Source: Lewinellaceae bacterium (GTDB lineage Bacteria; Bacteroidota; Bacteroidia; Chitinophagales; Saprospiraceae). From it: a stretch of DNA of 37,004 nucleotides. The notes beneath the pieces are model-generated. The model made no database searches and was not told where the DNA came from. It saw nothing but the letters and a program-made list of their open reading frames with translations. The stretch covers positions 1 through 37,004 of the forward strand of contig JAHEAU010000008.1 of the NCBI GenBank assembly GCA_024642625.1, given 5' to 3'. Below are positions 1 to 37,004 of the stretch, piece by piece; position 1 is the stretch's first letter; every line of letters begins with the position of its first letter. Position numbers and translations under genes: made by a program.

Positions 1-2417
1 ACAGCAAACGGATTGAAGACATTGACATTAATTGGTGCTTTTCCACCCTCATAACGCAGACGTCCGTCAAATGAACCATTCAAAAGAAGTTCGTACATAT
101 CATTTTCCAGATCGAGGAAGTTCCCACCTGCACCCTGTCCATCCAGACGAATTACAGAGAAACCATCTCCATAACCACTGTTGAAATTCACATCGGTGAT
201 CGGACGAGGTGTGACCTTATAAACGCGGACATTGTTACGGCCTTCGAGATAAGCTGTACGCTGGCCAATTGGTGGCTCTACTGAGAAGTCAAAATCAGCG
301 AAATTGTTGTGGGCATAAGCAACAACAGTATAATAATAATCCCGGTGATTAATCAGACTTTGATCAGATTTGGCAAACAAATCTGTTCGTATTCTGAACG
401 TGTGCTGGATGCCTTTATCCGCTCCATTTACTTCGAGTGTCGGCAACCAAATCGGATTTTCAATTCCAGCAAATTTGGTAGAAGCCCAATTGTAAATTTT
501 GCCAATTCCATTTTGGACATCAACTTGATAAGCCAACTGAGCCTTTGCTGGATTTCCTAATTCAGAAAGGGATACGTTCGCGTTTGCCAGTTGATAAATC
601 TTATATCCTTCAAACTTGTATAGTCGCTCTGACTCTGGCAAATTCGTAGGTGCACGCAAATCAAGATCCTGATATGCTTCAAATGCATTATTCGTGATCA
701 GTGTATCTGGTTCATTGCTCAGTACTGCGATAATTTCCTGGTCAAGTTCAATCCAGTCCATGTTTGGTGCATCTGGTCCATCAGTGATGGCGAAGCAATT
801 GTCAAACAAAGCCTGAGCAATTCCGTCAGCAAAGAGCAAACGATCAAGGCTTGGGCAAGGATAATCCTCATCAGGAACATAGACGACACCAATGATCAAT
901 TCGTTAATCGCACCCGGCTTCAATTCAAAAGGACCAGAAGCCTGAATTGTCCGACGATCTCCAAAATCAAGATCTGCGGTACACATGCTCCATCCAGCGG
1001 CATCGTTTGGCGCCTCCGGGAACACATAATTCGTCACTTCCTGACTTAGAACATTATATCCACCTCCACCTTTGGTAAAGCGTGTTCCATCCTTCCAGGA
1101 ACCGGACATGAAGCGATAGTATTCTCTGAAGTTATCTGGATCCGTCATCGCATCAGGCCACGTACCTGCACTACCTCCACCACCACGGTTGTAGTAGGTA
1201 AATGAAGACATGCCCAATTCCTTGTAGATCGGCTGCGGTATTGGTTCGCCTTCAAAATAGATCGTATCATAACCGATAATGACATTCAAGTCTAATGGAC
1301 CGCGGAAATAGTCAATACCTAAAATGGGCACTTTGTTACAATAGGTTGGAGTTCCTTGTTCGCAATTACAATTGGGAAATCCGTCAACTGCATCTTCATT
1401 GTACACGTACATCAAACTCTCGGTGGTATCACAACCGATATAGTCATCGGTAGAACAACCCAAATCCGGGTCTGTCCACTGAGCGAAGAATGTACTATCC
1501 AATGGTTGAGTACCCCTGTTAATCAGACGGTATCGATAAAAGGTCATATCGTTTACCTCGTCATTGGTTGCGTAGGCAAATGCCTGAACTTGCACTTCCA
1601 TGCGCAATTGCTCAGGACTGTTGGTTTGCGTGTGAGGACCACCTGCATCGTTAAAAATCCAGAAGATCATCTGGTCAGGATAACGGGGGTCATCTTCACA
1701 CTTTCGAATACCAATTCTTGGATAGTCTCCAGCCAATGGGTCATAAATACCATCCTTGTCCTGATCCCAGAAATCGGCTAAAGCACCAAACTGGTTATCT
1801 GGCAATGAGAAGTTATATCCTTCGTCAAACCAAGGATTCCCCAAAGCCGGCCAATACAATACATTGTCAGGTAATTTGTCACGATCAGAAGGGTCTAGTC
1901 GACCGGTCACTGGATCTCTGTTCAGCACATAGAATCGACGTGCATCATCAATTTCATCACCAGTTACTTCGAAATGACGATCCCAATCCAGACAGACGGA
2001 ATCATTTGTAATACCCCCTTGAGCTTCATTCAGCGGGCCTGGCCAGTAATCATTTCCAGCAGAACGGTAGGTCTGCGCAGCAACTTTCAAGTTGCCACCA
2101 GGTGCAAATCCACCCAACCAGATCGAACCGGCAAAGATCGCACTGACCTCAGTTTGACCTGAGGCAGGATCCACTTTGGGGACAACATATCGACCAGATG
2201 AAAGATCCCACCACATGTCCCCTCCACCCAATAACCGGGCGCGGACGTTGTTGATATCCAGGTCTGTAGAGGATCTGGACTGGGCACAGTCTTCACGTAA
2301 TGTCGCCTTGTGGGAGTTTCCTCCAATCTTGCCTTGAGTCGGATTGATGTTGGCAAATACCGGCACCATAAATGTGACCAGCATGAATCCCAAGACACAG
2401 CGTTTAAAATTTTTCAT
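1..2417 (-). CDS. Large exported protein, C-terminus beyond window (partial)
   Basis: An open frame runs from an ATG at 2417 to the left edge without a stop (805 whole codons), so the end of the protein is not visible. Residues 1-22 form a signal peptide (basic start, hydrophobic core, ending PVFA before N). A conserved-looking block AGNDYWPGPL lies at residues 120-129. An Asp-rich loop WDQDKDGIYD at 217-226 resembles a calcium-binding EF-hand or dockerin loop. The rest is rich in Asp, Tyr, Gly and Trp, as in large Bacteroidota surface or secreted proteins. It starts 29 nt after the upstream TonB receptor stop, so the two are almost surely cotranscribed. A type IX sorting domain could lie past the edge, but none can be seen. 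I do not recognise a named family or function. It is not a SusD-like lipoprotein: there is no lipobox cysteine after the signal. Confidence 0.85.
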   Translation of the reverse strand, partial: MKNFKRCVLGFMLVTFMVPVFANINPTQGKIGGNSHKATLREDCAQSRSSTDLDINNVRARLLGGGDMWWDLSSGRYVVPKVDPASGQTEVSAIFAGSIWLGGFAPGGNLKVAAQTYRSAGNDYWPGPLNEAQGGITNDSVCLDWDRHFEVTGDEIDDARRFYVLNRDPVTGRLDPSDRDKLPDNVLYWPALGNPWFDEGYNFSLPDNQFGALADFWDQDKDGIYDPLAGDYPRIGIRKCEDDPRYPDQMIFWIFNDAGGPHTQTNSPEQLRMEVQVQAFAYATNDEVNDMTFYRYRLINRGTQPLDSTFFAQWTDPDLGCSTDDYIGCDTTESLMYVYNEDAVDGFPNCNCEQGTPTYCNKVPILGIDYFRGPLDLNVIIGYDTIYFEGEPIPQPIYKELGMSSFTYYNRGGGGSAGTWPDAMTDPDNFREYYRFMSGSWKDGTRFTKGGGGYNVLSQEVTNYVFPEAPNDAAGWSMCTADLDFGDRRTIQASGPFELKPGAINELIIGVVYVPDEDYPCPSLDRLLFADGIAQALFDNCFAITDGPDAPNMDWIELDQEIIAVLSNEPDTLITNNAFEAYQDLDLRAPTNLPESERLYKFEGYKIYQLANANVSLSELGNPAKAQLAYQVDVQNGIGKIYNWASTKFAGIENPIWLPTLEVNGADKGIQHTFRIRTDLFAKSDQSLINHRDYYYTVVAYAHNNFADFDFSVEPPIGQRTAYLEGRNNVRVYKVTPRPITDVNFNSGYGDGFSVIRLDGQGAGGNFLDLENDMYELLLNGSFDGRLRYEGGKAPINVNVFNPFA

Positions 2418-2446
2418 TCTACGCGGTTTTTTAAAGCATTCAACCA

Positions 2447-5400
2447 TTAAAATTCAAATATGGCACCGAGGAAAATTCGACGGGGGAGGTTAAAGAACCC
2501 TGGATTCAATACAGCCCAGCTATACACATCAAGATAATAGCTTGGGTCACGTCCTGAATCCTCTAACGTATTGACAGCACCTTCACCAAATGTTGAAGAA
2601 AGGAAGCCATCATCATCAGCTGATCCACTAGCACTATACACGCCCAGTACATTCTTGATATTCAGGACGTTTTGTACACGCAGATATGCATTCAGCCACA
2701 ATGGGCGAGCATTTTCGATATTTTTGTTACTCAGATCAAAGCGCTTGTCCACCCGGAGGTCCAGGTTGAAACGCCAAGGAAGACGGTTGCCATTGATCGT
2801 TCCAGAGTTACCCGATCCACCAAAGGTGGTTGGAATAAGATTCTTTGTATATGGCCGACCCGAAACTGCACTTGCCTGCAAATTGACCCCAGCATCCTGG
2901 AAAATGTCAATCCCAGAAATTCGTGGGCCATTGTATTTCTTACCTCTACCATAACGATAATCCAACAACATATTGAATGTGTGGCGTTCGTCATAACTGA
3001 AGGGAAATAATGTCCGGATATTTAAACCACGATTAGTCAATCCGTTCTGAGAATTTGCATCCGAACCCGTACCATCTGCAAACTGCAGCGTATAGTTCGC
3101 ATTCAACTGGACATTATTGGTTCTCCGCAGGTCATATTCAATGGTAAAAGCTTTTACCGTACCGAAGTCAATATTGCCATACGTGTCATAGTTACTCACT
3201 GGAGCTGGCACGTACAACACTGTCCGACGCTGGATAAGATCCCTGAGTTCACGATAGTATGCAGACAGACGAAGTGCAGATGAATTTGACAACTTCTGTT
3301 GGAAACCCACTTCATATACGATCGTACGTTCAGGTTGCAAATTCGGATTATTGGCCGGGGTGCGACCCTGATCTTCAAAGTAGAAATAGTTCAGTGGCGT
3401 TACGATGGTGTTTGATGTCGGGCGACTGACCAACACATCGTAGTTCGCAAAGAAGTTGGCCTCATCTGAAATCGGGAAGGAGAAGGCCAAACGTGGTACC
3501 CAGAACAATTCAGGTTTAAAGTCTTCAAAAGATGTATTTGGGTTATAATCTGGAGAACGAATATCCCGGATATTGCCATTTTGCTCGGCATAGTAAGGTG
3601 TAGACGTCGATGTCCCATAAATAGCCGTGCCATCAGGAGCAGGAGCACCATTTGGATAATACCATTGGTCATCTACGCGGAAGGCTTTAATTTCAGTCGA
3701 TCCTTCTTGTTCCACATACACTTTGTAATCATCGCCAATGTTTGCAGGTTTGGATGTCTGCAAAACTGAACCATAGAAATTATCTGCGGTCATGATGTCA
3801 TACAAAGCATATTGATCCTTCAATACAGAGGTGTTTGCATCATATCGGTCTGCACGCAAACCAAGACGGAAGATGATATCCTTGAATTGGAATTTATCCT
3901 GAACCCACATACCCAAGTACGTAGGCCGCCAGGCACCGACATTATATTCACGTTGGCCGGTTACTTGATCAACAGCCCAGAAATCTTCAAAGTTCACATT
4001 GCCTGATAATCGATTTCCGAGGTAATCATATCCATAATAACCCAAAAGTCCCTGATCATTCAATTCTCTTGCAGAGAATAAATCAAGCGACATATCTGAA
4101 GGATCGATTTCATCCACATCGACATATTCATTATTGGCAACCCCCAGTTTTTGACGAATGGAACGCCAGAATTGTCCCTCTACATCGGATGAACGCAGCG
4201 CATATTGTGCGAGCATTAAACCGGGTACAACTGCCGATTCAAATGAATCAATGACGCCACCTTCATAATCCAGACCAACGATGTTTTCATTGGCAAGCAG
4301 ACCAGCCAACACCCAAAGACGATTTGGACTGATCGCATAGAAGCGATTGTCGCGTTGTTCATACATCGCGCCGATCGTCAAGGTATGTCGTCCTTTGGCT
4401 GAACCGCCAGGCATTAGATCAAATGACAGGCCGCCAGTGAAGGTAACCGTACGATCTTCAGACTTTGCGTATCTGTTATAGACTGAGTGAACGTTATTGA
4501 AGTAACCGTATATGGAAGACAAATTAGTTGGAATGAAGCCGTTTCTCGCCAGATAATCGCCATCATTCTCCGTATCGGAAGGAACCAAAGCATTGTACAA
4601 TGATAATCCAGGATTGGCACTGTTAGACGGATCAAATCCCTGGAAATTCCTGGAGTAACCGGTATGGCCATAAAAATTAAATGTGGAATCCATCGTTCCA
4701 TTCCAGTTGGCATTAGCTGCAGTATATGAAGCTATACCTTCAGATGGAGAATAGTCATAGCTAAATTTACCAAGGTGCCCATAGTCAAAGAAATTATCCT
4801 TGTGTCGAGGGTCATAATTGGTGCTGTTTTGTAGCTCGTATGCAAATTGCAGGTAGTAGGAAGCATTTTGGATAACTGACGTACTGGCTTCACCACTGGC
4901 AGCAGTGTTTCGTCCCAAACGATGACGAAGACGAGAAAGGACCCGATACGTATTATCGTAGTTTGTCGGGTTATTATTTGTATTTAAAAGAGTCCAGTCT
5001 GTACCTCCACGGTTAGCATCCTGAGAATGAGCATTAAACCTAGGTGTGAACCGGTCAGTGATTTGATTCAATGTTCCGGTTATGGCAAGATCAATGTTCT
5101 TGTTGAATCGAAAATCCAGTTTGGATGTGATGTCCACTTGCTTATCACGCTCATTCGGGCGGGTCTTCAACAATTCAACATCCTGGTTTGTAATCTGTTC
5201 CGCAGTCGGTACCAGTACGTTGTTTGTGCCAATTCGCGTCAGTGGATTAGCTTCGATCTCTTTGAGTTTTTCATCCTTGATGACATAAACACCAGTCGCC
5301 GTAGGGCCGTCATCTTCCCGAGTACGGTATCGGCCGGAAAGACGGAAACCGAGGATAGGATCGCCATCACTCTTTTTCCATATAGGTCCGGATACATAAC

Positions 5401-6151
5401 CATTGACCATATTGTAACCAAAGGCATCCAGATATTGTGATGTCTCTACCTCAATCTGACCGCTATAGGTTTTGCTTGCACCTTTGGATGTAATGGATAC
5501 ACCGCCACCAGTAACATCACCTATCTCGGCGGAGAATCCACCGGTGATGACTTGAAGCTGGTCAATCTCCGTCTCCGGAGGCAATGCTCCTGTTATCCGT
5601 ATACCATCGAGGTAATAGTTCGTCGCATTGGCCCGACTACCTCTGATGTTGACATCTTTCCCTTCATCCTGAGACGACAAGCCAGCTGTTGAAGCGGCCA
5701 GGGCATTAATGTTTTTTGTCGGAAGATTGCGGATCTCTTCGCCCGTCTTGATACCTCCTCGGGTGGTGTTATCCTGTTCGATGAGAGGTACCCTGTATTC
5801 GGTTACCACGATCTCTTCCAGGTTGACACCCGCTGAAAGTTCGAAGTCGAGTTTATTGGCTTTACCGGATAAAACCACGACACCCGTCACTTTTTGAGTA
5901 TTCAATCCGACATACGAAGCTTCTACTTCATAGGTTCCCGGATCAATGTTTGAAAAGTTGTAATTCCCGTCAAAGTCAGTCAAGACACCGGTAATCAGAG
6001 CCCCGCCTTTATACAATGCGACACTTGCCGAGATGGCAGGTTCGCCCGTATCATCAAGGACTCGGCCAGTTAATGAACTTTGACCGAACTGGGCATAAGT
6101 CATTCCCAGCGCAAAAAACAACAAGCAGATAGAGGTAAAGATTCTCCTCAT
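2447..6151 (-). CDS. TonB-dependent outer-membrane receptor with carboxypeptidase-regulatory-like domain
   Basis: This 1234-residue protein should form a gated outer-membrane barrel that takes up a substrate using TonB energy. Residues 1-21 are a signal peptide (MRRIFTSICLLFFALGMTYA, then Q). Residues 25-107 form a carboxypeptidase D regulatory-like beta-sandwich (LTGRVLDDTGEPAISASV, then TDFDGNYNFSNIDPGTYEV). A plug follows at about 110-225, with EEIVVTEYRVP, VNIRGSRANATNYYLDG and a Gly-rich GDVTGGGVSITSKG end. The rest is barrel, rich in aromatic beta strands, ending in Phe (GAIFEF) as outer-membrane proteins do. It is longer than typical 700-1000-residue receptors, partly through long loops. 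The next gene, 29 nt downstream, encodes a huge exported protein rather than a SusD partner. The substrate cannot be predicted. No TAnnTTTG promoter box is seen in the 213 nt upstream. Confidence 0.95.
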   Translation of the reverse strand: MRRIFTSICLLFFALGMTYAQFGQSSLTGRVLDDTGEPAISASVALYKGGALITGVLTDFDGNYNFSNIDPGTYEVEASYVGLNTQKVTGVVVLSGKANKLDFELSAGVNLEEIVVTEYRVPLIEQDNTTRGGIKTGEEIRNLPTKNINALAASTAGLSSQDEGKDVNIRGSRANATNYYLDGIRITGALPPETEIDQLQVITGGFSAEIGDVTGGGVSITSKGASKTYSGQIEVETSQYLDAFGYNMVNGYVSGPIWKKSDGDPILGFRLSGRYRTREDDGPTATGVYVIKDEKLKEIEANPLTRIGTNNVLVPTAEQITNQDVELLKTRPNERDKQVDITSKLDFRFNKNIDLAITGTLNQITDRFTPRFNAHSQDANRGGTDWTLLNTNNNPTNYDNTYRVLSRLRHRLGRNTAASGEASTSVIQNASYYLQFAYELQNSTNYDPRHKDNFFDYGHLGKFSYDYSPSEGIASYTAANANWNGTMDSTFNFYGHTGYSRNFQGFDPSNSANPGLSLYNALVPSDTENDGDYLARNGFIPTNLSSIYGYFNNVHSVYNRYAKSEDRTVTFTGGLSFDLMPGGSAKGRHTLTIGAMYEQRDNRFYAISPNRLWVLAGLLANENIVGLDYEGGVIDSFESAVVPGLMLAQYALRSSDVEGQFWRSIRQKLGVANNEYVDVDEIDPSDMSLDLFSARELNDQGLLGYYGYDYLGNRLSGNVNFEDFWAVDQVTGQREYNVGAWRPTYLGMWVQDKFQFKDIIFRLGLRADRYDANTSVLKDQYALYDIMTADNFYGSVLQTSKPANIGDDYKVYVEQEGSTEIKAFRVDDQWYYPNGAPAPDGTAIYGTSTSTPYYAEQNGNIRDIRSPDYNPNTSFEDFKPELFWVPRLAFSFPISDEANFFANYDVLVSRPTSNTIVTPLNYFYFEDQGRTPANNPNLQPERTIVYEVGFQQKLSNSSALRLSAYYRELRDLIQRRTVLYVPAPVSNYDTYGNIDFGTVKAFTIEYDLRRTNNVQLNANYTLQFADGTGSDANSQNGLTNRGLNIRTLFPFSYDERHTFNMLLDYRYGRGKKYNGPRISGIDIFQDAGVNLQASAVSGRPYTKNLIPTTFGGSGNSGTINGNRLPWRFNLDLRVDKRFDLSNKNIENARPLWLNAYLRVQNVLNIKNVLGVYSASGSADDDGFLSSTFGEGAVNTLEDSGRDPSYYLDVYSWAVLNPGFFNLPRRIFLGAIFEF

Positions 6152-6364
6152 GGTTCACCCAAATTTGAAGTTAGGTTTAGAGACAGCGTGCAATGTTAAA
6201 AAAATTAACGTCATCTGCGAAATGAATCTTCAAGTTTGTCTTGTAACAGACAATCCGATATCCGGCTAAAAACCCTGTATTCACAGCTTGAATCATACGT
6301 ATTTGCCACATTTTAGCGGTAGAATACAATTGTTAAAATTTTCATACACACAATCTGAAAACAA

Positions 6365-7312
6365 TTAAATTTCTTTCCATTTCCGGATTCGCTCAAGTAA
6401 AACCCGAGCAATTCGTTCCAGTGATTCTTCTGTCCATCCTGCAATATGCGGGCTGACAACCACTTGTTCCAAACCGAAGAGACGATTGTAAAGATCAAAA
6501 CCCTCTGCGAGCTGCCGATCCGGCTTTTCAATCTCAAACACATCCAGACAAGCCCCGCGAACCTGCCTCTCTTCCAGCGCGGATAGTAGAGACGCTGTAT
6601 GTATACAGTGTCCTCGGGATGTATTCATCACCACAACTCCGGATCGGCAGGAAGCGAGGTAGGTTGCGTCAATATAATGCCGCGTTTCTTCACTCAAAGG
6701 CAAGTGTAAGGAAATAATATCTGCTTGCTTTTGAATGCTACCTGCATCAACCGATTCAACCCAAGGTAAGATCTTTGTCCATTCTTGAGTGTATTTGTCG
6801 TGACCAAGAACCCGAACACCCCATCCCTGTAACTTTGTGGCTAATGCGCATCCAGTATGTCCCATGCCGACAATTCCCACCGTTCTGCCGGCGATTTCCC
6901 ATCCCCGGTTCATTTCTCGGTGCCATGAGAACTTCCGGACTTGTTGATCTGCCCGCAGAAGGTGGTTTGCCAGACAAAGCAACATACCCAGAGCGTGTTC
7001 GGCGACAGCATTGCTATTGCCTTCCGGAGCACTGAATACCGCTACGCGATGTTCAGCAGCTGCTACTCGATCTATGATTTCCAATCCGGAGCCCAACCTT
7101 GCGATAAATGCCAGGTCAGGTGCTCCAGCAATCATTTCCCGATCAACCCGGACCTTACTATTGATCACCAAACCCTGATAGTGTACCGCGATTTGCCGCA
7201 CTTCATCGAGGGTCACATCCGGTTTCTCATCCACCAGATAACCCAGTTTGGTTAACCCAGCAGATAGACTTGGATGACAGTGATCAGTGATCAGCACACG
7301 TTCTTTTTGCAT
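6365..7312 (-). CDS. D-isomer-specific 2-hydroxyacid dehydrogenase (phosphoglycerate dehydrogenase-like)
   Basis: A cytosolic NAD(H)-dependent dehydrogenase of the SerA/GyaR superfamily, 315 residues from the ATG at 7312. The nucleotide-binding glycine motif GMGHTG is at 149-154, with Asp172 (GHDK) in the position that usually prefers NAD. The catalytic triad is visible: Arg233 in NTSRG, Glu262 in EIEKPD and His289 in SPHIAG. Arg-Glu spacing is 29, as in E. coli SerA. There is no C-terminal ACT regulatory domain, so it is the short form. The exact substrate (3-phosphoglycerate, glyoxylate/hydroxypyruvate or another 2-keto acid) cannot be decided. The longer frame begins with TTG at 7330, inside a TAGCTTTG promoter box (7328-7335), so the inner ATG is the real start. 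It is transcribed alone, divergently from the flavin reductase gene. Confidence 0.9.
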   Translation of the reverse strand: MQKERVLITDHCHPSLSAGLTKLGYLVDEKPDVTLDEVRQIAVHYQGLVINSKVRVDREMIAGAPDLAFIARLGSGLEIIDRVAAAEHRVAVFSAPEGNSNAVAEHALGMLLCLANHLLRADQQVRKFSWHREMNRGWEIAGRTVGIVGMGHTGCALATKLQGWGVRVLGHDKYTQEWTKILPWVESVDAGSIQKQADIISLHLPLSEETRHYIDATYLASCRSGVVVMNTSRGHCIHTASLLSALEERQVRGACLDVFEIEKPDRQLAEGFDLYNRLFGLEQVVVSPHIAGWTEESLERIARVLLERIRKWKEI

Positions 7313-7327
7313 GCCCCAATGTACGGA

Positions 7328-7359
7328 CAAAGCTATTTGCTGGTTTTGTGCGGATCAAG
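7328..7359 (-). promoter_or_regulatory. Putative Bacteroidota-type promoter for the hydroxyacid dehydrogenase
   Basis: On the minus strand CTTG (7359-7356), 20 nt, then TAGCTTTG (7335-7328), close to the TTTG / TAnnTTTG consensus of Bacteroidota primary sigma promoters. It sits 15 nt before the ATG at 7312 and rules out the TTG at 7330. Confidence 0.6.
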
Positions 7360-7498
7360 TACCAATTGGTAACCAACCCTTTCCAAAGGCCCAATCCCGC
7401 TTGATGGGTATACAGACGAACTAAATGACGGGAGATGGACAATTATTCACTGAAGATTCGGCCAAATCATACACCTTTGCGGTGAAATCAGGGTACAG

Positions 7499-8398
7499 AT
7501 GAAAACGAGAATGATTGATCCGAAGCAAATGGCTGTCAAGGATCTCCACCAATTTATCCTGGGTGCTGTTGCTCCGCGTCCAATTGCATTTGCTTCAACA
7601 ATGGACAAAAATGGTGTGCCCAATTTGGCACCCTACTCTTTTTTTAACGCGTTCAGCTCCAATCCACCTGTACTCGTTTTCTCTTCCAATCGGAAGGTCA
7701 AAGACAACCAAACCAAGGATACGCTTCATAATATCCGAGAGACCGGAGAGGTTGTCATCAATGCCGTGAATTTCTCCATGATGCGCCAGATGGCTTTGGC
7801 CAGCGTTGAATATCCTGCTAATATTGACGAATTCATCAAAGCCGGATTGACCCCTATGGCAGCTGACCTGGTTAAACCTTTCCGGGTTGCTGAATCACCC
7901 GCTCAAATGGAATGTACTGTAAAGGAAGTCATTGCTCTGGGCGATCAGGGTGGAGCCGGCCATTTGATCATCTGTGATGTTGTCCGTATTCATATCCATG
8001 AAGCCGTTATCGATGAACAAAATCGGATTGACCCCCATTTAATGGACCTGGTGGGACGGATGGGACGAGCTTATTATGTTCGGGCCAGTGGACCCGCTGT
8101 TCACACTGTCTTTCAGCCTGTAGATCAACTGGCCATGGGGTTTGACCAACTACCCGAAAGTGTCAGGCGCAGTCCGGTCCTTACGGGAAATGAACTTGCT
8201 GAAATTGCCGCCTTGACCGAATGGCCATCTGCGTCAGCACTTGAACTGTTATCCATCGAACCGACAATTGCAGAAATGCTTTTGCAGGAGGAGGGTTACG
8301 ATCATTTACACCAATTAGCTCGGAAGGCGATTATCGCCGGATCAGTCGACAGGGCCGCAGGCATTCTGATCCTTGCTGACCCACTCTATCATCAATAA
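7499..8398 (+). CDS. Flavin reductase-like FMN-binding domain protein
   Basis: A 299-residue protein whose first ~200 residues match the flavin reductase-like (DIM6/NTAB) split-barrel fold. Markers are FILGAVAPRPIAFASTMDKNG, then NLAPYSFFNAFSSNPPVLVFS and DTLHNIRETGEVVINAVN. Members bind FMN and either reduce free flavin or act as flavoprotein oxidoreductases; the exact reaction is not predictable here. The ~100-residue C-terminal extension (from about 205, PVDQLAMGFDQLPESVRRS onward) is longer than the minimal domain and resembles that of other Bacteroidota homologues with a helical tail of unknown role. A second in-frame ATG at 7511 is possible. A weak promoter-like CACCTTTG lies at 7472-7479. 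The gene ends tail-to-tail with folA, and the two coding regions overlap by 7 nt. Confidence 0.88.
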   Translation: MKTRMIDPKQMAVKDLHQFILGAVAPRPIAFASTMDKNGVPNLAPYSFFNAFSSNPPVLVFSSNRKVKDNQTKDTLHNIRETGEVVINAVNFSMMRQMALASVEYPANIDEFIKAGLTPMAADLVKPFRVAESPAQMECTVKEVIALGDQGGAGHLIICDVVRIHIHEAVIDEQNRIDPHLMDLVGRMGRAYYVRASGPAVHTVFQPVDQLAMGFDQLPESVRRSPVLTGNELAEIAALTEWPSASALELLSIEPTIAEMLLQEEGYDHLHQLARKAIIAGSVDRAAGILILADPLYHQ

Positions 8399-8931
8399 TC
8401 AAAGGATCGCCAGGCATAGCCTCCATCCTTGCGTTTCTTTTTTCTCAAATAGGTAACAAACGTATATGAGAAGGGATTTTTGTCGTCTGCCTGATGCTCC
8501 TCGCGCGTTTCCTCCTCCCAATCGATGTCTCTCCACTCAGGGAAATGGGCGTCGCCTTCAGTTTCGATATCCACTTCTGTCAAAATCATCTTGTCGACGA
8601 TATTCATAGTTGACTGGTAGATTTGTGCACCACCGATGATAAATGCTTCCGTCTCCTCCTGCCGGAAAACCCATTCCAAGGCCTGTTCCAGGCTCTTGAA
8701 GACGAGCACCCCTTCTGGAACTTCTATAGCTGACCGACTGATAATAATATTGACCCGATTGGGCAAAGGTCCATTAGGCAAAGCCTGCCAGGTCTTTCGA
8801 CCCATGATGATATGGTGACCAGTTGTCAGCTTTTTGAAAAACTTGAGATCCGCTGGAAGATGCCAGGGCAATTTGTTATTCTTACCGATGACCCGATTGT
8901 GTGCCAAAGCGGCAATGGAGGTTACGATCAT
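8392..8931 (-). CDS. folA: Dihydrofolate reductase
   Basis: Reduces 7,8-dihydrofolate to tetrahydrofolate with NADPH, supplying one-carbon carriers for thymidylate, purine and methionine synthesis. At 179 residues it is slightly longer than E. coli FolA (159). Visible motifs: N-terminal IAALAHNRVIGKNNKLPWHLPADLKFFK with the substrate-binding acid Asp28, then HHIIMGRKTWQALP, the NADPH-site RVNIIISR, and EAFIIGGAQIYQ. The C-terminal extension is basic and charged (RKKKRKDGG). No thymidylate synthase gene is adjacent. It lies 46 nt after the M13 peptidase stop and could be cotranscribed with it. No TAnnTTTG box is seen in that gap. Confidence 0.97.
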   Translation of the reverse strand: MIVTSIAALAHNRVIGKNNKLPWHLPADLKFFKKLTTGHHIIMGRKTWQALPNGPLPNRVNIIISRSAIEVPEGVLVFKSLEQALEWVFRQEETEAFIIGGAQIYQSTMNIVDKMILTEVDIETEGDAHFPEWRDIDWEEETREEHQADDKNPFSYTFVTYLRKKKRKDGGYAWRSFDY

Positions 8932-8977
8932 ATTGACAATTTCTTACTTTGGAATGTCCTTGTGTAAATAAATCTGA

Positions 8978-11023
8978 TTACCAAATCTTGACACGTGTTT
9001 CGTCAGAACGATACAATGCATTTTTCTCGGAAACCTGAAATGCCGTATAGAATTCCTTCATATTGACCAATGGTCCGATCGCTCGATACTGGCCTGGTGA
9101 ATGAGAATCCGTCGCTATCTGAGTCTTGAGAGCCTCGTCGCGGATCTTCGTTCTCCAAATCGTCCCCCATGACAGGAAGAATCGCTGCTCACCAGTAAAA
9201 CCGTCAATTGGATCCGGACGACCATGTTTGGTATAATATTTCTGCAAACCGGAATAGGCCACATTTACACCTCCAAGGTCACCAATATTTTCGCCAAGTG
9301 TGAATTCACCATTTACAGTCAAACCAGGTAATGGTTCGTAGGCGTTGAATTGGTCGATCAATTTCCGGTTTCGGGCTACAAATCGTTCCCGGTCGCCATC
9401 CGTCCACCAATTATTGAGATTGCCGGCTTCATCAAACTGACTGCCCTGATCGTCAAATCCATGACTGATCTCATGACCGATGACAGCACCGATCCCCCCA
9501 AAATTGACGGCATCATCAGCCTGAAAATGATAGAAAGGCGGTTGTAAAATTGCAGCGGGAAATACAATTTCGTTGTACAGGGGGTTATAGTATGCATTGA
9601 CCACCTGTGGGGGCATAAACCACTCACTGCGGTCTACTTGCTTGTTCAGTTTCTCCAGATCTTCTTTAAAATTCCATTTGTTTGCCTGAATGACATTGTT
9701 CAGGTACGAACCGCCATTGTCATACCCCTTCACTTGTAGTTGACTATAGTCTTTCCATTTGTCCGGATAACCGATTTTTACAGTAAATGTGCCAAGCTTC
9801 TTGATGGCCTTTTCCTTGGTTGTATCTGACATCCAGTCCAATGCTCGGATCCGATCATCAAATGCTTCCAGGATATTTTGAACCATATCCACTGCCTTTT
9901 GCTTCGCCTGGGGAGGGAAGTAGGCATCGACATACAGCTTTCCAAGTGCTTCACCCAACGTTCCGTTGACCACCCCGAGAATTCGTTCCTCACGAGGCCG
10001 CATCGTTTCCAGACCACGCATGGTTTTTCCGTAGAAGGCGAAATTGGCACTTTCAATCTCTTCGCCTAAAAAAGCAGAACTCCCATTCAGGATCGTCCAA
10101 CGGATATAGTCCTTCCAGCTTTCAACCTGGTTTTCCTGAAGCAATATCTCAAATCGCTTTAAAAATTCAGGTTGACTGACAATGATCGTCTCGCGATCTG
10201 CCAGACCAAATGGGGTGAAATAAGTTGACCAATTGAACGAGGGAACCAGCGATACAAGTTCATCCATCGACATGGGATTATACCCGCTATATGGATTACG
10301 ACGCTCCTCCTTGGTCATCAAACTTTCAGCCATCTCGCTTTCAAGCACGAGGATACGCCGAGCCGCAGCTTGTGCATGATCTGGAGATTGACCAAGAAAG
10401 CCAAGCATTTTGGCTACATGATCGACATAAGCCATGCGCAATGCCTCAGAAGTGGAATCGGATTTGGTATAATAATCGCGCTCGGGCAATCCCAAGTCAG
10501 CAGTGCCCACATTTACGGCATAGATGGTACTGTTCTTCAGGTCAGGGCTCACCCCAAAATCTACAAACGGGCCTGATCCAGACCATTTCAGTTCGATCAG
10601 TATTGCGACAAGATCTTCTATTGTACGCAAACCATCCACCTTGGCCAGTAAAGGACGTATTGGATTGATACCCTCTGCATTCAGATGTAAAACATCCATA
10701 CCCGTTTGATAAAACAGAGCTGCCTTTCCCTGATCCGTTTCCGGTCCATATTTTTTAGAGGCGATAGCTGATTCTAGAACTTTCAGTGTGTTGGTATCCG
10801 TATTTTTCCGCAATTCATCAAAACTGCCCCATCGCTCGCGATCGCTCGGAATCTCCGTTTGATCCAGCCATTTACCATTTACATATCGAAAAAAATCATC
10901 CGCCGGATTCACTGTGGTGTCCATTAGTGTCAAATCAAGAGCAGGTTTTGGCATAGGAGCGTTCGTTTGAGCGATCAACGGGCTGGTCATCCAGCAGATG
11001 AACAAGAAGGTCAGAATCCGCAT
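8978..11023 (-). CDS. M13 family zinc metallopeptidase (neprilysin/PepO-like), exported
   Basis: A 681-residue gluzincin of the neprilysin family that should cleave peptides outside the cytoplasm. Residues 1-19 are a Sec signal peptide ending LIAQ, without a lipobox, so it is soluble periplasmic or secreted rather than a lipoprotein. The zinc site HEISH is at 517-521. The third ligand Glu578 and the conserved Asp582 lie in GENIGD. The substrate-backbone motif NAY is at 476-478. The C-terminus ends RVKIW, where the family typically has CxxW with a disulphide-forming Cys; that Cys is absent, as in many bacterial members. A promoter-like TAGATTTG sits 18 nt upstream of the ATG. The divergent neighbour, 177 nt away, is the FecA-like receptor. 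Confidence 0.96.
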   Translation of the reverse strand: MRILTFLFICWMTSPLIAQTNAPMPKPALDLTLMDTTVNPADDFFRYVNGKWLDQTEIPSDRERWGSFDELRKNTDTNTLKVLESAIASKKYGPETDQGKAALFYQTGMDVLHLNAEGINPIRPLLAKVDGLRTIEDLVAILIELKWSGSGPFVDFGVSPDLKNSTIYAVNVGTADLGLPERDYYTKSDSTSEALRMAYVDHVAKMLGFLGQSPDHAQAAARRILVLESEMAESLMTKEERRNPYSGYNPMSMDELVSLVPSFNWSTYFTPFGLADRETIIVSQPEFLKRFEILLQENQVESWKDYIRWTILNGSSAFLGEEIESANFAFYGKTMRGLETMRPREERILGVVNGTLGEALGKLYVDAYFPPQAKQKAVDMVQNILEAFDDRIRALDWMSDTTKEKAIKKLGTFTVKIGYPDKWKDYSQLQVKGYDNGGSYLNNVIQANKWNFKEDLEKLNKQVDRSEWFMPPQVVNAYYNPLYNEIVFPAAILQPPFYHFQADDAVNFGGIGAVIGHEISHGFDDQGSQFDEAGNLNNWWTDGDRERFVARNRKLIDQFNAYEPLPGLTVNGEFTLGENIGDLGGVNVAYSGLQKYYTKHGRPDPIDGFTGEQRFFLSWGTIWRTKIRDEALKTQIATDSHSPGQYRAIGPLVNMKEFYTAFQVSEKNALYRSDETRVKIW

Positions 11024-11041
11024 AGGTCATAAATGAGGCTG

Positions 11042-11074
11042 CAAATCTACTCCCCCTTCTTCGATTCAGCCAAG
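11042..11074 (-). promoter_or_regulatory. Putative promoter for the M13 peptidase
   Basis: On the minus strand CTTG (11074-11071), 21 nt, TAGATTTG (11049-11042), then 18 nt to the ATG at 11023. It matches the Bacteroidota TTTG / TAnnTTTG pattern with one mismatch in the -33 box. Confidence 0.55.
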
Positions 11075-11178
11075 GATCTATCCATTCATTTCGAACAGAC
11101 GTAAATCAGTTAAATGAAAAAATTGACATGAACAGCATGCTGAACAATTCAGATTATTTACTTTTGATTTGCTATTTG

Positions 11179-11193
11179 TATTTAGTCTAAATA
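11179..11193 (+). promoter_or_regulatory. Perfect palindrome before fecA-like gene, probable metalloregulator operator
   Basis: TATTTAG-T-CTAAATA is a perfect 7+1+7 inverted repeat ending 7 nt before the receptor ATG. A second, partly overlapping inverted repeat (GTCTA 11185-11189 / TAGAC 11196-11200) abuts the start codon. The TTTAG/CTAAA half-sites resemble operators of DtxR/MntR-type iron or manganese repressors. That assignment is inferred from shape and from the iron-receptor context. Confidence 0.5.
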
Positions 11194-11200
11194 AATAGAC

Positions 11201-13387
11201 ATGCTTTATAGAATCATTTCCCTCCTTGGAATCTTCCTCCCCTATCTTCTTTCCGGTCAACAGCTCCAGTCCTTGTCAGACACGATTCCTTCGGAAATTA
11301 TGGTGCCATCGATCACGGTAATTGGAGAACAGGATGGCTTATTCCGATTTACACCAGGATCTGCACAATACGTTGGGCAAGCAGCTCTTCACAGCATGGC
11401 ACCAATCAGCGGCAATGAAGTTTTTCGCACCATCACCGGCATTCATGTCGTCGATGAAGAAGGTGTTGGATTGCGTATGAATCTGGGCGTCAGAGGTCTA
11501 GATCCGGATCGAAGCCGAAACATCCTCATCCTGGAGGACGGTATTCCTGTAGCTCTTGGACCCTACGGGGAACCAGAGATGTACTATACTCCAGCTATCG
11601 AGCGCATGTCTGGAGTGGAAGTGCTGAAAGGCAGTGGTCAAGTACTTTATGGTCCACAAACCATTGGTGGTGTTGTCAACTACCAATCGATTGATCCACC
11701 AGTAGAAGGCCAACGTGGAGATGTACGTCTACGGCTGGGAGAAGGAGGTATGCTACATGCTCAAGCCAGCTATGGTGCTACACAAAATGGAACGGGATAT
11801 TTGGTTCATGTCCTTCACAAACAGGCGGACCGGGTTGCCTATGCTGGCTATCGGATCAATGACCTGACAGGAAAATTCAATTTGGCTCTCCATGCTCGCA
11901 GTAAATTGAGCTTGAAAATTTCTGTTTATGATGAATGGTCTGATGCCACATACATTGGTCTCACACAGACGATGTATGAACGAGGAGATCAGGACTTTGT
12001 AGCCATGGCACCGGATGACCAGCTTCAGATCCGCCGGTATGCAGGCAGTTTAAGACATACCTGGCAGATCGGAACAGATCAGCATTTGACGACTACCTTA
12101 TTCGGATACACAACTACCCGCAACTGGCAGCGGCAGGATTTCAGTTCCAATCCGTTAGCAACCAACAGCACTGGTGTTGTTTGGGGAGATCCAACTATAG
12201 CTCAGGGATCAATTACCATGCAAGAAGGCACGGGACATCGTAATCGCCAGTTTGAAGTGGCAGGTTTGGAAAGCCGTTATCACCAGAACTTTTCTTTGTT
12301 GGGTATCGAAAATGTGTTGGATCTGGGTGGCCGGATCATAATGGAGCGAGCGCTTGAACAACGAGTCAATGGGACGCGAAAAAATGCCGAATCTGGTGCA
12401 TTGATCCAGGATGAGGTTCGGACGGGTCTTGCTGCCAGTTTATTTGTCCAAAATAGATGGCAAATCCATCCCAAATTTTCATTGACTGCGGGTGTTCGAG
12501 GCGAATTCTTCACATATGACAGAGAGATCCTCCGCAATGTTTTTGCCGGAGAAGTTCGTGACACACATGTCATTGCCGACTCCCGGATCACTTCAATCAT
12601 TCCGGGTATCGGTGCAAATTATACTTTGGCCCAAGATTGGACAGTCTTTGCAGGGATCCATCGCGGTTTCGCCCCACCAAGGATCAAAGATGCAATCACG
12701 GCAGCTGGCACAGCCCTCACCCTGGAAGCAGAGACCAGTTGGAATTCCGAGATAGGGATCCGTCACAAATCCACCTCCTTGTGGGGTTTGGAGGCCACAT
12801 TCTTTTATATGGATTTCAGCAATCAGATCATTCCTGTTTCAGAATCATCTGGAGGTTCTGGAACGGGGTTAGTCAATGGAGGAGCGACATTGCATTACGG
12901 GATAGAATTGGGTACAACTTTCCAATTCAACGACTATTTGAAACCCGGTCATCAGTTGGAGATACAGACTTCGACCACCGCTCTTCGGGCCGTTTTTAAT
13001 GCTGATCGATATATCAATCACGACAACATCCCGATAAACATCAATGGAAATGACACGCCTTATACTCCAACCTGGGCCGGCACAGGCAGTATCCGGTATG
13101 GTTGGAAAGGTCAATTTGGCTTCCAATGGACGAGTCGAATCACAGGAAGCCAGTACACAGATGAAGTGAACAGTATTCTCCCTTCAGCAGATGGAAGATC
13201 CGGCCTGATGGATGCCTTTTGGATTCATGATTTCAATGCTTGGTGGATCATTCCAGGTACACAATTGGAAGTTGGAGCCAGTGTGAAGAACCTGACCGAT
13301 GAACGATATATCGTTTCCCGTCGCCCTCAAGGTATCCGGGTTGGGCTTCCTCGATATTTCAGTGGGAGCTTACATTATCGACTTTAA
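11201..13387 (+). CDS. TonB-dependent receptor, Fe(3+)-dicitrate/siderophore (FecA-like) type
   Basis: A 728-residue outer-membrane receptor. The signal peptide covers residues 1-19 (MLYRIISLLGIFLPYLLSGQ). There is no carboxypeptidase-like domain; the plug follows directly, with a TonB-box-like PSITVIGE near 35. The plug shows IRGL-type sequence (LRMNLGVRGLDPDRSRNILI), then LEDGIPVALGPYGEPEMYY and GVEVLKGSGQVLYGPQTIGG, a pattern typical of ferric dicitrate receptors. The barrel ends with the usual SASVKNLTDERY-like strand and HYRL. The likely substrate is ferric citrate or a ferric siderophore, which is inferred. Iron control is plausible because a perfect palindrome lies immediately before the ATG. 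No fecR/fecI pair is adjacent. The next gene, aconitase, has its own promoter box. Confidence 0.92.
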   Translation: MLYRIISLLGIFLPYLLSGQQLQSLSDTIPSEIMVPSITVIGEQDGLFRFTPGSAQYVGQAALHSMAPISGNEVFRTITGIHVVDEEGVGLRMNLGVRGLDPDRSRNILILEDGIPVALGPYGEPEMYYTPAIERMSGVEVLKGSGQVLYGPQTIGGVVNYQSIDPPVEGQRGDVRLRLGEGGMLHAQASYGATQNGTGYLVHVLHKQADRVAYAGYRINDLTGKFNLALHARSKLSLKISVYDEWSDATYIGLTQTMYERGDQDFVAMAPDDQLQIRRYAGSLRHTWQIGTDQHLTTTLFGYTTTRNWQRQDFSSNPLATNSTGVVWGDPTIAQGSITMQEGTGHRNRQFEVAGLESRYHQNFSLLGIENVLDLGGRIIMERALEQRVNGTRKNAESGALIQDEVRTGLAASLFVQNRWQIHPKFSLTAGVRGEFFTYDREILRNVFAGEVRDTHVIADSRITSIIPGIGANYTLAQDWTVFAGIHRGFAPPRIKDAITAAGTALTLEAETSWNSEIGIRHKSTSLWGLEATFFYMDFSNQIIPVSESSGGSGTGLVNGGATLHYGIELGTTFQFNDYLKPGHQLEIQTSTTALRAVFNADRYINHDNIPININGNDTPYTPTWAGTGSIRYGWKGQFGFQWTSRITGSQYTDEVNSILPSADGRSGLMDAFWIHDFNAWWIIPGTQLEVGASVKNLTDERYIVSRRPQGIRVGLPRYFSGSLHYRL

Positions 13388-13463
13388 GGACCAATTTGAC
13401 GAATCAGTGATCATTTTCGAGAGGTTGGTGTTGTGATATCAAGCGTCATGCTTGAAGATTATC

Positions 13464-13471
13464 TACCTTTG
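13464..13471 (+). promoter_or_regulatory. Putative -7 promoter box of aconitase
   Basis: TACCTTTG, an exact TAnnTTTG match, ends 24 nt before the ATG at 13496. It lies inside the longer frame that begins at the GTG at 13433, which argues for the inner start. No convincing TTTG -33 box is seen at the usual spacing. Confidence 0.55.
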
Positions 13472-13495
13472 CACCCTCACAAAAATGACCTCTCC

Positions 13496-15778
13496 ATGGT
13501 GTTCGATCTCGATATGATCCGGTCTGTTTATCAGGCCATGCCCGGGAAAATTGATGCTGCCCGCCAGATGCTGGGTCGCCCATTGACCCTTTCCGAAAAG
13601 ATCCTTTATAGTCATTTGCATTCGGATTCACCGACCAAACCTTACACCAAAGGGAAGGACTACGTCTTTTTTGCTCCGGATCGCGTGGCTATGCAAGATG
13701 CAACAGCCCAGATGGCTCTGCTGCAGTTTATGATGTGTGGTCGAAATCAAACAGCGGTGCCATCGACTGTCCATTGTGATCACCTCATACAGGCGGAGAC
13801 CGGTGCTTCTTCAGATCTGAAAAAATCACTTGACGTCAATAAGGAGGTCTTCTCCTTCCTGTCGACTGTCTCCAATAAATATGGTATCGGTTTCTGGAAG
13901 CCCGGGGCAGGTATCATTCACCAAATCGTGTTAGAGAACTATGCGTTCCCCGGAGGTATGATGATCGGTACAGACAGTCATACACCGAATGCCGGTGGTC
14001 TGGGAATGGTTGCCATTGGTGTTGGAGGCGCAGATGCGAATGATGTCATGTCGGGTATGCCTTGGGAGCTGAAGATGCCGAAATTGATCGGTGTCAAGCT
14101 CACCGGAACATTGAGTGGATGGACCTCAGCCAAAGATGTGATCCTGAAAGTGGCCGGGATTTTAACTGTCAAAGGTGGTACAGGAGCCATTGTTGAATAT
14201 TTTGGCCCTGGAGCACAATCGCTTTCCTGTACAGGGAAAGGGACCATTTGTAATATGGGTGCAGAAATTGGTGCAACGACATCCACTTTCGGATATGATG
14301 AGTCGATGAGCCGTTATCTCCGTCATACGGGCCGTGCTGATGTGGCCGATCTGGCCGATGGCATTGCTCAGCACCTGACAGGCGACCAGGCATGCTATAA
14401 CGATCCATCAAGCTATTTTGACCAGGTTATTGAGATCGATCTTTCCACCCTCGAGCCGCATATCAACGGTCCATATACGCCGGATCTTGCCTGGCCGATC
14501 AGCCAGTTCAAGGCAGCCGTCAAAGAACATAACTATCCACCAAAAATGGAAGTGGGACTGATCGGTTCCTGTACCAACTCCTCCTATGAGGATCTGGATC
14601 GGGCTGCTTCTATTGCCCGTCAGGCCGTGGAAAAACATCTGAAAGTTAAAGCTGAATTCACGGTAACTCCGGGCTCCGAAGTTATCCGCTATACGGTGAA
14701 TCGAGATGGCCAACTCAAATCATTTGAAGAAATGGGAGGCGTCGTCCTGGCCAATGCTTGTGGACCTTGTATTGGTCAATGGGCGCGTCATACTGATGAC
14801 CCAAGCAGGGCGAATTCGATCATCACCTCATTCAACCGGAACTTCTCCAAGCGGAATGACGGGAATCCTCAAACACGTTCATTTGTCGCCTCTCCAGAAA
14901 TCGTAACGGCGATGGCGATTGCAGGAGATATGACTTTCAATCCACTGACCGATACCTTGATCAATGAACAGGGGCAGGAGGTCAGACTTGATCCACCATC
15001 CGGAGTTGAACTGCCACCAAAAGGTTTTGATGTGGATGATCCAGGATTCCAGGCGCCCGCAAAAGATGGATCAGGTATACAAGTAGTTGTTGCTCCAGAT
15101 TCCAATCGCCTTCAACTATTAACGCCTTTCACACCGATTGAGCCTGGCGAGATTACGGGTATGCGTATCCTGATCAAGGCCAAAGGCAAATGTACAACTG
15201 ACCATATTTCGATGGCCGGCCCATGGCTGAAGTTCCGGGGACACCTGGAGAATATATCAAATAACACTTTAATTGGTGCTATCAATGCGTTCTCTGAGGA
15301 AGTGAACAATGTGGCTAATTATGCAAATTCTGCAACACAGCCTGACTTTATGCCCGTACCGGATTCCGGTCGAAAATACAAAGCTGCCGGTATTGGAACA
15401 GTCGTCTTTGGTGAGGAGAACTACGGTGAGGGATCAAGTCGGGAACATGCGGCTATGCAACCTCGTTTCCTCGGTGTAAAAGCTGTTGTCGTGAAGTCGT
15501 TCGCACGAATTCACGAGACCAACCTGAAGAAGCAAGGTATGCTGGGTTTGACGTTTGCTGATCCAGCTGATTTTGACAAAATCCGTCAAGACGATCTGAT
15601 CGATATTCTGGGTTATGAAAACATGACGCCCGGCAAACCTCTTCAGATTGCACTGCGCCATGCAGATGGAACAGAAGATGTCATTACAGTGAATCACACG
15701 TACAATCAGGCACAAATCGAGTGGTTGCGAACCGGATCTGCACTGAACAAAATACGGAAGGATTTCGGTCAAGCCTGA
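13496..15778 (+). CDS. acn: Aconitate hydratase (mitochondrial-type)
   Basis: Interconverts citrate and isocitrate through cis-aconitate in the TCA cycle, using a [4Fe-4S] cluster. At 760 residues it matches the mitochondrial-type class (about 750-760) rather than the ~890-residue AcnA or AcnB forms. The cluster ligands are Cys359 (LIGSCTNSS), Cys422 and Cys425 (ACGPCIGQW), nearly the same positions as in pig heart aconitase (358, 421, 424). The mobile C-terminal domain carries [10 protein letters not shown] with the active-site Ser and Arg. The start [15 protein letters not shown] is the typical Bacteroidota N-terminus. A longer frame from the GTG at 13433 is rejected because it would span the TACCTTTG box. 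A strong terminator follows 20 nt after the stop. Confidence 0.97.
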
Positions 15779-15798
15779 ACCGACTTTCGGTGAATATG

Positions 15799-15832
15799 AA
15801 AAAACCCCTGAACTTTCCTTCAGGGGTTTTTT
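15799..15832 (+). terminator. Rho-independent terminator of aconitase
   Basis: A perfect 14-bp stem AAAAAACCCCTGAA (15799-15812) / TTCAGGGGTTTTTT (15819-15832) with the 6-nt loop CTTTCC and a T-run inside the 3' arm. It ends the aconitase transcript, so mscL should have its own promoter. Confidence 0.92.
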
Positions 15833-15869
15833 ATATTCGTTCATTCCTAATCACAAAACGACGAACATC

Positions 15870-16277
15870 ATGTGGAAAGAATTTAAGGCCTTTATCATGC
15901 GAGGCAACGTACTAGAGCTAGCCGTAGCCGTCATAGTAGCTGGCGCCTTCGGCGCGATTGTTACTTCCTTTACGAACGATATTGTGCTTCCACCAATCGG
16001 CATGTTACTTGGCGGTGTCGACTTCTCAGCTCTGTCCTTGCAGTTGGTTGCTGCGGAGGCAGGTCAGAACGGAGAGATCATCAAAGAAGCGGTAAAGATC
16101 AATTATGGCAATTTCATCCAACAGATCATCAACTTTCTGATCATTGCATTTGCCATTTTCATGATCCTCAAAGCAGCCGAAGCATCAAAGAAGAAAGAAG
16201 AAGCTGCACCGGCCGCACCGGCTGGTCCAACGACGGAAGAACTCCTGGGTCAGATTCGTGATCTGCTGAAAAAGTAA
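15870..16277 (+). CDS. mscL: Large-conductance mechanosensitive channel MscL
   Basis: A 135-residue inner-membrane channel that opens near lytic membrane tension to release solutes on hypo-osmotic shock. The family signature is clear: cytoplasmic N-terminal helix [21 protein letters not shown], then TM1 with [24 protein letters not shown], a periplasmic loop, TM2 ([20 protein letters not shown], about 91-110) and a Lys/Glu-rich cytoplasmic helix. The tail has an Ala/Pro-rich linker ([13 protein letters not shown]) before the terminal helix [11 protein letters not shown]. Length and order are standard. It lies between two strong terminator hairpins and is probably monocistronic. Confidence 0.98.
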
Positions 16278-16298
16278 TTACCCTTTTACTGAATTATA

Positions 16299-16332
16299 AA
16301 ACAAGAGCCGGACAATTGTCCGGCTCTTGTTT
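16299..16332 (+). terminator. Terminator hairpin after mscL (34-bp perfect palindrome)
   Basis: Arms AAACAAGAGCCGGACAA (16299-16315) and its exact reverse complement (16316-16332) are continuous, with no central spacer. A real RNA hairpin would use the central AATT as loop. The 3' side ends TTGTTTATT, so termination is plausible in both directions. Confidence 0.8.
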
Positions 16333-16800
16333 ATTCAGGAGCTACATTCTCAATTCATTTCCTTGAAGCGACTATTTTGAAAATAAATTCATCGCATTAG
16401 TACAATTCGCATAAATACTCATTTAACGTGTATACGAAAGTGATCCATTTTTAGCAAATGGAGTGGAATACATAACGGTTGCCCGACATCTCCAATTATT
16501 GTCTAAATCAAGATTTTCAGGATTAGAGGATGAACAGGATAATCTTACTTATTGCAACATAAGGCAACTAAATGACCAAATAAGTGGTTCGTTCAATTCA
16601 TGTCTAAAAAGACCGTAAAATAAACTATTTATTACCTCTGAAAGACAATAATGTTTCAACCACTAAACTGGAAAAATTAAATTTTTAGTTGTGAATAAAT
16701 CCCATGTAACCTTCGCCAAATGGAGAAAATAATTTTGAACTAATCTAAGGAATATTCGTATCCTGTGAATCATGATTCATGCATTCTCGGGCCTCTTGAT
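16333..16800. other. Intergenic region, AT-rich, no gene seen
   Basis: No frame here has coding character. The only structure noticed is a degenerate run at 16510-16546 with three xAGGAT words 8 nt apart, flanked by AAGATT and AATCTT. The rest is AT-rich and unassigned. Confidence 0.6.
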
Positions 16801-16839
16801 AAACAAAAAAGCCTGAATTAAAGTCAGGCTTTTTTGTTT
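16801..16839 (-). terminator. Terminator of the Cys-Cys TonB receptor gene
   Basis: A perfect 16-bp stem AAACAAAAAAGCCTGA (16801-16816) / TCAGGCTTTTTTGTTT (16824-16839) with a 7-nt loop. It lies 8 nt after the receptor stop on the minus strand and has U-runs in both directions. Confidence 0.92.
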
Positions 16840-16846
16840 GTCTATT

Positions 16847-19060
16847 TTAAATCGAATATCGAATACCCAGATAAACCCGAGTGCCAATCACAGGCGCATA
16901 CACACGGGAAGCATCAAAATGTTCACTGTTTGGATTTTGCCATTCGACAATCGGATAAGGCTGGGTTTTATTTCCCAGATTTTCGCCCCCTAAATAGATG
17001 TCCAGGTTCCCTCTTGTCCAGGAGACCTGTGCATTGAACAGAGCGTATTCGGGTGAATTTTGAGGAGAGTTGATAATGACATCGGGTGGAAATCCATTAT
17101 GACTCGGAAGACGCATGGAACCAATACCCTGTCCGGTGATATTAAAACGCCACACTTTATTTGGAGTTATATAATCCACTGTGGTCAGGAGTCGATGTAA
17201 TGGCACCATCGGCAAGGCCTCCAAATTTCCCTGATAGGTGGTTTTTACATCATTATACTTCCAGGCAATTTTGACTTCGAGACCCCTGACAACTTCCATA
17301 TTTAACATAGCCAACAGACTGTTTGAATATGATTTTCCATCCAGATTATACAGTTGAATTACTGTGTGCTGTGACTCCATATCCATAACCACCTGATTGG
17401 TGAACCGGGTGTGAAATGCATCCAGGACCAGGCTCCAGACACGGGTTCCTACCACAATACTTTTGGTCAGATTAGCTCCAACTACCCAGGCATCTTCAGG
17501 TCGAAGTTGTTCATTGATCTGCAACTTCCAGTTGTTGAACAACATGGATTGCCAGTCGGGGGGGAAATTTGGATTTCGCCAACCTCGACCAGCTGAAATT
17601 CGAATCACAGTCTGGGCGTCCAGATTCAATCGTGCATTCAACCTGGGCGTCACAAACCAACCAAATCGCTGGTGATAATCTGCCCTTACTCCCAAAATGA
17701 TTCCTGCACGATTCTTCAGTGAAAAACTGGTCTTTTCTATTGATTGATCCGACCCATAACTGTATTGTGCAAACACGCCCGTTACTTGATCTTTCCGATC
17801 AAAGGAAGTGCCATACAGATTCTCCTGAATATCATCCGTCTGATGACTGATACCTGCAGAATACGTGTTGCTCGGTGATTTACCTTCCAGGTTGTACAAC
17901 AAATTGAGATAGGCCCCTCGCTGGTCACCAGTATGGTCTCTTAACCCATAACGCCCGCGATAAGAATGTGTGTATCCATTATAAATGAACCCCAAACTTT
18001 GGTACCGGTCTCCTTGAAAAACAATACCGTTTTTACCAAATACTTCAAGTCGGTCATTATCCTGTTTTATTCGCCATGGATTGGTTACAGACGAAAGCTG
18101 GCCACCTTCCTGGCGGTGTTGAATAGCGTGGACATTAAATTGTCCCCCCACCTGGCCAATCTGGTAGAACATTCGATACATCCCATTCAGCTGACTGCGT
18201 TTTGGTATATCCAGAAATTGATCATCATTTCCATCCCATTCCTGTTGTTGTCCGCTGGCATGGAGCAATAACCCGGTGCTCAGGCTAGGCTTCCACACTT
18301 TATTGAGATGCATGTTGGCTTCTATTCTGCCCAGAGAATTGCCAAACAGATTGATAAAAAACGGGCGATCGGTTTGGGGCTTGACCAACTCGGTGTTTAT
18401 CTGGCCCGTGATACTCTGTGCACCATTGGCTACGGAGCTTGCGCCCTTGGAAATCTGGATTGACTCCACCCAGGTACCCGGAATATAATCGAGTGCAAAT
18501 GGCTGGGCCAATCCATTTAATGTGGGTCTGTTTTCGACCATCAATTGGGTATAAATACCGCGCAGCCCTAATAGCTGTACTTCCGATCCTCCAGTGATAG
18601 CATTGGTCATGCCGACATCTACTGAAGCATTTGTCTCGAAGCTTTCGGCGAGATTGCAACAGGCCGCCTTTTTCAATTCATTTGAAGAGATCGTTTCAAC
18701 ATATCGCGTACCCAGCGTAGAGATATAATTTCCTTTTTCTTCTTCTGTTACCTCAATCGTTTGCAAGGTGGCTACACCACTCAGAGTGATATACAAATCC
18801 TGGTCCGCAGGTGTAATGTCCAATTGGAATGGTTCGTAACCGACGTATTGGATCATTAACGTACCGACCCCTGCTTGTCGAGGTATTACAAAGGCACCGT
18901 TCATGTCTGTCAGTACACCGGTTGTCGTTCCTTCCCAGGACACAGTGGCCCCGATCAGAAACTCATCCTCCTCATTGACCACATACCCCTGTAGGTCGGC
19001 TGTTTGAGCCAAGACAAGAGTGGTACTGAAAAGGGTTAGAATATTGATTATCCATTTCAT
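16847..19060 (-). CDS. TonB-dependent receptor with Cys-Cys plug motif, probable metal-linked
   Basis: A 737-residue outer-membrane receptor from the ATG at 19060, which begins a clean signal peptide (MKWIINILTLFSTTLVLAQ). A carboxypeptidase regulatory-like domain covers about 22-97 (LQGYVVNEEDEFLIGATVSW, TDMNGAFVIP). The plug holds AACCNLAESFETN with Cys134 and Cys135, followed by VDVGMTNAITGGSEVQLLGLRG. This paired-cysteine plug marks a receptor subtype that I recall from Bacteroidota copper or heavy-metal loci; that link is memory-based. The barrel ends GIRYSI. The small Cys-rich exported protein upstream (stop 64 nt before this ATG) fits a two-gene metal-handling unit. A longer frame to 19102 lacks a good signal at its start. 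Confidence 0.92.
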   Translation of the reverse strand: MKWIINILTLFSTTLVLAQTADLQGYVVNEEDEFLIGATVSWEGTTTGVLTDMNGAFVIPRQAGVGTLMIQYVGYEPFQLDITPADQDLYITLSGVATLQTIEVTEEEKGNYISTLGTRYVETISSNELKKAACCNLAESFETNASVDVGMTNAITGGSEVQLLGLRGIYTQLMVENRPTLNGLAQPFALDYIPGTWVESIQISKGASSVANGAQSITGQINTELVKPQTDRPFFINLFGNSLGRIEANMHLNKVWKPSLSTGLLLHASGQQQEWDGNDDQFLDIPKRSQLNGMYRMFYQIGQVGGQFNVHAIQHRQEGGQLSSVTNPWRIKQDNDRLEVFGKNGIVFQGDRYQSLGFIYNGYTHSYRGRYGLRDHTGDQRGAYLNLLYNLEGKSPSNTYSAGISHQTDDIQENLYGTSFDRKDQVTGVFAQYSYGSDQSIEKTSFSLKNRAGIILGVRADYHQRFGWFVTPRLNARLNLDAQTVIRISAGRGWRNPNFPPDWQSMLFNNWKLQINEQLRPEDAWVVGANLTKSIVVGTRVWSLVLDAFHTRFTNQVVMDMESQHTVIQLYNLDGKSYSNSLLAMLNMEVVRGLEVKIAWKYNDVKTTYQGNLEALPMVPLHRLLTTVDYITPNKVWRFNITGQGIGSMRLPSHNGFPPDVIINSPQNSPEYALFNAQVSWTRGNLDIYLGGENLGNKTQPYPIVEWQNPNSEHFDASRVYAPVIGTRVYLGIRYSI

Positions 19061-19124
19061 CGTCAAATCGTTCTTGTGAAAAAAATCGATTGCCATGCCC
19101 AAACATGGGCATCAGAATCAATCT

Positions 19125-19589
19125 CTAACAACGAATCTGACATCCCGCTCTGAATAACGGGACATTTGAGTGATGAATAGGTATTTGGTGAGGTCGAATT
19201 GATGCAATCCACAGCTTGTATAGTCCGACATGATCTTGTGCAAAAATACACGCCGAACCAACAGTTTTAGTGAATTCAATATGATCAACTTGAACGGATG
19301 AAAGAAATTGATCGGCAATACGTACGAGGGTCGTTTCAGAATCCTGACATGTACCATCAGCCCCTTTATCTTTAAGGTTACAGTGAGTCGATTTACTAGA
19401 GCAACATGATTTTTCAGTAGTTGCTTCTAGCTGAAGACAACATTGTTGCCGGTTTTCAACAATAACAGAAACGACCTGCTGACCCTTACAATGACAGATT
19501 ACTTTATGGATAGGTACACCAGCTGTACTTATAAAAAGCAGAGCGGAGAGGACAATGCCCAAAACACGCCGGGTCCGAATGGAAAACAT
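19125..19589 (-). CDS. Small Cys-rich exported protein, HYC_CC_PP-like
   Basis: A 154-residue protein with an N-terminal signal peptide or anchor (residues 9-24, VLGIVLSALLFISTAG). The mature part has eleven cysteines: Cys32-His-Cys34 followed by KG, Cys50-Cys51, Cys62-Cys63, then single Cys at 70, 81, 114, 150 and 154. The order (HxC-type motif just after the signal, two Cys pairs, and a proline-containing IRPHQIP segment near the end) resembles the Bacteroidota HYC_CC_PP family, often found beside TonB receptors with a Cys-Cys plug, as here. It probably binds a soft metal such as copper in the periplasm, which is inferred. Departures from the family pattern are ICHCKG instead of HYC and RPHQIP instead of PP, so it may be a divergent member. 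Confidence 0.7.
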   Translation of the reverse strand: MFSIRTRRVLGIVLSALLFISTAGVPIHKVICHCKGQQVVSVIVENRQQCCLQLEATTEKSCCSSKSTHCNLKDKGADGTCQDSETTLVRIADQFLSSVQVDHIEFTKTVGSACIFAQDHVGLYKLWIASIRPHQIPIHHSNVPLFRAGCQIRC

Positions 19590-19593
19590 AGTG

Positions 19594-19628
19594 CAAATGT
19601 ACTGGGAAAAAGTCTGATTATCAACAAA
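19594..19628 (-). promoter_or_regulatory. Putative promoter for the Cys-rich protein/TonB receptor unit
   Basis: On the minus strand TTTG (19628-19625), 23 nt, then TACATTTG (19601-19594), an exact -7 match. Only 4 nt separate the box from the ATG at 19589, so the transcript would be nearly leaderless. The spacing between boxes is a little long. Confidence 0.4.
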
Positions 19629-19662
19629 CTAGAGTCTTTTGAGCGTTAAGACCCCGTTAATC

Positions 19663-20241
19663 TCAAAGCTTGTATAGTGTAGCTTGCTGAAAGACATTTA
19701 AGCCGTACCAATTAACAATTGGAGTTTGCTCCAGTGGCGCTTCCCCTTCCTGAGGTCCACCTGTTTCGGTCGTATCCATTGATCCTGCCAATATTTCAAA
19801 ATGAAGGACTTCTCCCCGAAGTTCATATCGTGCCAACAAAAGCTGTCCACCGACAGAGAATCGGGATACAAATACAGGGCCGAGAACACGGGCTCCCAAG
19901 ACAATCCCATTGTGTTCATCGATCAGCCATTCTCCTTTATCAGGTTGGGCTGTCAACAAATCATATGCCCGACGATCTTCCTTTTCACCGGGATTGTAGA
20001 TCAAGGTCCAGGACCAGGAGATGCTATCCAAAGGATGAATCTCCAATTGCATCGGGACATTACGCGCTGCTACACCCGGAAAGTGTATTTGGAGCGTGCC
20101 CGCCCAGTCTCCCTCCCAGGTCAGCGGAAAATCGCTGGTATCCTTATGAACAGTTGACCAATCTTGCGACCAGGCTGTACCTGACATACAGCATGAAAGG
20201 GACAGGATAAGTAAGACATTTAACCATTTGGCTTGACTCAT
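19663..20241 (-). CDS. Exported protein of unknown function
   Basis: A 192-residue protein from the ATG at 20241 (a longer frame starts at 20253). The N-terminus MSQAKWLNVLLILSLSCCMSG is a signal peptide; the likely cleavage is at AWS before Q. The cysteines do not form a clean lipobox. The mature protein reads as a small beta barrel: WEGDWAGTLQIHFPG opening, then alternating strands such as MQLEIHPLDSISWSWTLIY, LIDEHNGIVLGARVLG and GGQLLLARYELRGEVLHFEI. The pattern of W-x-G-x-W-x-G opening plus regular strands suggests a lipocalin- or calycin-like fold, but I cannot name a family. It is divergent from the M1 peptidase gene; the two starts are 33 nt apart. It lies 73 nt before the Cys-rich protein and might be cotranscribed with it. 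Confidence 0.75.
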   Translation of the reverse strand: MSQAKWLNVLLILSLSCCMSGTAWSQDWSTVHKDTSDFPLTWEGDWAGTLQIHFPGVAARNVPMQLEIHPLDSISWSWTLIYNPGEKEDRRAYDLLTAQPDKGEWLIDEHNGIVLGARVLGPVFVSRFSVGGQLLLARYELRGEVLHFEILAGSMDTTETGGPQEGEAPLEQTPIVNWYGLNVFQQATLYKL

Positions 20242-20256
20242 GAATCCGTACATTTA
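20227..20256 (+). promoter_or_regulatory. Putative promoter for the M1 peptidase
   Basis: TTTG (20227-20230), 18 nt, TACATTTA (20249-20256), then 18 nt to the ATG at 20275. It deviates from TAnnTTTG only at the last base. It overlaps the start codon of the divergent gene at 20241. Confidence 0.45.
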
Positions 20257-20274
20257 TTCCAGTTCAATTGACCT

Positions 20275-23200
20275 ATGAAAGTACTCTTTTCGTCTTGCAT
20301 CCCATTTCTGATACTGACTTTGGTTCTCTTCAATCAGCTGAGTGCGCAAGTTCCAGAGACTATTCCTGCTCAGATTTTCCATTTGGATGCCCTCCTCGAT
20401 CCAGGCAGTGGTTCACTTGATGTGGAATATGACCTTGAGTATCTGAATAATTCAACTGATACACTTTATCAACTCGTATTTCATATTTGGGCAAATGCCT
20501 TTTCCAAACCCGGTTCAGCTTATGGCCAGCAAAAACTGTTATTCAAGGAGACCGAATTCTATTTCATGGATCCGGATGATCGAATCAGTTATCGATTCCT
20601 TCAATTTTCGTCAGGAGCTGATTTTATAACGTATGAACAGGTTGGAACAGATCCGGATATTATCAGGGTCAACTTGAAAGATCCTCTTTTACCCGGTGCA
20701 AAGTCGAAGGTTCATGCCGATTATCGGTTGGCAATACCGGGTTTTCATTCACGCTTGGGTACAGATGGAAAGATCTGGCAACTTGCACATTGGTTTCCAA
20801 AACCCGCACGATATGTTGATCATCAATGGAAGATGATCCCTTATCTCGAACTGGGTGAATTCATTCAGGATTTTGCAAACTATCAGATCAGCCTGACTTT
20901 ACCTGACAGCTTTGTCGTTGTTTCGACTGGCGCACCTGTGGATGAGGCCACAAAATCACATCGGGAAACGGCGCTAAGCCGGACAAAAAGCGGTCTTCGG
21001 GGATTGCCTGCTGATGGAGGTCGGAGAACATGGACGTTCAATGCTGATTGGGTGCCGGATGTTGCACTTGCCTGTTCACCCTATTATTTCCTGGAAGAAG
21101 AGATGTTCCCCCTCCAGGATGGACGAATTGTAACAGGGCAAACAGCATATACGATCAACCGAAAAGGAGGGTGGAAAGAAGATGCTTTGAGCTACGTCCG
21201 TCAGTCCACCCAATTTTACGATCAACACGTAGGTCCTTATCCATGGCCTTATGTTTCCGCAGTGCAGGGAGTGAAGCAATTTTCCGGCGGCATGGAATAC
21301 CCGATGATCACTTACATCCAGCCTGGATTGCCTCCCTCCGCCTTGGATGAAGTCATCGCCCATGAGATTGGACACAACTGGTTCTTTGGTGTCCTATCTA
21401 CCAATGAGCGCGATTATCCCTGGATGGATGAAGGGTTGAATTCTTATTACGATCATCGGTACTCGGTATCACGTCGAACAAATCAATCTCTTGATTTGCC
21501 ACTGGACGCTGAGGATTGGCTGGTCTATGGAGAAGCTGGAAAACGTCTGTTGCCTATCCCATCAGAAGGCATTCAGCATATGTATTCGGAAATCGACTAT
21601 CAGGTTGGAGCATATACCATTCCTTCCCAGGCGCTCCGCGTTCTGGAGATGCTCTATGGTCAGGAGGCTGTCGATCAGGCATTTCAGGCCTATTACCAAA
21701 AGTGGGCTTTCGGTCATCCGTTACCAGGCGATCTACAACGTGTATTTGAAGATGAATTGAAAGCCAAACTCGATTGGCTGTTTGTCGAAGCGCTTTCCAA
21801 ACCGTTTGTAAGGGATCTGTCATTTGGAGCCGTCCAGCAAGCAGACCAAGTCTATCGGATCACCATCAAGCAGTCGGGTCTCAAAGGCGCTCCCTGGGCG
21901 TTGCAACAGCGGCAAGACTTAAGGAATCAGACGAATTGGTATCCTGGTTTTTACGGTAATGACACGACTGTTCTTGTACAAGTAGATCCGGCCATAACTT
22001 CCTTGTCTGTTCACGGAGGTGTCCCCGATCTACATCCAGCAAATGATCAATTTCGGATCCATGGGTGGCCCCATCGAAAATCTGGTTGGGAGATTGGAAT
22101 TGGTGCAGGTATAAAGAATGCAACAGCTTATAAAACATATCTCCTACCTATTCTGGGCCTGAATGTATATGATGGCTTTCAACTCGGTCTGGCACTCCAC
22201 AATCAAAAGGTCTATTACCAACCATCCGGCTTTTTTCTAGGTGGACTTTATGGATTTAAATCGGAACACTTGGGATATTCCGCCGCTGCATATCAGGATA
22301 TTTATCTGGATGGTGGCCCAGATTTGATTCGTCTTGGCATAAAAGCAAGATCTAACAGCTTTTTTACATTCAATGAATTATCTCTCGACTATCACCGATT
22401 CAATCCCTACATCGAATGGCAAAGCAGGGCAGAGATCAGACCCGGCGAAACACATTGGCGAGTCGGTTTATACGGATGGTTGATCGGTCGACAGTCCCTT
22501 GATTTTAATCAAAACGGATACTCAATCTCAAATCAACGGGATTGGGATCGCATCTATTCGATGAGGTCCTCGATCACCCGAGCTGATGCACTTCTCCCCT
22601 GGTCAATCCGTGTTGATGCTGAATATCAACCCTATACATCTCCACAGGTAAAGGAGGCCTATTTAAAGACCGGTATCGAACTGAAATTGGCAAGTCAATT
22701 CATGCATAAACGCTTTGTACAATTCAGAGTATTTGTTGGTGGATTCCCATACAATACCCGCAGAAATGCAGGGAATGTTTCCAATCCGTACACCCGAGGC
22801 AGTTATGCGCTAAGTTTTCAAGGAGAGAATGATTATCGATTTGAAGAACCTTTTTTTGGACGTTCAGAACAAACTGGTTTTTCAAGTCAACAGATTTTCA
22901 TTCGGGAAGGCGGATTTAAAACAGCCTTGGGGCCAGCATTCGGACAAGGACAAAGCAATCATCTGATCTCGGCGATCAATGTTCGTAGTGACTTGCCATT
23001 AACGATCAACATGCCCATTCAGATCTATTCCGATCTGGGCTATTGGTCTGATCGGACATACCTCGGCACAAGTAAATCTTTTGCTGATCAGGTTTGGTGG
23101 GATATGGGTTTACAAATCAGTTTATTGGACGATCGGCTGCAAGTCTTCTTCCCTGTTTTCCAAAATAAAAATCTGAATTCATTATTGGAGCAACGAAGTC

Positions 23201-23280
23201 CTTCCTACTGGAGCAGAATAACCTGGTCAATCAATCTCAACCTGATTCAATTACCGTGGGATATCCCCTCCTTGTTCTAG
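20275..23280 (+). CDS. M1 family metallopeptidase with C-terminal outer-membrane-barrel-like region
   Basis: A 1001-residue exported protein. Residues 1-25 are a signal peptide (FLILTLVLFNQLSAQ). An M1 aminopeptidase-like N-terminal beta domain is followed by the catalytic gluzincin core: GGMEYP at 338-343 (normally GAMEN), the zinc site HEIGH at 363-367 and the third ligand Glu386 in WMDEGLNSYYD, with the canonical 18-residue gap. A helical segment covers about 400-590. From about 600 to the end, the sequence changes to amphipathic beta strands rich in Gly, Tyr, Phe and Trp (GWEIGIGAGIKNATAY, FQLGLALHNQ, GLYGFKSEHLGYSAAAY) and ends in Phe (WDIPSLF), as integral outer-membrane barrels do. I infer a periplasmic or surface peptidase anchored by its own barrel. 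Substrates are unknown. Confidence 0.9.
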   Translation: MKVLFSSCIPFLILTLVLFNQLSAQVPETIPAQIFHLDALLDPGSGSLDVEYDLEYLNNSTDTLYQLVFHIWANAFSKPGSAYGQQKLLFKETEFYFMDPDDRISYRFLQFSSGADFITYEQVGTDPDIIRVNLKDPLLPGAKSKVHADYRLAIPGFHSRLGTDGKIWQLAHWFPKPARYVDHQWKMIPYLELGEFIQDFANYQISLTLPDSFVVVSTGAPVDEATKSHRETALSRTKSGLRGLPADGGRRTWTFNADWVPDVALACSPYYFLEEEMFPLQDGRIVTGQTAYTINRKGGWKEDALSYVRQSTQFYDQHVGPYPWPYVSAVQGVKQFSGGMEYPMITYIQPGLPPSALDEVIAHEIGHNWFFGVLSTNERDYPWMDEGLNSYYDHRYSVSRRTNQSLDLPLDAEDWLVYGEAGKRLLPIPSEGIQHMYSEIDYQVGAYTIPSQALRVLEMLYGQEAVDQAFQAYYQKWAFGHPLPGDLQRVFEDELKAKLDWLFVEALSKPFVRDLSFGAVQQADQVYRITIKQSGLKGAPWALQQRQDLRNQTNWYPGFYGNDTTVLVQVDPAITSLSVHGGVPDLHPANDQFRIHGWPHRKSGWEIGIGAGIKNATAYKTYLLPILGLNVYDGFQLGLALHNQKVYYQPSGFFLGGLYGFKSEHLGYSAAAYQDIYLDGGPDLIRLGIKARSNSFFTFNELSLDYHRFNPYIEWQSRAEIRPGETHWRVGLYGWLIGRQSLDFNQNGYSISNQRDWDRIYSMRSSITRADALLPWSIRVDAEYQPYTSPQVKEAYLKTGIELKLASQFMHKRFVQFRVFVGGFPYNTRRNAGNVSNPYTRGSYALSFQGENDYRFEEPFFGRSEQTGFSSQQIFIREGGFKTALGPAFGQGQSNHLISAINVRSDLPLTINMPIQIYSDLGYWSDRTYLGTSKSFADQVWWDMGLQISLLDDRLQVFFPVFQNKNLNSLLEQRSPSYWSRITWSINLNLIQLPWDIPSLF

Positions 23281-23306
23281 ATTCAGTTAGAAAAGGATAT
23301 TGTAGG

Positions 23307-23314
23307 TAGCTTTG
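23307..23314 (+). promoter_or_regulatory. Putative -7 promoter box for mscS-rlmI-acyP
   Basis: TAGCTTTG matches TAnnTTTG exactly and ends 9 nt before the ATG at 23324. The alternative TTG start at 23312 would lie inside the box. No clear TTTG is seen at -33. Confidence 0.5.
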
Positions 23315-23323
23315 TCTCCTGTT

Positions 23324-24163
23324 ATGGACAACTTCCTATCAATAGAATTACTGCGAATCGGGAATTATAGCTTGACGGTCATTGAACTGGCCCAGGTGTT
23401 GATTATCATTTCGATCGCCTGGTTGTTCACATTACTGATCACAAAAATATTGCGTCGCTATTTCCGGCGTAAAAACCTGGATATAGGTCGTTTTTATTCA
23501 GTCAGCCGATTGATCAGCTATGTGATCTATGTGATCGCTATCCTCTTCTCATTTCAGGCATTGGGAATCCATCTGAGTGTAATCTGGGCAGGTGCCGCCG
23601 CATTATTGGTAGGACTTGGTTTCGGCTTGCAGCATATTTTTAATGATCTCGTCTCTGGAATCGTACTTCTGGTTGAAGGCACAGTTGCAGTGAATGATGT
23701 CGTCATTGTTGAGGGTATTGTTGGCATCGTTCGGGCCATCGGGCTACGCACCTCGAAAGTCGAAACACGCGACAAGGTGATCATCATTATTCCCAATTCC
23801 AAATTAGTTTCAGAAAACGTGACGAACTGGAGTCACAATGATGCATCAACAAGATTCCAGGTAAAAGTCGGCGTGGCCTATGCTTCAAATATTGAACTTG
23901 TTGAACGACTGATGTTGGAGGCTTGTAACAATCATCCTAAAGTACAGCATGCGCCACCGGCAAAGGTTGCCTTTGAAGAATTTGGCGATTCATCCCTGGT
24001 TTTTTCCGTATTTTTTTTCTCCGAAGAATTCCTGGCAATTGAATTTGTCAAGAGTGATCTTCGTTTTGCAATCACCCGATTATTCAGAGATAACGGAATT
24101 GAAATTCCATTCCCGCAACGTGATTTGTGGATACGGAATACCCTTACTCTGAACAAGGAATAA
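23324..24163 (+). CDS. Small-conductance mechanosensitive channel, MscS family
   Basis: A 279-residue inner-membrane channel that releases solutes under membrane tension. Three hydrophobic segments are visible: about 18-38 (VIELAQVLIIISIAWLFTLL), 60-80 (LISYVIYVIAILFSFQALG) and the pore helix TM3 with AAALLVGLGFGLQHIFNDLVSG. The cytoplasmic beta domain follows, with GTVAVNDVVIVEGIVGIV and the signature IGLRTSKVETRDKVIIIIPNS. The C-terminal domain ends IPFPQRDL, the usual MscS ending. The size is like E. coli MscS (286). The ATG at 23324 is chosen over a TTG at 23312. It is followed 10 nt later by rlmI, so it probably heads a three-gene operon. Confidence 0.95.
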   Translation: MDNFLSIELLRIGNYSLTVIELAQVLIIISIAWLFTLLITKILRRYFRRKNLDIGRFYSVSRLISYVIYVIAILFSFQALGIHLSVIWAGAAALLVGLGFGLQHIFNDLVSGIVLLVEGTVAVNDVVIVEGIVGIVRAIGLRTSKVETRDKVIIIIPNSKLVSENVTNWSHNDASTRFQVKVGVAYASNIELVERLMLEACNNHPKVQHAPPAKVAFEEFGDSSLVFSVFFFSEEFLAIEFVKSDLRFAITRLFRDNGIEIPFPQRDLWIRNTLTLNKE

Positions 24164-24173
24164 GAACCCATCT

Positions 24174-25355
24174 ATGCATCCTGTTATTCTTTTGAAAAAA
24201 GGCCGCGAGGCTCCCCTCTATCGACGCCATCCCTGGATTTTTTCAGGTGCTGTATCCAGAATGGAAGGTCAACCTCAGGATGGCGATCGGGTCATTGTCG
24301 CCAACCATCTTGGTGAGCAATTAGCCTGGGGTCATTTTCATGATGGTTCGATCCAGGTCAAAATTATCGCCTTTGGCAAGGTGCCTCCGTCCGATGAACC
24401 ATTTATTAAAGCACTTCATGCAGCGTGGGCATTGCGTCAACATTTGGGATTCGGTCCAGGAAATCAAACGACAGGTTTCCGACTCGTCCATGGAGAAGGC
24501 GATCATTTGCCTGGGTTAATTATTGATATATATGAGCAGACTGCCGTTCTGCAGGCACATTCCATTGGGATGCATCATGAACGCAATTTAATCGTTTCTG
24601 CTTTGCTCGACTTGCCCGGTTTGAAAATCAAACATGTGTTTGACAAGTCGCGCTCTACATTGCCGCCTCAATTTGCTATTTCCTTCAAGGATGAATATTT
24701 GCATGGTGGAGATGCCCCAACCCGGTTTTCTGAATATGGGCTTCCGTTCCATGCACAATGGGATGGCGGTCAAAAAACCGGTTTTTTTCTGGATCAACGC
24801 GAAAACCGACAATTACTCCAACGGTATGCAACAAACAAGAGCGTACTAAATGCCTTTTCATACAGCGGTGGATTTAGCATTTATGCACTCCAAGGTGGTG
24901 CAACACAAGTTGCATCAGTAGATGTCTCTGCCAAGGCGTTGGCCCTCCTTGAAGAAAACCTGAAGATATCCGGAGTGGATCGACTAAAGCATACTTCAGT
25001 GGAAGCTGATGTTATGAACTATTTACGTGATAATGACCAACTCTGGGATATCGTGATTCTGGATCCGCCGGCTTTTGCCAAGAGTATGAACAAACGACAT
25101 CAGGCAGTGCAAGGATATAAACGATTAAATGCTCTTGGCATGCATCGTGTACGACCAGGTGGATTGCTCTTTACATTCAGCTGCAGTCAGGTCGTCGACA
25201 ATCAACTATTCAGGGATACAATTACTGCCGCTGCTCTGGATGCCGGGCGGGAAGCTAAAATCCTTCACTTTCTATCTCAAGGACCTGATCATCCAGTTAA
25301 TCTCGTTTTGCCCGAGACCAGTTATCTAAAGGGATTGGTTCTTGAAATTCGATAA
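24174..25355 (+). CDS. rlmI: Class I rRNA large-subunit methyltransferase, RlmI-like
   Basis: A 393-residue cytosolic enzyme, nearly the length of E. coli RlmI (396), which makes m5C1962 in 23S rRNA with S-adenosylmethionine. The N-terminal PUA domain covers about 1-75 (ILLKKGREAPLYRRHPWIFSG, GDRVIVANHLGEQLAWG). An EEHEE-like middle domain is followed by the methyltransferase core: GGQKTGFFLDQRENR, the SAM motif NAFSYSGGFSIYAL, the acidic strand end VASVDVS, the target-base motif ILDPPAFAKS and the catalytic Cys in FTFSCSQ. The exact target base in this organism is inferred from the family. It follows mscS by 10 nt and precedes the acylphosphatase gene by 6 nt. Confidence 0.93.
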   Translation: MHPVILLKKGREAPLYRRHPWIFSGAVSRMEGQPQDGDRVIVANHLGEQLAWGHFHDGSIQVKIIAFGKVPPSDEPFIKALHAAWALRQHLGFGPGNQTTGFRLVHGEGDHLPGLIIDIYEQTAVLQAHSIGMHHERNLIVSALLDLPGLKIKHVFDKSRSTLPPQFAISFKDEYLHGGDAPTRFSEYGLPFHAQWDGGQKTGFFLDQRENRQLLQRYATNKSVLNAFSYSGGFSIYALQGGATQVASVDVSAKALALLEENLKISGVDRLKHTSVEADVMNYLRDNDQLWDIVILDPPAFAKSMNKRHQAVQGYKRLNALGMHRVRPGGLLFTFSCSQVVDNQLFRDTITAAALDAGREAKILHFLSQGPDHPVNLVLPETSYLKGLVLEIR

Positions 25356-25361
25356 TAGGTC

Positions 25362-25631
25362 ATGATTCAAGTACACTTACATGTCACCGGAAAAGTACAG
25401 GGCGTTTGGTTCCGCGCGTATACCCGTGACTGTGCAATTGCTATGAAATTGGAGGGATGGGTCAGAAATGACCGTGATGGTTCGGTCCATATTGTCGCTG
25501 TGGGAACGAAAGAAAAGATTGACCAATTCATCCTCCAGGTCAAAACCGGATCACCACAATCCCAAGTCGATCATGTCCACATTTCTGAAGAGACCCTATC
25601 TGATCACAACGGCTTTGAGATTCGGAAGTAA
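25362..25631 (+). CDS. acyP: Acylphosphatase
   Basis: An 89-residue cytosolic enzyme that hydrolyses carboxyl-phosphate bonds such as that in 1,3-bisphosphoglycerate or acetyl phosphate. Both family signatures are present: GKVQGVWFRAYT, with the phosphate-binding Arg18, and GWVRNDRDGSV, with the catalytic Asn36. The 18-residue gap between them equals that of the vertebrate enzyme. Length is standard. It starts 6 nt after the rlmI stop, so it is the third gene of the operon. The following gene has its own promoter box. Confidence 0.97.
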   Translation: MIQVHLHVTGKVQGVWFRAYTRDCAIAMKLEGWVRNDRDGSVHIVAVGTKEKIDQFILQVKTGSPQSQVDHVHISEETLSDHNGFEIRK

Positions 25632-25663
25632 TGCGTAAAACAATGGGTCTGCGAGCGAATGCG

Positions 25664-25671
25664 TAGTTTTG
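25664..25671 (+). promoter_or_regulatory. Putative -7 promoter box of the OmpH-like gene
   Basis: TAGTTTTG, an exact TAnnTTTG match, lies 20 nt before the ATG at 25692 and inside the longer frame beginning at 25659. It supports the inner start. Confidence 0.55.
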
Positions 25672-25691
25672 CAACTCAAAATCTAACTGTT

Positions 25692-26276
25692 ATGAATCGT
25701 ATACTATTGGGATTAAATATCATTCTCTTATTTGCTGTTGGCTATTTGTTTCTGGATAAATTCAGTTCACCTGGTAACGAACAAGCAGATGGACCTACTG
25801 CTCTGCCAGTTGACAATGTTTTGAATATCGTGTATGTGAATACTGACTCGCTCCTCAACCAATACACATTATTCAGAGATCAACAAAAAGCAATTAGTGC
25901 CCGTGAAGAATCAGCAGATGCCAAACTGAAAGGACAGGCTCGCTCACTCGAACGGGAGATCATGATGTTGAATGAAAAAGCAAGTAAAGGGACAATGACA
26001 CCCAAGGATTTGCAAGCAGAAGAGCAACGGTTAACGATGAAGCAACAACAGTTAATGGCAGATCAGGAAAGTATCACGAAAGAGCTTATGGCTCAATCAA
26101 GCCGGATTAATGATGAGTTGCAAAAGGAAATCACGTCAACCTTGCGAGTCATCCAGGCACAATACAATTATGATTACGTATTGAGTTATGGAGGAGGTTC
26201 TCCCGTACTGGCAGTCAACGACAGTTTTGATATCACCAAAGAAGTGTTAACACGCTTAAACAAACCCAAACAGTAA
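25692..26276 (+). CDS. OmpH/Skp family periplasmic chaperone-like protein
   Basis: A 194-residue envelope protein. The start MNRILLGLNIILLFAVGYLF gives an uncleaved-looking signal anchor (about 4-20). A linker leads into the family opening NIVYVNTDSLLNQYTLF near residue 47. A long charged coiled coil follows (about 63-150; FRDQQKAISAREESADAKLKG, EEQRLTMKQQQLMADQES). It ends with the conserved beta segment YDYVLSYGGGSPVLAVNDSFDITKEVLTRLN. Skp/OmpH proteins form trimeric jellyfish-like chaperones that carry unfolded outer-membrane proteins. An N-terminal anchor instead of a cleaved signal would tether this copy to the inner membrane, which is inferred. A terminator lies about 90 nt downstream. 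Confidence 0.88.
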   Translation: MNRILLGLNIILLFAVGYLFLDKFSSPGNEQADGPTALPVDNVLNIVYVNTDSLLNQYTLFRDQQKAISAREESADAKLKGQARSLEREIMMLNEKASKGTMTPKDLQAEEQRLTMKQQQLMADQESITKELMAQSSRINDELQKEITSTLRVIQAQYNYDYVLSYGGGSPVLAVNDSFDITKEVLTRLNKPKQ

Positions 26277-26362
26277 CCAGAAAATCTGACGATGCTGAAT
26301 TGGGTTGATAATCATTCAGTCAAATTGTGATCCGTTGGAAATTGATGTTTTTGTAAACAATA

Positions 26363-26398
26363 AAAGGCTGCCGAGAATCTCGGCAGCCTTTCTTTTTT
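26363..26398 (+). terminator. Bidirectional terminator between ompH-like and AT-hook genes
   Basis: Arms AAAGGCTGCCGAGA (26363-26376) and TCTCGGCAGCCTTT (26378-26391), followed by CTTTTTT on the plus strand and TTATTGTTT on the minus strand. It serves the convergent genes ending at 26276 and 26425. Confidence 0.88.
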
Positions 26399-26424
26399 CA
26401 AGCTGAGAGCTGAGAAGAAAGAAG

Positions 26425-27033
26425 TTAAGCCTTCTTCGTCCGACGTGTTGCCGTCTTTTTTGCAGCACCAGCAGTTTTTGCTTTTGCTGGACGACCACGA
26501 CGCTTTGCTGGAGCCTTAGGTGCAGCAGATGTTGTTGCAGAAGCAGTTGTTGCAGCAGCAGCAGTCTTTGCTTTCGCTGGACGACCACGACGCTTTGCTG
26601 GAGCTTTCTTAACAGCCGAGGTAGCAGCAGTTTTTGCTTTCGCTGGACGACCGCGACGCTTTGGTGCAGCCTTTGGTGCATCAGTAGTTGTCGCAGCAGC
26701 AGTTGCAGAAGCAGCTTTCGCTTTCGCTGGACGACCACGACGTTTTGCTGGAGCAGCTTTTGCTTTTGCCTTTGCAGTCTTGGCCTTTGCCCTTTCTTTG
26801 GCTAATGCAGCTTTTGCCCTATCCTTTTCCTTTTTTGCAGCAGTGCGAGCTTTGGCTTTTTCGGAAGCTATACGTTCCTTTTTCTCTTTGGCCAATGCTG
26901 CACGAAGTTGCTTTTCCAAATCAGTCACCATTTTGCCAGTGGTGTTGGCTTGGAAAGCCAATTTCTTTAGCTCAGACTGATACGATTCTAATAGTGCTTG
27001 TAATTCTTGTGTGCTCAAACGAGTGGTTGCCAT
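26425..27033 (-). CDS. AT-hook, histone H1-like DNA-binding protein
   Basis: A 202-residue very basic protein. Residues 1-48 form a helical, possibly coiled-coil head (LSTQELQALLESYQSELKKLAFQ). Residues 49-95 are a Lys/Ala/Glu-rich helix (AKEKKERIASEKAKARTAAK). The C-terminal half holds four AT-hook motifs, KRRGRPAKAK, with RGRP starting at residues 99, 127, 149 and 179, separated by Ala/Thr/Ser-rich spacers; the tail is TRRTKKA. AT-hooks bind the minor groove of AT-rich DNA, and Lys/Ala-rich tails resemble histone H1 and bacterial Hc1 or AlgP-type proteins. I infer a nucleoid-associated protein that may bundle or silence AT-rich DNA. The repeats are near identical at DNA level, so copy number may vary between strains. 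A TATATTTG box lies 26 nt upstream. Confidence 0.85.
   Translation of the reverse strand: MATTRLSTQELQALLESYQSELKKLAFQANTTGKMVTDLEKQLRAALAKEKKERIASEKAKARTAAKKEKDRAKAALAKERAKAKTAKAKAKAAPAKRRGRPAKAKAASATAAATTTDAPKAAPKRRGRPAKAKTAATSAVKKAPAKRRGRPAKAKTAAAATTASATTSAAPKAPAKRRGRPAKAKTAGAAKKTATRRTKKA
26488..26745 (-). repeat. Four near-identical AT-hook coding repeats
   Basis: The DNA encoding (K)RRGRPAKAK recurs four times within the histone-like gene, with spacings of 28, 22 and 30 codons and almost the same bases each time. This is a substrate for slippage or recombination that would change hook number in frame. Confidence 0.8.
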
Positions 27034-27059
27034 TGTTCCTGTTTTTATGTAAATTTTTG

Positions 27060-27067
27060 CAAATATA
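27060..27067 (-). promoter_or_regulatory. Putative -7 promoter box of the AT-hook gene
   Basis: On the minus strand TATATTTG (27067-27060), an exact TAnnTTTG match, 26 nt before the ATG at 27033. No TTTG at the -33 position. Confidence 0.5.
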
Positions 27068-27163
27068 AGGAAGTTAAACTTCAGTAAAACGAAATTTGTT
27101 CCAATTGTTTTATAGAAAAGAAGATTTCAATCATCTTTTTTCATTAATCGACTAAAAATGTGA

Positions 27164-28540
27164 TCAAGTTATCGATTGCAACAGGTCTGGAGAAGTTTTC
27201 TTTCGAGCAAAAGGTTTAGAAGCTGTACAAATCAGATCCTCGTTCATTGAAACCAATTCCACGTCCAACAATTCGTTCACATTAACTGCATGATCCGGGA
27301 GCCTGAATTGAATATAGTTATCAGTATAGCCTCCGAGATAACCAGGTTGTTTGTCTTGTTCCAACAATCCTGGACGAGTCTGTCCGATATGTTCATTATA
27401 AAAAGCGGCTTTCTTCTTTTCAGATAAAAAGCGCAAGATGGCATTTCGCTCCTTTCTCAACGGCATGGGTACGGTGCCCTCAATATCTATAGCTGGTGTG
27501 TTTGGCCGTTCTGAATATGTGAATACGTGCAAATAACTAACTGGCAACTCTTCAAGAAAACGCACGGTATCTCTAAAATCGACATCGGATTCGCCGGGGA
27601 AACCAACAATCACATCTACACCAATACATGCATGGGGCATAAGCGATTTGATCCAATGCACGCGTTCAGTGTACAATTCGCGTGTATATCTTCGACGCAT
27701 TGCACGCAATTGGTTATTATTCCCTGATTGCAATGGCATATGTAAGTGAGGCATAAACCGTTCCGAACCGGCAATAAACTCTAAAATTTCATGTGTACAC
27801 AGATTTGGCTCAATCGATGATATCCGAAAACGCGGAATATCCTGAACCTTGTCCAATGCCTTTATCAGATCAATAAACAAGGCTTCTTTTTTGGGTCGCT
27901 GACCTTCAATAACAGCGGTCCCATTTCCAAAATCACCGATGTTTACACCTGTCAGGACGATTTCCTTTACGCCGGATTCAGCCAATGTTTGTGCATTGCG
28001 CACAATGTGATCAACTTTATCGCTGCGACTTGCCCCACGAGCAAGGGGAATTGTGCAAAATGTACACTTATAGTCACACCCATCCTGGACCTTGAGAAAG
28101 GAACGCGTACGATCTCCAAATGAAAAAGATGATGTAAAAGTATTTGCCTCCTGAATTTCTCCGGCATGTATACGGACTCCAGCTTCACCAAGAAGAAATG
28201 GTTCCAGGTATTCCAGGATTCGAAACTTTTCAGCTGCTCCCAATACCAGATCGACTCCAGGAATATTGGCAATCTCTTGCGGTTTCAACTGTGCATAACA
28301 TCCCGTTACAACAACCCTCGCTTGAGCATTACGGCGCAAAGCCTGTCGAACAATTTGTCTGCACTTTTGATCTGCAAAATCAGTTACTGAACAGGTGTTG
28401 ATGACATAAATATCGGCTGATGATGTAAAATCACTTATATGATAGCCCTCCTTTTCAAAGAGCCGACTCAACGTTGAGGTCTCTGAATAATTGAGTTTAC
28501 AACCCAACGTATGAAATGCAACAGTACGAGGTGTGGCCAT
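27164..28540 (-). CDS. mtaB: tRNA t6A37 methylthiotransferase MtaB
   Basis: A radical-SAM enzyme that turns t6A at position 37 of ANN-decoding tRNAs into ms2t6A. It has 458 residues from the ATG at 28540. The N-terminal methylthiotransferase domain carries the auxiliary-cluster cysteines Cys14 (HTLGCKLNYSE), Cys50 (INTCSVTDFA) and Cys81 (VVTGCYAQ). The radical-SAM motif Cys155-x3-Cys159-x2-Cys162 is in CDYKCTFCTIP. A C-terminal TRAM-like segment (about 385-440) should help tRNA binding. HTLGCKLN and the CDYKCTFCTIP context fit MtaB better than MiaB or RimO. A full promoter (TTTG-N20-TATTTTTG) lies just upstream, so the longer frame to 28570 is not used. Confidence 0.94.
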   Translation of the reverse strand: MATPRTVAFHTLGCKLNYSETSTLSRLFEKEGYHISDFTSSADIYVINTCSVTDFADQKCRQIVRQALRRNAQARVVVTGCYAQLKPQEIANIPGVDLVLGAAEKFRILEYLEPFLLGEAGVRIHAGEIQEANTFTSSFSFGDRTRSFLKVQDGCDYKCTFCTIPLARGASRSDKVDHIVRNAQTLAESGVKEIVLTGVNIGDFGNGTAVIEGQRPKKEALFIDLIKALDKVQDIPRFRISSIEPNLCTHEILEFIAGSERFMPHLHMPLQSGNNNQLRAMRRRYTRELYTERVHWIKSLMPHACIGVDVIVGFPGESDVDFRDTVRFLEELPVSYLHVFTYSERPNTPAIDIEGTVPMPLRKERNAILRFLSEKKKAAFYNEHIGQTRPGLLEQDKQPGYLGGYTDNYIQFRLPDHAVNVNELLDVELVSMNEDLICTASKPFARKKTSPDLLQSIT

Positions 28541-28546
28541 AGCCAG

Positions 28547-28578
28547 CAAAAATACGGGTTTTAAATACAACGGTCAAA
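28547..28578 (-). promoter_or_regulatory. Full Bacteroidota-type promoter of mtaB
   Basis: On the minus strand TTTG (28578-28575), exactly 20 nt, TATTTTTG (28554-28547), then 6 nt to the ATG. Both boxes match the consensus perfectly. The TTTG sits in the T-run of the upstream gene's terminator. Confidence 0.7.
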
Positions 28579-28606
28579 AAAGGCCCCGGCGGACACCGGA
28601 GCCTTT
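28576..28606 (-). terminator. Terminator of the PepSY-like lipoprotein gene
   Basis: On the minus strand the arm AAAGGCTCCGG (28606-28596), a 6-nt loop, then CCGGGGCCTTT (28589-28579) with one U-G wobble, followed by more T (to 28576). The same pair is a mismatch on the plus strand, so the element is oriented for the minus strand. Confidence 0.85.
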
Positions 28607-28633
28607 GATTGACTCAGAAAACATTGACAACCA

Positions 28634-29365
28634 TTATGGCCTCGTGAACAAGAAGTTTCCGTCTATATCAAACACGATCACTCGCCGTCCATCGACAGTC
28701 AACACACCTACAACGATGAACTTATCTTGCTTGCGACAAGCCACCTTGACTTCAGCATCGGGATAGTTGATGCTGATGTAATCAGAAATCATATTGGGCA
28801 ATTCACCGATCTCGATCAATTTGCAAAAAGAGGGACAATGGTGGAATCCTGCAGTCTCCTTCAGAAATTCGCCATTCAGATTAAATACCAGTATGACTTT
28901 CGAATCAAGTAATACCAGAAGTACATCATTTTTTTCCTTCGCACCCTTGATTTGAGCATCCGGGTAGTTCAATGTGATATAGTCGAGAACAGTAGTTGAC
29001 AAGTCTTCTACTTTTACCCATGATCCTTTTCCACCACAGGGCCCAAATTTGTCTCTCAAAAAAAATCGGCGGGTTGGATTCAGTCGTCGACCGGCCTCAG
29101 TAAAGTAAATAGTCTCCTCATCACCCATGACCAGTTCGTATCCGGAATTACTAACATAAGCCACCTCTTCAACATAAGAGTCGAAATTGTAAAGCGCTAA
29201 CTCTTCCTGAATCTGTTTTGGGAGCAATGTCGTATTCATCAATTCCTTGGCAGTCGAGGTAGCAATCTCCTCCACCAGTATATTGTCATCAACAATGGCG
29301 TCCTTATTGCAGGAAATCGCAGTAATCAACAAAAAACAACTAAGAAAAAACAGCATCTTTTTCAT
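28634..29365 (-). CDS. Lipoprotein with two PepSY-like repeats
   Basis: A 243-residue lipoprotein from the ATG at 29365: MKKMLFFLSCFLLITAISC ends in a lipobox with Cys19, followed by NKD. The C-terminal half holds two similar units: LSTTVLDYITLNYPDAQI, then LVLLDSKVILVFNLNGEFL; and LPNMISDYISINYPDAEV, then VGVLTVDGRRVIVFDIDGNFL. This opening helix with Y(I/P)-type NYPDA and the closing FxxxGxFL strand match the PepSY-like (DUF2874) domain found in Bacteroidota periplasmic proteins. Function is not established; PepSY-type domains are often inhibitory or ligand-binding. The middle contains GPCGGKGSW and a HHCPSFC pair, so a disulphide is possible. It is transcribed alone and has its own terminator. 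Confidence 0.82.
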   Translation of the reverse strand: MKKMLFFLSCFLLITAISCNKDAIVDDNILVEEIATSTAKELMNTTLLPKQIQEELALYNFDSYVEEVAYVSNSGYELVMGDEETIYFTEAGRRLNPTRRFFLRDKFGPCGGKGSWVKVEDLSTTVLDYITLNYPDAQIKGAKEKNDVLLVLLDSKVILVFNLNGEFLKETAGFHHCPSFCKLIEIGELPNMISDYISINYPDAEVKVACRKQDKFIVVGVLTVDGRRVIVFDIDGNFLFTRP

Positions 29366-29780
29366 GGTAAATGTTTTTAGGTTCTTTCTATGTATGGTGT
29401 CCGGTTCATTAAAATGGTTGCCCATCAAGTCAATTTAAGAAATATTTAAGAACAGGCATTTTTCTTTTTTAGGGAATTTTATTGACTTATTTACGCAAAC
29501 GATTTACCCTTCATTGAGTAGTGTTCTCTTTGAATCAAAAATGGTATTACACTTTAAATCCATACAGAACGAATGACCATTCATTCTTGAAGATCGATAT
29601 CAGCAACCCGGATCTAAAACTCATCATGCGCATTGAAAGCATCCAAAAAACAGCATCACCTTTCTCGAAGACGCTGATTACCCAAGAAGATCCGGAGAGT
29701 TAAAAGAATCATTGGAGCATTGGCTATACATCAGCCATGCAATGCAGGAATTCAGGATCAATTTAGATCACTGTAATCAT
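29366..29780. other. Intergenic region, no convincing gene
   Basis: The spacer has one 60-codon plus-strand frame (29521-29703, GTG start) with no promoter box, no recognisable domain and no signal peptide. I do not call it. No hairpin with a T-run was seen for the minus gene ending at its left or the one ending at 29781. Confidence 0.55.
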
Positions 29781-31289
29781 TTAGAATGTGCGACGCAAGG
29801 CCACTTGAATGCCTGATCCAGATGTAAATGTTGACATATTCGGACGATCGACAACGGATTGCAGTGATTGCCAGTATTCATATCCGCAACTGATGCCCCA
29901 GGCATCTGATAACTTATAACCAGCATAAATACCGCCCTGCAGATCCCATAATGTGGGTCGGACATGCTTCAATTGATTGACAGACGCCGACTCCCGAATC
30001 TTGATTTTACCTTTTGATTCCGTCACTTGAGTCACCTGTGACTTGCTCCCTATATATATTTGCAGACCTGTTCCGCCTCGAATCTCGGCAAACCACCGAC
30101 GCCACTCATATTGGTATCCCAGATAAAAAGGAATTCGAATGTAATTCAATGAATGATCGACTGTCATTTTGAAAATAACCGGATCGCCTTCTTGATAATT
30201 AGTGGGCAAACTGTTTTCTTCAATATCCACTCGCAACGTTGTTGACGCGGTACCAAAACCACTATTGATCACCACGGGTATGTTTTGCTGAAATAGATCA
30301 CTTCCCACCTGAGTAGCATTCTTTTTCGTGTAGATCCACTTCTTTTCTTTATCAACCAGCTCATGAAACTCTTGATATTCAATTCCACTTCCGGCAAATA
30401 ATCCAGAATGGTGTTGAAATTCGTATCCTGCACCAAATCGAAATTGTGTGTTTTTATGCCCGAATTCAGGGTCAAAAATATTGACTGGCGACTTTCGTTC
30501 AATTCGTCGATTCGCATAAATGCCTTGGCCATAAATCAATATTCGATGTTGTGATTTGTTCAAGATATTTACTTGATCAGAACCTGAAGCTAAAGACGGA
30601 TTTAACCTTTCAATGATTGGCAATCTAATCTGATCCAGACAGGCCACCTCCTCGAATTTTCGAGGTATTTGAGGAGAAACCCAAGTCGGTGCCAAAGGAA
30701 TCGACAATGATTGATCCGCTCGTAATTCTGAGTTCTCCTGGCCGTTAATTTCTACTGGTTTCCGTTGATTTTTTAAAACTTCTGGAACAATCAAATTCAA
30801 CTCATCGGGAAATGAAATAGCATTCAATGTATTTTCAGCATCCTGGTGGATGGCATTTTCAGATGGTGTATGAGTCGTTTCCGTTTGATTTGTCAGTGGC
30901 ATTATACCCTCAGGCTTGACTGGAGTATGGTCTTGCGGATTGATTATTTCTACTGAAACAGATCCTTCTTCTTCCGATAATAGAATTGGATTTGGATTTC
31001 CTAGATGTTCAGTTGACAGGTTTTTTGGAGTATTCGCTTCACGAACCGCTTGAGAAACCAGGTCAGTCCCATTCGGGGTCAAAAAAAAGGCCAAAAGAAG
31101 CAGTGTAAGTCCACCACCAAACCACCACCAAAATCCACCACGTTTCTTCCGTTCAGGCAATGCAGCTTCTATACCTGCCCAGACCTGATCGCCAGGTTCG
31201 GCCCAAACATGGTCACCCTCTCCCAGTGGGCTCTGAAGAATTTGACGGATCTCGTTATCCCTTTTGTTCATATCGTCCAGATTCTCCAT
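29781..31289 (-). CDS. Single-TM protein with C-terminal outer-membrane-barrel domain, sigma-factor partner
   Basis: A 502-residue protein. The N-terminus (1-48) is hydrophilic and ends GDQVWAGIEAALPERKKR, a motif common in Bacteroidota anti-sigma-like proteins. One transmembrane helix follows at about 51-71 (GGFWWWFGGGLTLLLLAFFL). A long low-complexity linker of about 170-190 residues leads to a beta-barrel-like domain from about 245 (RILIYGQGIYANRRIERKSP, FRFGAGYEFQHHSGLFAGSG, GISCGYEYWQSLQS), ending VALRRTF with a terminal Phe. Its ATG shares a base with the sigma-factor stop (TAATG), so the two are translationally coupled. I infer an anti-sigma or envelope-sensing protein joining inner-membrane and outer-membrane parts. 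It has no cleavable signal peptide, which is odd for a barrel protein. Confidence 0.82.
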   Translation of the reverse strand: MENLDDMNKRDNEIRQILQSPLGEGDHVWAEPGDQVWAGIEAALPERKKRGGFWWWFGGGLTLLLLAFFLTPNGTDLVSQAVREANTPKNLSTEHLGNPNPILLSEEEGSVSVEIINPQDHTPVKPEGIMPLTNQTETTHTPSENAIHQDAENTLNAISFPDELNLIVPEVLKNQRKPVEINGQENSELRADQSLSIPLAPTWVSPQIPRKFEEVACLDQIRLPIIERLNPSLASGSDQVNILNKSQHRILIYGQGIYANRRIERKSPVNIFDPEFGHKNTQFRFGAGYEFQHHSGLFAGSGIEYQEFHELVDKEKKWIYTKKNATQVGSDLFQQNIPVVINSGFGTASTTLRVDIEENSLPTNYQEGDPVIFKMTVDHSLNYIRIPFYLGYQYEWRRWFAEIRGGTGLQIYIGSKSQVTQVTESKGKIKIRESASVNQLKHVRPTLWDLQGGIYAGYKLSDAWGISCGYEYWQSLQSVVDRPNMSTFTSGSGIQVALRRTF

Positions 31290-31897
31290 TAGCTACTCAC
31301 TTTACTGACATGATCGGGTACGCGTGCCTGCATCCAATGCCGGGCTTTGAACAACTGTGTCTTTGACGTACTGGTAGAAATTCCCAGCATATCAGCAATT
31401 TCCTCATGACTATATCCATCCACGATATAAAGGTTGAACACAGTACGATAGCCAGGAGGCATTTGCTGGATCAAACAAGTAAGACGCTCCGCATCCAATT
31501 GCGCTGTTATCAAAGTTGAATGCCCATTCTCTGACAAGGTTGGGATACCATCCAGGTCGACGAATGCCATTTTCCTTTTACGTAATTGTTGTAACGAAGC
31601 TCTGACCATAACCATTCGAATCCAACCACCCAGAGGACCATCCCCCCGGAATTGTTGGAGGTCTTTATAGACCGTAATAAACCCTTCCTGCAGGTAATCT
31701 TCAGCATCTTCCCGATTGGCCGCATAACGCAAACAGACCCGAAACATATCCGATCTGAAACGCTCATAGAGCGCTCGTTGAGCTGCACGTTCTCCCTGGA
31801 GACATGCTTCGATCAGGTGTTGGTCTTGGTCCTGCACAGAAGCTGGTTCATCTAATAAGGTACGGATCAACCCGAAAAGGTTGCCTGATGATAGCAT
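31289..31897 (-). CDS. ECF-family RNA polymerase sigma factor
   Basis: A 202-residue alternative sigma factor. Region 2 reads DQHLIEACLQGERAAQRALY, then YAANREDAEDYLQEGFITVYKDL, the usual -10-binding helix of ECF sigmas. Region 4 at the C-terminus holds LIQQMPPGYRTVFNLY and the helix-turn-helix GYSHEEIADMLGISTSTSKTQ, where the SxST-type recognition helix contacts the -35 box. It has a 25-residue N-terminal extension (MLSSGNLFGLIRTLLDEP) before the core. The stop overlaps the start of the downstream membrane-barrel protein, which is a likely anti-sigma. Target genes are unknown. No TAnnTTTG box is seen upstream; it may read its own promoter. Confidence 0.93.
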   Translation of the reverse strand: MLSSGNLFGLIRTLLDEPASVQDQDQHLIEACLQGERAAQRALYERFRSDMFRVCLRYAANREDAEDYLQEGFITVYKDLQQFRGDGPLGGWIRMVMVRASLQQLRKRKMAFVDLDGIPTLSENGHSTLITAQLDAERLTCLIQQMPPGYRTVFNLYIVDGYSHEEIADMLGISTSTSKTQLFKARHWMQARVPDHVSKVSS

Positions 31898-32010
31898 TTT
31901 TTAGATGAGGTTCAACACGGATGGTTTAATCCATCTACTGGATGATCCTTTCTCTAAAGTTAATTGGTTCTGCCGGGGATGCAAGGAAATGGATGGTATT
32001 GGGCTTCTTG

Positions 32011-32052
32011 GGAATTCGGAAGACCGAGGACCGGGGACCGAAGACAAGGGGC
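32011..32052 (+). repeat. Heptamer array 1
   Basis: Six consecutive 7-nt words from 32011: GGAATTC, GGAAGAC, CGAGGAC, CGGGGAC, CGAAGAC, AAGGGGC. The period is exactly 7; the shared core is GGAC/GAC. Confidence 0.75.
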
Positions 32053-32106
32053 TGGATCAACTTGGAATGTTGCGTTATTTCTTGATTGGGTTATTTCGAG
32101 AGATGA

Positions 32107-32196
32107 GGAAGTCGGAAGTTGGAAGTCGAAAGACTGAGGACCGGGGACCGAGGACCGGATTAACCAGGAACTTGGAACGCAGGAACCAGGAATCCA
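32107..32196 (+). repeat. Heptamer array 2
   Basis: From 32107: GGAAGTC, GGAAGTT, GGAAGTC, GAAAGAC, TGAGGAC, CGGGGAC, CGAGGAC, in exact 7-nt steps, then a GGAACTT / GGAACGCA / GGAACCA / GGAATCC tail with one 8-mer. It repeats the GGACCGGGGACCGA core of array 1. Confidence 0.75.
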
Positions 32197-32228
32197 CCTT
32201 TTTCTATAAAAAACACCGATGTTTGACC

Positions 32229-32771
32229 ATGGCCTCAGCATTCACTCATGCATTCTCTGCCCTGGCATTGGGATCTGTACTTCAATCCGGAAAACTCCAC
32301 AAGGGACTTATTCTCACCGGGATGATTTCTGCAGCCATGCCCGATCTCGATGTGGTCGCCTTTTGGCTGGATATACCCTACGAACATCCTCTGGGTCATC
32401 GGGGATTCACACACTCCATTTTATTTGCAGCATTATGGGCCTTGGGAATAGGCTATTTCTTCTGGCGAAAAACGGATAGCGAGCATCGAATCCGTTTGCG
32501 TGTCTGGTTTTATCTCTTCCTCTGCACAGCCTCACATGGTGTCCTCGATGCCATGACCACCGGAGGCAGAGGTGTCGGCTTTTTTATCCCCATGGATAAT
32601 GAACGATATTTCCTCCCATGGCGATTTATCAAAGTCAGCCCCATTCGGGCATCCGCCTTTTTCTCGGATTATGGGATGAAGGTGATGGCCAATGAGTTTG
32701 TTACCGTCTGGCTGCCATGCATGATCCTGATGATTCTAGCTTGGATTTTCAGACAAGTACGGAAGCAATAA
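32229..32771 (+). CDS. YdjM-like inner-membrane metal-dependent hydrolase family protein
   Basis: A 180-residue membrane protein from the ATG at 32229. It shows the family's conserved His/Asp motifs: THAFSALALGSVLQ with an early His, AAMPDLDVVAFW, HPLGHRGFTHSILFA and SHGVLDAMTTGGRGVGFF. Four hydrophobic segments are visible, the last near the C-terminus (FVTVWLPCMILMILAWIF). Members (E. coli YdjM type) are described as membrane-bound metal-dependent hydrolases; the substrate is unknown. The longer frame from 31905 adds 108 residues made of translated repeat words and is not used. Confidence 0.88.
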   Translation: MASAFTHAFSALALGSVLQSGKLHKGLILTGMISAAMPDLDVVAFWLDIPYEHPLGHRGFTHSILFAALWALGIGYFFWRKTDSEHRIRLRVWFYLFLCTASHGVLDAMTTGGRGVGFFIPMDNERYFLPWRFIKVSPIRASAFFSDYGMKVMANEFVTVWLPCMILMILAWIFRQVRKQ

Positions 32772-32958
32772 ACGGCAAAGGCGCAAAACGAAAAGTTGGA
32801 TATCGATTCTGCTTTACTCTGTGGTAGATAGCGCGATCGTTTATTCGTTTATGGGTGTATTCGTTGATCCCTGACACGGATTCAACTCATTCCTTGGTTA
32901 CCTGGATATCATTCTTTCCTGGTGAAATATTGGGCAGGAGTGATAACCTCACCCCCCG

Positions 32959-32979
32959 CCCTCTCCCTTAGGGAGAGGG
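32959..32979. repeat. CCCTCTCCC hairpin, REP-like
   Basis: CCCTCTCCC (32959-32967), TTA, GGGAGAGGG (32971-32979). The flank CTCACCCCCCG before it recalls the interspersed palindromes beginning CCTCACCCC that occur in many bacterial genomes. Confidence 0.65.
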
Positions 32980-33032
32980 AGCTAGATGTGTATCAGGACT
33001 GGATTGTCAACTAAATTCAGGCAAGGTCAAAC

Positions 33033-33081
<49 letters not shown>

Positions 33082-33087
33082 CTTGGA

Positions 33088-34242
33088 TCAATCCACCACC
33101 ATCGTCGCTACATTCAGCTCCTGCTGCTCCAGCGTTTCGGGTAGATCACGGTAGCCGTATTGCTGGTCGCGCAACTGCGGACGATACCCTGCATCACGGA
33201 TGGCCTGCTGGATGCCATTGGCCGTGAAACGGAACGGTGCTCCCGCCGCACTGACCACGTTCTCCTCGATCATGATGCTGCCGAAGTCGTTGGCGCCGGA
33301 ATGGAGACAGACCTGCGCCACCTGTTTGCCCACCGTCAGCCAGGAAGCCTGGACGTTGATGATGTTGGGCAGCATGATGCGGCTCATGGCAATCATCCGG
33401 ATATACTCATCACCTGTACAGGTGTTGCGGGCGCGCTTCATATTCTTGAGCATGGTATCCTCATCCTGGAAGGGCCAGGGGATGAATGCGAGGAAGCCCT
33501 TGGCATCTGCCGGTTTTTTATCCTGGACCTCTCGCAGTCGGACGAAGTGTTCCATCCGCTCGAGGTTGGTCTCAATATGACCGAACATCATCGTAGCAGA
33601 GGTGGTCAACCGCAACTGGTGCGCGGCTTCCATCACGGCTAGCCACTCTTCACCATTGCACTTGCCTTTGGAGATGAGGCGCCTTACCCGATCGTCCAGG
33701 ATTTCGGCTCCCGCACCGGGCAAGGAATCCAGTCCGGCATCCATCAACGCTTGTAAGACCTCGGTATGTGTGCTCTTCTCCAGTTTGGTAATGTGCGCAA
33801 TCTCGGGAGGTCCCAGGGCGTGCAACTTCAGATTGGGGTAGAGCGACTTGAGTTCCTTGAACAGTTTGACATAATACTCCAGTCCCAGATCGGGGTGATG
33901 ACCACCCTGGAGGAGGAGTTGTTCTCCGCCCAGACGAAAGGTCTCCTCGATCTTCTGCTTGTATTCTTCAATCGTAGTGATATACGCCTCTTCATGCCCG
34001 GGGCGGCGGTAGAAGTTGCAGAACTTGCAATTCGCCACACAGACATTGGTGGTATTGGAATTGCGATCAATGATCCAGGTAACCACATCATTGGGCACAT
34101 GATGCATCCGCAATTGGTGACCCACATACATCAACTCCGCTGTTGAGGCCCGTTCGAAGAGGAAGACACCCTCCTCAGCTGTGAGATGATCGCGTTGAAG
34201 TCCCCGCTGGAGGAGATCATGTATATGCATAGCGTCTGTCAT
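33088..34242 (-). CDS. mqnC: Cyclic dehypoxanthinyl futalosine synthase (MqnC)
   Basis: A radical-SAM enzyme of the futalosine route to menaquinone that cyclises dehypoxanthinyl futalosine. It has 384 residues from the ATG at 34242. The radical-SAM cluster ligands are Cys68-x3-Cys72-x2-Cys75 in NVCVANCKFCNFYRR. Also visible are GGEQLLLQGGHHPDLGLEYY, LPGAGAEILDDRVR, MMFGHIET and the C-terminal NDFGSIMIEENVVSAAGA, which points to MqnC rather than MqnE. It implies menaquinone-based respiration. A TACCTTTG box ends 10 nt before the ATG; the alternative start at 34308 would lie upstream of it. It lies 87 nt after paaG and may have both its own promoter and read-through. Confidence 0.92.
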   Translation of the reverse strand: MTDAMHIHDLLQRGLQRDHLTAEEGVFLFERASTAELMYVGHQLRMHHVPNDVVTWIIDRNSNTTNVCVANCKFCNFYRRPGHEEAYITTIEEYKQKIEETFRLGGEQLLLQGGHHPDLGLEYYVKLFKELKSLYPNLKLHALGPPEIAHITKLEKSTHTEVLQALMDAGLDSLPGAGAEILDDRVRRLISKGKCNGEEWLAVMEAAHQLRLTTSATMMFGHIETNLERMEHFVRLREVQDKKPADAKGFLAFIPWPFQDEDTMLKNMKRARNTCTGDEYIRMIAMSRIMLPNIINVQASWLTVGKQVAQVCLHSGANDFGSIMIEENVVSAAGAPFRFTANGIQQAIRDAGYRPQLRDQQYGYRDLPETLEQQELNVATMVVD

Positions 34243-34252
34243 TGTGGGTGGG

Positions 34253-34260
34253 CAAAGGTA
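34253..34260 (-). promoter_or_regulatory. Putative -7 promoter box of mqnC
   Basis: On the minus strand TACCTTTG (34260-34253), the same exact word as at the aconitase gene, 10 nt before the ATG at 34242. Confidence 0.5.
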
Positions 34261-34329
34261 CAACCTCAGAACGAAGCCAGAAGTTTTGGTATTAATTCCA
34301 GCAAGCATCCAGTCATTCAGCTGCTTGTC

Positions 34330-35106
34330 TTACTCCCCTTTAAACTCCGGCCTCCTTTTTTCCAAAAATGCGGCTACTCCTTCCTTGTAGTCATGGGTCT
34401 CACCGGCCATGGTCTGCAAGCGGTCTTCCAAGCCAAGCTGGCTATCCAGATCATGATGCATGGACATATTTAAAGCCTGCTTGGTCAAGGCCAGACCACG
34501 CGTGGGCATGGCAGCCATCTGTCGGGCCAGAGCAGCAAACTCCATCGGGAAAGACTCCTGGTTGTACACTTTGTAGAGCATGCCCCAGGCCAGGGCATCG
34601 GCTGCAGACACTTTGTCGCCCGTCATCATCACGGCCGAAGCCCGTTGAAAGCCGATCAGTCGGGGCAGGAAAAATGTCCCTCCACTATCTGGGATGAGGC
34701 CGATCTTGGAAAAGGCCTGGATGAAGGAGGCCGCTTCTGAAGCAACGACGATGTCGGATGCCAGCGCAATATTGGCACCGGCACCGGCGGCCACACCGTT
34801 CACAGCAGCGATGACCGGTTTTTCGATCTTCCGTATCCGCTGGATGATGGGGTTATAATGCTCCTGCAGGATGGTTGGCAAGGATGGGCCATTGGGATCA
34901 GTGACCTCCTGCAGATCTTGTCCGGCACAAAAGGCACGGCCACTCCCCGTGATCACGATACAACGGACATCCGGATCTGCTGCGCAGTCGTCCAGATGCT
35001 GTTGCAGGGACAGGGCCATTTCTCGATTGAAACTGTTGAAGACATCGGGGCGGTTGAGGGTCAAAATGGCTACCTGGCCATCACGTGTTTTCAGAATGGA
35101 GCTCAT
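34330..35106 (-). CDS. paaG: Enoyl-CoA hydratase/isomerase, PaaG-like (phenylacetate pathway)
   Basis: A 258-residue crotonase-fold enzyme. In aerobic phenylacetate breakdown PaaG converts ring-1,2-epoxyphenylacetyl-CoA to the oxepin. The oxyanion-hole segments are FCAGQDL (59-65) and VNGVAAGAGANIALASD (102-118). AFSKIGLIPDSGGTFFLPRL, with Asp140, matches the PaaG type, whose acid is Asp, rather than the paired Glu of hydratases. The end LEKRRPEFKGE is standard. It lies on the same strand as paaD and paaC but is separated from paaD by a 731-nt repeat-rich gap, so it may be transcribed separately. Another crotonase role is possible without genetics. Confidence 0.9.
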   Translation of the reverse strand: MSSILKTRDGQVAILTLNRPDVFNSFNREMALSLQQHLDDCAADPDVRCIVITGSGRAFCAGQDLQEVTDPNGPSLPTILQEHYNPIIQRIRKIEKPVIAAVNGVAAGAGANIALASDIVVASEAASFIQAFSKIGLIPDSGGTFFLPRLIGFQRASAVMMTGDKVSAADALAWGMLYKVYNQESFPMEFAALARQMAAMPTRGLALTKQALNMSMHHDLDSQLGLEDRLQTMAGETHDYKEGVAAFLEKRRPEFKGE

Positions 35107-35382
35107 GCTTGTTCTTTGGTTTAAAAATAGGGCAACTATCCCGGAAGGTTATCTTTCTGAAGTAAACGATATGAATGTCATACCAACTTTTCTTCCAAAT
35201 GCACTAATCCACATCCGTCCTAAATAATTCCGATTCACTCGAAGTTGTGGGAGTCAGTTTTCCATTCTTTGTAATCGTTCCTTTTTTTATAAAAAGACTA
35301 CTGCTGGCCCGCCTTAAGCCAGGGCATAATCAGGCAGGTCAAGTACGCTGAGCCCAACTTTTCCATGAGAGCATCCAGATGA

Positions 35383-35402
35383 GAAACCATTAAAATGGTT
35401 TC
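35383..35402. repeat. 20-bp palindrome
   Basis: GAAACCATT (35383-35391), AA, AATGGTTTC (35394-35402): perfect inverted repeat, no T-run beyond. A looser relative, GACCATTATGGT, lies near 35730. Confidence 0.7.
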
Positions 35403-35420
35403 ATGTTTTCCGGACCTTAG

Positions 35421-35460
35421 AATACCCAAGGTTAAAACCCTGGGCTACATTGACCTTGTT
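35421..35460. repeat. CCCAAGGTT/AACCCTGGG element, copy A
   Basis: AATACCCAAGGTTA, then AACCCTGGGCTAC with TTGnCnTTGTT behind. Arms pair with one mismatch over a 2-nt loop. Shares both ends with copy B at 35620. Confidence 0.7.
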
Positions 35461-35551
35461 TAATGATATTTTTACAAATTTCTGGTTCTTAACACTTATT
35501 AATGCATCAATCTCTTCAAATGGAATCAGACCAGGATGATAAAATCGGCTA

Positions 35552-35617
35552 TTTGAATTTAGTACTTGAGATTTAGTTTTTGTTTGGGATTTGGGACTTG
35601 AACATTGGTGCTTCCCC
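35552..35617. repeat. T-rich array with 7-nt period, first
   Basis: YTT words begin at 35558, 65, 72, 79, then 83, 90, 97, 35604 and 35611: two runs in 7-nt steps with one 4-nt phase slip. Ends with the 14-mer ATTGGTGCTTCCCC (35604-35617). Confidence 0.65.
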
Positions 35618-35619
35618 CC

Positions 35620-35680
35620 AATACCCAGGGTTATCCTCCTCGGTGGATGAAAAACCCTGGGCTACTTGGGCTTTGTTGGG
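35620..35680. repeat. CCCAGGGTT/AACCCTGGG element, copy B
   Basis: CCCAGGGTT (35624-35632) and AACCCTGGG (35653-35661) are perfect 9-bp arms; an inner ATCC/GGAT pair extends the stem. Followed by CTACTTGGGCTTTGTT, matching CTACATTGACCTTGTT in copy A. Confidence 0.75.
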
Positions 35681-35761
35681 TGAGTTGCCAAAAAATTTTG
35701 TTGTCTTATCTATTGTGTCGATCCATTTAAATGACTTGAGACCATTATGGTTTTTTGGTCA

Positions 35762-35836
35762 TTTGAATTTGACGTTTGGGATTTGTTTGTCATTTGCCTG
35801 CCGGTAGGCAGGGGATTTATATATTGGTGCTTCCCC
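35762..35836. repeat. T-rich array with ~7-nt period, second, with CCTGCC hairpin
   Basis: TTTG starts at 35762, 68, 75, 82, 86 and 93, mostly 7 nt apart. The hairpin CCTGCC-GGTA-GGCAGG spans 35797-35812. It ends with the same 14-mer ATTGGTGCTTCCCC (35823-35836), 1 nt before the paaD stop. Confidence 0.65.
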
Positions 35837-35837
35837 T

Positions 35838-36311
35838 TCAATGACACTTGAAATGATCAAACGGCTCCTTGCAATCCTGGCATTGCCAGAGGGATTTACA
35901 GGCCGTTGATCCAAACTGGGAGAGCAATTTGGTGGTGGCCGATCCGCATTGTGGACAATTCGGGATTTCCTGATTTTTTTTGGGTGGGGCGATACCGAAT
36001 TTTTCCAATTTGGCCATGCCCTCTTCGGTGATCCAATCCGTCGTCCAGGCCGGACTCAACACGGTTTTGATCTTCACGTCTTTGTATCCGGCCTCCTTGA
36101 GGGCAGCCATGATCTGGACCTCGATCATGTGCATCGCCGGACAGCCAGAATAGGTGGGGGTGATGACTACTTCGACCCCACTATCAGTCAGATGCACATC
36201 CCGGATGATGCCCAGATCGGCGACAGTCAACACCGGGATCTCCGGATCAACCACCGTTTCCAGCAGAGTCCAGACAGAGGCGATGTCGGTGGCCGTTTTC
36301 ATGGTTACCAT
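35838..36311 (-). CDS. paaD: 1,2-phenylacetyl-CoA epoxidase subunit PaaD
   Basis: A 157-residue protein required for the phenylacetyl-CoA epoxidase complex, probably in iron-sulphur maturation. The N-terminal MIP18/DUF59 domain (about 13-90) shows VVDPEIPVLTVADLGIIRDV and TPTYSGCPAMHMIE with a conserved Cys. The C-terminus holds a zinc ribbon: CPQCGS and CQDC, plus ACKS between them. The order of domains and the fit beside paaC identify it. The start could be the ATG at 36311 (7-nt overlap with paaC) or at 36302 (2 nt after the paaC stop); both keep translational coupling. The usual next gene, reductase paaE, is not found downstream; a repeat-rich gap follows instead. Confidence 0.94.
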   Translation of the reverse strand: MVTMKTATDIASVWTLLETVVDPEIPVLTVADLGIIRDVHLTDSGVEVVITPTYSGCPAMHMIEVQIMAALKEAGYKDVKIKTVLSPAWTTDWITEEGMAKLEKFGIAPPKKNQEIPNCPQCGSATTKLLSQFGSTACKSLWQCQDCKEPFDHFKCH

Positions 36312-37004
36312 TCCAGACCCGGATAAGCCCGTTGCATGTATTGCAGGTCCGCCAGCATGTGACCCAGGTGTTCGGTATGGATACCAGTCTTGCCGCCCGA
36401 TTGAATTGCCGGGTCTTCCGGTAGCACCAGGGTGGCCTCACGGATGGTGTCGGTGATAGTCCGCTCCCACTCTTCACGAATGTATTCCGGACTGGCCAGT
36501 ACGCCAGCATCGATCAGGCGTTGTTCGAACGGAGCCGGCATCAACAATTCAAGACGATACATCCACGCTTCATCCAGGGCTACCTGCATGCGGAGCTGAC
36601 TTTCTTCTGTGCCATCACCAAGGCGCAGCATCCATTCGCTGCTCCACTTCAGGTGATAGGTTGCCTCCTTGACCGCTTTGCCAGCGATATCTCGGAGTCC
36701 CTCATCAGGAGAAGCTAACAGGGTTTTGAGAAAGGGTAAATGCCAGGCATCGAAGAGAAACTGGCGAGCGATGGTATGTGCAAAATCACCATTTGGCAAT
36801 TCCACAAGGAGGGCATTGGTGTACTCACGTTCCGTGCGCAAATAGGCCAGATCATCCTCGGTGCGGCCCTTGCCCTCGAGCTTGGCGGCATATTGATAAT
36901 AGAGTCTCGCTTGACCGATCAGGTCGAGGGAAATATTGGTCATGGCGATATCCTGCTCCAGGACAGGCCCGTGTCCGCACCATTCGCCAAGGCGATGGCC
37001 GAGC
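36305..37004 (-). CDS. paaC: 1,2-phenylacetyl-CoA epoxidase subunit PaaC (N-terminus beyond window)
   Basis: The structural, catalytically inactive partner of PaaA in the phenylacetyl-CoA epoxidase. The visible 233 codons end SGGKTGIHTEHLGHMLADLQ, then YMQRAYPGLEW, the family's C-terminus. An ATG at 36943 looks like a start, but the codons upstream read LGHRLGEWCGHGPVLEQDIA, in frame to the right edge. That matches the LGEWCGH segment of known PaaC proteins, so the gene is cut by the window edge, with perhaps 20 residues missing. Other markers: LIGQARLYYQYAAKLEG, LVELPNGDFAHTIARQFLFD and AVKEATYHLKWSSEW. paaA and paaB are expected upstream, beyond the window. The stop overlaps or nearly touches the paaD start. 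Confidence 0.95.
   Translation of the reverse strand, partial: LGHRLGEWCGHGPVLEQDIAMTNISLDLIGQARLYYQYAAKLEGKGRTEDDLAYLRTEREYTNALLVELPNGDFAHTIARQFLFDAWHLPFLKTLLASPDEGLRDIAGKAVKEATYHLKWSSEWMLRLGDGTEESQLRMQVALDEAWMYRLELLMPAPFEQRLIDAGVLASPEYIREEWERTITDTIREATLVLPEDPAIQSGGKTGIHTEHLGHMLADLQYMQRAYPGLEW

Follow-up and report, generated by a model that had tools for sequence, protein, structure and literature searches.

M1 enzymes are mostly exopeptidases, and Tricorn factor F3, aminopeptidase N and the two-domain M1 enzyme of D. radiodurans, which share the M1 fold and zinc motif with the protein analysed here, differ from it in being soluble or otherwise anchored and in having no outer-membrane barrel. 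The arginine-specific AaaA of P. aeruginosa belongs to another peptidase family and carries a classical 12-strand barrel. Like our protein, AaaA is an aminopeptidase that an outer-membrane barrel of its own holds in place, but it is an autotransporter at the cell surface, where it aids growth on peptides (PMC3426542). The Omp85 proteins characterised so far serve to insert or export proteins other than themselves, and PlpD with its phospholipase was presented as the exception (PMC11116518). PlpD, a patatin-Omp85 or type Vd protein, resembles the present one in that a single exported chain carries an enzyme at its N-terminus and a 16-strand barrel of Omp85 type at its C-terminus, and its enzyme domain is reported to be periplasmic (PMC11116518). 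Type Vd proteins are, however, characterised by a patatin-like domain and a POTRA domain before the barrel, and in our protein an M1 domain and no POTRA were found. In a "Metallo" Omp85 subfamily the barrel likewise stands behind an N-terminal metal-dependent domain, termed a metalloprotease by the authors, but this domain is PF00149, the calcineurin-like phosphoesterase of Pfam, and is conserved only at genus level according to the authors; M1 members of the subfamily are possible (Heinz and Lithgow, 2014; PMC4104836). A fusion of an M1 peptidase to a barrel was not described in the titles and abstracts listed from the open-licence literature, in lists that were partly covered.

The window, which is the whole stretch of 37,004 nucleotides analysed here, carries on its forward strand a gene with an ATG start that encodes the following single chain:

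20275..23280, + strand: complete gene for the M1 peptidase with its fused Omp85-like barrel, 1001 aa plus stop codon (reading frame and structure prediction)
20275..20346, + strand: putative signal peptide, residues 1-24 (sequence reading; helix 2-23 in the predicted model)
20365..21792, + strand: M1 domains I and II, residues 31-506 (Pfam match at 316-503; fold matches from residue 30 or 31)
21817..22002, + strand: residues 515-576, an all-beta domain taken as M1 domain III (secondary structure of the model; alignment lengths to M1 chains)
22129..23232, + strand: 16-strand Omp85-like barrel, residues 619-986 (two predictions and two fold searches)

The order of the domains on one chain, the intact zinc site, the barrel fold and the conservation of the pair are all seen computationally, and the N-terminus appears to be of the export type, with a hydrophobic stretch ending in LSA-Q. 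In the predicted model, residues 31-576 have the fold of M1 domains I-III, the helices of the catalytic domain reach to about residue 506, and the barrel would occupy the site of domain IV in long M1 enzymes. This model matched the M1 structure 1z1w with Z 32.0 (rmsd 3.0, 466 aligned) and the two-domain 6ifg with Z 30.5 (394 aligned); since residues 515-576 are all beta and more of the chain aligns with M1 enzymes of three or four domains than with the two-domain one, we read these residues as domain III. A linker of 42 residues (577-618) precedes the first long barrel strand in the model and could, against a periplasmic placement of the enzyme, permit its export.

Conservation was followed in several sets of sequences. 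A1 has 30 rows, the window and 29 relatives retrieved with the whole protein, while A2 comprises 73 sequences fetched by the patterns HEVGHNW and GMEYP[MN][IV]T, and A3 likewise came from a pattern-based fetch, so that counts of M1 motifs in A2 and A3 are partly circular. Of the 80 fetched loci, 72 entered the analysis and eight were left out (three without a usable ATG, two running off the contig end, three containing X), and in frames of 927-1055 aa the M1 domain was inferred from length except where the sequences were read. The class set of 31 rows holds the window and the 30 best loci by the barrel profile alone, these being top matches and not a random draw. The peptidase was present at all 30, and the barrel profile matched in 212 of the 295 genomes of the class, so that the barrel is not universal there; a survey of the taxonomic spread of the fusion had been proposed in an earlier, sequence-only reading of the locus.

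The M1 part matches Pfam Peptidase_M1 (PF01433) at residues 316-503 with E 1.7e-8 and 34.7 bits (cut-off 27.7), and its active site comprises:

21289..21303, + strand: residues 339-343, GMEYP, opposite GMENP in the alignment with leukotriene A4 hydrolase; 31/31 in the class set
21361..21375, + strand: HEIGH zinc motif, residues 363-367, conserved in A1 and the class set
21430..21432, + strand: third zinc ligand, E386, conserved in A1 and the class set
21613..21615, + strand: Y447, probable catalytic tyrosine, invariant in A1; 31/31 in the class set

The HExxH motif is followed by a Glu 19 residues past the second His, and the claim of complete gluzincin residues (H363, H367 and E386) was borne out, these positions and E364 being invariant in A1 (30/30) and in the class set (31/31), as well as in the pattern-fetched A2 (73/73, a partly circular count). 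Y447 is probably the catalytic tyrosine of the M1 site. The exopeptidase motif GxMEN appears as GMEYP, with the Glu kept and Tyr in place of Asn, and aminopeptidase activity is therefore not certain.

Because the full-length fold searches were filled by M1 chains and have no bearing on the barrel, the barrel was predicted and searched separately. Predicted alone it reached pLDDT 90 and pTM 0.89 and has 16 strands, and the prediction that included the M1 part gave the same 16-strand barrel at the C-terminus, also with high confidence, completing the structure prediction and strand count suggested earlier; the 12-strand barrel of type Va autotransporters was not found in the model. All of the best 50 Foldseek rows were TamA, BamA, SAM or CdiB (best E 4.7e-9, TM-scores 0.35-0.47), and the best 50 rows of VIA-align were of the same kinds with Z 15.4-18.2, one of them, 5ayw, being titled only "Structure of a membrane complex". 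These matches extend over the entire barrel, from strand 1 to strand 16 (e.g., BamA residues 425-806 against model residues 35-399). Z was 8 or more for 459 of 996 chains in the barrel fold search, and porins and autotransporters were absent from the best 50 rows of either search. Prediction and fold search thus support the proposal of an M1 peptidase that brings an outer-membrane barrel of its own, arranged as in patatin-Omp85 proteins. Its barrel had been placed at residues 590-1001; the barrel itself stood but its limits did not, since the all-beta domain and the linker precede it and the barrel proper is 619-986. A soluble beta-sandwich or a normal M1 C-terminal domain at 590-1001, the outcome which that reading had set against itself, is contradicted by both predicted models. 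A terminal Phe is no trait of the family, as only 20 of the 73 A2 sequences end in F and the last strand stops at 986. In the models the three longest loops come after the odd strands 11, 13 and 15, which is the pattern that a periplasmic N-terminus would produce, but the first five odd loops have 2-5 residues and the early even loops 6-9, so that loop lengths orient the barrel only via its last third.

Several positions of the barrel can be compared with Omp85 signatures:

22756..22962, + strand: long loop joining strand 11 to strand 12, residues 828-896, equivalent in position to Omp85 loop 6 (both models)
22861..22863, + strand: R863, invariant arginine of the long loop; 73/73 in A2, 31/31 in the class set
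23026..23040, + strand: YSDLG, residues 918-922 of strand 13, where Omp85 proteins have (F/G)xDxG; D920 in 65/73 of A2, 29/31 of the class set
23107..23109, + strand: G945 on strand 14; 73/73 in A2, 31/31 in the class set

The canonical motif (V/I)RG(Y/F), which marks the tip of loop 6 in Omp85 proteins, was absent from residues 828-896 in 73 of 73 A2 sequences. Among 31 Omp85 sequences from the same bacterial family, 30 have a loose form of it within the last 450 residues. The segment IREGGFKTALGP had been suggested to play the part of this motif, which holds for its location in the long loop but not for its sequence, and the invariant arginine is R863, not R877 of that segment, which is Arg in 22 of 73 A2 sequences; R863 itself sits in a context other than the canonical one, 16 residues before G879. 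On strand 13, (F/G)xDxG occurs strictly in 15 of 73 A2 sequences, in 46 with Tyr also allowed and in 59 with Ala or Ser also allowed for Gly, and the conserved strand-14 glycine of the TamA/BamA type is present as G945. The places of R863, D920 and G945 are compatible with the Omp85 signatures known from FhaC, TamA and BamA (PMC4490367). A POTRA domain was not found, model residues 507-618 being all beta except for a helix turn at 588-591, and the comparison with the Omp85 family model that had been proposed turned out negative, PF01103 matching none of the 73 A2 sequences at E up to 0.1. Since POTRA and the canonical loop-6 motif are absent while R863, the strand-13 Asp and the strand-14 Gly are kept, we use the term Omp85-like for the barrel and stop short of assigning it to Omp85.

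The barrel may instead be unrelated to Omp85, of another Bacteroidota type and perhaps nearer to DUF5686 (PF18939), its strand number and long eleventh-to-twelfth loop having arisen by convergence; we regard this as possible but not probable. By hhalign, the barrel profile aligned with whole DUF5686, which has no peptidase, at E 6.5e-6 over 75 columns, a remote similarity to barrel strands 1-3, as against E 4.9e-4 (probability 32%) with all Omp85 of the same bacterial family, 0.0042 with the TamL/TamA-like subset and 0.12 with the BamA-like subset, the last no better than reversed controls (reversed templates gave E 0.066 to 0.5, and the lowest E in 20 column shuffles each was 0.37 for Omp85 and 0.30 for DUF5686). 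Cut to its last part, the barrel gave E 0.0073 with Omp85 and 0.078 with DUF5686. The Pfam DUF5686 model matched none of the 73 A2 members above its cut-off and two below it (best E 0.031). The barrel profile run against PDB sequences gave a best E of 1.3, a chance match. The sequence link to Omp85 thus appears weak, and absent for the BamA-like subset, so that the case for Omp85 is made by the fold. While the missing canonical loop-6 motif and the TM-scores of 0.35-0.47 also favour a separate origin, all matches among the best rows are of Omp85 type and span the entire barrel, and the conserved R863, D920 and G945 stand at places that suit the signatures given in PMC4490367.

We consider it moderately probable that the protein is an M1 metallo-aminopeptidase anchored by its own outer-membrane barrel, faces the periplasm in a PlpD-like layout and trims peptides. 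Judged from its N-terminus, the chain would be exported, and its C-terminal part would, by its fold, form the 16-stranded Omp85-like barrel in the outer membrane. By analogy with POTRA in Omp85 and the patatin domain in PlpD, M1 domains I-III would lie on the periplasmic side, where they would most likely trim peptides next to the inner surface of the outer membrane, either to feed the cell or to clear away fragments. The barrel may serve to position the enzyme and perhaps as a gate, and not to insert proteins. An extension that we hold to be unlikely is that an Omp85-like barrel lacking POTRA has replaced M1 domain IV, the active-site chamber opening onto its periplasmic mouth and the Arg-bearing loop serving as a lid, so that peptides from outside are handed to the enzyme in an enzyme-coupled outer-membrane pore found in much of one Bacteroidota class.

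Surface display, in which the barrel exports its own N-terminal peptidase and external peptides are digested at the cell surface, as in AaaA or the early type Vd proposal, also seems unlikely to us, although AaaA offers a precedent (PMC3426542) and the linker of about 42 residues ahead of the first long strand would suit it. Such export was implied when the layout was likened to type Vd; the arrangement of enzyme plus barrel stands, but the POTRA of PlpD is missing, and PlpD, the nearest layout, is reported to keep its enzyme domain in the periplasm (PMC11116518). The absence of autotransporter barrels from the best 50 Foldseek rows speaks in the same direction, an absence from a list being no test. 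Quite improbable, in our view, is a role in outer-membrane assembly or quality control, with Omp85-type activity kept and the peptidase clearing failed or trimmed proteins. The fold of TamA, BamA and Sam50 would agree with it, and the invariant loop-6 Arg and the strand-13 Asp may form a lid lock, but POTRA and the canonical loop-6 motif are missing, a mostly exopeptidase family is ill suited to folded or long clients, and the barrel is not universal in the class. That the C-terminal part is soluble or disordered and was wrongly closed into a barrel by the predictor is extremely improbable, since two high-confidence predictions agree and the matches listed are solved outer-membrane barrels, even though only the M1 domain lies above a Pfam cut-off and hydropathy alternation, an uninformative scan, was barely higher in the barrel than in the M1 part (0.74 vs. 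0.66).

If the barrel-anchored peptidase is real, a peptidase on an Omp85-like barrel across much of a Bacteroidota class would be a second enzyme case, and the barrel would have come to serve repeatedly as a mount for enzymes, with more uses than thought. As Pfam and NCBIfam detect only the M1 peptidase in the protein, a probable outer-membrane protein would be annotated as if it were a soluble enzyme.

The neighbourhood was compared at 81 loci (80 and the window, many with short flanks), among which no conserved operon was found, so that the neighbours give no hint of a role. A tie to the Bacteroidota BAM subunits was considered and rejected: PMC12611786 names BamG, BamH, BamM and BamP, and the words "peptidase" and "metalloprotease" occur neither in its text nor in PMC12578637. 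A thioredoxin-like cluster lies near the fusion gene at 20 of the 81 loci, 16 of its copies lying upstream in the same orientation, a phosphoesterase of family PF00149 follows downstream at 18, and the remaining neighbour clusters are seen at nine loci or fewer, apart from the following gene, which has relatives near the fusion gene at 14 of the 81 loci, window included:

19663..20253, - strand: small divergent neighbour, 196 aa, with no Pfam match

The M1 peptidase and the barrel are encoded in a single open frame, and computation finds in this one chain an export-type N-terminus, an intact zinc site and an Omp85-like barrel, with a conserved pairing of enzyme and barrel. The N-terminus, as read from the sequence, has a hydrophobic stretch ending in LSA-Q, and its style is similar in the 29 whole-protein relatives aligned. 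Peptidase_M1 was the sole Pfam match of the fusion protein (residues 316-503, E 1.7e-8), and no NCBIfam model scored above cut-off. The gene and two of its divergent upstream neighbours are:

20275-23280, + strand, fusion gene, one open frame of 1001 codons with an ATG start
19663-20253, - strand, 196-aa protein, N-terminus signal-like, no Pfam match, 21-base gap to the fusion gene
16847-19102, - strand, 751-aa protein with CarbopepD_reg_2 and TonB-receptor plug domains

Residues H363, E364, H367, E386 and Y447 were invariant in the alignment of the window protein with these relatives (30 rows), and all five were kept in each of the 31 rows (window and 30 best loci) that were collected with the barrel profile alone. 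GMEYP (residues 339-343) aligned to GMENP of leukotriene A4 hydrolase, so that the exopeptidase motif retains its Glu and has Tyr for Asn. The functional roles of the zinc-site residues, Y447 and GMEYP in the fusion protein are presumed by analogy with M1 enzymes. A full-length model, built from 73 sequences fetched with M1 motif patterns (pLDDT 87.8, pTM 0.85), matched tricorn F3 (1z1w; Z 32.0, rmsd 3.0, 466 aligned) and the two-domain M1 enzyme of D. radiodurans (6ifg; Z 30.5, 394 aligned). Residues 515-576 are all beta in this model and may correspond to M1 domain III, with which the longer 1z1w alignment agrees; if so, the barrel would stand at the place of domain IV. The domain names are those in general use for M1 enzymes.

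Modelled alone, residues 588-1001 (pLDDT 90.0, pTM 0.89) formed a barrel of 16 long strands, the first at 619-630 and the last at 983-986, with a short strand at 605-609 left out of the count. In a Foldseek search of the PDB the top match was TamA (8us3, E 4.7e-9), and the best 50 of 92 matches with E <= 0.001 were TamA, BamA/BAM, SAM and CdiB entries. The 50 matches listed by VIA-align (Z 15.4-18.2) were the same kinds of protein, one of them (5ayw) being titled without a protein name, and in 9co2 BamA 425-806 covered positions 35-399 of the model, from first to last strand. TM-scores of the fold matches were modest (0.35-0.47 by query length), with identities of 6-15%. With its zinc site intact, the barrel modelled with 16 strands and the fold matches of Omp85 type, the core of the sequence-only reading, an M1 peptidase carrying its own barrel in one chain, is borne out.

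The same reading had tentatively placed an Omp85 loop-6 motif in the barrel. A study of FhaC describes two motifs connected through a salt bridge between Arg and Asp, (V/I)RG(Y/F) at the loop-6 tip and, in strand 13, (F/G)xDxG; it also names a glycine on strand 14 of TamA/BamA (PMC4490367). None of the 73 fusion sequences carried (V/I)RG(Y/F) in the loop-6 counterpart, and this detail of the sequence-only reading fails as worded; R863 in the loop was invariant (73/73), preceded by Gly in 47/73. A loose form of the motif was present in 30 of 31 Omp85 sequences from the same bacterial family. Strand 13 of the window protein reads YSDLG, with Asp at D920 in 65/73; the strict (F/G)xDxG occurred in 15/73 and a form allowing Tyr in 46/73, and G945 on strand 14 was invariant. 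A POTRA domain was tested for and is absent from the fusion protein, and the Pfam Omp85 model matched none of the 73. With these three Omp85 features missing (POTRA, loop-6 motif, Pfam match), we name the barrel Omp85-like and do not place it among Omp85 members. By hhalign, the barrel aligned with Omp85 of the same family at E 4.9e-4 (probability 32%) and with DUF5686 at E 6.5e-6 (probability 85%, 75 columns, strands 1-3), with reversed templates at E 0.066 to 0.5 and shuffled controls at E of at least 0.30. Because the BamA subset alone gave a control-level E of 0.12, the link to Omp85 stands on the fold. Among 30 fetched DUF5686 proteins (L114-L143), [FYG]xDxG was seen within the last 250 residues in 8 and a loop-6-like RG motif within the last 450 residues in 2.

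The fusion protein found an M1 match in 196 of 198 genomes of the window's order, barrel-free paralogues counted. The window's own genome holds one such paralogue, L002 (G000:C208:2445-3773, 624-aa frame), with 30% identity over query residues 54-503 and the barrel part unmatched. Within the class, 212 of 295 genomes matched the barrel profile (E <= 0.001), a few weakly. In a sample of the phylum the count was 56 of 296; all 50 matches with E < 1e-60 lay in same-class genomes, and the other 8 rows had E 8.9e-6 or weaker. Of the strong matches, 48 fell within 927-1055-aa frames, the exceptions being genomes G454 (445-aa frame) and G017 (internal TAG). Among the named carriers are Saprospira grandis Lewin, Portibacter marinus, Hymenobacter daecheongensis and Rufibacter glacialis. 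Since barrel matches extend across the class, mostly in frames of this length, the fusion is probably old and stable and no local accident. In G017, from the same family, the homologous stretch (G017:C45:59411-62388) is divided between two frames and contains internal TAG codons, reflecting either a broken gene or a misassembly. In three other genomes (contigs G101:C66, G130:C7 and G171:C5), 524-573-aa M1 frames adjoin 921-967-aa frames matching the same query, apparently as tandem pairs of short and long M1 genes.

Ten Omp85/TpsB subfamilies were described by Heinz and Lithgow (2014), one named 'Omp85-metalloproteases' with its domain given as PF00149, and the text contains no word starting with 'peptidase' (PMC4104836). 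In Pfam, PF00149 is a calcineurin-like phosphoesterase, and judged by domain accession this subfamily would not be an M1 fusion. In an OMPdb paper, 'peptidase' is used once, meaning signal peptidase (PMC9581022), and a term search of a survey of 76 outer-membrane families did not return it (PMC4827864). Among the papers listed by our searches of an open-access library, none described an M1-barrel fusion. The protein shares with known enzyme-Omp85 fusions the layout of enzyme and Omp85-like barrel in one chain, but has a different enzyme, no POTRA and a changed loop-6 signature.

Loops of 69, 14 and 19 residues follow strands 11, 13 and 15, and those after strands 1, 3, 5, 7 and 9 (2-5 residues) are below most even-strand loops (2-9). 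As the early odd loops are short, the orientation of the barrel is read from its last third only, placing the N-terminus in the periplasm. We propose that the barrel is inserted in the outer membrane with the peptidase on the periplasmic side, as this topology suggests and by analogy with PlpD, for which a periplasmic enzyme domain has been reported (PMC11116518). There, the M1 part may act as an aminopeptidase, and peptides would be trimmed at the inner face of the outer membrane. The main rival would have the M1 peptidase exposed at the cell surface instead, for which AaaA offers a precedent (PMC3426542). For a periplasmic peptidase, the boldest reading is that the barrel could be a pore letting peptides in and on to the active site.

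No general operon was seen around the fusion gene across 81 loci. In the window it is followed by genes for an MscS-type channel, an RlmI-like methyltransferase and an OmpH-like protein, and a gene for a 154-aa protein also lies upstream and divergent. In 14 of the 81 loci, the window included, a relative of the 196-aa protein is encoded upstream of the fusion gene and on the other strand. In 18/81 loci (e.g., the fetched locus L081:5450-6199) the fusion gene is followed on its own strand by a PF00149 phosphoesterase gene (~250 aa); the 'Metallo' Omp85 subfamily in the literature has this same Pfam domain.
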